DNA of 64,000 nt from the NCBI GenBank assembly GCA_026224875.1, contig JAMFRU010000066.1, positions 1-64,000 of the forward strand, given 5' to 3'. The notes beneath the pieces were generated by a model. The model searched no databases and had not been told where the DNA came from. It saw only the letters and a program-made list of their open reading frames with translations. How positions within the stretch are numbered: the first letter of the stretch is position 1; each line of letters opens with the position of its first letter. This document shows positions 1 through 64,000 of the stretch, piece by piece. This stretch comes from Acidocella sp. (lineage in GTDB: Bacteria; Pseudomonadota; Alphaproteobacteria; Acetobacterales; Acetobacteraceae). The position numbers and the translations under genes are program-made.

Positions 1-28
1 AATTCGTGATCTCAACCGGCCGACCCAT
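1..28 (-). CDS. Start of a gene running off the left edge (unidentified)
   Basis: On the minus strand an ATG at 28 is preceded by a strong GGGAGGTG ribosome binding site and opens a frame reading MGRPVEITN to the window edge. It lies about 150 bp downstream of the formamidase large subunit, in the same direction, so it may belong to the same operon. Nine residues are too few to name a family. An ABC ATPase would fit the binding protein upstream, but that is only a guess. Confidence 0.45.
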
Positions 29-175
29 ACCCACCTCCCGCACCCGAATCGGCGCGCCTCAGTGAATCACAGCCCAGCCGAATTTCGGAATCGTACAAAG
101 AGTCAGAGACCGCGATGACTGGTATTACAGACCGATAAATCCAATCGGCATAGCCTCCGAAACTCCCGAGGCCGT

Positions 176-2404
176 TCAAAAAGCCTCGGGCGAAATAAAC
201 CGCCGGATCACATTCGCGGTTATCGCCGATACGTTGTTCCGATAATGATTATGCGACAGGCTGCCGGCCCAGGCGATTGAACCGACGGAAAATACCGCCC
301 CGCCAGACGGGGTTTCAAAAAATACCATATCTGCGCGAACGGTAGGGGAATATTCAGCACTTTGCCCGGGATAGTTTATTAACAACGTCTCGACCGTCGG
401 AAGATAATTGCCGGTATGGGCCTCGGAGTGCGCCAGGATCAAAGCATGGGCGGGCGTGCCAAGCGAGACATCCGCACAATCCAGCTCAAGCCCGGCCGCG
501 CCACCACCGATCAGGCCAAAATCTCCAATCAGTTCCGCCTCACCGACACCGTCAAAAATGAAGGCAGCACGAGGATCTTTGCTTGCGGGCAAGCGGCGGT
601 AATAGGAGGATATATCAAATCCCTGGGCGACGAAGCCAACACCGGTGGGCACCTGCGGCGCACGGCCAAGCCGGCGCCATAAACCACCATATTCGCCATT
701 AAAACTATGGAATGCTTCGCCCGGTGGCGTGATCCAGCCATTGCCGACTTCGCAGCGCCGCACCTCGACCACACCCGGGAGCGTCGCATGATAGGCAATT
801 CGCCAATAAAATCCATTGCCCCCGAGATAGACCAGCCGGCCCCCATTGGCCTGGAATGACGCCAGGTGATCCTGCATGGCGGTGGACACATATTCAGGGT
901 GGGTGCCGGTTACCACACAGCGATAGCGGGCGAGAATCGCAGCACCATTCTCGTGCAAATCGTCGTCTGAAATACAGTCATATTCAAGACCCGACTGCTC
1001 CAGCCAACCGGTAAGATGCGTGTCCGCATTAAGCTGCCATAATGCCGACCCCGATCCGCCAAGCCAGGATTGATATTTAGGGCGCATGTTCAAAATCGGC
1101 CGCAGCCTTGATGAATAATAAATGCCGCTATTATCGGAATGGCGGTCGTAAAGCGATCCGCCATATTCACGGTGTTCACTCAGAAAAATATCCGCCGGTG
1201 TAAATACCGGCACCATGTCGTGAACCCGCTCCGCAAGATCGGCATCAAATGCGAGATGCTCATTCGCGTATGCCAAATAGCTGGCACTGGGCAAAATCAG
1301 CAATACCGGTGCCGCGGCACGCTCTTGTGATGGCGTGACGACGAACGGGATATAATCCTCGTCGCCCTCAACCGTCAGCCGCGCCGCGTAGAGCCCGCTT
1401 TTTAGGTCCGCTGGCACCTGCCAGATCGCGTCGGTTTCCCAGCCGGCATCATAAATATCGTCGTCATGAAAATGGATCGCGCCGTATTGACACGGCGCGT
1501 CCTGCCAACGGAACACGCTGCCATCCCAATTATGCCCGGTGACCGCCCGCGCAGGCAGCTGGTAGATGCGGCCATCCAACCCGTTGGAAGATGTGTCCTT
1601 GAAACTTGTTCCTGAAATGTCCTCAGAAAAATCCCAGGCCGCGACAATCTGGCCAAGCGGTGCGGCGGCTATGCCAGCTTGGCATAGCGCCGCCAAACCG
1701 GCTTCATCCAGCGCCTCACTCAGTAATCGCGGCGCGTCTATTTTGCCGTTATAAAATCCTGTTTTCCCCGCAGCGTCACGCGCGGCAAAAATAAATTCGG
1801 CGATCGGTGCGCCAACCCCGCGTTTCGTCAAAATTGCCGACCGGTGCGCGGCATCCTGGTTCCGTGGCTGATGATGCAACGGCAACTGCAACATGGTAAC
1901 CACACCGGTGGCCGCGGCAAAACTAACCGCCACCGCATACCACTGGCCGGATAACACCGGCCGGCCGAGGGCGATCGTCTCCGCCACTCCCACCCCGTCG
2001 CCGATGGTTAGAGACAGGCCGTTCACGCCATCCAGCGCCAGGTAGAACCCGGCCTGGCGTGTCTCGTCCCACAGGCTCGCAATCACCTGTCCGGTTTTGC
2101 CCGGTGTGGTCGGATAGATAAAGGCCTGGAAGGTAAGATCCTCAAGCTTGGATAAAACCGGGTGCGCGGGAACCGCCGCATAGGAACCGCTGGTGATGCT
2201 CTGACGCCGGCCGGGATAAATCCCGTTCACCGCCGCCTCGATCAGCTCATCCTTATAACCGGGACCCGCGGGATTGGCATCGCCATGGATCAGCCGGACG
2301 ACCTGCAAAGCAAAAGAAGCGGTGTTTTCACTGCTGATTTTGAACGCGATCGGCTGGTTCGGCGCGACGCTGAATTTATCGCTGTAACCTAGAATGGTTT
2401 TCAT
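176..2404 (-). CDS. N,N-dimethylformamidase-like large (beta) subunit
   Basis: The 742-residue protein resembles the large subunit of N,N-dimethylformamidase, which hydrolyses formamides to formate and an amine and is about 760 residues long in known enzymes. Residues about 85-265 form a LamG/concanavalin-like jelly roll. The middle (about 410-440) has a family-typical Tyr/His/Asp-rich segment, LYDRHSDNSG followed by YYSSRLRP. The C-terminal third looks like the glutamine-amidotransferase-like fold of this family. Characterised members bind one Fe(III) through two Tyr and one carboxylate; I cannot assign those ligands by eye. The gene starts 6 bp after the small-subunit gene, as expected for a two-subunit enzyme. 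The true substrate is unknown. Its neighbours (NMT1-type binding protein, TenA) suggest a formylated amine, possibly a formyl-aminopyrimidine, rather than dimethylformamide itself. Confidence 0.8.
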   Translation of the reverse strand: MKTILGYSDKFSVAPNQPIAFKISSENTASFALQVVRLIHGDANPAGPGYKDELIEAAVNGIYPGRRQSITSGSYAAVPAHPVLSKLEDLTFQAFIYPTTPGKTGQVIASLWDETRQAGFYLALDGVNGLSLTIGDGVGVAETIALGRPVLSGQWYAVAVSFAAATGVVTMLQLPLHHQPRNQDAAHRSAILTKRGVGAPIAEFIFAARDAAGKTGFYNGKIDAPRLLSEALDEAGLAALCQAGIAAAPLGQIVAAWDFSEDISGTSFKDTSSNGLDGRIYQLPARAVTGHNWDGSVFRWQDAPCQYGAIHFHDDDIYDAGWETDAIWQVPADLKSGLYAARLTVEGDEDYIPFVVTPSQERAAAPVLLILPSASYLAYANEHLAFDADLAERVHDMVPVFTPADIFLSEHREYGGSLYDRHSDNSGIYYSSRLRPILNMRPKYQSWLGGSGSALWQLNADTHLTGWLEQSGLEYDCISDDDLHENGAAILARYRCVVTGTHPEYVSTAMQDHLASFQANGGRLVYLGGNGFYWRIAYHATLPGVVEVRRCEVGNGWITPPGEAFHSFNGEYGGLWRRLGRAPQVPTGVGFVAQGFDISSYYRRLPASKDPRAAFIFDGVGEAELIGDFGLIGGGAAGLELDCADVSLGTPAHALILAHSEAHTGNYLPTVETLLINYPGQSAEYSPTVRADMVFFETPSGGAVFSVGSIAWAGSLSHNHYRNNVSAITANVIRRFISPEAF

Positions 2405-2410
2405 AAAAAT

Positions 2411-2722
2411 TCACAAATCTTCATCGCGCAGCTCGTGCCCGGTGACCTCATACCAACGCAGCTTGAAAATTTCCCACTCGGCTTCTTCCAGCGAGGTAAA
2501 AATCCGGTTGGCATGCACCACGGGCGGCACGCCGCGCTCGCCGGATAATTGGGCAAGCGTCCAACGGCGATAAGGTTCGACGCAGACAAGGCAATATTTT
2601 CCCTTAACCGGCCCCGCGCGGAGCAGGTTGAGAACCTGCTCCAGCCCGGCGCTATGATGGCCGACCGGATTTTGCTTAAACTCTCGCGCCAAATGGAGCG
2701 CGGCAGGATCAATCCGGAACAT
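2411..2722 (-). CDS. N,N-dimethylformamidase-like small (alpha) subunit
   Basis: This is a 103-residue protein directly upstream of the large subunit. Its size, its order and a compact aromatic-rich sequence (KGKYCLVCVEPYRRWTLAQL, then EEAEWEIFKLRWYEVTG) fit the small subunit of N,N-dimethylformamidase (about 130 residues in known enzymes). That subunit has no catalytic residues of its own but is needed for the active heteromer. The start at 2722 lies 4 bp after the stop of the upstream binding-protein gene, so translation is probably coupled. An overlapping frame at 2401-2712 is less protein-like and was discarded. Confidence 0.68.
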   Translation of the reverse strand: MFRIDPAALHLAREFKQNPVGHHSAGLEQVLNLLRAGPVKGKYCLVCVEPYRRWTLAQLSGERGVPPVVHANRIFTSLEEAEWEIFKLRWYEVTGHELRDEDL

Positions 2723-2726
2723 AGAT

Positions 2727-3698
2727 TCAGGCTTTTAATTCGACTGCATAACTATCCAGCGGCAGGGCTTTTTTAATCAGGCCCGCTTTCAGCATAAAGT
2801 CGCGATAGGTGGTGTAGCGCGTCTTATCAAGATAAAACGGATCCTGCGCAAAAGAATCCGGCAGCGCATGCCAGGATGCCTCGTTCAGCTTGTTGTTCAG
2901 CGAGGGCTGATCGCTGGCGAATTTATCCCACATCGGGTCAACGTTTTTGACCAGATAATTCGCCCCTTCCTTGACCGCGCTGAGGAATTTCGGCAGCGCC
3001 GGATTGCTGACACCGGCTTTGTTCGACATGATGATCAATTCATCCGAAGGCGGCACGCCGTGATCTTCGGGGATAAAAATAATCGGGTCCAAACCGGCCT
3101 GCTTCAATTGAATGTCTTCAAAGGTTCGATAAGTACCGATCACGCCATCCACCTCATGCGACATCAAGGCGGTGACAACGGCGAAATTCACATTCACCAA
3201 AGTGACGTCGGTCAGCTTCAGGCCAACCGAACCCAACATCGCGGAGATCAGCGCTTCTTCCACGCCGGCCACCGAATAGCCGATTTTTTTACCCTTGAAA
3301 TCCGCAAGGGTTTTGATGCCCCGGCCGGACAATGCGGTCAGTGTGTTCAACGGTTTATTGATCAACGTTCCGGTGCGGATCACTGGCAGACCCTGATCGG
3401 CGAGCAGGTATAATTCGGTCTGATAGCTCAGCGCCGCATCGACCTTGCCGGCGGCCAGCAGGCGGGGCGGCAGATCCGGGTCCGTCGGCGCGATCAGGTC
3501 CACATCCAGCCCGGCCCGATCGAAGGCACCGATGTATTTTGCCACAAATAGCGGTGCATGGTCCGGGTTCACGAACCAGTCGAGCAGCACGGTGAATTTT
3601 TCGCCGGCGGCAGCGCGGGCGCGGGAGGCAAGCCCGGTACTCGCCAACAAAGTCGCGGCCGAGGCGTAGCTGAGAAGACGGCGGCGATGCATGCTCAT
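2727..3698 (-). CDS. NMT1/THI5-like ABC substrate-binding protein (pyrimidine-type, Tat signal)
   Basis: The 323-residue protein begins MSMHRRRLLSYASAATLLAST, a twin-arginine-type signal peptide followed by an Ala-rich cleavage region, so the mature protein should be periplasmic. The frame extends 30 codons further upstream, but I chose ATG 3698 because GAGGAG sits 9 nt before it and the Tat signal starts there. The mature part starts FTVLLDWFVNPDHAPLFVAK, the classic opening of the NMT1/THI5 family that binds thiamin pyrimidine precursors such as formyl-aminopyrimidine (ThiY); relatives bind nitrate, taurine or other small ligands. It lies 4 bp upstream of the formamidase small subunit, so it probably imports that enzyme's substrate. 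The matching permease and ATPase genes are not in the window. Confidence 0.8.
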   Translation of the reverse strand: MSMHRRRLLSYASAATLLASTGLASRARAAAGEKFTVLLDWFVNPDHAPLFVAKYIGAFDRAGLDVDLIAPTDPDLPPRLLAAGKVDAALSYQTELYLLADQGLPVIRTGTLINKPLNTLTALSGRGIKTLADFKGKKIGYSVAGVEEALISAMLGSVGLKLTDVTLVNVNFAVVTALMSHEVDGVIGTYRTFEDIQLKQAGLDPIIFIPEDHGVPPSDELIIMSNKAGVSNPALPKFLSAVKEGANYLVKNVDPMWDKFASDQPSLNNKLNEASWHALPDSFAQDPFYLDKTRYTTYRDFMLKAGLIKKALPLDSYAVELKA

Positions 3699-4059
3699 TA
3701 TGCTTAGCTCCTCTATGTGATGTAGGCGTTGGTGTATACACAAACTTATAAGCAAACGTCGTGCCAGTGAGGTTAGGGCATAAAACAATCACAACATCAC
3801 CTGAACTGCGATTTTTGTTGCCTAATTTGCACATCAGTTATCAATTTGAGCGGAAAATTTAGGCGTTTTATATTGGCGGTTCTTCTTGTGCATACACAAA
3901 CCTTCGGGGGGCGGAGTCATGATCCTGCAACTCCTCTGCCGGAACTCCCGCCCGCATGGCTGAAAGGTCAGTTCTGCATTTTGCGCCATTCTTGCCCGCA
4001 CCGCGGCTTCATGCTCGGCATAGGGTCACACAGATTGGTTTTCTGCCGCGGCGCAGAAA
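3699..4059. other. Intergenic stretch without a convincing gene
   Basis: This is the region between the binding-protein gene and the GntR-like remnant. A 114-codon plus-strand frame (3846-4190) crosses it but resembles no family and runs across the remnant. I see no canonical THI-box (TPP riboswitch) on either strand. The promoter of the formamidase operon should lie here. Confidence 0.4.
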
Positions 4060-4176
4060 CCCGCGCCGCGAAGCCTCACATACCGGGGTTCCCGACACGT
4101 CATAACGGTCTGTCAGATCCTCTTCCTCGAGCTGGGGCCCTGGCTACAACGCACCGCTGCAGGTATCCGCCATCAT
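4060..4176 (-). pseudogene. Remnant of a GntR-family regulator DNA-binding domain
   Basis: On the minus strand 4143-4072 reads PGPQLEEEDLTDRYDVSG then TPVCEA. This closely follows the winged-helix signature of GntR regulators (PG..L.E..LA.R..VSRTPVREA). A TAG stop at 4146-4144 breaks the frame just before it, an ATG at 4176 lies upstream of the stop, and the sequence after the helix does not continue as a GntR domain. It is read as a decayed former regulator gene, perhaps of the adjacent salvage genes. The match is short, so confidence is moderate. Confidence 0.5.
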
Positions 4177-4257
4177 TTGGTGCTAAATAGCAACGGGAAA
4201 AGTCAGCGTCTTTGGTTCCCAGCATTGTCATCGCCTGATCCTGATTGTACCGCCAAC

Positions 4258-5082
4258 TCACCGCCAGCCCATCTGCCAAAATGCCGCTTCAAGCTCGGTT
4301 GCCTTGTTAAAGGTTGCCAGGAGCGAGTCGTAGCGCGCCTCAGCACCCCGTTTTGTGCCCAACGCATCGAGGGACATGATCGAAGCCGCCACCGATTCAA
4401 CGTATTCCTGGCCGGTATAAGCCTGGATCCAGGCTTTATAGGGATTATCCGCGGGAAGCCCAGCGGCCAGCATCGCGCCGATTTCGGCATAACCCACAAT
4501 GCAGGGCGCCAAGGCCACCATCAGGTCCAAACTGTCCCCAGCGACACCTAGCTCCAGCACGAACCGCGTATAGGCCAGCATTTCCAACGATTGCGGGGCC
4601 GCCGCCATCTCCGGCTCGCTAATGCCCCAGCCGGCGCAATATTCGACATGCAACGGCATTTCAACATCCAGCAGAATGGACGCCGTCCGCATCGCCTCCC
4701 GCATATCCGCCAGATTATCATGCTTATAAGCAAGCAGCAGATAGGCTCGCGCATATTGGGTCAGAAACAAATAATCCTGGATCAGGAAACGTTCGAATTT
4801 TTCTCGTGGCAAAGTGCCGTCGCCCAGGCTCAGCACAAAAGGATGACGGATATATTGCGCCCAGACATCTCCGGAATCGCGGCGCAGCCGGCCAAATAAC
4901 CCATGGTTCAACGGCACGGCATGATCATCGGCTATACTCAAAATCAGTCTCCAAACAATCTCTGGCCATCGATTTTGAAGGCGAGCCTGCGTGAATAAGC
5001 AAGTATCAGGCCACAACTGGGGGCCGGCAGCTCGCTCAAGGCTCGTCACCGGCGCATGGGGGAGCGTTCGATTGACGATCAT
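4258..5082 (-). CDS. tenA: TenA-like thiaminase II / aminopyrimidine aminohydrolase
   Basis: Residues about 60-274 match TenA: the segment HPFVLSLGDGTLPREKFERF followed by LIQDYLFL, a central YCAGWGISEPE region with the Cys expected of the nucleophile, and the C-terminal YTGQEY..S motif. TenA hydrolyses aminopyrimidine breakdown products of thiamin to HMP, which ThiD (49.6 kb) can phosphorylate. The frame is 274 residues against the usual 215-225. The extra N-terminal 50 residues look non-homologous, and ATG 5082 lacks a Shine-Dalgarno and lies in a TATTATAAATG stretch that resembles a -10 box. The real start may be a downstream GTG (near residue 57). Confidence 0.8.
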   Translation of the reverse strand: MIVNRTLPHAPVTSLERAAGPQLWPDTCLFTQARLQNRWPEIVWRLILSIADDHAVPLNHGLFGRLRRDSGDVWAQYIRHPFVLSLGDGTLPREKFERFLIQDYLFLTQYARAYLLLAYKHDNLADMREAMRTASILLDVEMPLHVEYCAGWGISEPEMAAAPQSLEMLAYTRFVLELGVAGDSLDLMVALAPCIVGYAEIGAMLAAGLPADNPYKAWIQAYTGQEYVESVAASIMSLDALGTKRGAEARYDSLLATFNKATELEAAFWQMGWR

Positions 5083-5186
5083 TTATAATAAAGAGGCGCG
5101 ATAGCCGGACGCGGGTCACGCTCGGGAAAGTTTACGGCCCGGCATTCCCTTCGAGGGCAAGCCGGGTAAGATCCGCCTGCACCAGG

Positions 5187-5670
5187 TTGAGTTTTGCTTG
5201 GGTATGCGTGTTCACCGATGACCAGCTCCGAGCGTTCTGTTCGAAGGTGGCGCCCTTGCCGCAATGCGTCCTGGTACCACTCTGGCGATGCACACCGCTA
5301 GCTCGCCAGAACTGGCTCGTGAGATTGGGACAGGACACCTGCCGGCGGTGGTGTGCTGGATGCGACGTTCAGTGGTGGCCCCCACGACGTGCTTGCTGGC
5401 GCGCTGACGCTTATGATTGGGGGAGAGCCGGAAACCGTAGAGCATGCGAGACCGCTTCTGCAAACCTATGCCGATAAAATCTTCTACATTGGCCCCCTTG
5501 GTTATGGTCAAATGCTCAAGCTGCTCAACAATTTGTCGTTTGCGGCGAATTTGAAAAATGTGGCGGAGCTACTGCAGCTGGCCGAAGGGCTGAATTTCAA
5601 AGCCAGCGACGTCGCAAACATCATTCAAAATTGCAGCGGCGGAGGTCAAAGCGTGCATGCCGCGCTATAC
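5187..5670 (+). pseudogene. Broken 3-hydroxyisobutyrate dehydrogenase-family gene
   Basis: Pieces of one protein occur in successive frames: VCVFTDDQLRA near 5207, then LFEGGALAAMRPGTTLAMHT and ASSPELAREIG from about 5238, then VLDATFSGGPHDVLAGALTL and the following GGEPETVEHARPLL, FYIGPLGYGQMLKLLNN up to about 5670. These are the conserved blocks of the 3-hydroxyisobutyrate dehydrogenase/tartronate semialdehyde reductase family, in order (the FSGGP block is the substrate-binding motif, the KLLNN block carries the catalytic Lys). The N-terminal Rossmann part and the C-terminus are missing and there are at least two frameshifts. Its 3' end overlaps the spoVR stop. Confidence 0.8.
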
Positions 5671-7181
5671 TGGTTTATAACGGTATCAGATTGTGCTTGG
5701 ACCTCGGCCAGCGTCACCTCATAGCCCCATAGATTGGCCAGATGCTGCAGCACCTTCATCGTATCCTTTTCATGCACGAGAATGCCGGAGTAGACCCGGT
5801 GCTGCAAAATCAACCGCCGGTCACCATCGAGATCGACGTCCACCACCTCAATTTCCGGCTCGTTCTGCACCACGTCGAACTGGTTGGCGAGGCTGGTGCG
5901 TAAGGTACGATAGCCGCGCTCGTTATGAATGGCTTTGACGGTAAGATCTGATTTGGCATCGTCATGCAGATCGAAAAATTTCATTTTGCGCATCAGCGCC
6001 GGTGAGAGGAACTGGCGGATGAAACTCTCGTCGCGGTGGTTGGCCCAGCCGTCCTTCAGCACGCCCAGCCAGTCGCCGCAGCCGGCGATTTCCGGCAACC
6101 AGGCGCGGTCTTCCTCCGTCGGTGTTTCGCAGATGCGCTGAATGTCCTGCATCATACCAAAACCCAGCGCATAGGGGTTGATGCCCGAATAGCCAGGATG
6201 ATCGAAATCCGGCTGGAACACCGCGCCGGTATGCGATTGGAAAAACTCCATCATCGCGCCATCGGTCAGGAAGCCCGTTTCATGCAGCCGGTTCATCACA
6301 TGATAATGCACAAAGGTGGCGCAGCCTTCATTCATCATCTTGGTCTGTTTCTGCGGGTAGAAATACTGCGCGATATGCCTGACGATGCGCAAAATTTCGC
6401 GCTCCCAGGTTTTGAGCAATGGTGCTTTCTTTTCGAGAAAATACAGGAGGTTTTCTTCAGGCAGGCCCAGCAATTGCCGGCGTTCCGTTTGGCTGTGCGG
6501 CTTGGGTGAACGGACACCATGCACGGGAACCGACTGCCAGAGTTCGTTATAGGAGCGCTCCTGCTCCTCCAGCCGCTCGCGGGCACGCCGCTCCTCTTCG
6601 CGCAGGTTGAGTGATTGCCGGCGCGGATAGCGGCTGACCCCTTGTGCCATGAGCGCGTGTGCTGCATCGAGTATGCGCTCCACGGCCTCCTCGCCATAGC
6701 GTGACTCGCAGCGCGCGATATAGGTTTTCGCGAATTCGAGATAATCCAGAATGCCATCGGCATCCGTCCATTGCCGGAACAGATTGTTGTTCTTGAAAAA
6801 ATGATTATGCCCGAACGCCGCATGCGCGATCACCAGCGTCTGCATCATCATGGAGTTTTCCTCCATGAGATAAGCGATGCAGGGATTGGAATTGATCACG
6901 ATTTCATAGGCAAGGTTGCGCAGACCATGGCGGTAGAGCAGTTCGTCGCGCGCAAAATTTTTGCCGAACGACCAGTGCTGATACATCAGCGGCATACCGA
7001 CGGATGAATAGGCATCGAGCATCTGCTCGAAGGTGATGATTTCGATCTGATTGGGGTAGATGTCGAGCTTCAGTTCATGCGTTGAGATTTTCTCGATCGC
7101 GTCATAGGCGCGCCGCAGGCTGTCGAAATTCCAATCCTTTTCCATGCGATCTTTTTTCGGGTGCGAGAGGGTGGGGCTCAT
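5646..7181 (-). CDS. spoVR: SpoVR/YcgB family stress protein
   Basis: The 511-residue protein matches the SpoVR family (E. coli YcgB is about 510 residues): an N-terminal block with YPNQIEIITFEQMLDAY, an acidic-aromatic centre (NEGCATFVHYHVMNRL) and a family-typical C-terminal domain. The molecular function is unknown; in Bacillus it affects spore cortex, and in proteobacteria it is co-expressed with YeaGH in general stress and nitrogen starvation. Its start overlaps the yeaH stop by 4 bp (ATGA), so it is the third gene of the prkA-yeaH-spoVR operon. The last residues (SAACTL) are encoded in DNA shared with the dehydrogenase pseudogene, so the native C-terminus may have been altered. Confidence 0.93.
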   Translation of the reverse strand: MSPTLSHPKKDRMEKDWNFDSLRRAYDAIEKISTHELKLDIYPNQIEIITFEQMLDAYSSVGMPLMYQHWSFGKNFARDELLYRHGLRNLAYEIVINSNPCIAYLMEENSMMMQTLVIAHAAFGHNHFFKNNNLFRQWTDADGILDYLEFAKTYIARCESRYGEEAVERILDAAHALMAQGVSRYPRRQSLNLREEERRARERLEEQERSYNELWQSVPVHGVRSPKPHSQTERRQLLGLPEENLLYFLEKKAPLLKTWEREILRIVRHIAQYFYPQKQTKMMNEGCATFVHYHVMNRLHETGFLTDGAMMEFFQSHTGAVFQPDFDHPGYSGINPYALGFGMMQDIQRICETPTEEDRAWLPEIAGCGDWLGVLKDGWANHRDESFIRQFLSPALMRKMKFFDLHDDAKSDLTVKAIHNERGYRTLRTSLANQFDVVQNEPEIEVVDVDLDGDRRLILQHRVYSGILVHEKDTMKVLQHLANLWGYEVTLAEVQAQSDTVINQYSAACTL

Positions 7182-8464
7182 GACGCAACCTTCCTGGCTT
7201 GACGCCGGGCTGAAAAAAGCTCCCGGAATACAGGATAGATTTCTCCCCGCTCACTCACCCGCCGCGCTTCTATCCGCTGCCCGGCTTTGATCAACTGATC
7301 ATAAGTGCGCCATAAATCGCTCTGCAGCGCCGCGCCGCTGTCGCCCTTCACTTCGATATAGGCAAAATACTGGCAAAGCGGCAGGATTTTCTGCTTCAGT
7401 AATGCCGCGGCAACGACGTTATCGTTTGCCATATTATCACCATCCGATGCCTGGGCCGCGTAGATATTCCATTGATTCTGCGGATAGCGCGCGGCAACCA
7501 CGCGCAGCATTTCCTCGAACGCTGTGGACACCACCGTCCCTCCGGTTTCGGTGCTCATGAAGAAGGTCTCCTCATCCACCTCACGTGCCAGATGGGTGTG
7601 GCGGATAAAGACGATCTCGACATTTTTGTAGAGCCGCGTGAGGAACAGATAGAGCAGCTTATAGAAGCGCTTGGCGAGGTCCTTCATATGTTCGGTCATC
7701 GAGCCCGAGACATCCATGAGGCAGAACATCACCGCACTCGTCACCGGCTGCGGCACCAGTTCGAAGCGGTTGTAACGCACATCCACCGGGTCGATGAAGG
7801 GGATGCGACGGATCCGGCGGGTTTGTTCCTCAAGCCGTTCCTTCAGCGCGTGGCCGGCCTCAGTATCATCCTGCTCCAGCGCGTCCAACGCCGCCGCCGT
7901 CGCCGCCACTTCCAACGGGCGCGGGCGTTTCAGCGCGATCCGCCGCGCCAGGCTGTTCTGCATTGTGCGCTTGAGGTTGAGGTTGGGGATGGAGCCGCTG
8001 ATGGCGTGGCCGGCGCGTACATGGGTAAAGCTATCGGCGGATTTCATCTCCTTGCGCAGCAGATCCGGCAGTTCCAGATCATCGAAGAAGATGTCGAGGA
8101 ATTCCTCCTGGCTCAGGGCAAATTGAAACGCATCCTGCCCATCGCCATCATCCACCGCCTCACTGCCACCCTTGCCGCCGCCCTGCTGTGGCGGCCGTTT
8201 TATCCGGTCGCCCTGCTCGTACTGCTTATTGCCCGGCAGCACATGCTCGCGCTCGCCCTGGGCGCTGGAGTGGCGGATGCGCGGTTCCTGCAGCCGGTCT
8301 GTCTTGACCCAGATGGGAGTCTCGCCGCCGAGATCGCTCACACTCTGCTCACTCGTGGCTTTGCGCACCGCCTCGGTGAGTTCCTGCTTGGCGCGTTGGA
8401 TAAAGCGCCGGCGGTTGGACAGGCTTTTACCCTGCGGGTTCAGTCGCCGATCAACAATGTTCAT
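7178..8464 (-). CDS. yeaH: YeaH/YhbH family protein (DUF444, VWA-like)
   Basis: The 428-residue protein has the same length as E. coli YeaH (427). The N-terminal half is basic and low complexity, with a Gly-rich QQGGGKGG linker. The C-terminal half carries a von Willebrand A fold with the metal-site motif DVSGSM (near residue 250), then FIRHTHLAREV and TGGTVVSTAFEEM. It is encoded between the kinase PrkA and SpoVR, is thought to be a partner or target of the kinase, and is separated from prkA by 18 bp. The function is not known biochemically. Confidence 0.94.
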   Translation of the reverse strand: MNIVDRRLNPQGKSLSNRRRFIQRAKQELTEAVRKATSEQSVSDLGGETPIWVKTDRLQEPRIRHSSAQGEREHVLPGNKQYEQGDRIKRPPQQGGGKGGSEAVDDGDGQDAFQFALSQEEFLDIFFDDLELPDLLRKEMKSADSFTHVRAGHAISGSIPNLNLKRTMQNSLARRIALKRPRPLEVAATAAALDALEQDDTEAGHALKERLEEQTRRIRRIPFIDPVDVRYNRFELVPQPVTSAVMFCLMDVSGSMTEHMKDLAKRFYKLLYLFLTRLYKNVEIVFIRHTHLAREVDEETFFMSTETGGTVVSTAFEEMLRVVAARYPQNQWNIYAAQASDGDNMANDNVVAAALLKQKILPLCQYFAYIEVKGDSGAALQSDLWRTYDQLIKAGQRIEARRVSERGEIYPVFRELFSARRQARKVAS

Positions 8465-8482
8465 GATCTATGGCCTTATCCG

Positions 8483-10429
8483 TTACCCCGCCTGTTTCAC
8501 GCGCATGTACCATTCCACCAGCCGGCGCACCTGCCGCTCGGTGTAGCCGCGCGCCATCATGCGGTCGAGAAATTCCGTATGCTTGCGCTCGGTTTCAACT
8601 TCCTTTTTGCTGCCAAAGCTGATCACGGGCAGCAGATCTTCGACCTGACTGAACATCCGGCGTTCGATCACCTCGCGGATTTTCTCGTAACTCGTCCAGG
8701 CGGGATTATGCCCGCCATGCGCCGCTCTGGCGCGCAACGCAAATTTTACCACTTCGTTACGAAAATCCTTGGGGTTGGCGATACCGGCCGGCTTTTCGAT
8801 TTTGGTCAGCTCCTGGTTGAGCTGTTCACGGTCGAGCATCTGGCCGGTATCGGGGTCCTTGAAATCAAGATTTTCGATCCAGGCATCGGCATAGTCGAGA
8901 TAACGGTCGAACAGATTCTGGCCATAGTCATTATAGGATTCGAGATACGCTTTCTGGATCTCATTGCCGATAAATTCGGCATAACGTGGCGCCAATGTGC
9001 CCTTTATGAAATCGAGATATTGCTTCTCGGTTTCTTCGCCGAACTGCTCGCGTTTGATGGCCTGTTCCAACACCCACATCAGATGCACCGGATCGGCGCC
9101 GACCTCGCGTGTGTCGTAATTGAAGGTCGCGGAGAGCACTTTGAAGGCAAACCTGGTGGAAATGCCATCCATCCCTTCATCCACCCCGGCCGCATCGCGG
9201 TATTCCTGCATGGTTTTCGCGTTCGGCTCGGTCTCGCGCAGATTTTCGCCGTCATAGACACGCAGTTTGGAAAAAAGATTGGAGTTGGGGTGCGGCCGCA
9301 GGCGCGACAGCACGGCGAAACGGGCCAGCATTTCCAGCGTCGCCGTGGCGCAAGGCGCGTTGGCGAGCTCGCTGGTGCGAACAAGCTTCTCGTATATTTT
9401 CTGCTCTTCCGTCACGCGCAGGCAATAGGGTACTTTCACCACGCAGATGCGGTCGATAAACGCCTCATTATTCTTGTTGTGCTTGAAGGTTTGCCATTCC
9501 GCCTCGTTGGAATGCGCAAGAATGACACCGTTGAAGGGTATGGCGCCGATATTCTCGGTACCGACATAATTGCTTTCCTGTGTTGCTGTGAGCAGCGGAT
9601 GCAGGATTTTGATCGGCGCCTTGAACATCTCCACGAATTCGAGCAATCCCTGGGTAGCGCGGTTGAGGCCGCCGGAATAGCTATAGGCATCGGTATCGTT
9701 CTGGCTGAACAGCTCCAGCATGCGGATATCCACCTTGCCGACCAGACTGGAAATATCCTGGTTATTCTCATCGCCCGGCTCGGTCTTGGTCACGCCAATC
9801 TGGCGCAGTTTCGACGGGTAGAGTTTGACCACGGTGAATTTCGAGATATCACCGCGAAATTCATCCAGCCGCTTCACCGCCCAGGGCGACATAAGCCCCG
9901 TAAGCCGCCGCCGGGGGATACCAAAATGGTCTTCCAGCTCCGCCCCCAGATGCACGGGGTCGAACAGGCCGAGCGGGCTTTCAAACACCGGGCTGAGTTG
10001 GTCTCCCGCCTTCAGCACATAAATCGGCAGTTGCTCCATGAGCGACTTCAACCGCTCGGCGATTGAGGATTTGCCGCCGCCGACCGGCCCCAGAAGATAA
10101 AGGATCTGCTTGCGTTCCTCTAAGCCCTGGGCCGCGAAGCGGAAGAAATTGACGATGCGTTCGACCGTATCTTCCATACCGAAAAACTCGGCGAAAGCGG
10201 GGTAGACCTTGATTGTCCGGTTCATATAGATCCGCCCCAGGCGAGGGTCCTTGGCGGTATCGATCACCTGGGCTTCACCGATGGCCGCCACAAGGCGTTC
10301 GGCGGCGGTGGAATAGGCCAAAGGGTCCCGGCGGCATAGGTCGAGGTACTCAAGCAACGGCATCTCTTGCTGCCGCTGATTCTCGTACGATTGCAGGGAA
10401 CGAGAAAATAGCTGATCGACCATACCCAT
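8483..10429 (-). CDS. prkA: PrkA/YeaG serine protein kinase
   Basis: The 648-residue protein matches PrkA/YeaG (about 640 residues). It has an AAA-like N-terminal domain with the Walker A loop GPVGGGKS (about residues 113-120) and a C-terminal kinase-like domain. The family autophosphorylates and has been linked to stress and starvation responses, and some members have AAA+ protease activity. The ATG at 10429 has AGGAG 7 nt upstream. It is the first gene of the prkA-yeaH-spoVR operon, and the 500-bp upstream region holds a cluster of GTGCATC repeats that may be its operator. Confidence 0.95.
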   Translation of the reverse strand: MGMVDQLFSRSLQSYENQRQQEMPLLEYLDLCRRDPLAYSTAAERLVAAIGEAQVIDTAKDPRLGRIYMNRTIKVYPAFAEFFGMEDTVERIVNFFRFAAQGLEERKQILYLLGPVGGGKSSIAERLKSLMEQLPIYVLKAGDQLSPVFESPLGLFDPVHLGAELEDHFGIPRRRLTGLMSPWAVKRLDEFRGDISKFTVVKLYPSKLRQIGVTKTEPGDENNQDISSLVGKVDIRMLELFSQNDTDAYSYSGGLNRATQGLLEFVEMFKAPIKILHPLLTATQESNYVGTENIGAIPFNGVILAHSNEAEWQTFKHNKNNEAFIDRICVVKVPYCLRVTEEQKIYEKLVRTSELANAPCATATLEMLARFAVLSRLRPHPNSNLFSKLRVYDGENLRETEPNAKTMQEYRDAAGVDEGMDGISTRFAFKVLSATFNYDTREVGADPVHLMWVLEQAIKREQFGEETEKQYLDFIKGTLAPRYAEFIGNEIQKAYLESYNDYGQNLFDRYLDYADAWIENLDFKDPDTGQMLDREQLNQELTKIEKPAGIANPKDFRNEVVKFALRARAAHGGHNPAWTSYEKIREVIERRMFSQVEDLLPVISFGSKKEVETERKHTEFLDRMMARGYTERQVRRLVEWYMRVKQAG

Positions 10430-10925
10430 CCGAGGCTCCTATCTCATGGTTTTGCTCTGCTTTCCTGTCGTATTATGTGCATCGTGGTGCATCGGTAGCG
10501 CTGATGCACGTCGTCCATGTGCTCACTCATGTCGGTATCCAAGCAAGTTTAATGCCTGATTGCGTTGCGCGGGGCACGAGGGAAAAGAATTTGCAGCTTG
10601 GATGTAACAACGTCATCACTTCTCGCCATGAATCAGATTGTGGATGTCGCTCGAACTTCAAACTTAAGCATCGAGGCTAACGATTCGTATATTAAATTTT
10701 TCCCAAGCGAATAAATTCACTGTGAGCGCATTTCTGCCACACTCTGTCTATCTTGCCGGATCTTGCCGGCGGTTTTACGATGCTAGGTCGTAGAGCGCCG
10801 ACCGGCTGGCGTGTCCGTGCCGGTGAACGCCACGGCCGCACCCTCAATCAACATTTGTGCAGTCGCGGCGGCGGTCGTGGCCTGCGCAATCACCTCAACC
10901 GGCTCTGCACCTGCGCCTGGTAGCG
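10430..10925. other. Promoter region of the prkA operon, otherwise no gene
   Basis: No coding sequence on either strand looks real here. The 150 bp next to prkA must hold its promoter and contain the GTGCATC cluster. From about 10560 to 10800 the DNA is AT-richer (for example TATATTAAATTTTTCCC near 10690). From 10800 it grades into the rearranged IS region. Confidence 0.5.
10477..10509. promoter_or_regulatory. Candidate operator: two direct and one inverted GTGCATC
   Basis: GTGCATC occurs at 10477-10483 and 10487-10493, and its inverse GATGCAC at 10503-10509. The last two form a 7-bp palindrome with a 9-bp spacer. The cluster is 50-80 bp upstream of the prkA start, where a regulator of this stress operon would bind. 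The regulator is not identifiable. Confidence 0.45.
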
Positions 10926-10959
10926 TTACACAGCGCGCGGAACAGCCCCTTCTTGTCGC

Positions 10960-11186
10960 CATATGCGGCGTAGATGCCCGTAATTGGGATAGCGTCGAGC
11001 AGGTGCGGCGGGTCGTGGATGAGATCGGGCTGTCACCGGCACCCGTTGCACCGGCCTGCTCGTTGCCCGTCGCGGTGTTGCGTCAACCCTGATGGGTGTA
11101 AACGGTCCGGCACGGCTTGCCGACAACATTGCCGCACTCGACCTTGTGCTGCCATCGGATCGTCGGCTGGCACTCGATGCGGTAAG
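10960..11186 (+). pseudogene. C-terminal fragment of an aldo/keto reductase, cut by an IS
   Basis: The plus strand reads VRRVVDEIGLSPAPVA in one frame, then after a frameshift near 11050 LLVARRGVASTLMGV and LADNIAALDLVLPSDRRLA plus LDAVSTPG. This is the typical C-terminal helix and NADPH-site region of aldo/keto reductases (spaqvALaWll..gv.s.l.G.r..eqL.dNl.A.d). It stops near 11186, exactly where the minus-strand IS3-type orfB sequence begins, so the IS or a later deletion removed its end. The upstream part is unrecognisable. Confidence 0.7.
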
Positions 11187-11492
11187 CACGCCAGGCTTGT
11201 CCCGCTGCAGGCGTTTGCGCGGCTTAATCCGCAGGTTCAACTCCAGCTCACGGTAAATGCGATACACCCGCTTATGGTTCCAACGCCGCCCCTGAACATG
11301 GCGTAGGTACAAGAAACGCAGCCCGAAACCCCAACTCCTCCGGGCATTCGTCAGCCCCACCAGCAGATCAGCGATCTCTTCATTCGCGCCGACCAGCTTG
11401 GGCGCATAGCGATAACACGTCTCGCTCACGCCAAACGTCCGGCAGGCCAGCGCAATGCTGACACCGCGCCTCGCCACGGCAACCTCGGCCAT
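11186..11492 (-). pseudogene. Truncated IS3-family (IS407-like) transposase OrfB
   Basis: The minus strand encodes the HTH-21-like N-terminal part of an IS3 OrfB: CRTFGVSETCYRY, then RRSWGFGLRFLYLR and WNHKRVYRIYRELELNLRIK plus PRKRL. Homology stops at about 11186, before the DDE catalytic core, where the aldo/keto reductase fragment is joined. The open frame continues to 10926 but that part is not transposase. The copy cannot be active. Confidence 0.85.
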
Positions 11493-11515
11493 CTCACGGC
11501 GTTGAGATGGCCGCG

Positions 11516-11779
11516 CTATTTTTTTCCCAGAGCTTCCTTGAGCAGCTCGTTCTGCATGCTCAGTTCCGCAAACATCTTCTTCAGCCGCCGATTCTCATCC
11601 TCAATCGCCTTCATCGAGGAGACCATCGAGGCGTCCATGCCGCCATACTTCGCCCGCCATTTATAAAACGAGGCATCGCTCATGCCGTGTTCCCGGCACA
11701 GCTCAGCTACAGGCACACCGCCTTCAGCCTGACGTAAGATCGCAAGGATCTGGGGTTCGCTATATCTCGACGTTTTCAT
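11516..11779 (-). CDS. IS3-family transposase OrfA
   Basis: This intact 87-residue OrfA starts MKTSRYSEPQILAILRQAE. It has the helix-turn-helix VAELCREHGMSDASFYKWRAK and the leucine-zipper segment EDENRRLKKMFAELSMQNEL used for oligomerisation. AGGAG lies 7 nt before the ATG. In the intact element OrfA and OrfB are joined by a programmed frameshift; here OrfB is truncated. The terminal sequence of the element probably lies near 11800-11850, where the DNA becomes AT-rich. Confidence 0.9.
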   Translation of the reverse strand: MKTSRYSEPQILAILRQAEGGVPVAELCREHGMSDASFYKWRAKYGGMDASMVSSMKAIEDENRRLKKMFAELSMQNELLKEALGKK

Positions 11780-12089
11780 GAAAATCTCCTCGGGTAAAAT
11801 GCCGAGAAAATTCTACTTATCAATCCCCTTAATTACAGGGGGGATTACCCTACAACGCCGACCGCACTCAAGACTGCGCATCCCGCAGGAAGCGGCCTCC
11901 TGATCCAGACACCTCTTTTTCGGAGCGTCCGGTTTTGACTGACAGAAACAGACAACGTTATAGACTTATCTTCGCTTACACGGACAACCGCTCGAATCCT
12001 GTCTGCGTACGAATACATGAACTACCTCCTCGTAGTCCAAGTTTTTGTCCGCATCCCCTCTGGGGCTCTGGTCAAAACCAGCCACCTTG
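11780..12089. other. Junction between two IS relics, no gene
   Basis: This stretch holds the outer end of the IS3/IS407-like relic (with ATTAAGGGGATTGATAAG read on the minus strand) and about 230 bp of unassigned DNA before the next transposase fragment. Short frames here resemble nothing I know. Confidence 0.5.
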
Positions 12090-12440
12090 GCAGCGACCGC
12101 ACCTACGGTGCCCGGCGCGTGTGGCATGATGTGCTGGCCGAAGGCATTGCCTGTGGGCTGCACCGCATTGAACGGCTGATGCGGGCCCAGGCCCTGCGCG
12201 CCCGCCCCCGGCGCAGGCGGATGCCGGCCGGCAAAGGTGAGCGAAGTGCAGAGCCTGCCGGCAATGTTCTAGACCGGCAGTTTGTGGCGTCAGCACCAAA
12301 TCGCAAATGGATCGCTGATTTTACCTATATCTGGACCGCCGAGGGCTGGCTGTATGTGGCAGTCGTGATCGATCTCTTCTCCCGCCGCGTGGTCGGCTGG
12401 TCAATGAGTGCCAGGATGAGTGCACAGCTGCCGGTAGAGC
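12090..12440 (+). pseudogene. Internal fragment of a second IS3-family transposase OrfB
   Basis: The plus strand reads SDRTYGARRVWHDVLAEG, then LHRIERLMRAQALRARPRRR and NRKWIADFTYIWTAEGWLYV plus VVIDLFSRRVVGWSM. This includes the first catalytic Asp (IADFTY) and second Asp (VVIDLFS) of the DDE domain of a different IS3 subgroup from the neighbour. Both ends are missing: the N-terminal domain before 12090 and the part with the catalytic Glu after about 12440. Confidence 0.88.
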
Positions 12441-12734
12441 GTCTGAAGCAGATGCTCTACAATTCAAACTGATCGCCCTGGGTGCCGAACTTCAGGCGCT
12501 GACCCTGGGGTTCAGGGATACAAGCTTGGCTCTTCTCGCCGGCATGAGAGGGCAAGACCGAGACCTGATTGAACACGCAACGCCCGATCTTGCCGATTGG
12601 GATTTCGGCGCCGACGTCGTTCTCATCCGGCCACGCTTCGGCATTCAGGATGCAGAACGGGACGATTTTGGTCTTGATGACCAAATCTCAGAACTCTTCT
12701 CGAGTCTACATGGCATCTTGAATGAAGAGAGGCG
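12441..12734 (-). other. Unidentified fragment between IS relics
   Basis: A 75-codon minus-strand frame (12457-12684) contains KIVPFCILNAEAWPDENDVG and EIPIGKIGRCVFNQVSVLP. It looks like real coding sequence (sensible residue mix on the minus strand), but I do not recognise the family. It is flanked by an IS3 fragment and an IS110 fragment and is probably a remnant. Confidence 0.3.
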
Positions 12735-13165
12735 CTCATGTGAGCGCGCAGGGCATTGACCAGCATGGTCCGTTGACGGACCAGTAAATTGCGGGCGCGA
12801 TGCAGCATCAGTATCGATTGCTGATCCACATCCTTCACCGGCACAAAGCGCATTGTTGGGCGCGTCACCGCCTCGCAGATCGCTTCAGCGTCCGCCGCAT
12901 CATTCTTATTCCGCTTGACGTAAGCCTTCACATAGGCCGGCGGCATTAACTTCACCTGATGGCCGAGCACGGTCAGCTCGCGCGCCCGATGGTGCGCCGT
13001 CGCGCAGGCTTCCATGCCAACCAGGCAAGGCTCAATCGATTGAAAATAAGCCAGAACCTCGCCGCGCCGCAGCCGGCGGCGGATAATAATCTGTCCTACA
13101 GCGTCAACGCCGTGAACCTGAAACCAGTTCTTGGCGAGATCAAGGCCAATTGTGCTAATCGTCAT
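12735..13165 (-). pseudogene. N-terminal half of an IS110-family transposase
   Basis: From ATG 13165 the minus strand reads MTISTIGLDLAKNWFQVHGV, with the first Asp of the DEDD RuvC-like catalytic site. YVKRNKNDAADAEAICEAV follows, with further acidic residues, and then VDQQSILMLHRARNLLVRQR. Homology ends at NALRAH near 12735, so the C-terminal half with the Ser/Tyr-type transposase_20 domain is missing. IS110 elements have no clear inverted ends, so the boundaries cannot be fixed. Confidence 0.9.
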
Positions 13166-13447
13166 GTGGGCGACTCCTTTCACGTGGTGTTCACCGACGA
13201 CCACTTTGGCACATCGATGCCGGGAGCAGGGGCCGTCCACCTCATCAAGAATTATGCACCATTGGCGCGCCCAAGCATTTCCAAGGGCTCAACCGGTACG
13301 AATATCAGCAATTGCTGTTTAATTCCCAATTGCCGACAGTCGGCTCTCGGCCCAAGCCAGCCAAAGATCGTTCGTTCTCCAGTCGCCGTGCCGGCAGCCG
13401 CGCCAACGCATTTCCGGTTTCACAACAACCCATGCTAGCGCGATAGC

Positions 13448-15451
13448 ATGACCTCCACCGCAACCGCGCTTCAGCATGCCGATACACACTATCAGGCCGG
13501 CGACTACCAGGCAGCCGCCGCCTTGTTGGAGCCGTTGTCGCGCACCGCAACAGCAGCCCCCGAGATTCTGCGCCTTCTGGGCATGGCACGGCTGCGGCTT
13601 GGTGAGCGTGCCGAAGCCAAGACCCTTCTGGCCCGCGCGGAAGCAGCAGCCCCAACCGACCCCTGGATCGCCATGCAATCCGGCCTGGCACTCCAGGCAG
13701 ACAACCAGCATCGGGCCGCGCTGGAAAAATTCCGCCGTGCCGCCACCTTGGCGCCGCTGGCGGCAGCACCTCTCACCAACATGTCCGCCTCCTATCTGGC
13801 GCTGGATGACCAGCAAAATGCCATCCGCGTGGCCCGCCAAGCTCGCCTACGCGCGCCCAACCTCGCCGCGGCGCATTACAGCTTGGGCACGGCCTATCTT
13901 GCAGCCGGCTCGCTCTCCGCCGCCCACGCCAGTTTTGCCAAGACCACCAGGCTCGCACCGGATTTTGCCGAGGGCTGGGTCAATCTCGGTGTCGCCGCCT
14001 ATCGCAACGGCGAGATCTTTGCCGCCAAGCAGGCCATGCGCCAGGCTCTGCGCGTTGCCCCCGGTCATCCTGCCGCCGCCGCCAACCTTGGCAGTTTTAT
14101 GCGCCTCACGGGCGAGACAGAGGCCGGCGAGGCTTTGCTCACGGACATTGTATCTCGCGGCCAGGACACGCCCGCCGCCCGGATTAACCTCGCCGCAGAG
14201 TATCTGCAGGAAGACCGTGCCGTTGAAGCGCTGGAGCTGCTCGCCGGGCCATTCCCGCCCGAAATGCAGCAGCACGCCGCATTGCAACGCGTGCTGGCGC
14301 TGATCGGGGTGGGCCGAACCGCCGAGGCCCAGGCACTGCTGGAGGATGTCGGTGTTGTCCCCCCGGCCTTGGAGGCCATTAAGCAATGGCGGCTGGTCTT
14401 GCTCGCCAGCGCCACGGGCAATGCCGCGGCCGCCACCCAGGCCACCGCCGCCATGACACAGGCATTGCGCGCCCCCGGCATCCTGCCCGAGCACCGTATC
14501 ATGGCGCATTACGACCTCGCCCGGTTCCACCTGAAAGCCAATGATTCCGCAAACGCCTTCGTGCATTGGCAGCATGGCCATGATCTGCTGGCGAAAGCAC
14601 AGCCTTTTTCACGCGCCGATCACGAGCGTTTCGTTGATGCCACGATCGAGCTGTTCTCCGCCGCACGTCTGGCCGGTGCCCGCGCCACGAATACCGATGA
14701 CGCCCCGGTCTTCGTGGTTGGCATGCCGCGCTCCGGCACCACGCTGGTGGAACAGATACTCGCCGCTCATGGCCAGGTGCATGGCGCCGGCGAGCGCAGC
14801 GCCTTGGCCCACACATTTTACGCCCTCGGCGGCGCGAGTGACCCGGCCGCCTTGCGCTGTATCACGGCACTGGATACGCCGGCGCTCGATGAAGCCGCCA
14901 CGCATTACCTCGCGGCGCTGCGCGCTCTGGCCCCGCAGGCCCAGCGCATCATCGACAAAATGCCGGGCAATTTCCTGTACCTCGGCCTCGCCGCCCTGCT
15001 GTTCCCGAAAGCCCGGATCATCTCGTGCCAGCGTGACCCTCGCGACATCGGCTTCTCGATCTTCACCTTCCGCTTTTACGGCACGCATCCCTACGCCCAT
15101 GACCTTGGCGATCTCGGCTGGTACATTGGCCAGCAGCGCCGGCTTATGGCGCATTGGCAGTCGGTGCTCCCCAACCCGGTCTGTCAGATCAACCTGTCCG
15201 ATTGGGTCGAGGATTTTGATGGCACATTGCGCCGCGTCCTGGCGTTTCTGGACGTGCCCCACGACCCCGCCTGCGAGAGGTTCTACGATACGGACCGCCG
15301 CGTGCGCACGGTCAGCCGCGCCCAGGTGAAGGAAAAGATCAACGCGCGCGGCATCGGCCGCTGGCGCCCCCATGCAGCTCAGCTTGCCCCCCTCGTCGCG
15401 GCGCTGGAGCAAAGCGGCGCATTGCCTCCCGAAGCCACAGATCCGAACTGA
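13448..15451 (+). CDS. TPR-repeat sulfotransferase
   Basis: The 667-residue protein has an N-terminal alpha-helical solenoid of TPR repeats (residues about 1-390, units such as AAHYSLGTAYLAAGSLSAA). A C-terminal sulfotransferase domain opens with the PAPS-binding 5' loop VVGMPRSGTTLVEQIL (about 423-437) and continues with RIISCQRDPRDIGFSIF, the 3' phosphate-binding region. Such fusions use PAPS to sulfate a sugar, protein or peptide held by the TPR part. The gene lies just upstream of, and in the same direction as, the giant adhesin, so the adhesin or its glycan is a conceivable substrate. No strong Shine-Dalgarno precedes the ATG. Confidence 0.88.
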   Translation: MTSTATALQHADTHYQAGDYQAAAALLEPLSRTATAAPEILRLLGMARLRLGERAEAKTLLARAEAAAPTDPWIAMQSGLALQADNQHRAALEKFRRAATLAPLAAAPLTNMSASYLALDDQQNAIRVARQARLRAPNLAAAHYSLGTAYLAAGSLSAAHASFAKTTRLAPDFAEGWVNLGVAAYRNGEIFAAKQAMRQALRVAPGHPAAAANLGSFMRLTGETEAGEALLTDIVSRGQDTPAARINLAAEYLQEDRAVEALELLAGPFPPEMQQHAALQRVLALIGVGRTAEAQALLEDVGVVPPALEAIKQWRLVLLASATGNAAAATQATAAMTQALRAPGILPEHRIMAHYDLARFHLKANDSANAFVHWQHGHDLLAKAQPFSRADHERFVDATIELFSAARLAGARATNTDDAPVFVVGMPRSGTTLVEQILAAHGQVHGAGERSALAHTFYALGGASDPAALRCITALDTPALDEAATHYLAALRALAPQAQRIIDKMPGNFLYLGLAALLFPKARIISCQRDPRDIGFSIFTFRFYGTHPYAHDLGDLGWYIGQQRRLMAHWQSVLPNPVCQINLSDWVEDFDGTLRRVLAFLDVPHDPACERFYDTDRRVRTVSRAQVKEKINARGIGRWRPHAAQLAPLVAALEQSGALPPEATDPN

Positions 15452-15718
15452 GTCCCGCCCGGCGCAGGTGGCTGAGACGCTGGGTCAAGACAATTTCATA
15501 CGTGGTGGAACGGTCAGCAAAGAGCTCTTCTGCACGCTGCGGCAAGCCTGCTTTTTATCATTGATTCCGGCCCAACTCACGTAATCGTGATCGCGTGGAA
15601 TGTTTTGATCTGATGTAATACTTAGTTACATTGGGGGTTCTGGCGCTGCTGTTTTCAGGCGTGGGGCAACTAACACGTGCCGCGCCCGAAACAGTCCCAC
15701 CACGGAAGCCAGAACCAC

Positions 15719-18700
15719 ATGTCCAGCACAACCGTCGCGTCGATCGGCGACCTCGACTCTGCCATCGCCACCGCCAATGCACTCACCGCCGGCAGTTACA
15801 CCATCACGCTGGGCGGCGACATCGCCATGGACAATACGGCTGTCACGGCCATTGTGCTTGCGTCTGGTGTCTCGCTGACCATCGATGGTGCCGGTTACAC
15901 GCTTGATGGCGGCAATACCGAGCATGGGCTGTTCGCCTATTCCGGCACGGTTACGTTGGAAAACCTGACCATTGCCGACGCCCAGGCCTATGGCGGCAAT
16001 GCGCCGCACTACTTGGTTTCGCACGGTCTTACCGTCTCCTATGGCGGCGGCGGCGGCGGCGCTGGCCTTGGCGGCGGGATTTTTGTCGGCAGCGGTGCCA
16101 ATGTTGCGCTGGCAGATGTCAACTTCAGCGGCGATGGCGCGCATGGCGGCAACGGCAGCCTGTCCGACGAGCAGAACGGCGGCGGCGGCGCATTTGACGG
16201 TGGCGGCACACCGCCAGAAGGAAGTTTTGGTGCAGGCGGAGGTTATGGCGCCGGGGGTGGCTTTGGCGGCGGTGGCGGGGTCAGCGCCGGCGGCGGCTTC
16301 GGCGGCGGCAACGGCTCACCCGTCAACAGACCGACGGCCTTCCCCATTCCGGGCGGCGGCGGCGGCGGGCTGGGTGCCGGCGGCGACATTTTTATCCAGC
16401 AGGGTGGTACGCTCACGCTCGAAGGCGGGACGCTGGGCGCCGGCAGCGTCTCCGGCGGCAGCGGGGTGCAGCAAGTTTTTGGCAGTGGCGGAAACGGCTA
16501 CCCCTCCGCTCCTGGCCAAGGGCTGGGCAGTGGGATTTTCCTGCAAGGCTATGAGACCATCGGTATCGGCGCTCTCACCGGCCAAACCACCACGGTTGCG
16601 GGCGTCATCGCCGACCAGGGTGGAGATGGCGGCAAAGGCAGCATTCTGATCGGCGATTTTTCCGGAAATAGCGGCGGCACGGTGCTGTACACCGCCGATA
16701 ATACCTATCTCGGCGGCACCACCATTGATAGCGGCACGCTGCAGCTCGGGGCCGGCGGCACGGCGGGGGTGGTGGCGAGCAGTGTCAGCATCGCCGCGCA
16801 GGCGGTTCTGGCGTTCGATCATGGCGCCGATCTGACATTCGCCCAGACGATTACCGGTGCTGGCAGCCTGGTCCAGGAGGGCGGCGGCACGCTGGTTCTG
16901 ACCGGCACGAATTCCTATACCGGCGGCACCACCATCGAAAACGGCGCGCTGCAGCTTGGGGCCGGCGGCAGTACAGGCATGGCCGGCACTGGTAACATCA
17001 GCGTCGCCGCCGGCGCCAGCCTGGCATTCGACCGGGCCGACAGCGTGACCTTCGCCGGTACCATTTCGGGGGCGGGCGGCGTTATCCAGGCTGGGTCCGG
17101 CGCGCTCACCCTTACCGCCGGCAACGATTTCTCCGGCGGTTTGACTCTGAATAGCGGCACGCTGGCGCTGGAAAATGCGCAAGGTGCCGGTACCGGCACC
17201 ATCGCGTTCGGCGCAGCGCCGTTCAGCGTTCTGCAGATCGGCGCGGGCGATGCGCCGGCCAATGTCATCGCGGGCTTCGTGCCTGGCGAAACCATCGATC
17301 TGCAGGGTTTTGGCCCGGTGACCGGCATGAGCCTGGCGGCCGGAAATGTGCTGGAGATTTCCGGCGCCACCGGCAGCCTGGCTCTGAGCCTGGCACCAGG
17401 TCAGGATTTTTCAACAACCGGCTTTTTCGCGAAATCCGATGGCAGCGGCGGGGCCGATATCGCCGCGGCGGTGCTGAATTTCAATGTCTCGAACGAGGCG
17501 GAGCTGAATGCGGCACTTTTAGAGATCGGGCGCGAAAGCGCCGATGTTCCCGCCGGCGAAACCATCACCATCGAGATGTCGGGCGCCAGCATCGCGCTGA
17601 CCACAGCGCTGGAAGCGGTCAATGTTTCCGGCGGCGCGCAGCTGGTCATCGATGGCGGCGGCGGCGTTCTGGATGGTCTCGGCAGCCAGCGCGGGCTGTT
17701 CGTTTATTCCGGAAATGTCACGGTTGAGAATCTCGCCATCAACAATGCCGCGGCCGTGGGCGGTAATGCCAGCAATTTGCTGGACCAGTATGACAACTAT
17801 ATTGGCGGCGGCGGCGGCGGCGGTGCTGGATTAGGTGGGGGCCTGTTCGTGGCCGGCACGGATAATGGCGGTGCGGCACCAGCCCATGTCATCCTCAGCA
17901 ATGTCACCTTCCAGAACAATACGGCGCGCGGCGGCAATGGCGGGTATCTGGAGTTCATTGATTCCTATCATACGCCAGCGGCGTTGGGCGGCGGCGGCGG
18001 GCTTGGCGGCGATGGCGGTGTGGGCGGCGGCGGCATTGGCGCCGGCGTTACAGGCGGCATCTCCCAGGGAAGCGCCGGACAGGCGGGCATCATCCCCTAT
18101 GGGGCCGGTGCCGGCGCCGGGGCCGGCGGGTATCCAAATAATATCTATGTCGCCGGCGGCGCGGGCGGGGCCAGCGGCGGCGCGGGCGGCGGGGGCGATG
18201 GCGATGGCGCTTCATACCAGACCGGCGGCGGCGGCGGCATTGGCGGTGAGCCCGGGCAGGGTGGTTTCAGCTCCGATGGCGCCGGCGGCATCAGTGGCTT
18301 TGCGGGCGGCACCGGCGGCTTTGGCGGTGGCGGCGGCGCCAGGGGCATCGGCAGCACCATCGGCGGCGGCGGCAACGGCGGTTTCGGCGGCGGCGGCGGC
18401 GGCTATGGCGCGGCGCGCGGGTTTACCAACGGCGCCGGAAACTATGTCTACACCGGCGGGTCGGGTGGCTTTGGCGGCGGCGGTGGCGCCAGCGGGGCTG
18501 ACTATTATGCACAAAACGGCGGTGCCGGTGGTTTCGGCGCCGGTCACGGTGTTGCATCCGGCGGCGGTGGCGGGCTTGGTGCCGGCGGCGATATTTTCGT
18601 CCAGGAAGGCGGCTCGCTGATCATCGAGGGCGGCAGCCTGGCCGCTGGCAGCGTGACCGGCGGGGCGGGCCGTGAGAACTCAATTTACGGCACTAATAAT

Positions 18701-21700
18701 GGCAGCGCCTATGGCAGTGGCATCTTTCTGCAAGGCAATGAGACCATCGGCATTGTTGCGGCCGCGGGTCAGACCGTCACGGTCAGCGGCGTCATCGCCG
18801 ATCAGTCCGGCTCCGGCGGCACCGGCACTAATGCCGGGTTTGGTGCCATCATCATCGGCGGTCTCACCGGCGGCTACACCGGCACGGTGGTGTTCGGGGC
18901 CAACAACACCTATCTCGGCGGCACCACCATCCAGAGCGGCAGTTTGCAGCTGGGGCTTGGCGGCACGCTTGGCATAATCGCGGGCGATGTGAGCATCGCC
19001 ACCGCCGCCGCACTGGTGTTCGACCGCGCCGGCACCATCACCTTTGCCGGGAGCATCGCCGGCGGTGGCGCGCTGGTACAGGAAGGTGCCGGTACACTCA
19101 TCATAACCGGAACTGACGCCTATACCGGTGGCACCACCATCGATACCGGGGCGCTGCAACTGGGCGCGGGTGGCGTGTCCGGTTCGGTCAGCGGCAATAT
19201 TTCGTTTGGACTCGGTACAACCCTGATCACTGACCGTGCCGATGCGCTGGTGCTGAACGGCAGCATCACCGGCAGCGGTATGCTGGTGCAGGACGGCACC
19301 GGCACACTCGTGCTCGGCGGCACGAATGATTTCACGGGCGGCATCGAATTTCTCGCGGGCACGCTGGCGCTGGAAAATACCGCCGCGGCGGGCACCGGCA
19401 CCATCACCTTCGGGCCCGGCTCCGGTCTGGTCCTCGAGATCGGCCAGAATGACGTGCCGGAAAATGCCATTGCCGGTTTCGTACCGGGCCAGATCATCGA
19501 TCTGCAGGATATCGGTCTCGCCACGGGCACAACCCTCATTGGCGGCAATACGCTGGATGTCACGGGCGGTTTCGGCACGATCGCCCTCACCCTCGCCGGC
19601 GGCATCACCGCAGCACCGTTCGTTGCCGCCGATGACGGCGCCGGCGGCACGGATGTGTTTCAGCTCGCCACGGTCTACAACGTGGCCACGGAGGCGCAGC
19701 TCAACGCTGCCTTGCGCACCATCGATCTGTACGGCGGCGCTTTGCCCGCCGGCACGACCTTCACCGTCAACATACTGGGCGGCGGTTTCAGCCTGAGCAC
19801 CGCGCTGCAGGATGTGAGCCTGTCCAGCGGTCTGGCGCTCGTCATCAATGGCGCGGGCGGTACGTTGAACGGCGGCAACAGCCAGGCCGGGCTGGTGATC
19901 GATGCCGGCACGGTCACACTCGAGAATCTCACCATCGCCAATGCCGTGGCCAAGGGTGCTGCCAGCGGCGCGCCGGGGCTGGGCGGCGGCCTGTTCGTGG
20001 GTGGCACCAGCGCCGTGACGCTGGAAAACATCGTGTTCCAGAATGACTCCGCCATTGGCGGGGCCGGCGGCACGGGCAATGCCGGCAATGGCGGCTTCGG
20101 CCAGGGCGGCAGCGGCGCGGGGTCGCAGGGCGGCTTCGGCGCCGGCAATGGCGCCGCCAATGCCGGCGGCGGCGGGCTCGGCGCGGGGGCCGATATTTTC
20201 GTCCAATCCGGTACCAGCCTGCTGATCGACGGCGACAATATCGCCGCCGGCAATGTAAGCGGCGGCGCTGCCGGCGGTGCCGGCGCGCAGCCGGGCGGCG
20301 CCTATGGCAGCGGTATCTTTCTGCAGGGCAGCGCTTCCATTCACATCGAGGCCGCAACAGGTCGCAGCCTGACCGTGAGCGGCGCCATCGCCGACCAGAG
20401 CGGCTCGGGTGGCACGGGCAGTTTCGCGGGCGCCGGCAGCGTTGTGATCGGCGATGCATCCGGCGGGGAAACCGGCACCGTTATTTTCACGGGCGGAAAT
20501 GATTACACTGGCGGTACAACACTGCAAAGCGGCGCGCTGCAGTTCGGTACGGGCAGCGGACTCGCCGGCAATTTCACCCTGGCCAGCGGCACCACGCTGG
20601 ATTTCACCAATGGCGGCAACGTCACAGGCATTATTTCCGGAACCGGCACGGTGGTACAGGGTGGGGGCGTGGCCCTCACCCTCTCGGCTGCCAATCATTT
20701 TACCGGCGGCGTGGACATCAACGCCGGCCCCGTGGTGCTGCTCAATGCACAAGCCGCTGGCACGGGAATCATTCAGTTCAGCGGCGGCAATGAATTACTG
20801 GTGATCGGTGCTGGCGACGCACCGGAAAATGTGATCGCCGGATTCGGCTATACGGATGTGATCGATCTGCGCGGCATCGGCCTCGCCACCGGGGCCACGC
20901 TGGCCACGGGAAATATTCTCGATGTTACCGGCAGTGCCGGTACCATTGCGCTCACCCTCGCCCCCGGCCAGGATTATACGGGCGATAAATTCGCGCTGAG
21001 TGATGATGGCGCCGGCGGCACCAATATTACCGAAATCCCCTCCCTCTACAGTGTAACCACCGAGGCGCAGTTGAACGCGGCGCTGGCGCTCATCACGGCA
21101 CAAGGGTCGATTTTCCCAGCCGGAACGAATTTCACCATTCAGATCGCGGCCAGTGACCTGCTGCTCACCTCGGCGCTTCAGGCTGTCAATGTAATGGCCG
21201 GGGAGACGCTGGTCATCGATGGGATGGGCCATACGCTGGATGGCGGCGGCACGCAGCAGGGGCTGTTCGTCTATTCCGGAAACGTTACCGTTGAGAATCT
21301 GACCATTGCCAACGCGCTTGCGCAAGGTGGCGCGGGGGGCGCCTTCGTCGCCGGCGGTGCGGGCGGCGGCGGCGGTGCCGGGCTGGGCGGCGGGCTGTTC
21401 GTCGCCGGCACCGCGAATGGCGGCGCGGCCCCCGCGGTGGTGACGCTCGACCATGTCAGCTTCAGCAATGACAGTGCCGTCGGCGGCCAGGGCGGGCAAT
21501 CCAATGGCGACTATTATGATTATCAGCACGCTGGCGCTGGCGGCGGCGGGCTGGGCGGTGCCGGGCATCAGTCATTCGGTTCGAGCGGCGTTGGCGGCGG
21601 CGGCGGCATCGGCGCAATCGGCGTCCCCGGCAACAGCGGCGGATCATTTGCGCTCTCTCAGGGGGCCGGTGGCGGTGGCGTGGGCAGCCAGGCCGGTGGC

Positions 21701-23281
21701 AGTACCGCGGGCGGTGCCGGTGGCTTTGGCGGCGGCGGCGGCGGTGGCTGGTCTAATCCGTATGGAGCGAGCGCCCCGGCCACTGGCGGCGCCGGCGGGT
21801 TTGGCGGCGGCGGCGGCGGCGGTGTGCAACAAGGCGGGGCCGGTGGCTTTGGAGGCGGCGGCGGCGCGTCATCCCACAGTACCGGCGCCGCGGGGGGCTT
21901 TGGCGGCAGTACCGCCAGCAGCCACGGGGGCGGTGGTGGACTCGGCGCGGGCGGCGATATTTTCGTGCAGGAGGGCGGCGCGCTCATCATTGAAGGTAGC
22001 AGCCTCGGCAATGGCTCCGTAGTCAGCGGCAACTACGGCCAGAACCTGGGCTTTGGCAGTGCCTTGTTCCTGCAGGGCAATCAGAGCGTGAATTTTGCCG
22101 CGGCGGCAGGCCAGACGACGAGCATTGCCGGCGAAATCACGGACCAGAACGGCGCGGCCGCCATGATATATGACTATTACGGCGGCTATCTGCCGGCTGC
22201 GGACACGGCACCCGGCGCCGGTAGCGTCATCATCGGCAGCCCGACCGGGCAGTTCACAGGCACGGTCGGGCTCAACGCCGCCAACCACTATACCGGCGGC
22301 ACCACCATCGCGAGCGGCATGTTGCTGCTGGGGGCAGCCAGCGCTGCCGGCAGCGGCGATATCGGCTTCGGCACGGGCAGTACCTCCGCCCTGTCCTTCA
22401 CCATGGCCCATGCGCCCGTCAACACGCTCGACGGGTTTGTCGGCGGCGACAAAATCGATATCGCCGACATGAGTTTCCTCGCCCCGCAGACACTGACCTT
22501 GGGGACGAGCGGCGTGCTGGATGTGGTTGAAGGCGGCAACACGCTGCATCTGACTTTCAGCGCCGCAGATGCCGGCGCGGTCTTCAGCCTGGCCAGCGAC
22601 AATGCCGCCGGCACGCAGATTACCGACAACCTCCCCTGCTTCCTCGCTGGCACGCATATTGCCACGCCGCGCGGCGAGACCCTCATCGAAGAGCTGGAAA
22701 CCGGCGATCTCGTGCTGACGGCCGATGGACAATGTGTTCCCATCCGCTGGATCGGCCTACGCAGCGTCGTTTCTCGCTTCGTGGACCCGCAACGCGGCTA
22801 TCCCATCCGCATCCATGCAGGCGCTCTCGCTAACAACATCCCCGCACGCGATCTTCTTGTCTCGCCCGACCACGCCATGTTCCTGGGCGGCATATTGGCG
22901 CAGGCTGGCGCGCTGGTGAACGGCATCTCCATCACCCGCGAGCAAAACATGCCGGCCCGCTTCACCTATTATCATGTGGAAGTCGCTGACCACGCCCTTA
23001 TCCTGGCCGAGGGTGCGGCTACCGAAACATTCGTCGATAACATGGACCGCATGAATTTTGACAACTGGGCCGAACACGAAGCCCTGCACGCCGGCTCCCC
23101 ACCAATCCCCGAACTCCCCTACGCCCGCGCTAAATCGGCCCGTCAATTGCCGATGTCTTTGCGCGATTGGCTAAATGTCCGCGCCGAGGCGGAGAAGGGG
23201 TCAAATCTCAGTGAGAATCAACAAGCACCTGACATGTTGTCCCCCACATCTTCAAGGCAAGTAGTACACGCGGCCAGATAG
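15719..23281 (+). CDS. Giant four-module Gly-rich adhesin with C-terminal Hint domain
   Basis: The protein has 2,520 residues from ATG 15719 (a GTG 42 bp upstream is possible but lacks support). It consists of four homologous modules starting near 15720, 17470, 19670 and 21040. Each opens with a block like TEAQLNAAL, then a right-handed beta-helix pattern (VTVENLTIANA), long Gly-rich runs, and autotransporter-type repeats such as NTYLGGTTIDSGTLQLGAGG. From Cys about 2307 a Hint domain (Hint_2 type: CFLAGTHIATPRGE, then VSPDHAMFL) follows, covering about 150 residues. There is no N-terminal signal peptide and no beta-barrel translocator, so it is not a classical autotransporter; type I secretion is plausible. 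The role is probably surface adhesion or matrix. Confidence 0.85.
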   Translation: MSSTTVASIGDLDSAIATANALTAGSYTITLGGDIAMDNTAVTAIVLASGVSLTIDGAGYTLDGGNTEHGLFAYSGTVTLENLTIADAQAYGGNAPHYLVSHGLTVSYGGGGGGAGLGGGIFVGSGANVALADVNFSGDGAHGGNGSLSDEQNGGGGAFDGGGTPPEGSFGAGGGYGAGGGFGGGGGVSAGGGFGGGNGSPVNRPTAFPIPGGGGGGLGAGGDIFIQQGGTLTLEGGTLGAGSVSGGSGVQQVFGSGGNGYPSAPGQGLGSGIFLQGYETIGIGALTGQTTTVAGVIADQGGDGGKGSILIGDFSGNSGGTVLYTADNTYLGGTTIDSGTLQLGAGGTAGVVASSVSIAAQAVLAFDHGADLTFAQTITGAGSLVQEGGGTLVLTGTNSYTGGTTIENGALQLGAGGSTGMAGTGNISVAAGASLAFDRADSVTFAGTISGAGGVIQAGSGALTLTAGNDFSGGLTLNSGTLALENAQGAGTGTIAFGAAPFSVLQIGAGDAPANVIAGFVPGETIDLQGFGPVTGMSLAAGNVLEISGATGSLALSLAPGQDFSTTGFFAKSDGSGGADIAAAVLNFNVSNEAELNAALLEIGRESADVPAGETITIEMSGASIALTTALEAVNVSGGAQLVIDGGGGVLDGLGSQRGLFVYSGNVTVENLAINNAAAVGGNASNLLDQYDNYIGGGGGGGAGLGGGLFVAGTDNGGAAPAHVILSNVTFQNNTARGGNGGYLEFIDSYHTPAALGGGGGLGGDGGVGGGGIGAGVTGGISQGSAGQAGIIPYGAGAGAGAGGYPNNIYVAGGAGGASGGAGGGGDGDGASYQTGGGGGIGGEPGQGGFSSDGAGGISGFAGGTGGFGGGGGARGIGSTIGGGGNGGFGGGGGGYGAARGFTNGAGNYVYTGGSGGFGGGGGASGADYYAQNGGAGGFGAGHGVASGGGGGLGAGGDIFVQEGGSLIIEGGSLAAGSVTGGAGRENSIYGTNNGSAYGSGIFLQGNETIGIVAAAGQTVTVSGVIADQSGSGGTGTNAGFGAIIIGGLTGGYTGTVVFGANNTYLGGTTIQSGSLQLGLGGTLGIIAGDVSIATAAALVFDRAGTITFAGSIAGGGALVQEGAGTLIITGTDAYTGGTTIDTGALQLGAGGVSGSVSGNISFGLGTTLITDRADALVLNGSITGSGMLVQDGTGTLVLGGTNDFTGGIEFLAGTLALENTAAAGTGTITFGPGSGLVLEIGQNDVPENAIAGFVPGQIIDLQDIGLATGTTLIGGNTLDVTGGFGTIALTLAGGITAAPFVAADDGAGGTDVFQLATVYNVATEAQLNAALRTIDLYGGALPAGTTFTVNILGGGFSLSTALQDVSLSSGLALVINGAGGTLNGGNSQAGLVIDAGTVTLENLTIANAVAKGAASGAPGLGGGLFVGGTSAVTLENIVFQNDSAIGGAGGTGNAGNGGFGQGGSGAGSQGGFGAGNGAANAGGGGLGAGADIFVQSGTSLLIDGDNIAAGNVSGGAAGGAGAQPGGAYGSGIFLQGSASIHIEAATGRSLTVSGAIADQSGSGGTGSFAGAGSVVIGDASGGETGTVIFTGGNDYTGGTTLQSGALQFGTGSGLAGNFTLASGTTLDFTNGGNVTGIISGTGTVVQGGGVALTLSAANHFTGGVDINAGPVVLLNAQAAGTGIIQFSGGNELLVIGAGDAPENVIAGFGYTDVIDLRGIGLATGATLATGNILDVTGSAGTIALTLAPGQDYTGDKFALSDDGAGGTNITEIPSLYSVTTEAQLNAALALITAQGSIFPAGTNFTIQIAASDLLLTSALQAVNVMAGETLVIDGMGHTLDGGGTQQGLFVYSGNVTVENLTIANALAQGGAGGAFVAGGAGGGGGAGLGGGLFVAGTANGGAAPAVVTLDHVSFSNDSAVGGQGGQSNGDYYDYQHAGAGGGGLGGAGHQSFGSSGVGGGGGIGAIGVPGNSGGSFALSQGAGGGGVGSQAGGSTAGGAGGFGGGGGGGWSNPYGASAPATGGAGGFGGGGGGGVQQGGAGGFGGGGGASSHSTGAAGGFGGSTASSHGGGGGLGAGGDIFVQEGGALIIEGSSLGNGSVVSGNYGQNLGFGSALFLQGNQSVNFAAAAGQTTSIAGEITDQNGAAAMIYDYYGGYLPAADTAPGAGSVIIGSPTGQFTGTVGLNAANHYTGGTTIASGMLLLGAASAAGSGDIGFGTGSTSALSFTMAHAPVNTLDGFVGGDKIDIADMSFLAPQTLTLGTSGVLDVVEGGNTLHLTFSAADAGAVFSLASDNAAGTQITDNLPCFLAGTHIATPRGETLIEELETGDLVLTADGQCVPIRWIGLRSVVSRFVDPQRGYPIRIHAGALANNIPARDLLVSPDHAMFLGGILAQAGALVNGISITREQNMPARFTYYHVEVADHALILAEGAATETFVDNMDRMNFDNWAEHEALHAGSPPIPELPYARAKSARQLPMSLRDWLNVRAEAEKGSNLSENQQAPDMLSPTSSRQVVHAAR

Positions 23282-23335
23282 CAGTACCAGTGGTTGATGC
23301 TCGCCGCACGGAACGAAATCTGATACCGTACGGCC

Positions 23336-23961
23336 GTGAAGAGCGGCCGCATCCCTTTCAAGTTCGACATGACCGATCTGCTGCGGCAAGCCCGGCGGCA
23401 AATGAGCGGTCGCCTGGGTGACGTAACCCTCAACCTCCCCTTCGTCAGCATCGCGGTCAGCCCAAGGATCGCGAGCGCGAGATCGCGCGCGAGGTCGTGA
23501 TCCGGCTCCGGGACCGGCGCGTACTGTCCGCATGGGAGTGCTGTGACGACTGCGTCGACAAGGCTCTGACCTCGCTCAAGGAGATCAGGCAGACGCTTGT
23601 GGACAAGCAGGTGGAACTCGCCGACATGCAGGACGGCCCGCTCTCCCTGCTGCTCGACGCCATGACAGCGGGCATTCGCCAGTTCATGACGTTCGAGGAA
23701 CTGCTGCGCCGGGGAAAGAACGCACCGCCGCATCCCCGCTTCGGTGACTTCCATCGGCCACCTGAAACTAGGCAGGCCTACTTCGACGCGCTCGAAATCC
23801 TGCGTGGGCACCTCAGCCGCTGTCTCGGGCAGATCGCGGCGATCGCTGGGATGCCCACGCCCGACGAGGGGCTGATCGCGAACTACCAAGGGCCGTGGCA
23901 GATCGAAGCCTACCGAGAGCCGCCGGCCGTAGAAGGCGATGCTGGAAAGGAAGCTGGATGA
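23336..23961 (+). pseudogene. Unknown protein gene with one frameshift, partner of the DUF1835 gene
   Basis: From GTG 23336 the frame reads VKSGRIPFKFDMTDLLRQAR, then GRLGDVTLNLPFVSIAV. Near 23455 it loses one base, and the protein continues in the next frame as QPKDREREIAREVVIRLRDR and RVLSAWECCDDCVDKAL to 23961. The joined product of about 208 residues is a smooth, charged, mostly helical protein. I do not recognise the family. Its stop overlaps the start of the next gene (ATGA), so the two form an operon. Either the gene is broken or the sequence has a one-base error. Confidence 0.6.
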
Positions 23962-24764
23962 GCATTCTACATGTGGCGCCGGGGGATTCTGCAGGCGGAT
24001 CGCTGCGGCAGGCGCTCCGTCTGGCCGGAGGAGATGGCGAGAACGTCCTGCCGTGCATGGATGATTTCAGTTGCGGGCCGATCACGTCTCTCTCCCCCGC
24101 CGAGCGGTCGAACTTGTGGGCGCGGTTCTCTTCTTGGTACTCCGCGCCGGAGGTCGAGCACCGGCTGGCAGATTTCTGGGACCGCCTCGACTCCTGGGAC
24201 GACAAGATCGTGCTTTGGTTCGGGCGCGGCTCGGCGTTGGAGCTGTCCTTCCTCCACGCGATTGCGGACAGGCTGGAGGGGCGCCGCATCTCCTTCATAG
24301 ACGTTACCGGCTTCCAGTATCCCTTCACCCGCCGGGACGGCACGCAGGCGATCAGCTTGCCGATGCCTGCGGTTTCGATCGTGCGGCACGAAGCGCTCCA
24401 GACGCTCCTCGGCACGGAGCGCGAGCCCAGGGGAGAAGAGCTTGACGGCCTGCGGTCCCGCTGGCGTGCTCTTGTGCAGGAGGACGCACCGTTCCGGGTC
24501 GCCACGGAGGAGGGGCTGGTGTCCGCCCCGGAGAACTATTTCGACTCCGTGCTACTGGAGCTTGCCTCGGCCGAGTGGCTGAAGGTCAACCGGCTCATTG
24601 GCGACGCCTTCGGTCACGACAAGGCCTACATGCAGATTGGAGACGTGATGCTTGCGTCCAGGATCGTCGCCCTCGTCGAGCAGGGTCGGCTGCTCGCCCA
24701 GGGCGACCCGTGGGAGATGCGCGCCTGCGAGGTGCGCCTGCCGGACGCGCTTCCCACGGGGTGA
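23958..24764 (+). CDS. DUF1835/DUF3658-type protein
   Basis: The 268-residue protein from ATG 23958 has an N-terminal DUF1835 pattern (MSILHVAPGDSAGGSLRQAL, then GENVLPCMDDFSCGPI) and a C-terminal DUF3658-like part (WLKVNRLIGDA, then VMLASRIVALVEQGRL). The family has no known biochemical role. The start overlaps the upstream stop by 4 bp and GGAAAGGAAG lies upstream. It is the last gene before a duplicated tRNA-Arg end, which suggests mobile-element cargo, and its last 19 codons are included in a 220-bp direct repeat. Confidence 0.8.
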   Translation: MSILHVAPGDSAGGSLRQALRLAGGDGENVLPCMDDFSCGPITSLSPAERSNLWARFSSWYSAPEVEHRLADFWDRLDSWDDKIVLWFGRGSALELSFLHAIADRLEGRRISFIDVTGFQYPFTRRDGTQAISLPMPAVSIVRHEALQTLLGTEREPRGEELDGLRSRWRALVQEDAPFRVATEEGLVSAPENYFDSVLLELASAEWLKVNRLIGDAFGHDKAYMQIGDVMLASRIVALVEQGRLLAQGDPWEMRACEVRLPDALPTG

Positions 24765-24924
24765 CCGGCGGCGAAACGGGGGTCATCGGGGGGATAGTGG
24801 TGGGAAGCTGTTGCGGCACCGCCGCGCGGCGCCGGAGCGACTTCAAAAAACTCTTACATTTCAAAGGGAAAATTGGCGCGCCCAAAGAGATTCGAACTCC
24901 TGACCCTCAGATTCGTAGTCTGAT
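24705..24924. repeat. Left copy of a 220-bp direct repeat ending in the 3' half of tRNA-Arg
   Basis: 24705-24924 and 25327-25545 are nearly identical. Each has the end of a DUF3658-like reading frame, about 105 bp of noncoding DNA and then the last 51 nt of the tRNA-Arg(ACG) gene. In this left copy the tRNA sequence (24874-24924) breaks off just past the anticodon arm. It is read as an attachment site left by site-specific integration into the tRNA gene. Confidence 0.85.
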
Positions 24925-25245
24925 CGAAACGAACTGCGGGTCATCCTTGATCGCCTGCCATCGCCCTCGGTGACCTACCATCGCCACGCCGCGGAACGCA
25001 ATCCGGATGGGCTCCAACCCACCATGGCCTCGGGTCACCCTCCATCACCGTTGATCGCCCGGGGGGATTGTGGGGGGAAGAAGGTGGGAAGGGCTGCGCA
25101 GTGTCAGGCGCCTATTTCCCCTATGACCCCAATGCTTTGCGGATAGGCAGAGCGCCTCTCTGCGAGGCGCAATGCCGTCAATGCCGCTTCCACCTTAGTC
25201 TGCCTTCGGCACCTCATTGTCGGGAGATGCACCCCGACACGTTCT
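24925..25245. other. Unassigned DNA between the two tRNA-Arg ends
   Basis: There is no recognisable gene. The stretch contains several CCATCGCC/CCATC-type short repeats (24958-25050) and a pair GCGCCTCTCTGCGAGGCGC near 25150 that can form a short hairpin. It is probably what is left of an integrated element. Confidence 0.4.
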
Positions 25246-25386
25246 ATCTACGTTTCCGAAGAACGGCTCACCGAGGGTGTGGCTGCCATGATCAACAGCG
25301 ACGATTCGTGGCTCGTGTTCGAGGTGGATCCGTGGGAAATGCGGTCGTGTGAGGTGCGCCTGCCGGACGCGCTTCCCACGGGGTGA
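25246..25386 (+). pseudogene. C-terminal remnant of a second DUF3658-like gene
   Basis: The frame reads IYVSEERLTEGVAAMINSDD, then VDPWEMRSCEVRLPDALPTG and stop. The last 19 residues match the end of the protein encoded at 23958-24764, while the residues before differ (EVDPWE against QGDPWE, and no RIVALVEQGRL). So this is the end of a diverged homologue whose main part has been lost, not a simple copy. It forms part of the right copy of the direct repeat. Confidence 0.65.
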
Positions 25387-25545
25387 CCGGCGGCGAAATG
25401 GGGGTCATCGGGGGGATAGTGGTGGGAAGCTGTTGCGGCACCGCCGCGCGGCGCCGGAGCGACTTCAAAAAGCTCTTACATTTCAAAGGGAAATTGGCGC
25501 GCCCAAAGAGATTCGAACTCCTGACCCTCAGATTCGTAGTCTGAT
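25327..25545. repeat. Right copy of the 220-bp direct repeat, running into tRNA-Arg
   Basis: This is the counterpart of 24705-24924. Its last 51 nt (25495-25545) are the 3' part of the intact tRNA-Arg gene. The copies differ by a few substitutions and a one-base indel in the run of A before the tRNA end. The spacing of the two copies is about 620 bp. Confidence 0.85.
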
Positions 25546-25571
25546 GCTCTATCCAGCTGAGCTATGGGCGC
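25495..25571 (-). tRNA. tRNA-Arg (anticodon ACG)
   Basis: Read on the minus strand, the 77 nt fold as a full cloverleaf. The acceptor stem GCGCCCA pairs with TGGGCGC, followed by a D arm (GCTC/GAGC), an anticodon arm TCAGA-CTACGAA-TCTGA with anticodon ACG, a T arm AGGAG-TTCGAAT-CTCTT, discriminator G and encoded CCA. ACG reads CGN arginine codons after A34 is edited to inosine. It is the integration target of the element on its 3' side. Confidence 0.97.
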
Positions 25572-25624
25572 GTCGTGGGCGGGGGTGTAACTTAAGCGTC
25601 GCTGCCAGGCAACCCCATTCTGGG

Positions 25625-26734
25625 TCATTTAATGGCGGCGAGCTCTGCGATGAGCGCATCCCCCATTTCCGCGGTGGTGATCACGGCCCTGCCAGGGGCG
25701 GCGATATCGGGGGTGCGGCCGGCTTTGGCCAGTACGCGCTCCACGGCGGCCTCGATCGCGGCGGCATCTTCCTCCATGTCGAAGGAGTAGCGCAGCAGCA
25801 GGGCCAGGCTGAGGATTTGCGCCATTGGGTTGGCCTTGGCCTGGCCGGCGATGTCCGGCGCGGAACCGTGGATGGGCTCGTAGAAGCCGGGAAGGCGGCC
25901 GTTGGCATCCCTGGCGCCTAGGGTAGCGGAGGGCAGCAGGCCGAGCGAGCCGGTGAGCATGGCGGCGAGGTCCGAGAGGATGTCGCCGAACAGATTGCCA
26001 GTGACGATGACATCGAACTGCCTGGGGTTCTTGGCCAGCTGCATGGCGCAGTTGTCGGCATACATGTGGGACAGCGCCACGTCGGGGAACTCTGCCGCCT
26101 GGAGGGCTGTCATCACTTGGCGCCAGAGCAGGCCGCTCTCCATCACATTGGCCTTTTCCACGCTGCACACGCGGTTTTGCCGCTTGCGGGCCAGTTCGAA
26201 GGCCACACGGCCCACGCGCTGGATTTCATGCGTGGTGTAGACCTCGGTATTAATCCCGCGCTGGCTGCCGTCGGGCAGCGTCTCAATGCCGCGCGGCTCG
26301 CCGAAATAAATCCCGCCGATGCATTCGCGCACGATCATAATGTCCAGCCCGCGCACCAGCTCGGGTTTTAGCGAGGAGGATTCCACCAGCGCATCGAACA
26401 CTTTTGCAGGGCGCAAATTCGCAAACACCTGCAACTCGGAACGCAAACGCAGCAGCCCTGCCTCGGGGCGAATCTCGAACGGCACGCTATCCCATTTCGG
26501 GCCGCCGACGGAGCCAAACAGCACCGCATCCACTTCCTTCGCTTTGGCCACGGTCGCGTCCGTTACCGGCACGCCGTAGGCATCGATCGCCGCACCGCCG
26601 GCATGGTCCTCGAAAATCTGGAAGCTCGCGCGGCCGGAGCTTTGCACCCAATCCAGTACGCGCCGGGCCTGCGCCATCACTTCGGGGCCAATGCCGTCGC
26701 CTGGGAGCAGCAGCAGGGTTTTATTGGCGGTCAT
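25625..26734 (-). CDS. leuB: 3-isopropylmalate dehydrogenase
   Basis: The 369-residue protein has the normal length for LeuB, which oxidises and decarboxylates 3-isopropylmalate with NAD+ in leucine synthesis. It opens [20 protein letters not shown]. It has the substrate-binding [20 protein letters not shown] and the dehydrogenase signature [20 protein letters not shown], with the metal-binding Asp residues, followed by the adenine-site [10 protein letters not shown]. It is the last gene of the leuC-leuD-leuB operon, starting 3 bp after leuD. Confidence 0.97.
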
Positions 26735-26737
26735 GTT

Positions 26738-27352
26738 TTACGCTCCGTGAATCTTGGGCTGCCAGGCAGGGATGTTCGCTTCATACGCATCAATCGCGGC
26801 GGTGTGCGCCAGCGTCAGCCCGATATCATCCAGCCCGTTAAGCAGGCAATGTTTGCGGAACGCATCGACCTCGAACGGGATTTTGTCCCCATTCGGCCGC
26901 ACCACGACCTGCGCTTCCAAATCAACCGTCAGCCGCGCGTTGGTACCGAGGGCAGCATCCTCCATCAGCGCCGCCACAACGTCCTCGGGCAGCACGATCG
27001 GTAGAATGCCATTTTTGAAACAGTTATTGAAAAAGATATCCGCGAAGCTCGGCGCAATCACGCAACGAATGCCGAAGTCGAGCAACGCCCACGGCGCATG
27101 CTCGCGCGAGGAACCGCAACCGAAATTATCGCCCGCCACCAGAATTTCAGCATGACGGTATTTCGGCTGGTTCAGCACGAAATCGGCCTTCTCCGAACCA
27201 TCCGCCTCATAACGCATATCGGCAAACAGGCTCTTGCCCAGCCCGGTGCGCTTGATGGTCTTCAAAAACCGCGCTGGAATGATTTTATCCGTATCGACAT
27301 TGGCAATTTTCAACGGTGCTGCCGTCGCGGTGAGCAACGCAAACTTGTCCAT
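26738..27352 (-). CDS. leuD: 3-isopropylmalate dehydratase small subunit
   Basis: The 204-residue protein has the LeuD swivel-domain motifs: [14 protein letters not shown] near the start, then [19 protein letters not shown], which positions the substrate carboxylates, and [14 protein letters not shown]. With LeuC it isomerises 2- to 3-isopropylmalate. The start ATG overlaps the last base of the leuC stop region, so the two subunits are translationally coupled. Confidence 0.97.
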
Positions 27353-28755
27353 TATACCAGCTCCCGAACATCAGTCAGCATACCCGTTACAGCCGCCGCC
27401 GCCGCCATGGCCGGCGAGAGCAAATGCGTGCGCCCGCCAGGCCCCTGCCGCCCCTCGAAATTGCGGTTGGAGGTCGAAGCGCAGCGCTGCCCAGGGGTGA
27501 GCTTATCCGGGTTCATGCCCAGGCACATCGAGCACCCCGCCTCGCGCCATTCAAACCCGGCGTCGATCAGGATCTGGGCCACGCCCTCATCCTCAGCCTG
27601 CTTCTTCACCAGGCCCGAGCCCGGCACCACCAGCGCCCGCACACCCGGCGCCACATGGCGGCCCTTGGCCACGGCTGCGGCGGAGCGCAAATCCTCGATG
27701 CGTGAATTGGTGCAGGAGCCGATGAACACGACATCCACCGGTGTGCCTGCAATCTTCTGGCCAGGTGTGAGCGCCATATAATCCAGCATCCGCTGCATCT
27801 GGCCGCGCTTGGTCTCATCCGGCTCATTGGCCGGGTTGGGCACAATGCCGGTCACGGGTATCACCGCCTCTGGGTTCGTGCCCCAAGTCACCTGCGGCGC
27901 GATCTCGGCGGCATCCAGCACCACGATCTTGTCGTATTGCGCGCCCTCATCGCTCGGCAGCGTCTTCCAATAGGCCACGGCAGCATCAAAATCCGCCCCC
28001 TGCGGCGCAAAAGGCCGGCCCTCAATATACGCAAACGTCGTCTCATCCGGCGCAATCAACCCGGCTCGCGCCCCGGCCTCGATGCTCATGTTGCAAACGG
28101 ACAAACGCCCGGCCATGTCCAGCCCGCGGATCGCCTCGCCGGCAAACTCGATCACATGCCCATTACCGCCGGCGGTGCCGATCTTGCCGATAATCGCCAG
28201 CACAATGTCCTTGCCCGTGCAGCCCGGCGGCAGAATACCATCCACCCGCACTAGCATGTTCCGGGCCGGCTTCTGCAGCAGCGTCTGCGTCGCCAGCACA
28301 TGCTCCACCTCGGACGTACCAATGCCGAACGCCAGCGCGCCCATCGCCCCATGCGTGCTGGTATGGCTATCGCCGCACACAATCGTCATACCCGGCAGAG
28401 AAATCCCCTGTTCCGGCCCAATCACATGCACAATGCCCTGGCGCGCATCGGAAATGGGAAAATACGGCACACCGAACGCTGCAACATTCTGCTCCAGCGT
28501 CTCAATCTGCAACTTGCTCTCAGGCTCGTTGATGCCCTTCAACCGGTCCGCATCCGTCGGCACATTATGGTCCACCACCGCAATCGTGGCATCCACCCGC
28601 CGAACCTTGCGCCCAGCCAGCCGCAGCCCCTCAAAAGCCTGCGGCGAAGTCACCTCATGCACCAAATGCCGGTCGATATAAAGAACGCAAGTCCCGTCCT
28701 CCAACCGATCAACAACATGCGTATCCCAAATCTTATCGAACAAAGTCCGCGGCAT
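27352..28755 (-). CDS. leuC: 3-isopropylmalate dehydratase large subunit
   Basis: The 467-residue protein is an aconitase-superfamily LeuC. The three 4Fe-4S cysteines are in the motif [16 protein letters not shown] and in the Cys-x2-Cys motif [31 protein letters not shown] is the conserved substrate-site block. CTCAGGAGG precedes the ATG. The gene starts the leuCDB operon; upstream, a long inverted repeat separates it from rplS, which is transcribed in the same direction. Confidence 0.97.
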
Positions 28756-28770
28756 CGGTGGCCTCCTGAG

Positions 28771-28994
28771 TTAAGGAAGGCAAGGGGCTCCGCCCCTTGA
28801 CCCCGCTGGGCCCTGAGGCCCCAGACCCCCGTTACTTAGGTTCTGGGAGGGAGGGGTAAATCGCCCCCCAGAACATGGCAGACAGCCGCCGTCAGAGGTG
28901 ACGATTTACCCCTCCCTCCCAGAATCTTAACTAATGGGGTCTGGGCCTCAGGCCCAGTGGGGGTCGAGGGGGCGAAGCCCCTCGCCTTCCTTAA
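28771..28994. repeat. 224-bp imperfect inverted repeat between rplS and leuC
   Basis: The left arm begins TTAAGGAAGGC (28771) and the right arm ends GCCTTCCTTAA (28994). Inside, the blocks AGGGGCTCCGCCCCTTGACC / GTCGAGGGGGCGAAGCCCCT, CTGAGGCCCCAGACCCCC / GGGGTCTGGGCCTCAGGCCC and TCTGGGAGGGAGGGGTAAAT / ATTTACCCCTCCCTCCCAGA pair in order. The whole region could fold into one very long hairpin. The right arm includes the rplS stop codon, so the element abuts the coding sequence exactly. It probably ends the ribosomal transcript. A relative lies at 32535-32806. Confidence 0.9.
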
Positions 28995-29383
28995 GCAGCA
29001 GCCGGCGTCTCGACGGCTACGACTTCGCGGGCTTTTTCGGCGATGCGGGCGGATTTACCGCGGCGGCCGCGCAGATAGTAGAGCTTGGCGCGGCGCACGT
29101 CGCCACGGCGGATCACGGTGATATCCGAGATCACGGGGGCGTACAGCGGGAAAATGCGTTCCACGCCTTCACCATAGGAGATTTTCCGTACGGTAAAGGA
29201 GGAGTTGATGCCGCGGTTGGAGCGGGCGATGCAGAGGCCTTCGAAAGCCTGGATACGCGAGCGCTCGCCTTCCTTAACCTGCACGTTCACGCGCAGCGTA
29301 TCGCCGGGGGCGAATTTGGGAATGGGCTTCACTGCGGTCAGCTTCGCAATCTGCTCAGCGTCCAGCGTCTGGATGATGTTCAT
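28991..29383 (-). CDS. rplS: Ribosomal protein bL19
   Basis: The 130-residue protein carries L19 motifs [35 protein letters not shown] and [15 protein letters not shown], followed by a short Ala-rich tail. L19 sits at the 30S-50S interface. It is the last gene of the rpsP-rimM-trmD-rplS operon. Its stop codon lies inside the arm of the long inverted repeat that follows. Confidence 0.98.
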
Positions 29384-29410
29384 AGGTTCGGTCCTTTTCG
29401 AAACGGGTGT

Positions 29411-30112
29411 TTAGGGTGCTTGGGCACCAGATGCAATGTAGTCATTGTAGAGATCGGGTCTGCGGCTTTGCGTAATGTGGCGGGCCTGTGCCAGGCGCCA
29501 GGCGGCGATGGCTGCATGGTTGCCGGAGGTGAGCACGTCTGGCACGGCGCGCCCGTCCCACAGAGCGGGGCGGGTGTAGTGCGGGTATTCCAGCAAAGGG
29601 GCGGAAAAACTTTCTTCCACACCACTTTCCGCATGGCCCATCACGCCGGGCAGCAGGCGGATAACGGCATCCAGCAGCACCAGCGCCGCCAGTTCACCAC
29701 CGGAGAGAACGTAATCGCCGATGCTGATCTCTTCGGCCTCGCGTGCCTCAATGACACGCTGGTCGATCCCCTCGAAACGCCCGCAGAGCAGAATGGCGCC
29801 TGGCCCTTCAGCCAGCTCCCGCACACGGGCCTGGGTAAGGGGCTTGCCACGAGGGGATAGAAAAATCAGCGGGCGTTCGTCCGCTACCGGCGTGATGGCG
29901 GCATCGACCACATCGGCGCGCATCACCATGCCGGCGCCCCCACCAAACGGCGTGTCATCCACATTGCGGTGGCGCCCCAGCCCGAAGTCACGGATATCCG
30001 TGACGTTCAAGCTCCATTTTTGCGCCGCTTGCGCCTTGCCGGCCAGGGAATCCCCCAGCGGGCCCGGAAACATCGCGGGAAAAATGGTGAGGATGTCAGC
30101 GCGCCAGGTCAT
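29411..30112 (-). CDS. trmD: tRNA (guanine37-N1)-methyltransferase
   Basis: The 233-residue protein has the SPOUT trefoil-knot sequence of Trm[16 protein letters not shown], then [20 protein letters not shown] with the SAM-binding knot, and an N-terminal [19 protein letters not shown]. It methylates G37 of tRNAs that read CNN and so prevents frameshifting. The ATG overlaps the rimM stop by 4 bp. Confidence 0.98.
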
Positions 30113-30630
30113 GGTTCAGCGCTGTCCCGCACTTCGACTTCACCCGGCCGCACCACGGTGACAAAACCTTGAACGATGTTCACGGATGGCACGCAAGCTT
30201 TGGTGAAGGGGACCAAAACCCCGCCGGGAGCGAGCTCCAGGCTGGCGCCGGCGCCATAGTCGAGAACATTGTTCACGCGGCCCACGGCTTTGCCCGCCTC
30301 GTCACGAGCTTCGAGCCCGATCAGATCGGTCAGATAAAACTCATCTTCCTCCGTCTCCGGCAAAGCCGAGCGGGGGGCAAAAAGCTCCACATTGACCAGG
30401 GTTTCAGCCTCGTTGCGGTCGGTAATCCGGCGCTTGCCCGCTGCCGTGACTTCGCTGAGCACGGCCACATTCTCATGCGCCCATTCCAGCGCAAACTGCC
30501 GGCCTTTGCGGTCAGTGAGCGTGTATGTTTCCAGAGCCTCGGGCTCTTCCGCGAAAACATTCACGCGCAGCTGCCCACGCACGCCGTGCGGCTTGCCAAT
30601 CACGCCCATCAGGATCAACCGGTCGTCCAC
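30109..30630 (-). CDS. rimM: 16S rRNA processing protein RimM
   Basis: The 173-residue protein has the RimM N-terminal barrel ([20 protein letters not shown]) and a C-terminal PRC-barrel domain ([20 protein letters not shown], then [10 protein letters not shown] and [12 protein letters not shown]). It helps mature the 30S head and binds S19. It lies between rpsP and trmD, the usual order, overlapping trmD by 4 bp. Confidence 0.97.
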
Positions 30631-30644
30631 AGTGCCTCTACAGA

Positions 30645-30995
30645 TTAAGCGGCAGCGGCAGCGGCTTTGGCGCGCTCAGCTTCACGCTCCTGCGCCTTCT
30701 TCTTCGGCAGCGGCTGCTTGGTCTGCTCGGGGAACACCAGCGCCGGGATCAGCTCGGCCTTGGCGAGGAAGCGGGCAACGCGGTCGGTCGGCTGCGCGCC
30801 ATTGCTCAGCCAATGGGTCAGGCGCTCGGTCACCAGTTTTACACGATCGGCGTGGTCGGCGGGCAGCATCGGGTTATAGGTACCCACGCGTTCGATGAAC
30901 TTGCCATCGCGCGGCGCGTTCGCATCGGCAATGACGATATGGTAGAACGGGCGCTTCTTGGCGCCGCCACGGGCGAGACGAATTTTAACAGACAT
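30645..30995 (-). CDS. rpsP: Ribosomal protein bS16
   Basis: The 116-residue protein starts [20 protein letters not shown] and has [13 protein letters not shown] and [19 protein letters not shown], the S16 signature. The C-terminus is extended by a Lys/Ala-rich tail, common in alphaproteobacteria. It heads the rpsP-rimM-trmD-rplS operon, 61 bp downstream of ffh. AGGAG lies a few bases before the ATG. Confidence 0.98.
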
Positions 30996-31056
30996 AGTTG
31001 CTCCTTACGTTTAAACTGAAAATCTTTAGACCAGACGGCGACCGCCGTCGCTGTTA

Positions 31057-32430
31057 TTAAAACGGACGGCGGCCACCCTTGGCCCCACCCATGGCCGACT
31101 GCATCTGGCGCATCATCGCCTCTGCCCCGCCGGCTTTGTTCATGCGCTTCATCATGGTCGACATATCATCGAACTGCTTCAGCATTTTATTCACCTCCTG
31201 CACGGAGGTCCCCGACCCGGAAGCGATCCGCTTCTTGCGGCTTGCTTTAAGAATATCCGGGGTACGGCGCTCAGCCTTCGTCATCGAGCCAATGATCGCG
31301 ACATGCTTCTTGAAGACGGTGGTCTCCAGATTCGCATCGGCCAGCTGCTGTTTGATTTTACCCACACCCGGCAGCATGCCCATAATGCCCGAGAGCGAGC
31401 CCATCTTGGCAATCTGCTTCAGCTGCGAAGCATAATCATCCAGGTCGAACTTGCCCTTCGCCATCTTCTTGGCGAGTTTTTCGGCCTCAACCTGGTCGAT
31501 ATTCGCCGCCGCGCGCTCAACGAGCCCAACGATATCGCCCATGCCGAGAATACGGCCCGCGATACGCTCCGGGTTGAACTCATCCAGCGCATCGAGCTTC
31601 TCGCCCATGCCCGCGAATTTTATGGGCGCGCCGGTAACCGAACGCATCGACAGCGCGGCACCGCCGCGCGCATCGCCGTCCAGCCTGGTCATCACGATAC
31701 CGGTGATGGACACCGCCTCGTTAAACGCCGTCGCCGTGCTCACCGCATCCTGGCCGGTCATGGCATCGACCACCAGCAAGGTCTCGATCGGGTTCACCGC
31801 GTTGCGGATCGCCTTGATCTCTTCCATCAACGCGATGTCGATGGACAGGCGCCCGGCGGTATCCAGAATAACGACGTCAAACACCTCGCGCCGCGCCATA
31901 TCCATGGCACGATGCGCGATCTGCAACGGCGTCTGCCCGGCAATGATCGGCAGGGAAACCACCTCGGCCTTTTGGGCCAGCTGTTCCAGCTGCAACTGCG
32001 CGGCCGGGCGCTGCGTATCCAAACTCGCCAGCAGCACCTTCTTGCGGTCCCGCGTGCGCAGCCGCAGCGCGATCTTGCCTGAGGTCGTGGTCTTGCCCGA
32101 GCCCTGCAAGCCCACCATCAGAATGGGAATCGGCGAGGCCGCGTTCAAATTCAACGGCACGGGCAGCCCGCCCAAAGCCTCGATCAGCGCGTCATTAACA
32201 ATCTTGACGACCATCTGCCCGGGCGAGACGGAACGCAGAACCTCGGCGCCCACGGCCTGCTCACGCACCGAGGCCACGAAATCCTTCACCACCGGCAAAG
32301 CCACGTCAGCATCGAGCAACGCCAGGCGGATTTCCCGCAGCGCCTCGTTCACATCGGATTCAGACAACGCCCCGCGACGGCGGAGCTTGTCAAAAATATC
32401 CGAAAATTTGCCCGACAGATTGTCGAACAT
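31057..32430 (-). CDS. ffh: Signal recognition particle protein Ffh
   Basis: This 457-residue SRP GTPase runs from ATG 32430; the open frame extends 17 codons upstream, but MFDNLSGKFSDIFDKLRRRG is the family's start. The NG domain has the P-loop GLQGSGKTTTSGKIA, the G3 motif DTAGRLSID and TRLDGDARGG. The M domain ends Met-rich (MMKRMNKAGGAEAMMRQMQS) and binds 4.5S RNA and signal peptides. Together with FtsY it targets membrane proteins. It lies directly upstream of rpsP, a common alphaproteobacterial arrangement. Confidence 0.97.
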   Translation of the reverse strand: MFDNLSGKFSDIFDKLRRRGALSESDVNEALREIRLALLDADVALPVVKDFVASVREQAVGAEVLRSVSPGQMVVKIVNDALIEALGGLPVPLNLNAASPIPILMVGLQGSGKTTTSGKIALRLRTRDRKKVLLASLDTQRPAAQLQLEQLAQKAEVVSLPIIAGQTPLQIAHRAMDMARREVFDVVILDTAGRLSIDIALMEEIKAIRNAVNPIETLLVVDAMTGQDAVSTATAFNEAVSITGIVMTRLDGDARGGAALSMRSVTGAPIKFAGMGEKLDALDEFNPERIAGRILGMGDIVGLVERAAANIDQVEAEKLAKKMAKGKFDLDDYASQLKQIAKMGSLSGIMGMLPGVGKIKQQLADANLETTVFKKHVAIIGSMTKAERRTPDILKASRKKRIASGSGTSVQEVNKMLKQFDDMSTMMKRMNKAGGAEAMMRQMQSAMGGAKGGRRPF

Positions 32431-32534
32431 GGCCAAAATCCTTACAACGCAACGCACGGAACAAACAACAACGCAAAACACGCCGTGGTGCGAACACTCG
32501 CAGCACGGCGGCTAATATGTGCCGGGCTCTTGCT

Positions 32535-32806
32535 CCGATGGCGGGGGAGAGTCAAGCGCTGCGGGTGGCCCGCGGAAAAGGCGGGGCTCTGCCCTGAACC
32601 CGCTGGGGCCTGAGGCCCCAGACCCCCATTAGCTTTTAAGGGTTTGAAAGGGGCCTGCCCGTACCGTTGAAACGGCTGGATGGCAGGCCCCTTTCAAACC
32701 CTTAAGTTACGGGATCCTAAGGGCCTGTGGCCCTTAGCGGGTCCAGGGCAGAGCCCTGGCCTGTTCCGCGGGCCACCCACCGCGCTTGACTCTCCCCCGC
32801 CATCGG
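32535..32806. repeat. 272-bp inverted repeat with 25-bp perfect ends
   Basis: The outer arms 32535-32559 (CCGATGGCGGGGGAGAGTCA...) and 32782-32806 are perfect reverse complements over 25 bp. The pairing continues inward (GTGGCCCGCGGAA / TTCCGCGGGCCAC, GGCTCTGCCCTG / CAGGGCAGAGCC, AAGGGTTTGAAAGGGGCCTG / CAGGCCCCTTTCAAACCCTT). It shares the core CTGAGGCCCCAGACCCCC with the element at 28771-28994, so the two belong to one family. Its right arm runs into the 3' end of the neighbouring Hint-protein gene and encodes that protein's last 29 residues. Confidence 0.92.
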
Positions 32807-34429
32807 CAGCACCGCCCCATCCAGCGCGCGGCGCACCACAATAGCGCCGCCCCCCTCTGGCACCGCCACGGCAAAACCGCTGCAAAAACCCTGGCTCCCC
32901 GCCCTGTGCAAATCCTCGCGGTACCGGTTAGCCACCACCCGCGCCAGAATCTCACCGCCGCGCATCACCAGCAGGGTCACCGGCACGTTCGGCGCATCGG
33001 CACATTGCGCCCAGCCGGCGCAAACCCCCTGCCCTATATACTCCACCTCACCCAGCAGCGGTCCCGCCGCTTCCCGCACCGGCGCCAGACCGGCGCGTTG
33101 GTTCACATGATACTGCAGCGCCTGCAGCCCGATCCCGTCCTCCACCCGCGGCAGGCAAGGTGGGCCCGGTGCATCCTCCCCCGGATAAAGTGCGGCATAT
33201 TCCGCCGCGTTCTGGAACCAGCCGCGCGGCGTCTCATTAAGGTAGCTCTCGCTCCAGCAGCCTTCCGTGAGCAGCAGCCCATGCGCCTCAAGCTCAATAT
33301 GAATATAGCGCACCGGCCCAGCCTGCTCGGGTTGCGTCACGCTCACCCCGTTCACCAGCCGCCAGGCCGGCACCAGTACATCCGTTAAACACACACCATG
33401 CCCCGGCGAGACAGTGAGGGCGCGTAAAGGCACCTCCTCCCCCAACGCGCCCTGCGCAAATGTAACCGGCAACATCAACGGATTACGCCCCAGAAACCGC
33501 CCCTCATAGGCACTGCGCCCGATCCATTTGATCCGCCGCGCCCCCGCCCGGGTGATCACCGCATCGCCAATGGCCAAATCCTCCACCGCAATCTCGCCCT
33601 CCGGCGTGGCAATCCGCGTACCGGGGCAAAAGCAGGCGACATTAAAACCCAATGCCGCCATCAAATCCTGGTCCGCCGTGGAAATCGTATTCGCCACGCC
33701 CACGGCCGAAAACGCGTCGAAGGAATCATCGGTAACAGCCGTTGACCAGTCATAATAATCGCTGGTGGTGGCGTAACGCGCCAGGCTCGTCAGCCCGTTA
33801 TCAATCGAGAAATAGGCGGGCGCAGACGTATTGGCATCAACGTCGGCATTGTTCTCCAGCACGCCGGCCGAGGAAAAGCGGAACAGATCCATCAGGCTGT
33901 ACAGCCCCGCATCAGGGCTCGTGGGGTCGCTACCCGCCCCCCAGCCGCTGCGGCCCAAGGCATGGCTCAGCTCATGCTCGGCCACGCCGACAAAATCCTC
34001 CTCCCCCGGCACAGCCAAATCAGTGGTGCTGAAACTCAGCACCGTGCCGCCCGTGCCGAATGTCGCCGTGCCATCCGGCAGGGAGGTAAAACTCATCAGC
34101 CCTAGCGCCTCGGCCTGCGCCTCGGCCAGATACACGCCATTGCCGTTGGTCGGGTCACTGGCCGGCATATCGTCGGCCGCGGTTTTCGCAGCCGGGCTAA
34201 GCCCATGCGCCTTTAGCACCGCCACCACCGTGCCGTAGTCGTAGGAGACCATGTTCTCAGGCCCCGCCTCACCCAGCACCTGCCCCGAGGCATCCCAGCC
34301 GATATCGATGCTTACGGTGATGTTGTTGCCAAGCAGCGCATCGAGCTGCTCGGCGGCAAACTGCATGGCCGTAAAAAACCCCGCCGGTGCCAGCGTGGTG
34401 CTTGAATCATAGACGAGATTGATCTGCAT
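32717..34429 (-). CDS. Metalloprotease-like protein with Hint domain
   Basis: The 570-residue protein starts at ATG 34429 (GAGG 6 nt upstream); a 15-codon longer frame from GTG is less likely. The N-terminal 270 residues resemble NF038122-type metalloproteases, with the zinc-site motif VAEHELSHALGRSGWG. That gives HExxH, but there is no His where a metzincin third ligand is expected. A Hint domain follows (CFCPGTRIATPEGEIAVEDL, then VSPGHGVCL), and a C-terminal part resembles regions of other Hint_2 proteins. There is no signal peptide. The last 29 residues are encoded by the long inverted repeat. It is probably a secreted protein; whether it is a protease is open. Confidence 0.75.
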   Translation of the reverse strand: MQINLVYDSSTTLAPAGFFTAMQFAAEQLDALLGNNITVSIDIGWDASGQVLGEAGPENMVSYDYGTVVAVLKAHGLSPAAKTAADDMPASDPTNGNGVYLAEAQAEALGLMSFTSLPDGTATFGTGGTVLSFSTTDLAVPGEEDFVGVAEHELSHALGRSGWGAGSDPTSPDAGLYSLMDLFRFSSAGVLENNADVDANTSAPAYFSIDNGLTSLARYATTSDYYDWSTAVTDDSFDAFSAVGVANTISTADQDLMAALGFNVACFCPGTRIATPEGEIAVEDLAIGDAVITRAGARRIKWIGRSAYEGRFLGRNPLMLPVTFAQGALGEEVPLRALTVSPGHGVCLTDVLVPAWRLVNGVSVTQPEQAGPVRYIHIELEAHGLLLTEGCWSESYLNETPRGWFQNAAEYAALYPGEDAPGPPCLPRVEDGIGLQALQYHVNQRAGLAPVREAAGPLLGEVEYIGQGVCAGWAQCADAPNVPVTLLVMRGGEILARVVANRYREDLHRAGSQGFCSGFAVAVPEGGGAIVVRRALDGAVLPMAGESQARWVARGTGQGSALDPLRATGP

Positions 34430-34485
34430 GCGGCCTCGGGCTAAATTCTCGTTAAAGTAGCAAGAATCCAGCACGGGGGAAGGGG

Positions 34486-35316
34486 CTATCCGTTCAGCGC
34501 CGCCCGCAATGTCGCCGCCTGCACCCCGGTATAGACCCCCTCGCGCAGCAGCAGATCAATCAGCACCAGGTTCACGTTGAATTTGAACTCATCGCTTGTC
34601 GCCAGCACTTCCGCCACTTGCGCCAACGGCCAAAGTGCGAAGGACTCGACCTCGCCATCCATAGGGTGCGGTATGAAATCATCGGGTAACTCAATGTCAT
34701 AGGCGTAAATCACATCACGGCGCAGCCCTTCCGGCCGCTCCATATTGTACTTGAACACGGCCACCTGCCGCGCCTGCGCCGCCATCGCTTCGGGCAGCCC
34801 GGCCTCTTCCTCCGCCTCTTTCAACAGCGCCTCAAACGGCGTGTAACCCGCCGGCACACCGCCGGCCACCAGATGGTCGAGCTTGCCCGGGTCCAGCTTT
34901 TTATCGGCCGCGCGTTTCGCAACCCAGAGATGCAACCCATCCGCCCGTCTTACCAGCCCATTAAGATGCACACCCACGCCGATAACGCCGAAATTTGGCA
35001 GCGCGCCACGGTCTAGCACACCCAGGCTTGGCTCCTCGGCCGCCTCGCGCACATCGAAATCCTCAGCCCTAGTCGGAATGCCCATGGCGGTAGCCAGCTC
35101 ATTTAATTGCGGCAACAACGCCGCCGGCATTTCCACCCGCTCATCCGTCACCACAATGCCCGGTGCCACCGCCGCCAGCCTAGCCGCATCGGCGAGGGTC
35201 AAATACCCAAAATGCCGTTTGCCGGCGTAAAGTGGCAGCCGAATGCCAGGCAGCACCGCCGTGCGGCAGGCTGCAATGTGCGCGAGGAGCTTTGCAATTT
35301 CCGTGTCAGATGCCAT
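34486..35316 (-). CDS. NUDIX hydrolase with N-terminal DUF4743 domain
   Basis: The 276-residue protein from ATG 35316 has an N-terminal DUF4743-like domain (PLYAGKRHFGYLTLADAARL). The C-terminal NUDIX fold carries the box GGVPAGYTPFEALLKEAEEE followed by AGL, matching Gx5Ex7REUxEExGU except that the Arg before the Glu pair is Lys. Relatives include thiamin diphosphate-type and other nucleoside-diphosphate pyrophosphatases (fungal Tnr3 has this architecture). Its start lies only 9 bp from the divergent ABC exporter start. Confidence 0.85.
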   Translation of the reverse strand: MASDTEIAKLLAHIAACRTAVLPGIRLPLYAGKRHFGYLTLADAARLAAVAPGIVVTDERVEMPAALLPQLNELATAMGIPTRAEDFDVREAAEEPSLGVLDRGALPNFGVIGVGVHLNGLVRRADGLHLWVAKRAADKKLDPGKLDHLVAGGVPAGYTPFEALLKEAEEEAGLPEAMAAQARQVAVFKYNMERPEGLRRDVIYAYDIELPDDFIPHPMDGEVESFALWPLAQVAEVLATSDEFKFNVNLVLIDLLLREGVYTGVQAATLRAALNG

Positions 35317-35325
35317 GTGCGCTGC

Positions 35326-37176
35326 ATGACCCGTAACGCCGCCCGTGCCAACCCCCATATTTCCCCCAGCGCGTCCACCAAAAACCCCCGAGGTTCGATC
35401 GCCACGATCATCTCGCTGCTGCCTTATCTCTGGCCCAAGGGCGAGCCTATACTGCGCCTGCGCCTGGTGCTGGCCAGCCTGTGCATGCTGCTGTCGGTCA
35501 TGGCGAATATCTACGTGCCGCTCCTGCTTGCCCAGGCCGTGGACCGGCTTTCGCCAAAGGTCGGGCTGCTCACCATCCCCGTCGCCCTCATTGTCGGCTA
35601 CTCTTTAATGCGCGTCGCCGCCGCCGCCTTCGGCGAGATGCGCGACGCCATCTTCGCCGCGGTGCAGATGCGCGCCTCACGCGTCGTGGCACGCCAGACC
35701 TTCGAGCATCTGCACGCGCTCTCCATGCGCTTCCATCTCGACCGGCAGACCGGCGGGCTCTCCAACATCATCCTGCGCGGCACGCTCGGCATTCAGGCCG
35801 TGTTGCGGCTCACCACCTTCAACCTGCTGCCCACCTTCATCCAGCTGCTGGCGACGGTTGGCGTGCTTTGGTACAAACTCGATTTTTGGTACGGAATCGT
35901 TACGTTAATCGCGCTGACCGCCTATATCGGCTTCACCTTCGCCTTCACCGCCTGGCGCACTAAATTCCGCCGCTCGATGAACGAAACCGATAACGAGGCG
36001 CAGACCAAGGCCATCGACAGCCTGCTGAATTTCGAGACCGTAAAATATTTCGGCAATGAGGAGCACGAATCCCGGCGCTTCGATGAGAGCCTGGCCCGCT
36101 ATGAGCGCGCCTCCATCAAATCCCAGGTCTCGCTGAATACGCTCAATATCGGCCAGGCTGTCATCATCGCCCTTGCGATGGCCGTGATGATGCTCATGGC
36201 GGCGCATGGCGTGCTGCACGACCACAAGGTCGGGCGTTTCGTGCTGGTGAACATGTATCTCATCCAGATGTATGGCCCGCTCAACTTCCTCGGCTTCTCG
36301 TATCTCACCCTCAACCAGGGGCTGATCGACATGGAGCAGATGTTCTCGCTCCTGCGCGTCAACCACGAGGTGACGGACAAGCCAGATGCGCTGGTCCTGC
36401 CGGCGCATGGCGAACCTGCTGAAATCCGCTTCGAGAATGTGCAGTTTTCCTACAATCCGGACCGCGAAATTCTCAAAGGCATCAGCTTCACGGCAGCACC
36501 GGGCAAGAAAATCGCCATCGTCGGCCCCACCGGCTCCGGCAAATCCACCGTCTCGCGCCTGATGTTCCGCTTCTACGACACCACCGCCGGCACCGTCTCG
36601 GTGGACGGGCATGACGTGCGGGATATCACCCAGCATTCCCTGCGCAGCGCCATTGGCGTGGTGCCGCAGGACACGGTGCTGTTCAACGACTCCATCTTCT
36701 ACAACATCGCCTACGGCCGCCCCGGCGCCACGGTGGAGGAAATCGAGCAGGCCGCGCGCTTCGCCCAGGTGCATGATTTCATCGTCTCGCTCCCCCAGGG
36801 CTATAAAACCAAGGTCGGCGAGCGGGGCTTAAAACTTTCGGGCGGCGAGAAGCAGCGCGTCGCCATCGCCCGCACCATCCTCAAAAACCCGCGTATCTTA
36901 ATCCTGGACGAAGCCACCTCCGCGCTCGACACCCATACCGAGCAGGAAATCTCCGCTGCCCTGCGCCGAGTCGCCTTCGACCGCACCACTTTGGTCATCG
37001 CCCACCGCCTCTCCACCATCACCGATGCCGATGAAATCCTGGTCCTGCGCGACGGCACCATCGTGGAGCGCGGCACCCATGCCGGGCTGCTGGCGGCCGA
37101 TGGGGTGTACGCCGGCATGTGGGCCGCCCAGCAGGTAGAGCGTGAAGAAATTCCGCTCTCCGAGGTGGCGGAGTAA
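35326..37176 (+). CDS. Atm1-type ABC exporter (half-transporter with fused ATPase)
   Basis: The 616-residue protein from ATG 35326 has six membrane helices in residues about 30-310, including the family-typical LNFETVKYFGNEEHE. The ATPase domain has Walker A GPTGSGKST, signature LSGGEKQRVAIARTI, Walker B ILILDEATSALD and switch His IAHRLST. The sequence is closest to the Atm1/HMT1 group, which exports glutathione-linked sulfur species or metal conjugates to protect from heavy metals or support Fe-S assembly. The frame is open upstream to 35107 but there it only shadows the NUDIX gene. Confidence 0.93.
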   Translation: MTRNAARANPHISPSASTKNPRGSIATIISLLPYLWPKGEPILRLRLVLASLCMLLSVMANIYVPLLLAQAVDRLSPKVGLLTIPVALIVGYSLMRVAAAAFGEMRDAIFAAVQMRASRVVARQTFEHLHALSMRFHLDRQTGGLSNIILRGTLGIQAVLRLTTFNLLPTFIQLLATVGVLWYKLDFWYGIVTLIALTAYIGFTFAFTAWRTKFRRSMNETDNEAQTKAIDSLLNFETVKYFGNEEHESRRFDESLARYERASIKSQVSLNTLNIGQAVIIALAMAVMMLMAAHGVLHDHKVGRFVLVNMYLIQMYGPLNFLGFSYLTLNQGLIDMEQMFSLLRVNHEVTDKPDALVLPAHGEPAEIRFENVQFSYNPDREILKGISFTAAPGKKIAIVGPTGSGKSTVSRLMFRFYDTTAGTVSVDGHDVRDITQHSLRSAIGVVPQDTVLFNDSIFYNIAYGRPGATVEEIEQAARFAQVHDFIVSLPQGYKTKVGERGLKLSGGEKQRVAIARTILKNPRILILDEATSALDTHTEQEISAALRRVAFDRTTLVIAHRLSTITDADEILVLRDGTIVERGTHAGLLAADGVYAGMWAAQQVEREEIPLSEVAE

Positions 37177-37226
37177 CATCAGCAATGGTACCGGCCCATC
37201 CCGCACACTAGATATAGCACGTATTA

Positions 37227-37496
37227 ATGGAAGAGCAGATGAGCGAAAGACAATCCCCCCCCGAGCGCGAGCTGAACCATGCCGGTTCCGTGGTCGATAA
37301 GGCCATAGAATACATGGTCAGCCAGAAGCTCTCCGAACTCGCCATCGCCTCGGCGCTGCTGGGCGGCGCCATGGGGCTGCTGACCCGCGTACTGCCGGAT
37401 GACGTGGTGGTGCAGATCCTGCAAAACGCCATCGAAAGCGTGGAAAGCGGCGAAATGCGCGGTGCCGCGGGGCACGATCACGCCGGCGAGGCTTGA
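37227..37496 (+). CDS. Small hypothetical protein (89 aa)
   Basis: The 89-residue protein (the internal Met at 37239 is an alternative start) has a charged N-terminus and a Gly/Ala hydrophobic helix ASALLGGAMGLLTRVLPDDV that could touch or span a membrane. The C-terminus is HDHAGEA. I do not recognise a family. It follows the ABC exporter by 50 bp and precedes rpmB. The codon use looks like that of its neighbours. Confidence 0.6.
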   Translation: MEEQMSERQSPPERELNHAGSVVDKAIEYMVSQKLSELAIASALLGGAMGLLTRVLPDDVVVQILQNAIESVESGEMRGAAGHDHAGEA

Positions 37497-37585
37497 CGCC
37501 TACCCCCGTTTTGCCCATAAGCCGGGCTTCTAATTCCGGGGCTGGCGCAAGCTAAGCCCTCTTTGTGTATGTTTGAGGATTTACC

Positions 37586-37888
37586 ATGGCCCGCCGTTGC
37601 GAACTGACCGGAAAGACTGTGCAAGCCGGCAATAATGTCAGCCACGCCAACAACAGAAGCCGCCGCCGGTTCCTGCCCAACCTGCAGGTCACCACGCTGC
37701 TGTCCGACGTGCTGGGTTCGGTGCGCATGCGCCTCTCCACCCGCGCGATCCGCACGGTCGAGCATAATGGCGGTCTGGATGCATTCCTGCTCTCGCAGAA
37801 TGACACCAAGCTCACCACCGAAGGGCTGGAGCTGAAGCGCCGCCTGCAGAAGGCGACTGCCAAAAAAGAAGCCAAAACCGCCGCTTAA
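37586..37888 (+). CDS. rpmB: Ribosomal protein bL28
   Basis: The 100-residue protein starts [20 protein letters not shown] and has [20 protein letters not shown] and [20 protein letters not shown], the alphaproteobacterial L28 pattern without zinc cysteines. GAGG lies upstream of the ATG. It is probably a single gene, followed closely by arfB. Confidence 0.97.
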
Positions 37889-37915
37889 ACCGCCGGGCCT
37901 GAAACCGGGCTCGTC

Positions 37916-38335
37916 ATGATTATCCGCATTACCAGGACCCTCCAGATCGACGAGCGCGATCTGGAGGAAACTTTTGTCACCGGCTCCGGCCCCGGCGGGC
38001 AGAATGTGAATAAGGTGGCGAGCGCTGTACTGCTGCGCTTCAACCTGGCCGCCAACACCACTTTGCCCGAGCATGTAAAAGCCCGGCTCGCCACGCTGGC
38101 CGGCCGCCGCCTTACCATCGAAGGCGTCATCAACATCCAGGCCGAGCAGTTCCGCGACCAGCCGCGCAACCGCGAAGACGCCCGCGAGCGCCTCTTCGCC
38201 CTCATCCGCGAAGCCGCGATCATCCCCAAAATCCGCCGCCCGACCAAACCCACCAAGGGCTCAAAAACCCGGCGGCTGGAAGCCAAGGGCCGCCGCGGCG
38301 AGATTAAAAAACTGCGTGGGAGCACGGATTTATAA
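37916..38335 (+). CDS. arfB: Alternative ribosome-rescue hydrolase ArfB
   Basis: The 139-residue protein has the catalytic GGQ motif in GSGPGGQNVNKV (GGQ at residues 27-29) and a basic C-terminal tail (KGSKTRRLEAKGRRGEIKKL) that inserts in the empty mRNA channel. This matches ArfB/YaeJ, which releases stalled peptides without a stop codon. It lacks the codon-recognition domains of RF1/RF2. It lies 27 bp after rpmB. Confidence 0.95.
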   Translation: MIIRITRTLQIDERDLEETFVTGSGPGGQNVNKVASAVLLRFNLAANTTLPEHVKARLATLAGRRLTIEGVINIQAEQFRDQPRNREDARERLFALIREAAIIPKIRRPTKPTKGSKTRRLEAKGRRGEIKKLRGSTDL

Positions 38336-38349
38336 CGCCGCAGGCCGCA

Positions 38350-38382
38350 CGAATAAAAAGGGCGGTGGAATAACCACCGCCC
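38350..38382 (-). terminator. Intrinsic terminator of the degP gene
   Basis: GGGCGGTGG (38360-38368) and CCACCGCCC (38374-38382) form a 9-bp stem with a 5-nt loop. On the minus strand the stem is followed by CTTTTTATTC. It lies 40 bp past the degP stop and also just after the arfB stop on the other strand. Confidence 0.85.
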
Positions 38383-38422
38383 CCAACGAAGACGAACGAA
38401 GACAAACGGCTTGAAACGAGCT

Positions 38423-39994
38423 TTACGGCCCGTTCGAACCATCCTGGCTCTGGCTATTCTGGCTCGGGTCCTTACCAGTCAGGTCTATCCCGACAAACAG
38501 CGCCTGGCCCTGGCGCACGATGCGCAAAGCCACCGCCCCGGTACCGGCCTTGCGCGCGGAGGCGATGGCATTCACCGCATCCGTCGGGCTGTTAACATCG
38601 GTGGCCCCCACGCCCACCAGCAGATCGCCCGGCTGCAGCCCGGCCACATCCGCCGGCGAGTTCTGCACCACCGCGGTAATCACCGCACCAGTGGCATTAT
38701 TCGGCAGGTTCAGCTGGTTGCGCGCATCCGGGGTGAGCGGCGCCAAAGTGAGCCCCAGCGGGCCCTGCGCCGGCTGTGCCGATTGGCCGCCACCGCCGCC
38801 ATTCTGCTGGAACGCCGCATCCGGATTGGCCGGCATGGTGGTTACCGCCACACCCACATCCTGCGGCTTGCCGTTGCGCAAATAGCTTATATCCGCCTTG
38901 GCCTGCGGATCGACATTGGCGATATCGGCCGCCAAATCGCCCGGGTTGGTCACAACCAGGCCATTGACGGCGGTGATCACATCGCCCGCCTTCAACCCGG
39001 CATGCTCCGCCGGGCTGCCCGGCGAGATCGCGGCAATCAGCGCGCCATCTTTCGCCGGATTATCCGTCGGCAGGCCGAGTGCGGCCGCCATCTGCGGCGA
39101 AATCTCCTGTGCCGCGACACCCAGATACCCGCGCACCACCTTGCCGCTGGCAATCAGCTGCGTGGTGATCCGCTTGATGGTGTTCGAAGGAATGGCAAAA
39201 CCGATGCCGACCGAACCGCCCGAAAGGCTGAGAATGGCGGTATTGACCCCGATGACCTCGCCCTTCTGGTCGAACAACGGGCCGCCGGAATTACCCTCGT
39301 TGATCGGCGCATCGATCTGGATAAATTTATCATACGGCCCATCGCCGATATCGCGCCCCAAAGCCGAGACGATACCCGCGGTCACCGTGCCATCGAGCCC
39401 AAACGGATTGCCCATGGCGATCACCCATTCGCCCGGCACCACGCTGGAGGAATCCCCCAGCTCGACGAACGGCAGCGGGTGCGGTGCGATGATCTTGAGC
39501 ACGGCAAGGTCGGTCTTGGGGTCGGTGCCCAGGACCTTCGCCGGGTAGGTATTGCCGTCGGACATGGTCACGGTGACCGTGCGGGCATCCTTCACCACAT
39601 GGTTGTTGGTGACGATGATGCCGGACGGATCAATCACGAAGCCCGAGCCCTTGGCCTCCACCGGCTGCTGCTGTTGCGGCCCGCCAAAGCCAAACGGCAT
39701 GCCGGGGATCTGCGGAAAGCCCGGTGGCAGGCCTTGCGGGCCATTGCCGCCACCATTGCCGCTTCCATCATCGGAGGTCTGGTTGAGTTTTAGATGCACA
39801 TCTACCGAAACCACCGCCGGCGAGACATTTTTGACCAGGCCGGAAAAATCCGGAACCGGGGTGTAATTCTTCTCAACGGCCTTGGTGGCATCCAGAGATG
39901 ACGTATCCGCCGCGTGCGCCGGCGGGGAGATGAGGGCGGTGCTCCCGAGCAAGGCCAGCGAGAGCGCGGCGGCACGGGGGAAAGAGTGGCGCAT
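38423..39994 (-). CDS. degP: Do-type periplasmic serine protease (DegP/HtrA)
   Basis: This 523-residue protease has an N-terminal Sec signal (AAALSLALLGSTALISPPAHA). The trypsin-like domain has the triad His132 (TNNHVV), Asp162 (TDLAVLKI) and Ser236 (GNSGGPL). Two PDZ domains follow (YLGVAAQEISPQMA... and the segment ending PGDLLVGVGATDVNSPTDAV). It degrades or refolds damaged envelope proteins. There is a Gly/Asn- and Gln/Pro-rich loop near residues 65-100, typical of the LA loop. The upstream region holds five GTTAC boxes; the terminator is at 38350-38382. Confidence 0.95.
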   Translation of the reverse strand: MRHSFPRAAALSLALLGSTALISPPAHAADTSSLDATKAVEKNYTPVPDFSGLVKNVSPAVVSVDVHLKLNQTSDDGSGNGGGNGPQGLPPGFPQIPGMPFGFGGPQQQQPVEAKGSGFVIDPSGIIVTNNHVVKDARTVTVTMSDGNTYPAKVLGTDPKTDLAVLKIIAPHPLPFVELGDSSSVVPGEWVIAMGNPFGLDGTVTAGIVSALGRDIGDGPYDKFIQIDAPINEGNSGGPLFDQKGEVIGVNTAILSLSGGSVGIGFAIPSNTIKRITTQLIASGKVVRGYLGVAAQEISPQMAAALGLPTDNPAKDGALIAAISPGSPAEHAGLKAGDVITAVNGLVVTNPGDLAADIANVDPQAKADISYLRNGKPQDVGVAVTTMPANPDAAFQQNGGGGGQSAQPAQGPLGLTLAPLTPDARNQLNLPNNATGAVITAVVQNSPADVAGLQPGDLLVGVGATDVNSPTDAVNAIASARKAGTGAVALRIVRQGQALFVGIDLTGKDPSQNSQSQDGSNGP

Positions 39995-40051
39995 TTTGAT
40001 CGGATTCTCCTGAGGAAGCGTTATGGAAGGCGGCGGCTGACAACCGGTTAA

Positions 40052-40165
40052 CTGTTACTTAAATGCCACACCAAAGGGGCATTCTCAACCCTGTTACAAA
40101 TAAGGTTACACTTCTTCACCTCGCGAAACGCTGCCCAGCCTGTTACATAGCTGCCTGTTACATAG
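40052..40165. promoter_or_regulatory. Cluster of GTTAC boxes upstream of degP
   Basis: CTGTTAC occurs at 40052, 40091, 40140 and 40155, and GGTTACA at 40104. The last pair is an 11-bp direct repeat CTGTTACATAG spaced 15 bp apart, and 40091/40104 form a second pair spaced 13 bp. Tandem boxes at this spacing are typical for OmpR-type response regulators. They lie between the uspA-like stop and the degP start, so degP is the likely target. The regulator is inferred, not shown. Confidence 0.5.
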
Positions 40166-40192
40166 ATAGGGGCGCAACCTGCCAAGGGAAGC

Positions 40193-41059
40193 CTAACGGT
40201 TCATCAATACCGGCAATTGCGCATGTTCCAGCACATGCCGCGTAATCCCGCCCAATATCAGCTGGCGCAGGCGCGAGGCCGTGGAATAGGCGCCCATGGA
40301 CATCAGATCGGCCCGGAATTCCGTCGCCGCGGCGAGCAGGCCAGCCCCGGTCATGCCCTTGCGCGGGTAAAACTGCACCACATCGGCGGTCACCCCATGG
40401 TGCGAAATATATTCCGCCACCTCGGCCCCCGAAGGCCCGGGCCGGCGGTAGTCATCGCATACGAGTATCCGCACCGCTTCGGCCTGGCGCACGAAGGGCA
40501 TCACCGAGGCCAAGGCTGACGCCGCATTGGCGGTGCCGTTCCAGGCAATGGCGACGCGCGTGCCAAACGTCTCGGGCGGTACAACGGGAGCCAGCAGCAC
40601 CGGGCGGCCGGAGTCAAACAGCACCGCATGCAGCGCATCGGCCGCCGCCACATCCTCGCCGGCCTGCGGGTGCGGCACGATGGTGAGATCCGCGAGACGG
40701 GCGCGATGCGCGATCAACTCGTCCTCGCGCCCCGTCAGCGTGGTGAAACTGGCACTCGGCTCGTCGCGCCCGTGCAGCGCCTCGCCCACCGGCACCCCGG
40801 CCTCCTCGGCCGCCAGCGCGAACAGCTCTTCCAGGCTGCGCTCGCGCTGGCCGGATGCGCGTTCGGTGGCACTCATCATGTCCTCGATCATGGCGCCGGT
40901 CATGCCCTCACCCACGAACGGGGCAAACTCCTGGGCGGAACGGATATGCAGCACCTGCAAATGCGCGTTCCAGCGTTTGGCCAGCATCAACCCGGTTTGC
41001 AACGCAGCCGAGGCCGAGGTGGTGCTGCTCACGGGGAGCAGGAATTTGCGGACCGACAT
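40193..41059 (-). CDS. Universal stress protein (tandem UspA domains)
   Basis: The 288-residue protein carries a degenerate N-terminal Usp domain (KFLLPVSSTTSASAALQTGL) and a C-terminal one with VAIAWNGTANAASALA and LLAAATEFRADLMSMGAYST followed by RLRQLILGGITRHVLEHA. The latter fits the ATP-binding G2xG9G(S/T) pattern in part (GAYS..R..ILGGITRHVL). It is a cytoplasmic stress protein of unknown precise role. Promoter and start context are ordinary. Confidence 0.9.
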   Translation of the reverse strand: MSVRKFLLPVSSTTSASAALQTGLMLAKRWNAHLQVLHIRSAQEFAPFVGEGMTGAMIEDMMSATERASGQRERSLEELFALAAEEAGVPVGEALHGRDEPSASFTTLTGREDELIAHRARLADLTIVPHPQAGEDVAAADALHAVLFDSGRPVLLAPVVPPETFGTRVAIAWNGTANAASALASVMPFVRQAEAVRILVCDDYRRPGPSGAEVAEYISHHGVTADVVQFYPRKGMTGAGLLAAATEFRADLMSMGAYSTASRLRQLILGGITRHVLEHAQLPVLMNR

Positions 41060-41113
41060 CGGTGCCCCCTTTTTGTTCGTTCACCCCGACTATATGGCAA
41101 TTCCCCGAAAAAA

Positions 41114-42367
41114 CTACAGCATGTCGCGCAGGCGGAACCAGGCCGTGGCGAGCAGCAGTGCCGGGGTGCGCAAAGCCGGGCCGCCGGGGAAGCGGGCATG
41201 CGGGATGCGGGTGAACAGGTCAAACCTTTCCGCGTGGCCGGCGATGGTCTCGGCCGCCAGTTTGCCCGCCAGCCCGGTAAGCGCCACGCCGTGGCCGGAG
41301 AAGCCATGGGCAAATAATATGTTGTCCGCCAGCCTGCCGAAATGCGGGGCACGGTTGACGGTGATGTCCACATTGCCGCCCCAGAGATATTCCACCCTTG
41401 CACCCTTCAGCTGCGGAAACACGCGCGTGGCCCGGCGCAGCATCGCGGCGCCCAGGCTCGGCGGGGGGATTGTGGAGTAGGACACGCGGCCGCCGAACAG
41501 CATGCGGTTATCGGGCGAGCGGCGGAAATAATCGAGCACGAAGTTGAGGTCGCCCACAGCCTCATTGCCAGGGATCAGCCCTGGCACGTCATCGCGCGGC
41601 TCCGTGGCCATGATATAGGTGCCGACCGGCATGATGTAGCCGGCGAGTTTCTTCTCCAACCCGCCCAGATAGGCGCCGCCGGCCACCAGCAGGTAAGACG
41701 CGGTGACGCGATGCGGCCCCACATGCAAAGTGATTTTCGCGCCCGGCTCGACCTTATCCACCGCCGCCCCGGCAAAAAGCTGCGCGCCGGCTGCCTGCGC
41801 CGCGCGGGCTAAGCCCAAAACGTAATTATACGGGTGAATATGCCCGGCGATGTTATCCTCCAGTGCCGCGACATAGCGCGGGCTGGCCAGCCGGCTGCGC
41901 AATTCCGCACCCTCCAGCAACCGCCCCACCGGCGCGCCCAAAGCCGCCAGTGTCTCTTGCTCCTCGCGCAACTCCTGCGTCTGCCGCGCCTTCACGGCGG
42001 CATGCAGATAGCCCAGCACCGGGCTCGCCGGAATCCCAAACCGCGCGATCTGGCCATGCAGCAAATCCACCGCCTCGACCGACATGTCCCAGAGCTTTTT
42101 GGCCGTCTCCGCTCCGGTCAGCTGGCGCAGTTTATGCAGCGAGCAGCCAAACCCGGGCAGCGCCTGGCCGCCGTTACGCCCGGAAGCCCCCCAGCCGATA
42201 TCCTGCGCCTCCAGCAGCGCCACCTTATAACCACGCTCGGCCAGATGCAGTGCGGCCGACACACCGGTGATGCCGCCGCCGATGATCGCGACATCGGCGG
42301 TGATATCCTCCGTCAGCGTGGCGGCGGTGAAATCAACCTGGCGGGTCGCGTAATAATAATTTTGCAT
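41114..42367 (-). CDS. FAD-dependent amine oxidase, PuuB-like (DAO family)
   Basis: This 417-residue oxidoreductase has the FAD-binding Rossmann motif VAIIGGGITGVSAALHLAER (residues about 26-45) and the D-amino-acid-oxidase-family blocks GWGASGRNGGQALPGFG and the C-terminal YLWGGNVDITVNRAPHFG plus AHGFSGHGVALTGLAGKLA. It best fits gamma-glutamylputrescine oxidases, which oxidise glutamyl-polyamines, or related N-methyl amino acid oxidases. No other putrescine genes are nearby, so the substrate is open. Confidence 0.85.
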   Translation of the reverse strand: MQNYYYATRQVDFTAATLTEDITADVAIIGGGITGVSAALHLAERGYKVALLEAQDIGWGASGRNGGQALPGFGCSLHKLRQLTGAETAKKLWDMSVEAVDLLHGQIARFGIPASPVLGYLHAAVKARQTQELREEQETLAALGAPVGRLLEGAELRSRLASPRYVAALEDNIAGHIHPYNYVLGLARAAQAAGAQLFAGAAVDKVEPGAKITLHVGPHRVTASYLLVAGGAYLGGLEKKLAGYIMPVGTYIMATEPRDDVPGLIPGNEAVGDLNFVLDYFRRSPDNRMLFGGRVSYSTIPPPSLGAAMLRRATRVFPQLKGARVEYLWGGNVDITVNRAPHFGRLADNILFAHGFSGHGVALTGLAGKLAAETIAGHAERFDLFTRIPHARFPGGPALRTPALLLATAWFRLRDML

Positions 42368-42734
42368 TCAATGCATCGTCCTGTTAGCGGGGGGCACCTA
42401 GATGCCACGTCCCGCGTGTGATCTTTCCGGCCTGGCTGCAGGGCGCAGCCCAGCCCCCGCAATCGTCGAATATGGTTTACCCGCTGGGCCCGGCTCAATC
42501 CAGAGTACCGGCTGCAAGTATCCGGCTGCAAGTATATAGCTGGGCGCCATGCTCTTTGCCAAAACCTGAACAGCCTTGAACAGCCCCGCCTTGCTGATAA
42601 CCCGAGAGGCGCGCTGCTAAATCCTGGAGAGAAAACATGCTCGGCGGTTCGGCTGCATTGCCATCCCGGATGGCGTAGCTTCATGCCGGAACAAGCGGTT
42701 GCAAGCCACGAAACTCTACCTTTGAAATGAAACT
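42368..42734. other. Intergenic region with small tandem duplications
   Basis: No gene is evident. There are short tandem repeats: CCGGCTGCAAGTAT twice (42507-42534) and GAACAGCCTTGAACAGCC (about 42568-42585). The right part may hold decayed 5' sequence of the GT61 remnant. The promoter of the PuuB-like gene should lie at 42370-42500. Confidence 0.4.
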
Positions 42735-43079
42735 TTGGCTCTTGTGAAGATCAAGGGCATTACGTCATTCGGGGTGGCAACAATGCCGTTTATCGAGCAG
42801 GTGGCGTTGTTCCGCGAAGCGCGGACATTGTTCGGCGTGCTGGGATCAAACCTCATCGGCCTCATCTATTCCCCGCTTGGTGTGCGCACGGTGTCCGCGG
42901 CGCCGGCCGATTGGGGAGATTGCTTTTTTCACGGTCTGCTGCAGGCCCAGGAGGGTATCTACGCGGATTTGCGTGGCACACTGCCGTCCGGTCATACGAA
43001 TATGATGACGGCACCGTTCACCTTGTCGCCCGGCCGCATCGCCGAGGCGCTGGACGCGGTTGGGCACCCCTCGGCCTGA
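42735..43079 (+). pseudogene. C-terminal remnant of a GT61-type (DUF563) glycosyltransferase
   Basis: The frame reads MPFIEQVALFREARTLFGVL, then GSNLIGLIYSPLGVRTVSAA and DWGDCFFHGLLQAQEGIYAD. This is the C-terminal block of GT61/DUF563 enzymes (EQi.lF..A..i.G.hGagL.Nlif.p.g..v). In place of the usual GxHGAGL this copy has GVLGSNLIG, missing the conserved His. The N-terminal two thirds are absent. It neighbours the GT4 and GT2 genes, so a polysaccharide cluster has been partly lost here. Confidence 0.7.
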
Positions 43080-43105
43080 TCCGCATTCCGGTTGAGATCA
43101 CGGCA

Positions 43106-44371
43106 CTATGTGGCCGCCAGCACTTTGCCGGTATAAATCTGCATGAATCCCTGCACCATCTCCTCGCGGCTGGCGGGTTTAGTTATGCCCTGCGCCAAAT
43201 TCTTCCAAAGCCCCTCCTCGGTGCAGGCGCGGCGCATCGTATCGGCCAGCGCCCGTGCATCACCCAGTTCGAACAGCAGCCCATCCTTACCCTCGGTCAC
43301 GCGCTCGGCAGGTCCCCCCACGTTGGAGGCAATCACCGGGCGCCCGAAACTCCAGGCCTCGGAAATCACCAGGCAGAAAACCTCCCACCAGATGGAGGGC
43401 ACCACCACCCAATCCACCCGCGCCATGCGCGCGCGCAGCTGGTCATGATGGTATGAGCCATTGAACACGACATTGCGCGCATCCGCCGGCAGCGCTTCCT
43501 CGGCCACCACAAACGCCTCAATCTCGGCACGGCATTCCGGCGAGGCAAAAGCGATGTTATCGCCATTCACCTCGACGGTAAAATCCGTAAACCCCTGCGC
43601 GCGCAAAAGCCCCACCGCCTGGAGCAGCACATGCAGCCCCTTCACATCCACCATCTGGCCAAAAAACCCAAAGCGGTTGCGCTTGCCCTGCAGGGTTTCG
43701 ATGGCTTTGGTATTCGCCTGCATCCCATTCGTCACATGCACAAACTTCGCCGGATCCAGCCCCCAATTTGCATAATGCGAAACCATGAACCGGCTCGGCG
43801 TGGTGAACACATCCACTGTGGCAAGATGCGTCTTCATCCACAGCTCACGCATGAAATAATGCTCCGGCGGCAGGCTGGGAATGCATTGATGGCAGCGCAC
43901 GGCCGAAGCACGGTCGCACAGCGAACCATCGGTGCGACGCATGTGCCCGCTCAACGCACAGATCGACAGAAACTCATGCGCTGTAAAAACGATTTTCGCA
44001 TCCGGCAGCACCTTGCGCGTCAGCGTCAGATAATCGATGCCGTAAGTCATATAGTGATGAAAATGCACCACATCTGGCCGCAGCCGCTCCAGGAATTCCT
44101 TATAGGCCTGCGCCAGGTGAATGCTCGGGCATTTCTGCCAGACGTAATCATAACCCTGCGACAGAAACAGAGATTCATTTTCCCGCCCGTCGAAGCCGGT
44201 GATGCGCGCCCCGCTCTTGAACATGGCCGGCGTGTTATGGTCGGCCGAGGCCAATAAAAACGGCTCCACACCTTCGATGTTTTTCAAACCCTCGAACGTC
44301 TCATAGGCAATCTGCTGCGAGCCGCCGCGCACCAGCTCCGGATGATACATGCAGACCAGCAATACTTTCAT
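43106..44371 (-). CDS. Glycosyltransferase family 4 protein
   Basis: The 421-residue GT-B enzyme has an N-terminal acceptor domain (LVCMYHPELVRGGSQQIAYE) with a Cys-rich loop near residues 150-165 (CALSGHMRRTDGSLCDRASA, then CHQC). The C-terminal donor-site region has FFGQMVDVKGLHVLLQAV and the EAWSFGRPVIASNVGGPAER block with the Glu that contacts the nucleotide. The enzyme uses a nucleotide sugar to extend a surface glycan. The start overlaps the stop of the GT2 gene by 4 bp, so the two are co-translated. Confidence 0.9.
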   Translation of the reverse strand: MKVLLVCMYHPELVRGGSQQIAYETFEGLKNIEGVEPFLLASADHNTPAMFKSGARITGFDGRENESLFLSQGYDYVWQKCPSIHLAQAYKEFLERLRPDVVHFHHYMTYGIDYLTLTRKVLPDAKIVFTAHEFLSICALSGHMRRTDGSLCDRASAVRCHQCIPSLPPEHYFMRELWMKTHLATVDVFTTPSRFMVSHYANWGLDPAKFVHVTNGMQANTKAIETLQGKRNRFGFFGQMVDVKGLHVLLQAVGLLRAQGFTDFTVEVNGDNIAFASPECRAEIEAFVVAEEALPADARNVVFNGSYHHDQLRARMARVDWVVVPSIWWEVFCLVISEAWSFGRPVIASNVGGPAERVTEGKDGLLFELGDARALADTMRRACTEEGLWKNLAQGITKPASREEMVQGFMQIYTGKVLAAT

Positions 44372-46011
44372 TTCGACACACCAAATGCCGGATGCAGCGG
44401 CGCCGGGCCCAGCACCTCCGCCTCCACCAGCCCCTTCCAGAGCTTGGTGAACAGCCAGCGGTTTACGATGGAGCCACCCTCATGCTGCGGCTGGCGGTGC
44501 GAACCCTTGCCCTCCAGATGCCAGAGTGTCGCATCATGCAGCCAGGCGGGGCGCCCAGCCTTCAGGCTTTTCAGGCTCAAATCCGCATCCTCGTAATGGC
44601 CGAAAATATAATCCTCGGTGAACCCTCCCAGCGTCTCGAACCATTCCCGCGCGGTGGAAATGAACGCGCCGGTCACCGCCGGCACGGGCCGGGGGCGCAG
44701 ATATTCCACCGTATCCGGCGGCGCGCCTTTACCGTAATGTTCCACCCGTAAAATCGCGGTTTCCTGGTGCTGCCCTTGTGTGAAGCTTGGCGCTGTATCC
44801 AGCTCGAAATACATGCCGCCATGCATCAGCGAGCTGTCGTCGTAAAACAAAGGCGCACCGAACAAAGCCGTCTGCTCCGCCGGCTGCCCCGCCACAATGG
44901 CGCTGTGCTTTGCGGCCCAATCGGCATCACGCGGAAACACATCGGGGTTGACGAACACCAGCCTGCCGCTGCGCGCATGTTTGGCGGCAAGGTTATTGGC
45001 GGCGGCAAATCCGGCATTGGCGTTGAGCAGAATAATCGTAACATCGAGCCCGTACATCAGGCCTGAGAGCCGAGCCTCGCGCAACAAAGCTTCCGCGGTA
45101 TCGGGGCTGTTGCACACGTAGATAAACTCGTAATCCCCAATGCCGGCCTGGCGCGCAAACATCGCCTGCTGCACGTACATATACTCGGTCTTGCCGAACA
45201 GGCAGACGATGATCGAGGCCTTGTAGCTGGCATTGGCACAGCCGAAATATTCCACATAAGGCGCATTCGCGGCACGCCGCGTCAGCATCTGGTTGAAAGC
45301 CAGCAGCTGCGTACCAATCGCGGCATCGATGCTCTGCACAGCGGCGAAATAATGATTGCCGGTATAGGCCGCCTGGGACAGGCCACAGAGCGCCACGCTC
45401 CGCAGGTCGTCATCCTCAACCCCTTCCACCATCACCACGGAAGGCATCTCGACGCCTGATTTCAGCCGCACCACGGCATTGCAGACATTGGCCGGCAGCC
45501 GCCGCGCGGCATAGAGAAACCCCCAATAGCCGCAATGATGCGGGCTGAGCAGGCCGACCGCCTCCTCCGCATCCGGCCGGCGCACGCGGGCAAGGTTGGC
45601 GGCGCTGAAGGAGATGGACCAGCCGGAGAAATACAAATCCACAGATACCAACTGGTCCTGCGTGTCATTCACCCAGCCGGCGACATAAATGCCGCCGGAC
45701 GGCGAGATTTTGATATGATCGACATTGGCGCCAGGCGCCCGGGGTTTCTCGGCAATCCTGCCCGCCTCGGCGGTAACCATCACGCGGTCCGGCACCACAT
45801 GCGCGGGCAGTGCCACGGGGCGGCCTTCGGCGCGGCCAAAACGCTCGAAATGCTCGCGCCCGGAACGGAAACTGCCGCCGGCCACGGCCACCAGCACATC
45901 CGGGTTGAGGCGAAGGTAAAGCTCCTCGTTGAACCCGGCCTCAATGGGGAGCGCGGCTGAAAGCGCGGCTGGCGCGGGATCGGCGGGCGTGCGGGGCGAT
46001 CCATTGCTCAT
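44368..46011 (-). CDS. Glycosyltransferase family 2 protein with N-terminal extension
   Basis: The 547-residue protein has an N-terminal part (about 1-250) that opens FNEELYLRLNPDVLVAVAGG, a short repeat common at the start of large alphaproteobacterial glycosyltransferases. A GT-A domain follows (KASIIVCLFGKTEYMYVQQA, then LVFVNPDVFPRDADWAA in the position of the DxD-bearing strand). Near the C-terminus, ETLGGFTEDYIFGHYEDADL is the acceptor ED motif. It probably builds a capsule or O-antigen with the GT4 partner. Confidence 0.88.
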   Translation of the reverse strand: MSNGSPRTPADPAPAALSAALPIEAGFNEELYLRLNPDVLVAVAGGSFRSGREHFERFGRAEGRPVALPAHVVPDRVMVTAEAGRIAEKPRAPGANVDHIKISPSGGIYVAGWVNDTQDQLVSVDLYFSGWSISFSAANLARVRRPDAEEAVGLLSPHHCGYWGFLYAARRLPANVCNAVVRLKSGVEMPSVVMVEGVEDDDLRSVALCGLSQAAYTGNHYFAAVQSIDAAIGTQLLAFNQMLTRRAANAPYVEYFGCANASYKASIIVCLFGKTEYMYVQQAMFARQAGIGDYEFIYVCNSPDTAEALLREARLSGLMYGLDVTIILLNANAGFAAANNLAAKHARSGRLVFVNPDVFPRDADWAAKHSAIVAGQPAEQTALFGAPLFYDDSSLMHGGMYFELDTAPSFTQGQHQETAILRVEHYGKGAPPDTVEYLRPRPVPAVTGAFISTAREWFETLGGFTEDYIFGHYEDADLSLKSLKAGRPAWLHDATLWHLEGKGSHRQPQHEGGSIVNRWLFTKLWKGLVEAEVLGPAPLHPAFGVSK

Positions 46012-46097
46012 GCCTGTCTCCGGCCGGTATTCCTGACCTACTATATTCCTTGCGTAACCGCTGGCGCCCTAGCGTGCAACACAGCGCTCAAAAGACT

Positions 46098-46177
46098 GTT
46101 TGAGAAGCCCTCCGGCGACATTACTCCGTCTTTCCCGCGAAAGCGGGAATGACGGGAGCGTATGGGACTTCTCAAAC
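46098..46177. repeat. 80-bp nested palindrome
   Basis: The outer arms GTTTGAGAAG (46098-46107) and CTTCTCAAAC (46168-46177) enclose an inner hairpin TTCCCGCGAAAGCGGGAA flanked by CTCCGTC / GACGGGAG. The inner ATTCCCGC-GAAA-GCGGGAAT type is a palindrome found dispersed in many proteobacterial genomes. It lies after the PCuAC-like gene start region and before GT2, and could be a small non-autonomous repeat or a terminator-like structure. Confidence 0.75.
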
Positions 46178-46182
46178 ACTCT

Positions 46183-46620
46183 TTAAGATTTCGGCGGCGG
46201 CACGGCGTTGAGATAGCCGATGAGATCGCTCGAACTCGAAAAGGTGAAGGCGCAGGGTAGAATGCTGTTTTTCTTCACCGGGTAGCGCGCGGCCTTGATC
46301 AGCAGATGCGGCCCATCGGGCGACAGGGTCACGCTCTGCCCCGCCGGTATCACCAGGCTCTGCAGCGGGTTGCCGCTCGCATCCACCAGCGTGGTGCTGG
46401 CGGCGATGGTGCAGTTCGCCTTGGTCAGCGTGTCGGGCGCATCGCCGGTATTATGGATCTGCACGAACCCCTGCGTGTCCTCGTCATCCTTGATGGTGAT
46501 CCATGTCGAGCCATGGTCGAGCGTGAGTATGGCGTCGGCATAGGCCGGACGCGCGGCCGTGAGGGCCGGCAGGCCAGGCAGGAGGAAGGCGAGGGCAAAA
46601 ACGAGCGGGCGGAGCTTCAT
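46183..46620 (-). CDS. PCuAC-like periplasmic protein lacking copper ligands
   Basis: The 145-residue protein has a Sec signal (LVFALAFLLPGLPALTAARPAYA) and then a cupredoxin-like PCu(A)C pattern: GFVQIHNTGDAPDTLTKANC, then QSLVIPAGQSVTLSPDGPHL and a C-terminal LPCAFTF strand. PCu(A)C chaperones deliver Cu(I) to cytochrome oxidase through His and Met residues (H-M...M...H-x-M). Here the final motif is GPHLLI rather than HLM, and the earlier Met/His positions are missing, so copper binding is doubtful. Two Cys (KANC, LPC) may form a disulfide instead. The stop lies 3 bp after the palindrome. Confidence 0.7.
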   Translation of the reverse strand: MKLRPLVFALAFLLPGLPALTAARPAYADAILTLDHGSTWITIKDDEDTQGFVQIHNTGDAPDTLTKANCTIAASTTLVDASGNPLQSLVIPAGQSVTLSPDGPHLLIKAARYPVKKNSILPCAFTFSSSSDLIGYLNAVPPPKS

Positions 46621-47276
46621 GCAAGACTTTCATATTTCTCGAGTTGCCAGGAGGCGGGCTCATTTGCCGCCAATCCGTACCAGTTGGCAACCAGCGGATG
46701 CGCGCGCACGGCCTCGCAATAGGTTTTTGCGCCGGCGGAGAGCGGCGGGGCGTAGGTAAGCAGGCGCGCCGCGATGGGAGCGAACATGGCATCGGCGGCG
46801 TTGAACACCTCGCCAAACAAATAGGGTCCACCCTGGCCGAACACGGCGCGGGTCTCGGCCCAGATCATCTCTATGCGCGCGATATCGGCCAGGCTGTCCG
46901 GGGTCTGCCCCAGCCCGGCGTAATCGTCGCGGCCGAGGTTCATGGGCATGGCGATCCTTAAGGCCCGGAAGCCGGCATGCATCTCGGAGGCGATGGCACG
47001 GGCATGGGCACGGGCAATGCGGTCCTGGGGCCACAGCACCGGGTTATGCTCGGCGCAATACTCGGCAATGGCGAGGCTCTCCCAGATTTTCGCGCCCTTA
47101 TGGTCCAGAAACGGCACCAGCCCACTGGGGGAAACGGCCTTCACGGAGGGCGAATTGCCGCCGGCGAGGGGCACGAAAATCTCCTCCACCGGCAGGCCGG
47201 CGAGGCGCACCATCAACCAGCCGCGCAGCGACCAGGAAGAGTAACGCGCCGTGCCGAGATAGAGTTTTGCACCCAT
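46617..47276 (-). CDS. Glutathione S-transferase family protein
   Basis: The 219-residue protein has a thioredoxin-like N-terminal domain (LYLGTARYSSWSLRGWLMVR, where Ser-Ser-Trp-Ser carries the probable catalytic Ser). It continues with PSGLVPFLDHKGAKIWESLA, which holds the cis-Pro and the Glu-Ser glutathione site, and an all-helical C-terminal domain. This resembles the zeta-like/YfcF group. The substrate is unknown. The gene overlaps the PCuAC-like start by 4 bp. Confidence 0.9.
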   Translation of the reverse strand: MGAKLYLGTARYSSWSLRGWLMVRLAGLPVEEIFVPLAGGNSPSVKAVSPSGLVPFLDHKGAKIWESLAIAEYCAEHNPVLWPQDRIARAHARAIASEMHAGFRALRIAMPMNLGRDDYAGLGQTPDSLADIARIEMIWAETRAVFGQGGPYLFGEVFNAADAMFAPIAARLLTYAPPLSAGAKTYCEAVRAHPLVANWYGLAANEPASWQLEKYESLA

Positions 47277-47351
47277 GAGGACCTCCTTTTAGCAGCACCC
47301 GACTAGCACGGCCCGGCGGTTGCGCCAAAATTTGAGGCGGCGCGGGGCGGC

Positions 47352-48224
47352 ATGCTAACGGGGCACATGGTCACCCCCGCAAGCTGGGCCGGGCTGCCGC
47401 TCACCCGGCCCCTGGTCATGGGTATACTCAACGTCACACCGGATTCATTCTCCGATGGCGGGCTGCACGCTTCGGCCGGAGCCGCCATCGCGGCCGGGCG
47501 GCAGATGCTGGCTGATGGCGCGGATATTCTGGACATTGGCGGGGAGAGCACCCGCCCCGGCGCAGTACCTGTGACGCCCGGAGACGAACAGGCGCGCATC
47601 CTGCCCGTCATCCGAGCCTTGAGCGGCGCCGTGGTCTCGGTGGACACGCGCAACGCCGCCACCATGGCCGCAGCCCTGGATGCCGGGGCAAAAATCATCA
47701 ACGATGTCTCGGCTTTGACGCATGACCCGGCGGCGCTGGCCCTGGTTGCGGCACGGGCCTGCCCGGTGGTGCTGATGCATATGCGGGGTGAGCCGGAGAC
47801 GATGAACCGCCTCGCCGTTTATGATGATGTGGCGGCGGAAGTGCTGGCCGAGCTGCTGGCCGCCAGGGACCGCGCTTTGGCAGCCGGGGTAAAGGCCGAA
47901 AACATCGCGCTGGACCCCGGTTTCGGTTTTGCCAAGCGCGGCGGGCAAAATGTCACCCTCCTGCACGCCACCGGCCGGTTTGCCGCCCTGGGCCACCCGC
48001 TGCTCATTGGCCTGTCGCGCAAAAGATTCCTCGGGGATATCTCCGGCACGGCGGACCCGGCGCAACGCGACGCGGAATCCCTGGCGGCGGGACTGTTTGC
48101 CGTGGGGCTTGGCGCGCATATACTACGGGTCCATGACGTCGCCGGCACAGCGCGGGCATTACGCGTATGGCAAGTTTTGAATGCGCGGGACGCGCAGAAG
48201 CAGTTAGTGAGAGATGATGAGTAA
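47352..48224 (+). CDS. folP: Dihydropteroate synthase
   Basis: The 290-residue TIM barrel has [20 protein letters not shown], then [14 protein letters not shown] and the C-terminal [13 protein letters not shown] block. These are the pterin-PP and p-aminobenzoate binding motifs of DHPS, the sulfonamide target in folate synthesis. The gene overlaps glmM by 11 bp; the folP-glmM pair is common in bacteria. No acquired-resistance insertions are visible. Confidence 0.96.
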
Positions 48225-49587
48225 CACGGAAAAACGCCGCCTGTTCGGCACGGATGGCATTCGCGGCACGGCCAACACCGCGCCGATGACGCCGGAAATG
48301 GCGCTCAAACTCGGCCAGGCGGCGGGGCTGATGTTTACCCGCGGCAGCCACCGACATCGCGTCATCATCGGCAAGGACACGCGGCTTTCCGGCTACATGC
48401 TGGAGCCCGCACTCACCGCCGGCTTCATCTCGGCCGGCATGAACGTCACCCTCGCCGGGCCGCTGCCCACCCCCGCGATTGCCATGCTCACCCGCTCCCT
48501 GCGGCTCGACCTCGGGGTGGTCATCTCAGCCTCGCACAACCCCTACGAGGATAACGGGATCAAGCTGTTCGGGCCCGATGGCGCCAAGCTCTCGGATGAA
48601 ACCGAGGAAGAGATCGAGGCGCTGATGGGCCAGGACCTCTCAAGCCGGCTGGCCGGGCCTGAGCATCTCGGCCGCGCCTCGCGCCTGGTCGATGCCGCCG
48701 GGCGCTATGTCGAAGCCGCCAAATTCTCCCTCCCGCGCGGGTTGCGGTTAGATGGCCTGCGCATCGTGCTCGATTGCGCGCATGGCGCCGCCTATAAGGT
48801 CGCCCCGGCCGCTCTGTTCGAACTTGGCGCCGAGGTCATTCAGCTTGGCGTGGCCCCCGACGGGTTCAACATCAACCGCGAGGCCGGTTCCACCGCCCCC
48901 AAAAAACTCTGCGAGGCGGTGCTGGAACATGGCGCGGATATCGGCATCGCGCTCGATGGCGATGCCGACCGCGTGATCCTGGCCGATGAGCGCGGCGAGA
49001 TCATTGATGGCGACCAGATTCTCGCACTTATCGCCCGCGATATGACGGAGGCGGGCAGCCTGCGCGGCGGCGCCATCGTCGCCACGGTAATGTCCAACCT
49101 CGGGCTGGAGCGGTTTTTGGGCACGCTCGGTGTGGCACTCATCCGCACCAAGGTGGGGGACCGCTACGTGGCGGAGGTGATGCGCGAGAAGGGCATCAAC
49201 CTTGGCGGCGAGCAGTCGGGCCATGTCATCCTCTCCGATTACGCCACCACCGGCGATGGTCTGGTGGCGGCTTTGCAGGTGCTTTCCGTTCTGGTGCGCT
49301 CGGGCAAACGCGCCTCGGAAGCCTGCCGCGTGTTTGCCCCGCTGCCGCAGCTTTTGCGCAATGTGCGCTATGCCGGGGCCTCGCCGCTGGCTCTGCCGCA
49401 TATTGCAGCCGCCATCGAGGCCGCAACCGCCCGGCTCGGCGCTTTGGGCCGCGTCCTCATCCGCCCGTCGGGCACCGAGCCTCTTATTCGGGTGATGGCC
49501 GAAGGCGAGGACGCCACGCTGATCCACGAAATCGTTGATGGGCTGTGCCAGAAGATTGCGTTGGCGACGGCAGAAGCTGCTGAATGA
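48214..49587 (+). CDS. glmM: Phosphoglucosamine mutase
   Basis: The 457-residue protein has [16 protein letters not shown] at the start, the phosphoserine loop [17 protein letters not shown] with the phosphorylated Ser at 107 (106 if the second Met is used), the metal loop LDGDADRVI and the sugar loop GGEQSGHVI. The phosphate-binding [14 protein letters not shown] is near the end. It converts glucosamine-6-P to glucosamine-1-P for peptidoglycan and LPS. It overlaps both folP and thiD. Confidence 0.97.
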
Positions 49588-50360
49588 AGCGCGTATTGAC
49601 GATTGCCGGGTCGGATTCCGGCGGCGGTGCAGGCATCGAGGCGGATATTAAAACCATTACCGCACTCGGCGCCTTTGGCTGCACCGCGATCACGGCCGTG
49701 ACCGCGCAGAACACGCTCGGCGTTGCCGGCGTACACCCGCTGCCGGCCGAATTCGTGGCTCTGGCGATAAAAACCGTGCTCGATGACATCGGCGCCGATG
49801 CGGTAAAACTCGGCATGCTGGCCAATGAGGCGATCATCCGTGCCGTCGCCGGTGCTTTGCCCACCAACATCACCTTGGTGCTGGACCCGGTGATGGTCGC
49901 CACTTCCGGCGCCGTGCTACTGGAGGAAGGGGCGGTTGAAGCCATGCGCCAGCTGCTATTGCCGCGTGCCACACTGGTCACCCCCAATTTGCCGGAGGCG
50001 CAAAAACTCACCGGAATGCCCGTGGGTACGGAGGCTGAACGCATCGCCGCCGGCCGGGCACTGCTCGCCATGGGGGCGCAGGCCGTACTCATTAAAGGCG
50101 GGCATGGCGGGGAAGACATTCTAACCGACTACCTCATCACCGCAGATACGCTGGAGGCGATCTCCCTGCCCCGGATCGAGACCCGCAACACCCATGGCAC
50201 CGGCTGCACAATGGCCTCGGCCATTGCCACCGGCCTGGCCCAAGGCATGACCATGCTCGATGCCGTGCACCGCGCCCGCAACTATCTGCAGGAGGCCATC
50301 CGCACCGCGCCCGGTTTTGGCGCAGGGCATGGGCCGGTTAATCATCTGGTGCGCGCTTAG
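49584..50360 (+). CDS. thiD: HMP / HMP-phosphate kinase
   Basis: The 258-residue ribokinase-fold protein has [40 protein letters not shown] and the C-terminal catalytic motif [18 protein letters not shown], where Gly-Thr-Gly-Cys holds the anion hole and Cys nucleophile. ThiD phosphorylates HMP and HMP-P for thiamin synthesis and would take up the HMP made by the tenA locus. The start overlaps glmM (ATGA). This gives the window a second thiamin link. Confidence 0.96.
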
Positions 50361-50424
50361 TTCCGCTTAGTTCAGGGCGTTAATGCTCGACAGGGCATAG
50401 CCGCGTGGTTAGCCTGAAGCGATC

Positions 50425-51114
50425 ATGTCCACGCGGGAAGTCCAGACCGTCAGCATCGACCCCACCGGCCCCATGCCGCCGCCTGACGGAAGTGGCCGGC
50501 TGATCCTCAACGAAACCAATGGCAATTTCGTCTTTTCCGCCGTCGCCGCCTTCATCTTCTCCGCGGTGGCGCTGGTCAGCCTGCTGTATTGGGTGATTTA
50601 TTTCGAGGCCGGGCATTTTACGCGACTTGCTAACCCGGTGTTTACGGCCATCATCAAATTCGGCTTTTTGCTCCTGCCCTTCCTGCCCTTTCTGTTCGGC
50701 GAACTGCTCTCCCCGCCGCGCATCACCGTTAACGATGCCGGAATTACCCTGCGCCAGCGGGGGGTGAGCAAAACCATCCCCTGGGGCGATGTGGTGGAGA
50801 TCAATCTACAGGAGCGCGTCATCCGCGACCGCTACGGCGGGGTCACCAGCCGCACCTATTGCCGCGTCATCGGCGCGCGTGGCGCACGGCTGATCCTGGA
50901 CCCAATTTTCGGCGTGAGCCCAGCCGCCCTCGCCGCTTATTTGCAAACGCGCGGGCAGGCACAAACCAGCGGCAGCATTCCTGTTACCCAAACGCCAAGC
51001 CCAGTCATGCCACAGCATGTCCGCGTGCAGCTTACCATGCTGGGAATTCTCGCTGCCTTTGCCGTGGCAATCGTGCTCGCAGCCTATGGTATAATGCGCC
51101 ACAGCCCGGCTTAG
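50425..51114 (+). CDS. Membrane protein with PH-like middle (unknown)
   Basis: The 229-residue protein has two N-terminal membrane helices (FSAVAAFIFSAVALVSLLYW; AIIKFGFLLLPFLPFLFGEL), then a soluble beta-rich stretch (ITVNDAGITLRQRGVSKTIP, then WGDVVEINLQE) that looks like a bacterial PH domain, and one C-terminal helix (MLGILAAFAVAIVLAAYGIM). Function unknown. It lies after thiD and before a convergent terminator-like hairpin. Confidence 0.75.
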   Translation: MSTREVQTVSIDPTGPMPPPDGSGRLILNETNGNFVFSAVAAFIFSAVALVSLLYWVIYFEAGHFTRLANPVFTAIIKFGFLLLPFLPFLFGELLSPPRITVNDAGITLRQRGVSKTIPWGDVVEINLQERVIRDRYGGVTSRTYCRVIGARGARLILDPIFGVSPAALAAYLQTRGQAQTSGSIPVTQTPSPVMPQHVRVQLTMLGILAAFAVAIVLAAYGIMRHSPA

Positions 51115-51122
51115 TAGGAGGT

Positions 51123-51167
51123 GCGTTTATCCTGGTATAAGGGTAGTTTTTATACCAGGATAAACGC
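51123..51167. terminator. Perfect 17-bp palindrome between convergent genes
   Basis: GCGTTTATCCTGGTATA (51123-51139) and TATACCAGGATAAACGC (51151-51167) are perfect reverse complements with an 11-nt loop. It sits between the membrane protein gene (+) and argJ (-), so it probably ends both transcripts. It has no T-run after the stem on either strand, so it may instead be a repeat or a binding site. Confidence 0.55.
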
Positions 51168-51183
51168 GCCTCGGAAACAGAAC

Positions 51184-52410
51184 TTAGCTGCGGTAGGAAC
51201 CGTTGATGTCGATGTAGCCGTGCGTCAGGTCGCAGGTCCACACGGTGGCGCGGCCTTGGCCCAGCCCGATATCGACCATGATTTCGATTTCGCGGCCTTG
51301 CATGTGTTTTACCACCGGCGCTTCGTTGTAGCCGGGGACCACGCCGCCGGCTTGGGCCATCCATATGCCGCCTACGGCCACACCCAGGCGGTCGCGGTCG
51401 GCGGGTTCGCCGGCTTTGCCTACGGCCATGACGATACGGCCCCAGTTGGCGTCTTCGCCGGCGATGGCGGTTTTTACCAAGGGCGAGTTGGCGATGGAGA
51501 GGGCGATGCGTTTGGCTGAGCCGTTGTTTACCGCACCTTCGACCTTGATTGTCACCAGTTTTTGCGCGCCTTCGCCGTCGCGTACCACCAGCAGTGCCAG
51601 ATCGTGCAGGACCTCGTGCAGCGCGCGGCGGAAATCGGCGAGGTAGGCGGGGTCTTCGGTTGGCGCATTGCCCGCCTGGCCGGTTGCGAACAGCAGCACC
51701 GTGTCGGAGGTCGAGGTGTCGCTATCTATGGTGATGCAGTTGAAGGTGGACTCCACGTTTTTGGCCAGCATCGCCTGCAAAGCTGTGGCGGGGATCGCGG
51801 CGTCCGTGAAGACAAAGCACAGCATGGTCGCCATGTCCGGCGCGATCATGCCGCTGCCTTTGGCGATGCCGTTGATCGTGACCTCCACGCTCCCGATTTT
51901 CGCGGTGCGGGTAGCACCTTTGGGGAAGGTATCGGTTGTCATGATGGCGCTGGCGGCTTGCGCGAAACGATCCGCCTCCAGCCTGCCGTGCAGGTCGTCC
52001 ATTACCGCGACGATTTTATGTGCCGGCAGCGGCTCGCCGATTACACCGGTTGAGGCCAGAAAAATCTGGTCCGCCGTGGTGCCTAATGTTTTTGCCGCTG
52101 AATCTGCCGTGGTTTCCACCGCGCGCATGCCTGCGGCACCATTGAACACATTGGCATTGCCGGCATTTACCACCAGGCCGCGCGCGGTACCGCCTTGTAG
52201 CACTTCGCGGCAATAGGTGACGGGCGCGCCCGGGCAGAGGTTTTTGGTGAATACACCGGCCACCGTCGTGCCTTCGGCCAGTTCGGCCAGCAGTACGTCG
52301 GTACGTCCCTTGTAGCGTATCCCCGCCTCCGCCGTGGCCAGCCTCACCCCGGCCAGAGGCGGTAGGTTGGGGAGGGGCAGCGCCAGCGGCGATACGGGGA
52401 TTTGGGCCAT
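51184..52410 (-). CDS. argJ: Bifunctional ornithine acetyltransferase / N-acetylglutamate synthase
   Basis: This 408-residue protein from ATG 52410 (the frame is open 20 codons further) has the self-cleavage site in [20 protein letters not shown]: the Thr of MATML becomes the N-terminal nucleophile of the beta chain. [12 protein letters not shown] and [10 protein letters not shown] are further family motifs. ArgJ recycles the acetyl group in arginine synthesis, transferring it from N-acetylornithine to glutamate. Confidence 0.95.
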
Positions 52411-52414
52411 GTTA

Positions 52415-53317
52415 TTACGGCGCGGCGGGTGCCGCAGGTGCCGCGGCCGGGGCGGCGATGGGCGTGCCATCCGGGTTGAACAGCTGGATCTTCACATCGC
52501 CACGCACGGTATCAAGCGTTGACTGCACCGCGGCATCGCCGAGCTGCTGCTTAATTTGAGCCTGCACGTCCGCGAGCTTGGGTGTGGGCGCGGTGCGCTT
52601 GCCCTCGCACAGGATGACATGCCAGCCGAACTGCGTCTGCACAGGTGTCTTGGTATATTCACCGGGCTTCAGCGCGAACACGGCATTGGCGAAGGCCGGG
52701 ACCATCTCGGTCTGGTTGAACCAGCCCAATTCGCCGCCATTCTTGGCACCCGGGTCGATGCTGTCTTTCTGCGCCAGCGTCGCGAAATCCGCGCCCTGGT
52801 TCAGCTGGGTGATGATATCCTTGGCCTGCTGCTCGGTCTGCACCAGAATTTGCTTGGCCTGGACCTGTTCCGGGCCGGGCTTGTTCGCGTATTGCTTGTT
52901 ATACTGGGCCTGCACCGTGGCATCGCTCACCTGGCCGAGCACCTGGCGCTGCACATAGGCGTTTTCCAGCTTGATATTGGCCGCATCCTGCATCTGCTGC
53001 GCGATCGTGGGGTCCTTCTGCAGCCCCTCTTTGAGAGCGGCCACGAGTACGGCCTTGCGGTCGACTTCCTGGCTCAGCAGCATCTGATAGAGCTGGTCGG
53101 GCGGCAGCTGCTGCGCCTGGGCGGGGGCGGACTGGAGGTCCGTCTGCAGATCGCTCATGTGGATTTTATAGGGGCCCACGACGGCTACTACCGGGTTGCT
53201 ATCTTTGGGTGCGGCGGCAGGTGCCGCGCTTGGGGCCGCGCTTGGCGAAGATTGCGCGAAAGCGGCGGGGGCGGCGAGCACGGCGGCGATAGCAAGGGCG
53301 GAGAGCGACAAACGCAT
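52415..53317 (-). CDS. PpiC-type peptidyl-prolyl isomerase (periplasmic)
   Basis: This 300-residue protein from ATG 53317 has AAGGAAGG upstream. The signal peptide is [20 protein letters not shown], followed by an Ala/Pro/Ser linker, a SurA-like helical domain, and a parvulin domain ([20 protein letters not shown], then [20 protein letters not shown] and [20 protein letters not shown]). It ends in an Ala-Pro tail. It would fold or escort outer-membrane proteins. The gene lies 4 bp upstream of the argJ start and is probably co-transcribed. Confidence 0.9.
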
Positions 53318-53416
53318 GGAGCGGGACCTTCCTTCAAGAATTTGCGCTCCTATGCGGCAAACCGGCAACACGGGCAATACTGGCGGCGACCCAGGGATAG
53401 AGTGTATGCGCGCGGC

Positions 53417-54280
53417 ATGATCATCCGCCCGCGCCCCTCCGGCCTTGTTTTGCTCTACGCCATGCGCGGCTCCGTGCTGCCGATTATAGCGCCCAGGCTG
53501 GCTGTGGTGTTCGCCATCGCGGTGGCGGTGGTGCTGCTGCACCATCATGAGCCGCAATATTTTGTTGCCGTAAACCCGGCCCCGTTCACGCTGCTGGGGC
53601 TCGGCCTGTCGATCTTCATCGGGTTCCGCAATAACGCCTGTTACGACCGCTGGTGGGAGGGCCGCCGCCAATGGGGGGCGCTGATCGCGGAAAGCCGGAG
53701 CCTGCTGCGCAACCTCGTGACCTTGCTGCCGGAGGACGAGGCTTTATGCCGCCGCGCGGCGGGGCGTGTGCCTGCCTTCGCCGGCGCCCTGCGCGACCAA
53801 TTGCGTGGCGAGCCCGGCCCCACCCGCCGCAACCGGGCCGGCGCCATATTGCAGGACCAGGCCCAGGAGCTGGCCACTTTACGCCGCAAGGGCGATGTCT
53901 CGGACATTATTTTTACCATGTTTGCGGCCCGGCTGGATGCCATGACCAATGTGCAGACCGCCTGCGAGCGGCTGCGCACCACGCCGATGCCGTTTGCCTA
54001 TGCGCTGATGCTGCACCGGAGTGTCTGGCTGTTTTGCATCCTGCTGCCCTTCGGCATCGTCGATACGCTTGGGCTGGCGACCCCTTTGCTCACTTTGGTG
54101 CTGGCCTATGCTTTCCTCGGGCTGGATGCTTTGGGTGAGGAGCTGGAAGAACCTTTCGTTACATCGCTGAACGGCCTGCCGCTCGATGCTCTGGTCCGGG
54201 TGATCGAAATCGCCACCGCCGAGGCGCTGGGCGACACGCCGCCTGCCCCGCTGGGGCCGGTGGATTACGTGCTGCTTTAG
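53417..54280 (+). CDS. Bestrophin/YneE-type membrane channel protein
   Basis: The 287-residue protein has four or so membrane segments (LPIIAPRLAVVFAIAVAVVL; FTLLGLGLSIFIGFRNNACY) and the family-typical GFRNNACYDRWWEGRRQWGA. The C-terminal half has LEEPFVTSLNGLPLDAL. Bacterial bestrophins are anion- or cation-selective pentamers. I used ATG 53417; a GTG at 53402 is an alternative. The gene overlaps the DUF1295 stop on the other strand by 4 bp. Confidence 0.85.
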   Translation: MIIRPRPSGLVLLYAMRGSVLPIIAPRLAVVFAIAVAVVLLHHHEPQYFVAVNPAPFTLLGLGLSIFIGFRNNACYDRWWEGRRQWGALIAESRSLLRNLVTLLPEDEALCRRAAGRVPAFAGALRDQLRGEPGPTRRNRAGAILQDQAQELATLRRKGDVSDIIFTMFAARLDAMTNVQTACERLRTTPMPFAYALMLHRSVWLFCILLPFGIVDTLGLATPLLTLVLAYAFLGLDALGEELEEPFVTSLNGLPLDALVRVIEIATAEALGDTPPAPLGPVDYVLL

Positions 54281-55047
54281 AAGCGCGGTAGAATGGCGCC
54301 CGTGCGGGACTGGTATTGCCGATACGCCTCGCCCCGGCTCTCAAGCATGGCCGCTTCCAGCGGTGGCACACCGGAGGCGTAGCGCAGGGTTAGATACATC
54401 AACACCGGGGCCAGGAGGCTGAGCAGGCTCCATGGATTATGCGTGGTCAGCCCCAATAGCGGGTAGGCGCACCAATACAGAAACTCGAACAGATAATTCG
54501 GGTGGCGCGAATAATGCCACAGCCCGGTCTCGCAGATTTTGCCTTTGTTCGCCGGGCCGGCGCGGAATTGCCGCATCTGCCGGTCGGACAGCGCCTCGCC
54601 GGCGATGCAGCCCAATGCGAGGGCGATCCCCAATGCGTCCCAGATGCGGAACACCGGGTCTGGCTGGTGCGCGGCGTAGAGGGCGGCGATGCCGAGCACC
54701 AGGCTGAAGGGGCCTTGGGGCAGCAGAATGCCAAGCAGATTGCGGTGAAATTTTGGGCCCATGTCCTTGCGCATGCGGGCGTAACGCGCGTCCTCCGCGC
54801 CGGTCATCACGCGGTGGAAAATATGGCTGCCCAGCCGCACCGACCATAGCAGCAGGAGTGCTGCCACCATTACGCGCCGCCAAAGCACTGGCCCTGCCGC
54901 CAGCGCCGCCAGCGTGCAAAAAAACCCGGTGCCGAAGGTCCAGAATACGTCCACCCAGCCGGCGTTTTTGCGCCACGCCTGAAACCCCCAGGCGCCAAGC
55001 ATCACCAGCGTGACCGCCAGCCCGATGGCGAGCGCGGCTAGGAACAC
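54277..55047 (-). CDS. DUF1295 membrane protein (steroid 5-alpha-reductase-like)
   Basis: The 256-residue integral membrane protein has about six helices and the family's C-terminal motif GLWHYSRHPNYLFEFLYWCA. The HPNY stretch binds NADPH in steroid reductase and isoprenylcysteine methyltransferase relatives. It is the last gene of the sigma-factor operon and overlaps the upstream methyltransferase gene by 10 bp. Members in RpoE/ChrR clusters are thought to act on lipids, but no reaction is proven. Confidence 0.88.
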   Translation of the reverse strand: MFLAALAIGLAVTLVMLGAWGFQAWRKNAGWVDVFWTFGTGFFCTLAALAAGPVLWRRVMVAALLLLWSVRLGSHIFHRVMTGAEDARYARMRKDMGPKFHRNLLGILLPQGPFSLVLGIAALYAAHQPDPVFRIWDALGIALALGCIAGEALSDRQMRQFRAGPANKGKICETGLWHYSRHPNYLFEFLYWCAYPLLGLTTHNPWSLLSLLAPVLMYLTLRYASGVPPLEAAMLESRGEAYRQYQSRTGAILPRF

Positions 55048-56054
55048 GGCTGGAGCAGATAATGGCTGACACCCCAGGCCTTGCCATCGCCATGGCCGAA
55101 CAGCCCGGCCGTGGCCAGGAAGAACAGCCGCCAGCGCCGCTGCCAGAGCTTTGCATCCGCCCCGTAGGTCTCGTTCAATATCGGGCGGATTTCAGCCTGA
55201 TTGGCATCGTAATTTTCCAGCCAGGCCAGTGCCGTCTGCTGGTAATGCTTACCGTTCCAGCGCCAGCCACGCTCGACGCGGAACAGATCGTCAAATTCAT
55301 GGATCAGATCATGGCTGGGCATGATGCCGCCGGTGAAAAAATACCGCGCGATCCAGTCGGCTTCGTCCGTCACCTCAAACCGGTAGGGCTGGCTGGCATG
55401 GCTGAACACATGCAGGAATAGTTTTCCCCCCGGCGCCAGCCAATAGCGCACACTGGTCAGCAGACCGCGCCAATTGGCCATATGCTCGAACATTTCCACC
55501 GAAACGATGCGGTCGAATGTTTCGTCGATGTTGAAATCATTCATATCGGCGGTGAGCACGCGGATATTGCCCAACCCCAGCCGGCGCGCCTCGGCCTCGA
55601 TGAACAGGCGCTGTGGTGCTGAGTTGGAAACGGCGGTGATGACAGCACCGGGAAAACGCGCCGCCATGTATAAAGTGAGCGAACCCCAGCCGCAGCCAAG
55701 TTCCAGAATGCGCTGGCCGTCCTGCAATTGCGCGTGGGCCACGGTCTCCTGCAACGCGCGCAATTCAGCCGCGGCCAGGGTGTCGCCATCCTCGAACAGG
55801 CAGCAGGAATATTTGCGGCGCGGCCCCAGGCAATTGGTGAAAAATTCCGGTGGCAGTTCGTAATGCTGCCGGTTGGCCGCCTGGGTGTGCTCGGCTATGG
55901 CATGCAGCGCCATCTCAGCGGCAAACGCGCCGGTGTGGCCGGGCGCCAGTTGCGCATTTGTGCGCCCGACCAGGCGGGAAATGCCGAAGCGCAGCAGCGT
56001 ATCGGGCAACGGCGCACGCTCGGCGGCGCGCGAGATTTGTGTGGCGAAACTCAT
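55038..56054 (-). CDS. Cyclopropane-fatty-acid-synthase-like SAM methyltransferase (copy 1)
   Basis: The 338-residue protein from ATG 56054 (AGGAG 6 nt upstream) has a CFA-type N-terminus with YELPPEFFTNCLGPRRKYSC, then the SAM motif LELGCGWGSLTLYMAARFPG (about residues 116-135), and VSVEMFEHMANWRGLLT. The enzyme methylates double bonds of membrane lipids or related substrates. In the Rhodobacter RpoE regulon such genes are linked to singlet-oxygen defence and furan-fatty-acid formation. The gene overlaps its upstream neighbour by 4 bp. Confidence 0.9.
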   Translation of the reverse strand: MSFATQISRAAERAPLPDTLLRFGISRLVGRTNAQLAPGHTGAFAAEMALHAIAEHTQAANRQHYELPPEFFTNCLGPRRKYSCCLFEDGDTLAAAELRALQETVAHAQLQDGQRILELGCGWGSLTLYMAARFPGAVITAVSNSAPQRLFIEAEARRLGLGNIRVLTADMNDFNIDETFDRIVSVEMFEHMANWRGLLTSVRYWLAPGGKLFLHVFSHASQPYRFEVTDEADWIARYFFTGGIMPSHDLIHEFDDLFRVERGWRWNGKHYQQTALAWLENYDANQAEIRPILNETYGADAKLWQRRWRLFFLATAGLFGHGDGKAWGVSHYLLQPCS

Positions 56055-56911
56055 GCTGCACTCCTGATCTTTTGGGGAGAGGTGACGGCGTGGATGAAGG
56101 CGAGGCAATCGGGCAGTACCGGCGCCAAGAACTCCAATAATTGCGAGGTGGCGCCGATGATCAGCACATGGTTGAGTTTGGGGTAGTAACGCTCCCGCAC
56201 TTCATCTCCGGCCGCGCGCAGTTTTGCCGCCAGGCGCATGCTGTTACCGGGGTCCACGGTTTTGTCGCGCAGGCCTGCCGCGAGATACGCCGGCGGTGCG
56301 CCTTGGGTGACAAAGTTGATCGGCTGGGTTTGCGCGAGTTTTGCGGGGTCGCCGAAAATGGTTTTGATGACCGGGTCCTGCAGCGGCAGAAAATCATATG
56401 GTCCGGCGAGGCCGATGAAGCCTGAAATGTCGCGCGGGCTCATGCCCACGGCATTGAGATACATTGGGTTGAGCGCCAGCATCGCAACGTTATAGGCACC
56501 GGCGGAATGGCCCATCAGCACCAGGCGGTTTGGATCACCACCGAAATTATGTGCATTCGCTTTGGCCCAGGCCACGGCCTGGGCGCAATCCTGCAAAAAC
56601 ACGGGAAAACGCACCTGTGGATAGACGCGGTAATCCGGGATGATGGTGACGATGCCCTGCGCCGCCAGAGCCGCGCCGACGAAGCGGTACATGGATTTGT
56701 CGCCCTCCTGCCAGCTGCCGCCGTAGAAAAACACCACCACCGGTGCGTCCTTGGCGCCATCAGGGGCGTAGACATCCAGCCCGCGGCGCGGCCCGGGGGC
56801 GTAGGCGATGTTTTTCGTCACATGCCAATCGCCACTCGCCGTGGCGTTGAGGATTTTGACCGGCGAGCACGAGGCCAGGCCGAGTAACATCAACGCCAGA
56901 ACCCGCCGCAA
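56051..56911 (-). CDS. Lipoprotein alpha/beta hydrolase
   Basis: The 286-residue protein begins at TTG 56911, directly after the chrR stop. A lipoprotein signal ends at LGLASC (Cys near residue 15). The alpha/beta-hydrolase fold has the oxyanion block VVVFFYGGSWQEGDKSMYRF, the nucleophile elbow MGHSAGAYNVAML (GHSAG) and a C-terminal LNHVLIIG with the catalytic His. This is the bacterial kynurenine-formamidase/carboxylesterase-like group. It is probably an outer- or inner-membrane-anchored esterase of the sigma-factor operon. The substrate is unknown. Confidence 0.85.
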   Translation of the reverse strand: MRRVLALMLLGLASCSPVKILNATASGDWHVTKNIAYAPGPRRGLDVYAPDGAKDAPVVVFFYGGSWQEGDKSMYRFVGAALAAQGIVTIIPDYRVYPQVRFPVFLQDCAQAVAWAKANAHNFGGDPNRLVLMGHSAGAYNVAMLALNPMYLNAVGMSPRDISGFIGLAGPYDFLPLQDPVIKTIFGDPAKLAQTQPINFVTQGAPPAYLAAGLRDKTVDPGNSMRLAAKLRAAGDEVRERYYPKLNHVLIIGATSQLLEFLAPVLPDCLAFIHAVTSPQKIRSAA

Positions 56912-57580
56912 CTAATATAGTCCCAGATACGGCCCAAGGCGACGCTGCCATTTTCCGAGCCAGCCATCCAGCCGCATCGTCCCTTCAAGGGCGGCGAGGC
57001 ACAGGCAGCCTTCGTCATCGGCATGCGGCTGGTGCAGTATATCGGCGTCGGCCTCGGCCATGTCGCCGGGGCCGTATTGGCCGGTGCAGTCGCTATAGCC
57101 GCCGCGCAAGATCAACGTCAGCTCGTGCTCTGCATGGGTGTGCGGGTAGACGGCGCAATTCGCCGCCACGCGCAGCAGCATTACATTGGCCTCCGGCGCC
57201 CAGGGCAGGCGCACCGGGCTGTAACGTATGCCTTTGCCGAACCACAGCCAGCGGCCGATGTCGCAAGCCGCGAGCACGGAGGGCAGCGCTGTATCCGGGG
57301 CCAGGTGCAAATTGGCCTGGCGCGGCGCGCGCGGTGCCGGCGCTGCGGCGGGGCGTTCATCGAGACGGGACAGCACTTGGGCGAAGGCGGCCGGTGCCAA
57401 AGCCGCGGCCGGTTGCTCGTCCAGCAGCGCTCCGCCCACGGCCTCGAACGCCGCTACACGGTCCCGGCATTGCGTGCAGATGTGCATATGCGCCTGCGTT
57501 ACCAGCGTCAGCCCGGCGTTTAGCCCGCCCGTTGAAAAACGCAGCAGCGTGTCGTCGTTGGGATGGTGTTGGATACTCAT
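56912..57580 (-). CDS. chrR: ChrR-type zinc anti-sigma factor with cupin domain
   Basis: The 222-residue protein carries the ChrR zinc site at exactly the positions known for Rhodobacter ChrR: His6, His31, Cys35 and Cys38 (HMHICTQC). The C-terminal half is a cupin domain (YPHTHAEHELTLILRGGYSD) that senses singlet oxygen or related stress in known members. It binds and inhibits the sigma factor encoded just upstream; the genes overlap by 4 bp. A short Ala/Pro linker lies around residues 80-90. Confidence 0.93.
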   Translation of the reverse strand: MSIQHHPNDDTLLRFSTGGLNAGLTLVTQAHMHICTQCRDRVAAFEAVGGALLDEQPAAALAPAAFAQVLSRLDERPAAAPAPRAPRQANLHLAPDTALPSVLAACDIGRWLWFGKGIRYSPVRLPWAPEANVMLLRVAANCAVYPHTHAEHELTLILRGGYSDCTGQYGPGDMAEADADILHQPHADDEGCLCLAALEGTMRLDGWLGKWQRRLGPYLGLY

Positions 57581-58128
57581 GATTCAGTCCCCAGCAAATC
57601 GCGCAGCCGGGCCAGGGCCAAGCGGATACGCGATTTCACAGTCCCGAGCGGCAGGTTCAGCATCGTGGCGATGCCGGCATGCGGTGTCTCGGTAAAAAAC
57701 GAAAGTTCTATAACACGGCGCTGCTCGGCCGAGAGCCCCGCGAGGGCGCACCGCATGCGCTCGGCCCGCTCAGCCTCCAGGCTCAGCACCTCGGCCGAGG
57801 GCGAAGTGTCCTCCTCGGCCCAGTCCTGCGGCACGATACCACGCTGGCGCCTGGCGTGGTCGATGCGCAGGTTGCGGGTGATGGTGAAGACCCAGGTGGC
57901 AACCCCGGCCCGGGTGGGGTCGAAACTGTCCGCCTTGCGCCACAGTAGCAGCATCGTCTCCTGTGCCAGCTCCTCGGCAGCGGTGTCGCTGACATTGGCG
58001 CGCAGGTGAAACGCTTTGAGCCGTGGCGCGAAATGCTTGAACAGCTGGGCAAACGCCTGGCGGTCGCGTGTCTGGCCGACCAGCACCAGCAGATGCGCCT
58101 GCGCCGCCGCATCCAGCGGTCCCGTCAT
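57577..58128 (-). CDS. rpoE: RpoE-type ECF sigma factor (ChrR partner, ECF11-like)
   Basis: This 183-residue factor runs from ATG 58128; the frame is open to 58329, but upstream it crosses the promoter. Region 2 has FAQLFKHFAPRLKAFHLRAN and ETMLLLWRKADSFDPTRAG. Region 4 has ALAGLSAEQRRVIELSFFTE and MLNLPLGTVKSRIRLALARL (HTH for the -35 box). Group ECF11 sigma factors are held by ChrR and answer singlet oxygen. The gene has its own TGATCC-18-TACAAG promoter upstream (58215-58244), which predicts autoregulation. Confidence 0.93.
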   Translation of the reverse strand: MTGPLDAAAQAHLLVLVGQTRDRQAFAQLFKHFAPRLKAFHLRANVSDTAAEELAQETMLLLWRKADSFDPTRAGVATWVFTITRNLRIDHARRQRGIVPQDWAEEDTSPSAEVLSLEAERAERMRCALAGLSAEQRRVIELSFFTETPHAGIATMLNLPLGTVKSRIRLALARLRDLLGTES

Positions 58129-58214
58129 CTCCACCGGCGTCAACAATGCCACCCTATGTAGAGATGAGCCGCCGCGCCCTGTGCCGGTAAATGCTTCATG
58201 TTTGCTCACATTGG

Positions 58215-58244
58215 CTTGTACGCAGGCCCGGCGGGTTTGGATCA
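58215..58244 (-). promoter_or_regulatory. Predicted RpoE-type promoter of the rpoE-chrR operon
   Basis: On the minus strand TGATCC (58244-58239), 18 nt, and TACAAG (58220-58215). This matches the TGATCC-type -35 of RpoE/ChrR regulons and is the mirror image of the promoter on the plus strand. It predicts a transcript start near 58207 and an 80-nt leader before ATG 58128. Confidence 0.8.
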
Positions 58245-58256
58245 CTTGGAAGGCTG

Positions 58257-58286
58257 TGATCCAAAGGCGGCGGGGCCGCGTACAAG
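58257..58286 (+). promoter_or_regulatory. Predicted RpoE-type promoter of the flavin-oxidase operon
   Basis: TGATCC (58257-58262), 18 nt, and TACAAG (58281-58286). It has the same hexamers and spacing as the divergent promoter; the -35 boxes are 12 bp apart. It predicts a start near 58293, 18 nt before ATG 58311, with AGGAG in between. Confidence 0.8.
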
Positions 58287-58310
58287 CTGCATAATCTGCA
58301 AGGAGCAGAC

Positions 58311-59636
58311 ATGCCCCCAACGGAAACAAGTGGCCGGAAGAAGATCGCCGTTGCCGGTGCCGGCATCTCCGGCCTGGCCGCGGCCTGGCTGCTGGGCCGG
58401 CGGCATGATGTAACTCTGTTCGAGGCCGGCAACCGGCTGGGCGGGCATAGCCATACGGTGCTGGCCGGGGAGTTGCCGATCGATACCGGGTTCATCGTGT
58501 ATAACGAGCCGGCATATCCCAACCTCACGGCACTGTTCCAGTATCTCGGGGTGGCGACGCAACAATCGGACATGTCGTTCTCCGTCTCCCTCGATGCCGG
58601 AGCGCTGGAATATTCAGGACGTAATGTCGCCGGGCTGTTCGCGCAACCATCTAATCTGCTGCGCCCGCGGTTCTGGTCCATGCTGCGCGGGATCATGCGG
58701 TTTTACCGCGAGGCACCGGAGGCGTTGCACCAGCTCGGCGAAGCAAGGCTGGATGAATATCTGGCCACTGCCGGGTTCAGTGATGCGTTTTGCCAGGATC
58801 ATCTTTACCCGATGATTGCCGCTATCTGGTCCACCCCTTCGGGCCAGGCGGGGGCGCTGCCGGCCGCCGCCTTTATCCGGTTCTGCCAGAACCATGGGCT
58901 GCTGCAGATTTCCGGGCAGCCGGCATGGCGCACGGTGACCGGCGGGTCGCGCGAATATGTCTCCCGCCTGCGGGCCGAGTTCCGGGGCCGGGTTGTTACG
59001 CGCCGCCCGATTGTTGCGGTGCGCGAGCTGGATGGTGGGGTGGAATTGCGCGATGCGCTGGGCGGCCTGGAGCAGTTCGACGAGGTGGTGCTGGCCATGC
59101 ATGCGGACCAGGCGCTGCCTTTGCTGCAGGATGCCTCGGCCGAGGAGAACGAGATTCTTGGCGCGTTTCGCTACACCAAGAACGAGGCGGTGCTGCACCA
59201 GGATGCGAGGTTGATGCCGCGCCGACGCGCTGCCTGGGCCGCCTGGAATTACGCCGCCGGGCGCGATGTTGCCGCACCTGTCGCGGTTACCTATTGGATG
59301 AATTTGCTGCAGAACCTGCCAGGCACGCAGGCGTATTTCCTCACCCTCAACCCGCATGTCGAACCCGTGGCCGCGCGCGTGCTGCACCGGCAAACTTACG
59401 AGCACCCGGTGTTCGATGTGCCGGCGCTGCGGGCGCAGAAACAGTTGTGGCAGTTGCAGGGGCGCAAGAAACGCTGGTTTTGCGGGGCCTATTTCGGCGC
59501 GGGGTTTCATGAGGATGGGCTGCAAGCGGGACTTGCCGTGGCCGAGGCCTGTGGCGGCGGGCGCCGGCCTTGGCAGGTGGCGGGCGAGTCTGAACGCATC
59601 AGTTTGCCGGTGCCGATGCTGGAGGCTGCGGAATGA
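58311..59636 (+). CDS. FAD-dependent amine-oxidase-type flavoprotein
   Basis: The 441-residue flavoprotein has the dinucleotide-binding motif VAVAGAGISGLAAAWLLGRR (residues about 13-32), followed by DVTLFEAGNRLGGHSHTVLA. The C-terminal FAD block is GRKKRWFCGAYFGAGFHEDG. It is an NAD(P)-binding Rossmann/amino-oxidase protein of the kind always paired with DUF1365 and CFA-like genes. In Rhodobacter a member (UfaD, recalled) desaturates methylated fatty acids on the way to furan fatty acids. It overlaps the next gene by 4 bp. Confidence 0.92.
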   Translation: MPPTETSGRKKIAVAGAGISGLAAAWLLGRRHDVTLFEAGNRLGGHSHTVLAGELPIDTGFIVYNEPAYPNLTALFQYLGVATQQSDMSFSVSLDAGALEYSGRNVAGLFAQPSNLLRPRFWSMLRGIMRFYREAPEALHQLGEARLDEYLATAGFSDAFCQDHLYPMIAAIWSTPSGQAGALPAAAFIRFCQNHGLLQISGQPAWRTVTGGSREYVSRLRAEFRGRVVTRRPIVAVRELDGGVELRDALGGLEQFDEVVLAMHADQALPLLQDASAEENEILGAFRYTKNEAVLHQDARLMPRRRAAWAAWNYAAGRDVAAPVAVTYWMNLLQNLPGTQAYFLTLNPHVEPVAARVLHRQTYEHPVFDVPALRAQKQLWQLQGRKKRWFCGAYFGAGFHEDGLQAGLAVAEACGGGRRPWQVAGESERISLPVPMLEAAE

Positions 59637-60403
59637 GCGCGCTTTACCACGGCATTGTCACGCATAGCCGCTTTGCGCCAAAGCAGCACAAGTTGAAATA
59701 CCGCATATTTTCGCTCCTGCTGGACCTTGCCACGCTGGATGAGGAAGCAGCACGGTTGCGGCTGTTCTCGCGCAACCGCTTCAACCTGTTTTCCTTCCAC
59801 GACCGCGATTACGGCGACGGCAGCGGCAGCCCCTTGCTCTGGGCGCAGGCACAGATGCGCGCCGCCGGGCTGGACCCGGTGAACAGCCGCATTACGCTGC
59901 TGACCATGCCGCGCATATTTGGTTACGGTTTCAACCCCGTCTCCGTGTATTTCTGCCATGGCGCGGACGGCGCGCTCCGCGCCATTCTTTACGAGGTTAA
60001 GAATACGTTCGGCCAGCGCCATAGTTATTTCATTCCGGTATCGGGCGGCGGCATCGTGCGCCAGAGTTGCAACAAGGTTTTCTACGTCTCGCCCTTTATG
60101 GATATGGATTTGACCTATGATTTTACCGTGCAGCCGCCGGATAAAACATTGCGCCTGCTGATATTTGCGAGCAACGCCCAGGGGCCGGTACTGGCCGCCT
60201 CCCTTACCGGCCGCCGCGCAGACTTCACCGATACGACATTGCTGCGCGCCGCGTGCGCCTACCCGCTGCTGACGCTGAAAGTGATGGCGGGCATCCATTG
60301 GGAAGCCGCAAAGCTCTGGCTGAAAGGGCTGCGTTTGCGCCCCCGCCCGGCCCCGCCAGCAACGGCAGTCAGTTTCGTAACCGATTCGGGAATACAATCA
60401 TGA
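59633..60403 (+). CDS. DUF1365 protein
   Basis: This 256-residue protein has the DUF1365 blocks SALYHGIVTHSRFAPKQHKL at the start, RITLLTMPRIFGYGFNPVSV, and NKVFYVSPFMDMDLTYDFTV. Function unknown. It is nearly always encoded between an amine-oxidase-type flavoprotein and a CFA-like methyltransferase, as here, with 4-bp overlaps on both sides, and is believed to help modify fatty acids. Confidence 0.93.
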   Translation: MSALYHGIVTHSRFAPKQHKLKYRIFSLLLDLATLDEEAARLRLFSRNRFNLFSFHDRDYGDGSGSPLLWAQAQMRAAGLDPVNSRITLLTMPRIFGYGFNPVSVYFCHGADGALRAILYEVKNTFGQRHSYFIPVSGGGIVRQSCNKVFYVSPFMDMDLTYDFTVQPPDKTLRLLIFASNAQGPVLAASLTGRRADFTDTTLLRAACAYPLLTLKVMAGIHWEAAKLWLKGLRLRPRPAPPATAVSFVTDSGIQS

Positions 60404-61620
60404 GCGAAGCACGCCGCAATGCGCGACCAACCGCTATAACGCTGCCGAAACCTGGGGTGGCGCTGCTGCACCGCCTGCTCCGCAAGCTGCAATACGGGCG
60501 GATATCCATTACACTTCCTGGCGGTGCCATTGTTACGCATCGCGGCCAGCGTGCCGGCACGGAGGCGTGGATGGCGTTGCACAGCTGGCGCCCCGTGCGC
60601 GCCTTTTTGCTGGGCGGTGATACGGCTTTGGCGGCGAGCTATATCGCCGGCGATTGGTCCAGCCCGGACATCGCCAGTTTTCTGCGCTGGGGTGCGGAAA
60701 ACATGGATATTTTTGAGACCGAAACCACCGCCACATGGGGGGCAAAACTCGTCGCCCGGCTGCGGCATTGGCATAACCGCAACTCGCGCCAGGGCAGCCG
60801 CCGCAACATCATGGCGCATTACGACCTGGGCAATAATTTTTACGCGCGCTGGCTGGATGCGAGCATGCTTTATTCCTCCGCCATCTATGCCAGCCCGGAT
60901 GAGGATCTGGCGCTCGCCCAGGCCCGCAAGCTGGATTCTATCGTTGCTTTGTTAAAGCCGGCCCCGGATGCGAAAATTCTGGAAATTGGCTGCGGCTGGG
61001 GGGCTCTGGCCGAACGCCTGGCGCTGGATGGCGCGCATGTTACCGGCCTTACCCTCTCACCCGCCCAGGCTGGGTATGCGCGGGAGCGGCTGGCCGCTGC
61101 CGGGCTGGAGGCGCGCACCGAAATTGCCCTGCGCGACTACCGCGATGAGACCGGGATTTATGATAATATCGTCTCGATCGAGATGCTTGAAGCGGTCGGT
61201 GAAGCCTATTGGCCGGCCTATTTCGCGGCGCTGCATGCGCGGCTTAAACCCGGCGGGCGGGCGGTGTTGCAGGTTATCACCATCGCCGAGGAAAGGTTCG
61301 ATGGGTACAAGCGCCACCCGGATTTTATCCAGCGCTATATTTTCCCAGGCGGCATGCTGCCGACCAAAACCGCCATCGCCAACCAGGCCGCCGCAGCCGG
61401 GTTGACCCTCGGCCAGACCACGTTTTTCGGCGAGAGCTACGAGCTGACACTGGTGGAATGGCGCCGCCGCTTCCTGCAATCCTGGCCCGAGGCGCAGAGC
61501 GAAGACGGTTTTGCGCCCTCGTTCCGCCGGTTGTGGGATTATTATTTGTCCTATTGCATCGCGGGATTTGCCACCGGCATGACCGATGTCGGGTTTTTCG
61601 TGCTGGAGCGGGCGGCATGA
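60400..61620 (+). CDS. Cyclopropane-fatty-acid-synthase-like SAM methyltransferase (copy 2)
   Basis: The 406-residue protein from ATG 60400 overlaps the DUF1365 stop. It has a typical CFA N-terminal domain (FLLGGDTALAASYIAGDWSS), MAHYDLGNNFYARWLDASML, the SAM motif KILEIGCGWGALAERLALDG (about residues 191-210), and VSIEMLEAVGEAYWPAYFAA. It is longer than copy 1 and not its duplicate. It overlaps the DUF2177 start by 4 bp. Confidence 0.93.
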   Translation: MSEARRNARPTAITLPKPGVALLHRLLRKLQYGRISITLPGGAIVTHRGQRAGTEAWMALHSWRPVRAFLLGGDTALAASYIAGDWSSPDIASFLRWGAENMDIFETETTATWGAKLVARLRHWHNRNSRQGSRRNIMAHYDLGNNFYARWLDASMLYSSAIYASPDEDLALAQARKLDSIVALLKPAPDAKILEIGCGWGALAERLALDGAHVTGLTLSPAQAGYARERLAAAGLEARTEIALRDYRDETGIYDNIVSIEMLEAVGEAYWPAYFAALHARLKPGGRAVLQVITIAEERFDGYKRHPDFIQRYIFPGGMLPTKTAIANQAAAAGLTLGQTTFFGESYELTLVEWRRRFLQSWPEAQSEDGFAPSFRRLWDYYLSYCIAGFATGMTDVGFFVLERAA

Positions 61621-62018
61621 AAAACTACGGCCTCGCTTATCTCGCCACCGGGCTGAGTTTCGTCGCACTCGATGCTGTGTGGCTCAGCCTGATGACCTCG
61701 CGCCTGTACCGCCCAGCGCTGCAAGACATCCTGGCCGCGCGCCCGCAGATTGCCCCGGCCATCGCCTTTTATGTCCTGTATATCCTCGGGCTGGTGATTT
61801 TTGCCGTCGCCCCCGGGCTCGCCGCGGGACGATGGAGCACCGCACTCTGGCGCGGCGCGTTGTTCGGGCTGTTTACCTATATGACCTACGACCTCACCAA
61901 CCAGGCGACATTGCGGGTCTGGTCTTTTGGCGTCACCGCCGCCGATTTGAGCTGGGGCGTGGTGGCGAGTGCCACCGCTGCGACCATCGGCACCGCCGTT
62001 GTCCTGGCCTTGCGCTGA
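61617..62018 (+). CDS. DUF2177 membrane protein
   Basis: The 133-residue protein has four membrane helices and the family motifs TGLSFVALDAVWLSLMTSRL near the start and LFGLFTYMTYDLTNQATLRV. It is common in RpoE/ChrR-type clusters. It has no catalytic assignment. The gene overlaps the methyltransferase stop by 4 bp, and the next start follows 3 bp after its stop. Confidence 0.92.
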   Translation: MKNYGLAYLATGLSFVALDAVWLSLMTSRLYRPALQDILAARPQIAPAIAFYVLYILGLVIFAVAPGLAAGRWSTALWRGALFGLFTYMTYDLTNQATLRVWSFGVTAADLSWGVVASATAATIGTAVVLALR

Positions 62019-62021
62019 ACC

Positions 62022-62549
62022 ATGTTCGCACTGGCGCGGCATGACGACCAGCTGACGGAGGCCTGCAACAAATTTTCTCTCCTGTTGACGGCGAACACGC
62101 CGTTCTACCCGGTATATTTATGGTTCATTCTGGGCCGCGCCGGCTGGCCATGGCTGCTGCTCTCCGCCCTTGCGCTGCCCTTCTTCGCCGCCACCATTTT
62201 AATCGCCCGGCGCCATGGCCTGGCCGGGCGTATCTGGCTCTGCGTTTTCGCCAGTCTCAACACCGCTTGGGTAACGTGGCTGCTCGGCCCGCAATCGGGC
62301 ACGGCATTGTTTTTTCTCCCCTGCCTCGTGCTGACGGGCCTTGCCTTCCGCACCACGGAATTCTGGCCGCGCATGCTGCTGACGGCTTTGCCCTTTGCTC
62401 TGTATTTCGCGCTCCTGAAGGCCCCGCCCGCCCCTGCTTTGTACACAGCCGCCACCTACGCCAGCCTTGTAAAACTCAACGCCCTCTCCGTGGCGGCGTT
62501 GAGTGTGGTCCTGCCCTACCTGCTCGGTGCCGCGCGCGAAAAAGGCTAG
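62022..62549 (+). CDS. Hypothetical membrane protein (adenylate-cyclase-MASE-like layout)
   Basis: This 175-residue protein has an N-terminal cytoplasmic helix (DDQLTEACNKFSLLLTANTP) and about five membrane segments (WPWLLLSALALPFFAATILI; IWLCVFASLNTAWVTWLLG; LLTALPFALYFALL). No enzyme domain follows. I do not recognise the family with certainty. It is the last gene of the plus-strand operon, 3 bp after DUF2177. Confidence 0.75.
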   Translation: MFALARHDDQLTEACNKFSLLLTANTPFYPVYLWFILGRAGWPWLLLSALALPFFAATILIARRHGLAGRIWLCVFASLNTAWVTWLLGPQSGTALFFLPCLVLTGLAFRTTEFWPRMLLTALPFALYFALLKAPPAPALYTAATYASLVKLNALSVAALSVVLPYLLGAAREKG

Positions 62550-62614
62550 AGCCGGATTCGCGCCGTGCTAATGAGTGTGATAGCATGGCGCGGACAAACA
62601 AAAGGGCGCTGGGG

Positions 62615-63397
62615 ATGAGGCTTCAAGGTAAAATCGCGGTCATAACGGGCGCTGCTTCCGGCATGGGCAAAGCCATGGCGCAGATGTTCGCCGCCGAGGG
62701 CGCCAAACTCGTGCTCGCCGATATCAGTGGTGACCAGGACGAACTCGCCGCCTCCCTGGGCGACGCCGCCATAGCCGTGTACGCCAATGTGGCGGATGAG
62801 GGCGATGTGCAGAATATGATTGCCCTGGCCGAGAAAACCTACGGCCGCATCGACATTCTCTGCAACAACGCCGGCTTTGGCGGCGGCATGAAAATGCTGC
62901 ATGAACAGACCACCGAAGCCTGGGATATGGTGCATGGTGTCAATTTGCGCGGCGTGTTCTTCGGCATGAAATACGGCGTGATCTCGATGATGAAGACCGG
63001 AGGCGGCGCCATTGTGAACACCACCTCGGCCTCGGGCATGGTCGGCTGGAAGCACCACAGTATTTATGGTGCGGCCAAGGCCGGCGTGAACCAGATGACG
63101 AAAACCGCGGCACTCGACTACGCCAACCATAATATCCGTGTGAATGCCGTGGCACCGGGTACGATCTGGACCGGGCTGGTGCCCGCCTCCAAACAATTTC
63201 CCGCCCCGCCTGCCGGAGCACCCACCCTGGCCGGCATCCCCATGAACCGCTGGGGCCTGGCCAGCGAAATTGCCGCCGCAGCGCTGTTTCTGGCCAGTGA
63301 TGAGGCCTCCTACATCACCGGCGTGATCCTGCCCGTGGATGGCGGCTATACCATCGGCTTCTCCGGCATGGGGGCTGAGAACAAGGGGTGTAGTTGA
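62615..63397 (+). CDS. Short-chain dehydrogenase/reductase
   Basis: The 260-residue classical SDR has the cofactor motif TGAASGMGKAMAQMFAAEGA with an Asp after strand 2 (VLADIS, which favours NAD(H)). It has NNAGFGG, the catalytic Ser (TSASGM) and YGAAKAG (Tyr-x3-Lys). It ends ASYITGVILPVDGGYTIGFS. The substrate is unknown. I chose ATG 62615, where homology starts; an in-frame ATG at 62585 lacks a ribosome site. The following gene, a SnoaL-like protein, may act in the same pathway. Confidence 0.92.
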   Translation: MRLQGKIAVITGAASGMGKAMAQMFAAEGAKLVLADISGDQDELAASLGDAAIAVYANVADEGDVQNMIALAEKTYGRIDILCNNAGFGGGMKMLHEQTTEAWDMVHGVNLRGVFFGMKYGVISMMKTGGGAIVNTTSASGMVGWKHHSIYGAAKAGVNQMTKTAALDYANHNIRVNAVAPGTIWTGLVPASKQFPAPPAGAPTLAGIPMNRWGLASEIAAAALFLASDEASYITGVILPVDGGYTIGFSGMGAENKGCS

Positions 63398-63462
63398 CCA
63401 CCCCGCGTGCGCGCGCCTAGTTGGGTGCGCGCGTTTCGGTGCAAGAAAAAGGGAGATAAACG

Positions 63463-63921
63463 GTGGCCAAATTCACCCCGGAACAGGCTGTGTCTTATGT
63501 CGAGATCCAGCAGCTAATCAATGAATGGTCCTTCGAGCTTGACGTGCATAACGGCACCAACATCGCCAGCCTGCTCACCGAGGATTGCGGCTATCTTGTG
63601 CGCGGTGGTGTGCGCACCGGGCGCGAGGCTGTGGCGCAATTCTATAAGGAGCGGCTGGAGACCCTGGGCGCCACGCCTGAAGGCGTGCCGACGCATCGCC
63701 ATATGCTCGCCAATCTGCGTGTAAAATTCACCAGCGCCGACGCGGCATCTATCGGCTTTTCGCTTGTTTATTTCTCCACCGCCGGTGTTAAAGCTGGCAC
63801 CAAGCATGCCGACCCGGCTTCGGCCGCCGATGTGCGTATGGATGTGCGACGCGGTGCGGATGGCGAATGGTTGATTGCTAATTTTGATAGCACGCCTACT
63901 TTTATCCGCGTTATTTCTTAG
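63463..63921 (+). CDS. SnoaL/NTF2-like protein
   Basis: The 152-residue protein begins at GTG 63463 with GGGAG upstream. It has the cystatin-like SnoaL_4 pattern (EIQQLINEWSFELDVHNGTN, then FTEDC-like LLTEDCGYLVRGG and PTHRHMLANLRVKF). The family includes ketosteroid-isomerase-like enzymes and aromatic dioxygenase partners. It follows an SDR, a common pair in degradation pathways. The catalytic activity cannot be told from sequence. Confidence 0.85.
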   Translation: MAKFTPEQAVSYVEIQQLINEWSFELDVHNGTNIASLLTEDCGYLVRGGVRTGREAVAQFYKERLETLGATPEGVPTHRHMLANLRVKFTSADAASIGFSLVYFSTAGVKAGTKHADPASAADVRMDVRRGADGEWLIANFDSTPTFIRVIS

Positions 63922-63990
63922 AAAAAGCTCCGGTGGGTTCAACTGATGAGCGCAACATGATTGATTTCATGATGTTCTTTGGAGGTTGTT

Positions 63991-64000
63991 ATGGCACGTA
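63991..64000 (+). CDS. Start of a gene running off the right edge
   Basis: ATGGCACGTA follows GGAGGTTGTT, a strong ribosome binding site 6 nt before the ATG. Only MAR is visible, so no family can be named. It is 70 bp after the SnoaL-like gene and may be in the same operon. Confidence 0.4.

Follow-up and report, generated by a model that had tools for sequence, protein, structure and literature searches.

A conserved gene cluster with a possible role in uptake and breakdown of the thiamin pyrimidine in acetic-acid-type bacteria

Genes at the locus

The window, a stretch of 64,000 nucleotides from an Acidocella sp. genome (contig JAMFRU010000066.1), carries near its start the genes for a two-subunit enzyme resembling N,N-dimethylformamidase (DMFase), a substrate-binding protein (SBP) of the NMT1/THI5 type and TenA. 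All four genes lie on the minus strand (Table 1), confirming the original prediction in content and approximate position. Gene starts were taken from a codon-scored caller, as longest-ORF calls gave wrong genes in high-GC relatives; it placed the SBP start at 3698 rather than at the TTG at 3788, and the TenA start at 4941.

Because the gaps are just 4 bp between the SBP and small-subunit genes and 6 bp between the two subunit genes, these three genes probably form one operon. A gap of 559 bp separates TenA from the start of the SBP gene, on the upstream side, and its co-transcription with the SBP and DMFase-like genes is only a possibility. Transposase-like ORFs are also present in the window. 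The 123-aa reductase fragment matches TIGR01692 over positions 112-211 at 63 bits and TIGR01505 over positions 114-204 at 53 bits, both far under cut-off, and whether it is part of the system is uncertain.

Table 1. Features of the locus, with positions in the window
Feature	Position	Strand	Basis
DMFase-type large subunit (mononuclear iron amidase), 742 aa	176..2404	-	PF20254, PDB 6lvb, conserved residues
DMFase-type small subunit, 103 aa	2411..2722	-	profile match to 6lvb_B; upstream of DMFA2 genes elsewhere
ThiY/THI5-like SBP	2727..3698	-	NMT1, PDB 3ix1; ORF extendable to 3788
TenA (thiaminase II / aminopyrimidine aminohydrolase family)	4258..4941	-	PF03070, TIGR04306; ORF extendable to 5082
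Probable pseudogene, 3-hydroxyisobutyrate / tartronate-semialdehyde reductase family fragment	5353..5724	+	123-aa ORF

The large subunit matches the Pfam family DMFA2_C (PF20254) with an E value of 2e-96 (323.9 bits against a cut-off of 27). Its PDB matches include the large subunit of DMFase (6lvb, E = 5e-160) and, equally good, N-acetyl-(R)-beta-phenylalanine acylase (8huy, E = 7e-160). In DMFase, Y399, Y440 and E521 bind the iron and H519, N547 and E657 are catalytic, as described in PMC7686228. Residues Y379, Y419, H502, E504, N530 and E640 of the window protein align with Y399, Y440, H519, E521, N547 and E657, respectively, and all six are identical in 6/6 DMFase-like proteins of the cluster described below. 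The enzyme therefore resembles the Paracoccus DMFase (6lvb, PMC7686228) in its two subunits, its 2-Tyr-1-Glu iron site and its catalytic His, Asn and Glu, but differs in its partner genes, which point to a pyrimidine formamide. The pocket residue F693 of 6lvb is Ile in 6/6 cluster members; we dropped this change as a cluster-specific pocket trait, since Ile is common among other relatives (32 of 109).

The small subunit alone gave no Pfam match and no significant PDB match. A profile of 69 sequences matches the DMFase small subunit 6lvb_B with an E value of 8e-13 (0.003 with a 3-sequence profile), and in all 30 further small-subunit loci retrieved (L032-L061) the gene immediately upstream of a DMFA2 gene encodes a homologue.

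The SBP (NMT1 in Pfam, E = 3e-56) has ThiY (3ix1, E = 5e-38) as its best PDB match and is 60% identical to the SBP of the cluster in a relative, G217. ABC ATPase and permease genes are found on another contig of the window's genome, C80, and beside the SBP gene in locus L088, and together these matches point to a ThiY-like protein with ABC partners. TenA (PF03070, E = 4e-42) is 61% identical to its G217 counterpart, and C147, D56 and E218, which we take to be the TenA_C active-site Cys, Asp and Glu, are invariant in the four cluster TenAs aligned. Stronger PF03070 matches in several genomes were considered as housekeeping TenA and rejected, as NCBIfam identified the six scanned (G249, G251, G178, G048, G187:C2 and G224) as PqqC; a similar match in G250 lay outside the scan.

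A gene cluster shared across genera

The original prediction proposed looking in other genomes for DMFase-like subunits together with an NMT1-type protein and tenA, and the neighbourhood is indeed conserved across genera. An SBP gene more than 35% identical accompanies both subunit genes in 5 of the 118 DMFase-like loci read (L032, L033, L088, L092 and L110). TenA lies with this set in L032, L088, L092 and L110. It also occurs in L155, which shares a contig with L033, at a distance of about 11 kb from the SBP gene. The same gene set, at 43-61% identity, occurs in G217, G178 and Komagataeibacter, and is absent around the other 113 loci. Gene order differs among these genomes and the window's genome, and the six cluster DMFase-like proteins form a single clade (SH-aLRT 100; 0 of 500 shuffles as low). 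Recurrence of the set in other genera takes the association beyond chance, and we conclude that the gene cluster is common to several acetic-acid-type bacteria.

The cluster of the relatives adds an ABC transporter, a GntR regulator, alcohol and aldehyde dehydrogenases (ADH, ALDH), a Rieske oxygenase, an amidohydrolase, an alpha/beta hydrolase and usually RidA; those of G178 and G217 also encode hydroxyethylthiazole kinase (ThiM). ALDH and GntR genes lie between or adjoin the SBP, DMFase-like and TenA genes in G217, G178 and Komagataeibacter. Most of the remaining cluster of the window's genome is on C80, separate from the four-gene contig, and comprises the ATPase, permease, amidohydrolase, Rieske alpha and beta subunits, RidA, hydrolase, ADH, ALDH, amidase and GntR, together with an FmdA-type acetamidase/formamidase. 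The ends of contigs C80 and C134 have no sequence in common from which adjacency could be demonstrated.

The clusters are not uniform in content. No RidA gene was called in G178, and the first alpha/beta hydrolase was called neither there nor on C80. The flavin monooxygenase of the G217 cluster (LLM1) has a best match of 51% in the window's genome; at the three best LLM1 places there, the only other cluster-like gene is a 34% aldehyde dehydrogenase at one place. The Komagataeibacter loci contain no cluster-type flavin monooxygenase. Furthermore, G048 has the core cluster without DMFA2 (it is not among the 83 matching genomes) and without a true TenA (its sole PF03070 match is PqqC). The absence of both is as expected if the two act as one module; since G048 keeps the core, neither is obligatory.

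Candidate substrates of the cluster

The Rieske alpha subunit has terephthalate dioxygenase (TPADO) and salicylate 5-hydroxylase as best PDB matches and anthranilate dioxygenase AndAc (NF041684) as best NCBIfam model. According to PMC9060491, R309 of TPADO is the carboxylate-binding Arg and R390 contacts the second carboxylate of terephthalate, and the known substrates of this subgroup are anthranilate, salicylate, picolinate and terephthalate. The iron ligands (H, H and D) and the R309-equivalent Arg are invariant in five aligned alpha subunits, that of the window's genome included, and the R390 position is Leu. Judged by its sequence, the protein belongs to the aryl-carboxylate subgroup (TPADO, AndAc, NagG). 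While it shares the carboxylate-binding Arg and iron ligands with AndAc, terephthalate dioxygenase and the salicylate hydroxylases, it falls under the AndAc cut-off (428.8 bits against 750 for the L088 protein), is encoded among thiamin-type genes and has a pyrimidine carboxylate as its predicted substrate.

In a class-wide search for this Rieske oxygenase, 9 of 385 genomes passed 1e-150; the window's genome scored 901 bits, and the runner-up 640. Rieske neighbourhoods in five of the eight other genomes (six loci, L172-L177; G276, G310 and G377 lay outside) contain no TenA or DMFase-like match. A plasmid search with the Rieske alpha of the window's genome returned 75 records, all below 60% identity.

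We give an even chance to the hypothesis that the four window genes are part of a cluster, with most of its remainder on C80, that would serve the uptake and degradation of the pyrimidine moiety of thiamin. Under this hypothesis, the DMFase-like enzyme would be the formylaminopyrimidine (FAMP) deformylase. The original prediction had suggested this role, and the conserved neighbourhood, the SBP closest to ThiY, the retained iron site, the single DMF clade and the lack of an M20 domain among the annotated neighbours make it the natural reading; the idea is strengthened and the role stays a predicted one.

Alternatively, the cluster may act on some other (hetero)aromatic compound with an N-formyl or N-acyl group and degrade it, with TenA, ThiM and the ThiY-like SBP recruited for a look-alike, for example an antivitamin of thiamin or a further aminopyrimidine. 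This would fit the N-acetyl acylase, as close to the window protein as DMFase is, and the known substrates of the Rieske subgroup. It would also fit the borderline TenA scores: against the thiaminase II model TIGR04306 (cut-off 130 bits) the window TenA scores 130.3 and that of L088 132.3, with 114.9 for L032 and 116.5 for L155, and such values near or under the cut-off suggest that the substrate may have shifted. We nevertheless consider a different substrate unlikely, because the joint presence of a ThiY-like SBP, TenA and ThiM is difficult to account for unless the substrate resembles thiamin. Annotation of the neighbours also revealed no gene for catechol cleavage, which speaks against a plain N-formylanthranilate pathway.

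Salvage only, in which the SBP, DMFase-like enzyme and TenA recover hydroxymethylpyrimidine (HMP) from FAMP beside a separate Rieske and dehydrogenase pathway, matches the ThiY-YlmB-TenA functions of Bacillus, down to the ABC partners. ThiM is itself a salvage enzyme, the two parts lie on different contigs in the window's genome, and G048 has the Rieske part without the other. That no YlmB lies at the locus was borne out, as no M20 (YlmB-type) domain was found among the annotated cluster neighbours; elsewhere the window's genome encodes seven M20 proteins, one of them (contig C8, L188) an unassigned ArgE/DapE-like protein, so that a ylmB homologue in the genome, which the original prediction would take as refutation, is possible. 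In contrast to Bacillus, the candidate deformylase here is of the iron DMFase type rather than M20, and the set includes a Rieske oxygenase, dehydrogenases, hydrolases and GntR, interleaved with the salvage-like genes in G217, G178 and Komagataeibacter. Most hosts, moreover, make HMP themselves: thiC is present in 6 of the 7 cluster genomes tested, including the window's genome, where it lies behind a TPP riboswitch. Such a riboswitch precedes thiC in L159 and L160 and was not found in L161. At the Rfam gathering threshold, seven cluster loci from five genomes gave no match and the window gave only a tRNA, with no TPP riboswitch. This absence counts little against salvage, because only one of the seven control loci, none with a riboswitch, is a true TenA locus (L184). 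Salvage as the whole story, as first suggested, is thus disfavoured and in our view quite improbable; we prefer breakdown, since salvage alone leaves the oxygenase unexplained.

Finally, the 559 bp before the SBP gene, the transposase-like ORFs and the other DMFase-like loci read without TenA might suggest a DMFase-like operon merely beside tenA on this contig, but such coincidence is already contradicted by the same set, in differing order, in the window's genome, G217, G178 and Komagataeibacter and by the single DMF clade, and is highly improbable.

Proposed route and its implications

From gene content, homology, conserved catalytic residues and the conserved neighbourhood, we infer every substrate and step of the breakdown route. 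The two-subunit iron enzyme would take the formyl group off FAMP, and TenA would hydrolyse the resulting aminomethyl compound to HMP. The zinc ADH and the ALDH could then oxidise HMP to 4-amino-2-methylpyrimidine-5-carboxylate, which as an ortho-amino aromatic acid would be a ring analogue of anthranilate. The Rieske oxygenase, being of the anthranilate/salicylate/terephthalate type, may hydroxylate the ring at the carbon that carries the carboxylate, so that CO2 and perhaps ammonia are lost. The amidohydrolase, RidA, alpha/beta hydrolases and amidase/acetamidase would open the ring, giving small acids, acetamide-type products and ammonia. More tentatively, the genes may amount to a complete set that mineralises the B1 pyrimidine, from DMFase-type deformylation through TenA and the dehydrogenases, Rieske removal of the carboxyl and amino groups, and hydrolytic ring opening to acetamide-type products together with a three-carbon acid on a level with tartronate semialdehyde.

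Gene clusters for the breakdown of vitamin B6 are known. They are also known for vitamin B2 (PMC12746152), and the riboflavin/lumichrome catabolic cluster described there (Lum, RcaE) likewise combines a flavin monooxygenase, a Rieske oxygenase and amide hydrolases. The likeness is at the level of gene types and not gene by gene, and the present cluster differs in its vitamin and in its TenA, ThiY-like SBP and DMFase-like enzyme. For vitamin B1, we found no breakdown gene cluster among the literature matches listed, a coverage outside which most subscription journals fall.

According to PMC10470507, YlmB is not clearly present in two Roseobacteria that were tested or in other bacteria and phytoplankton of the sea, which leaves the enzymes that deformylate FAMP an open question. 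A DMFase-type enzyme provides a concrete candidate from a different enzyme class. If the breakdown reading is true, this would be a new FAMP deformylase, along with genes for the catabolism of the B1 pyrimidine, and it would give the DMFase fold a natural substrate. It would also show which genes of acetic-acid-type bacteria use up parts of a vitamin that is scarce.

Dimethylformamidase-like genes beside TenA and a ThiY-like protein

The window begins at one extremity of contig C134 (64,048 bases) of a 3.87 Mb draft genome, and the contig stops after the dimethylformamidase (DMFase)-like gene. As originally predicted, DMFase-like subunits, an NMT1-type protein and TenA lie together on one strand (minus, 176-5082), where TenA is followed by a 559-base gap and then by the close-packed genes for the substrate-binding protein (SBP), a 103-aa ORF and the DMFase-like large subunit.

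Features of the window
Feature	Position	Strand	Evidence
DMFase-like large subunit, 742 aa	176-2404	minus	DMFA2_C E 2e-96 (Pfam)
103-aa ORF, DMFase small-subunit type	2411-2722	minus	69-sequence profile match to 6lvb_B
SBP	2727-3698	minus	NMT1 E 3e-56 (Pfam)
TenA	4258-4941, ORF extends to 5082	minus	TENA_THI-4 E 4e-42 (Pfam)
3-hydroxyisobutyrate/tartronate-semialdehyde reductase family	5353-5724	plus	gene fragment, remnant
SpoVR, DUF444, 648-aa protein (presumably PrkA kinase)	5646-10429	minus	SpoVR and DUF444 by Pfam; tightly packed, immediately upstream of tenA and without relation to the finding
Several transposase-like ORFs	10926-13240		by eye
Glycine-rich repeat protein, 2534 aa	15677-23281	plus	autotransporter-like repeats, C-terminal Hint-like segment (by eye)

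The best solved relative of the SBP is ThiY, which binds formylaminopyrimidine (FAMP; 3ix1, E 5e-38), with yeast THI5 second. No Pfam family matched the 103-aa ORF, and its profile matched the DMFase small subunit at E 8e-13 (next match 0.05). The large subunit is equally close to DMFase 6lvb (E 5e-160) and to N-acetyl-(R)-beta-phenylalanine acylase 8huy (E 7e-160). All iron-binding and catalytic positions that an excerpt of PMC7686228 names for DMFase have their counterpart in the window (Y379, Y419, H502, E504, N530 and E640), and the set is complete in 6/6 cluster members. Because these residues are also conserved in 109 relatives outside the cluster, save N530 (107/109), they would mark an active amidase type and no particular substrate.

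DMFA2_C was found in 83 and the small subunit in 27 of the 249 family genomes. We examined 118 DMFase-like loci (L032-L149), comprising 30 with a small-subunit match, 8 other DMFA2_C loci and the best 80 of 492 relatives from a collection of named genomes; L035 and L070 carry an identical protein, L066 has a weak match only, and contig ends cut many loci, such that absences are valid over no more than ~10 kb. An SBP relative (>35% identity) is present at five of the 118 loci (L032, L033, L088, L092 and L110, where a contig end cuts it) and TenA at four (L032, L088, L092, L110), while L155, the continuation of the L033 contig, has TenA at a distance of ~11 kb from the SBP. The original prediction had proposed a search for co-occurrence in other genomes, and the set does recur: in genome G217 (L032) the SBP, small subunit, large subunit and TenA follow in that order at 60, 61, 59 and 61% identity, and Komagataeibacter intermedius and oboediens, with a partial rhaeticus locus, have the order SBP, small subunit, large subunit, aldehyde dehydrogenase (ALDH), GntR and TenA.

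The cluster DMFase-like proteins form a single clade in a 115-sequence tree (quick method, SH-aLRT 100), for which 3 sequences with matches <650 residues and 1 duplicate were dropped from 119 candidates including the window. A DMFase-like gene on a contig titled Klebsiella pneumoniae MAG (L083), probably a wrong assignment, groups in this tree with an uncultured gammaproteobacterium.

A larger cluster with a Rieske oxygenase

In K. intermedius (L088), genes divergent from the SBP genes encode an ABC ATPase, permease, alpha/beta hydrolase, amidohydrolase, both Rieske subunits (alpha and beta), RidA and another alpha/beta hydrolase, followed by a zinc alcohol dehydrogenase (ADH). G217 carries the full set and G178 the set without RidA and the first hydrolase (identities mostly 42-77%). 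Furthermore, both add an amidase, hydroxyethylthiazole kinase (ThiM) and flavin monooxygenases of the NtaA/DmoA type. G217 also has a rhodanese and G178 a TonB receptor, and the G178 ALDH beside GntR is only 114 aa as called.

A Rieske-alpha profile run against the 249 family genomes found G217, G178, G048 and the window genome at 829-953 bits (next 538). The window genome match lies on a second contig, C80 (13.6 kb), together with ATPase, permease, amidohydrolase, Rieske beta, RidA, hydrolase, ADH, ALDH, amidase, GntR and an FmdA-type acetamidase/formamidase; its Rieske alpha is 72% identical to that of L088. Because C80 carries the Rieske, transport and dehydrogenase genes, the window genome holds both cluster parts, split over two contigs. 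The ends of C134 and C80 share no common sequence, and insertion sequences may have caused an assembly break between them.

The Rieske orthologue occurs in 5/397 family genomes and 5/102 genera and, within the window's genus, in the window genome only (none in 13 others listed), a patchy distribution that suggests horizontal transfer. One of the five genomes, G750, shows 85-96% identity to the Komagataeibacter genes, which points to Acetobacteraceae as the family.

The G048 variant (L151, 5128-19999), without DMFase-like gene and TenA, has two monooxygenases of the LLM1 type and additional ThiY-like binding proteins. The luciferase-like monooxygenase family (PF00296) has 30 matches in the window genome (3.9 Mb), which seems many. 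In another family, G331 carries a related Rieske alpha (58%), beta, ABC transporter, SBP (29%) and RidA, and no TenA (L172, 4662-10426), and this cluster may be a sister pathway that handles a different N-heteroaromatic acid.

Salvage or breakdown of the thiamin pyrimidine

The gene thiC is present in 6/7 cluster genomes (G178, 89% complete, is without it; G750 stands outside the seven), and salvage of hydroxymethylpyrimidine (HMP) would thus be dispensable in those hosts. A TPP riboswitch precedes thiC in the window genome and G217; none was found at a third thiC locus scanned, in the seven cluster loci, within the window or at seven other PF03070 loci (six PqqC; the one true TenA is at L184, from a different species in the window's genus). 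A cluster without riboswitch is weak evidence, because the third thiC locus is also without one and the control holds one true TenA.

The cluster copy is the only true TenA in the window genome, G217, G178, G249 and G251, and a second PF03070 match in G250 has a PqqC-like score. Since G048 has the core cluster without DMFase-like gene and without any true TenA in the genome, the pair resembles a detachable module that supplies a core beginning at HMP. Seven M20 proteins (the YlmB family) are encoded in the window genome, six above an NCBIfam cut-off and one (L188) under all of them, so that the genome may encode a YlmB after all.

Predicted oxygenase substrate and closest known system

The nearest solved structures to the Rieske alpha are terephthalate dioxygenase and salicylate 5-hydroxylase, and the nearest NCBIfam model for the L088 protein is anthranilate dioxygenase AndAc, with a score under cut-off. 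According to an excerpt of PMC9060491, members of this subgroup use aryl carboxylates as substrates (anthranilate, salicylate, picolinate, terephthalate), with the carboxylate anchored by one arginine (R309), and N224, S243 and R390 occur, among the enzymes compared, in the terephthalate enzyme alone. In our profile alignment (7vju numbering), R309 and the ligands H210, H215 and D356 are conserved and S243 remains Ser, whereas N224 is replaced by Ala and R390 by Leu, which makes a monocarboxylic aryl acid the more likely substrate. ADH and ALDH would oxidise HMP to 4-amino-2-methylpyrimidine-5-carboxylate, which, like anthranilate, has amino and carboxyl groups on adjacent ring carbons. The product of a fully hydrolysed 5-hydroxylated pyrimidine would stand at the level of tartronate semialdehyde, but the window gene of the corresponding reductase family is a remnant.

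Among the matches listed (titles and abstract starts), no thiamin catabolic gene cluster was found, and the only paper joining dimethylformamidase and thiamin was an unrelated hen microbiota study. The closest analogue appears to be the riboflavin catabolic cluster described in an excerpt of PMC12746152; parts of PMC9060491, PMC10470507 and PMC7686228 were further drawn on.

The core argument is that an anthranilate-like product would be formed where TenA, a ThiY-like SBP and ThiM share one cluster. The formamidase-based salvage first proposed is partly supported: its deformylase idea is strengthened, but its salvage framing is probably too narrow. We give an even chance to a thiamin-pyrimidine catabolic cluster in which the DMFase-like enzyme would serve as FAMP deformylase.
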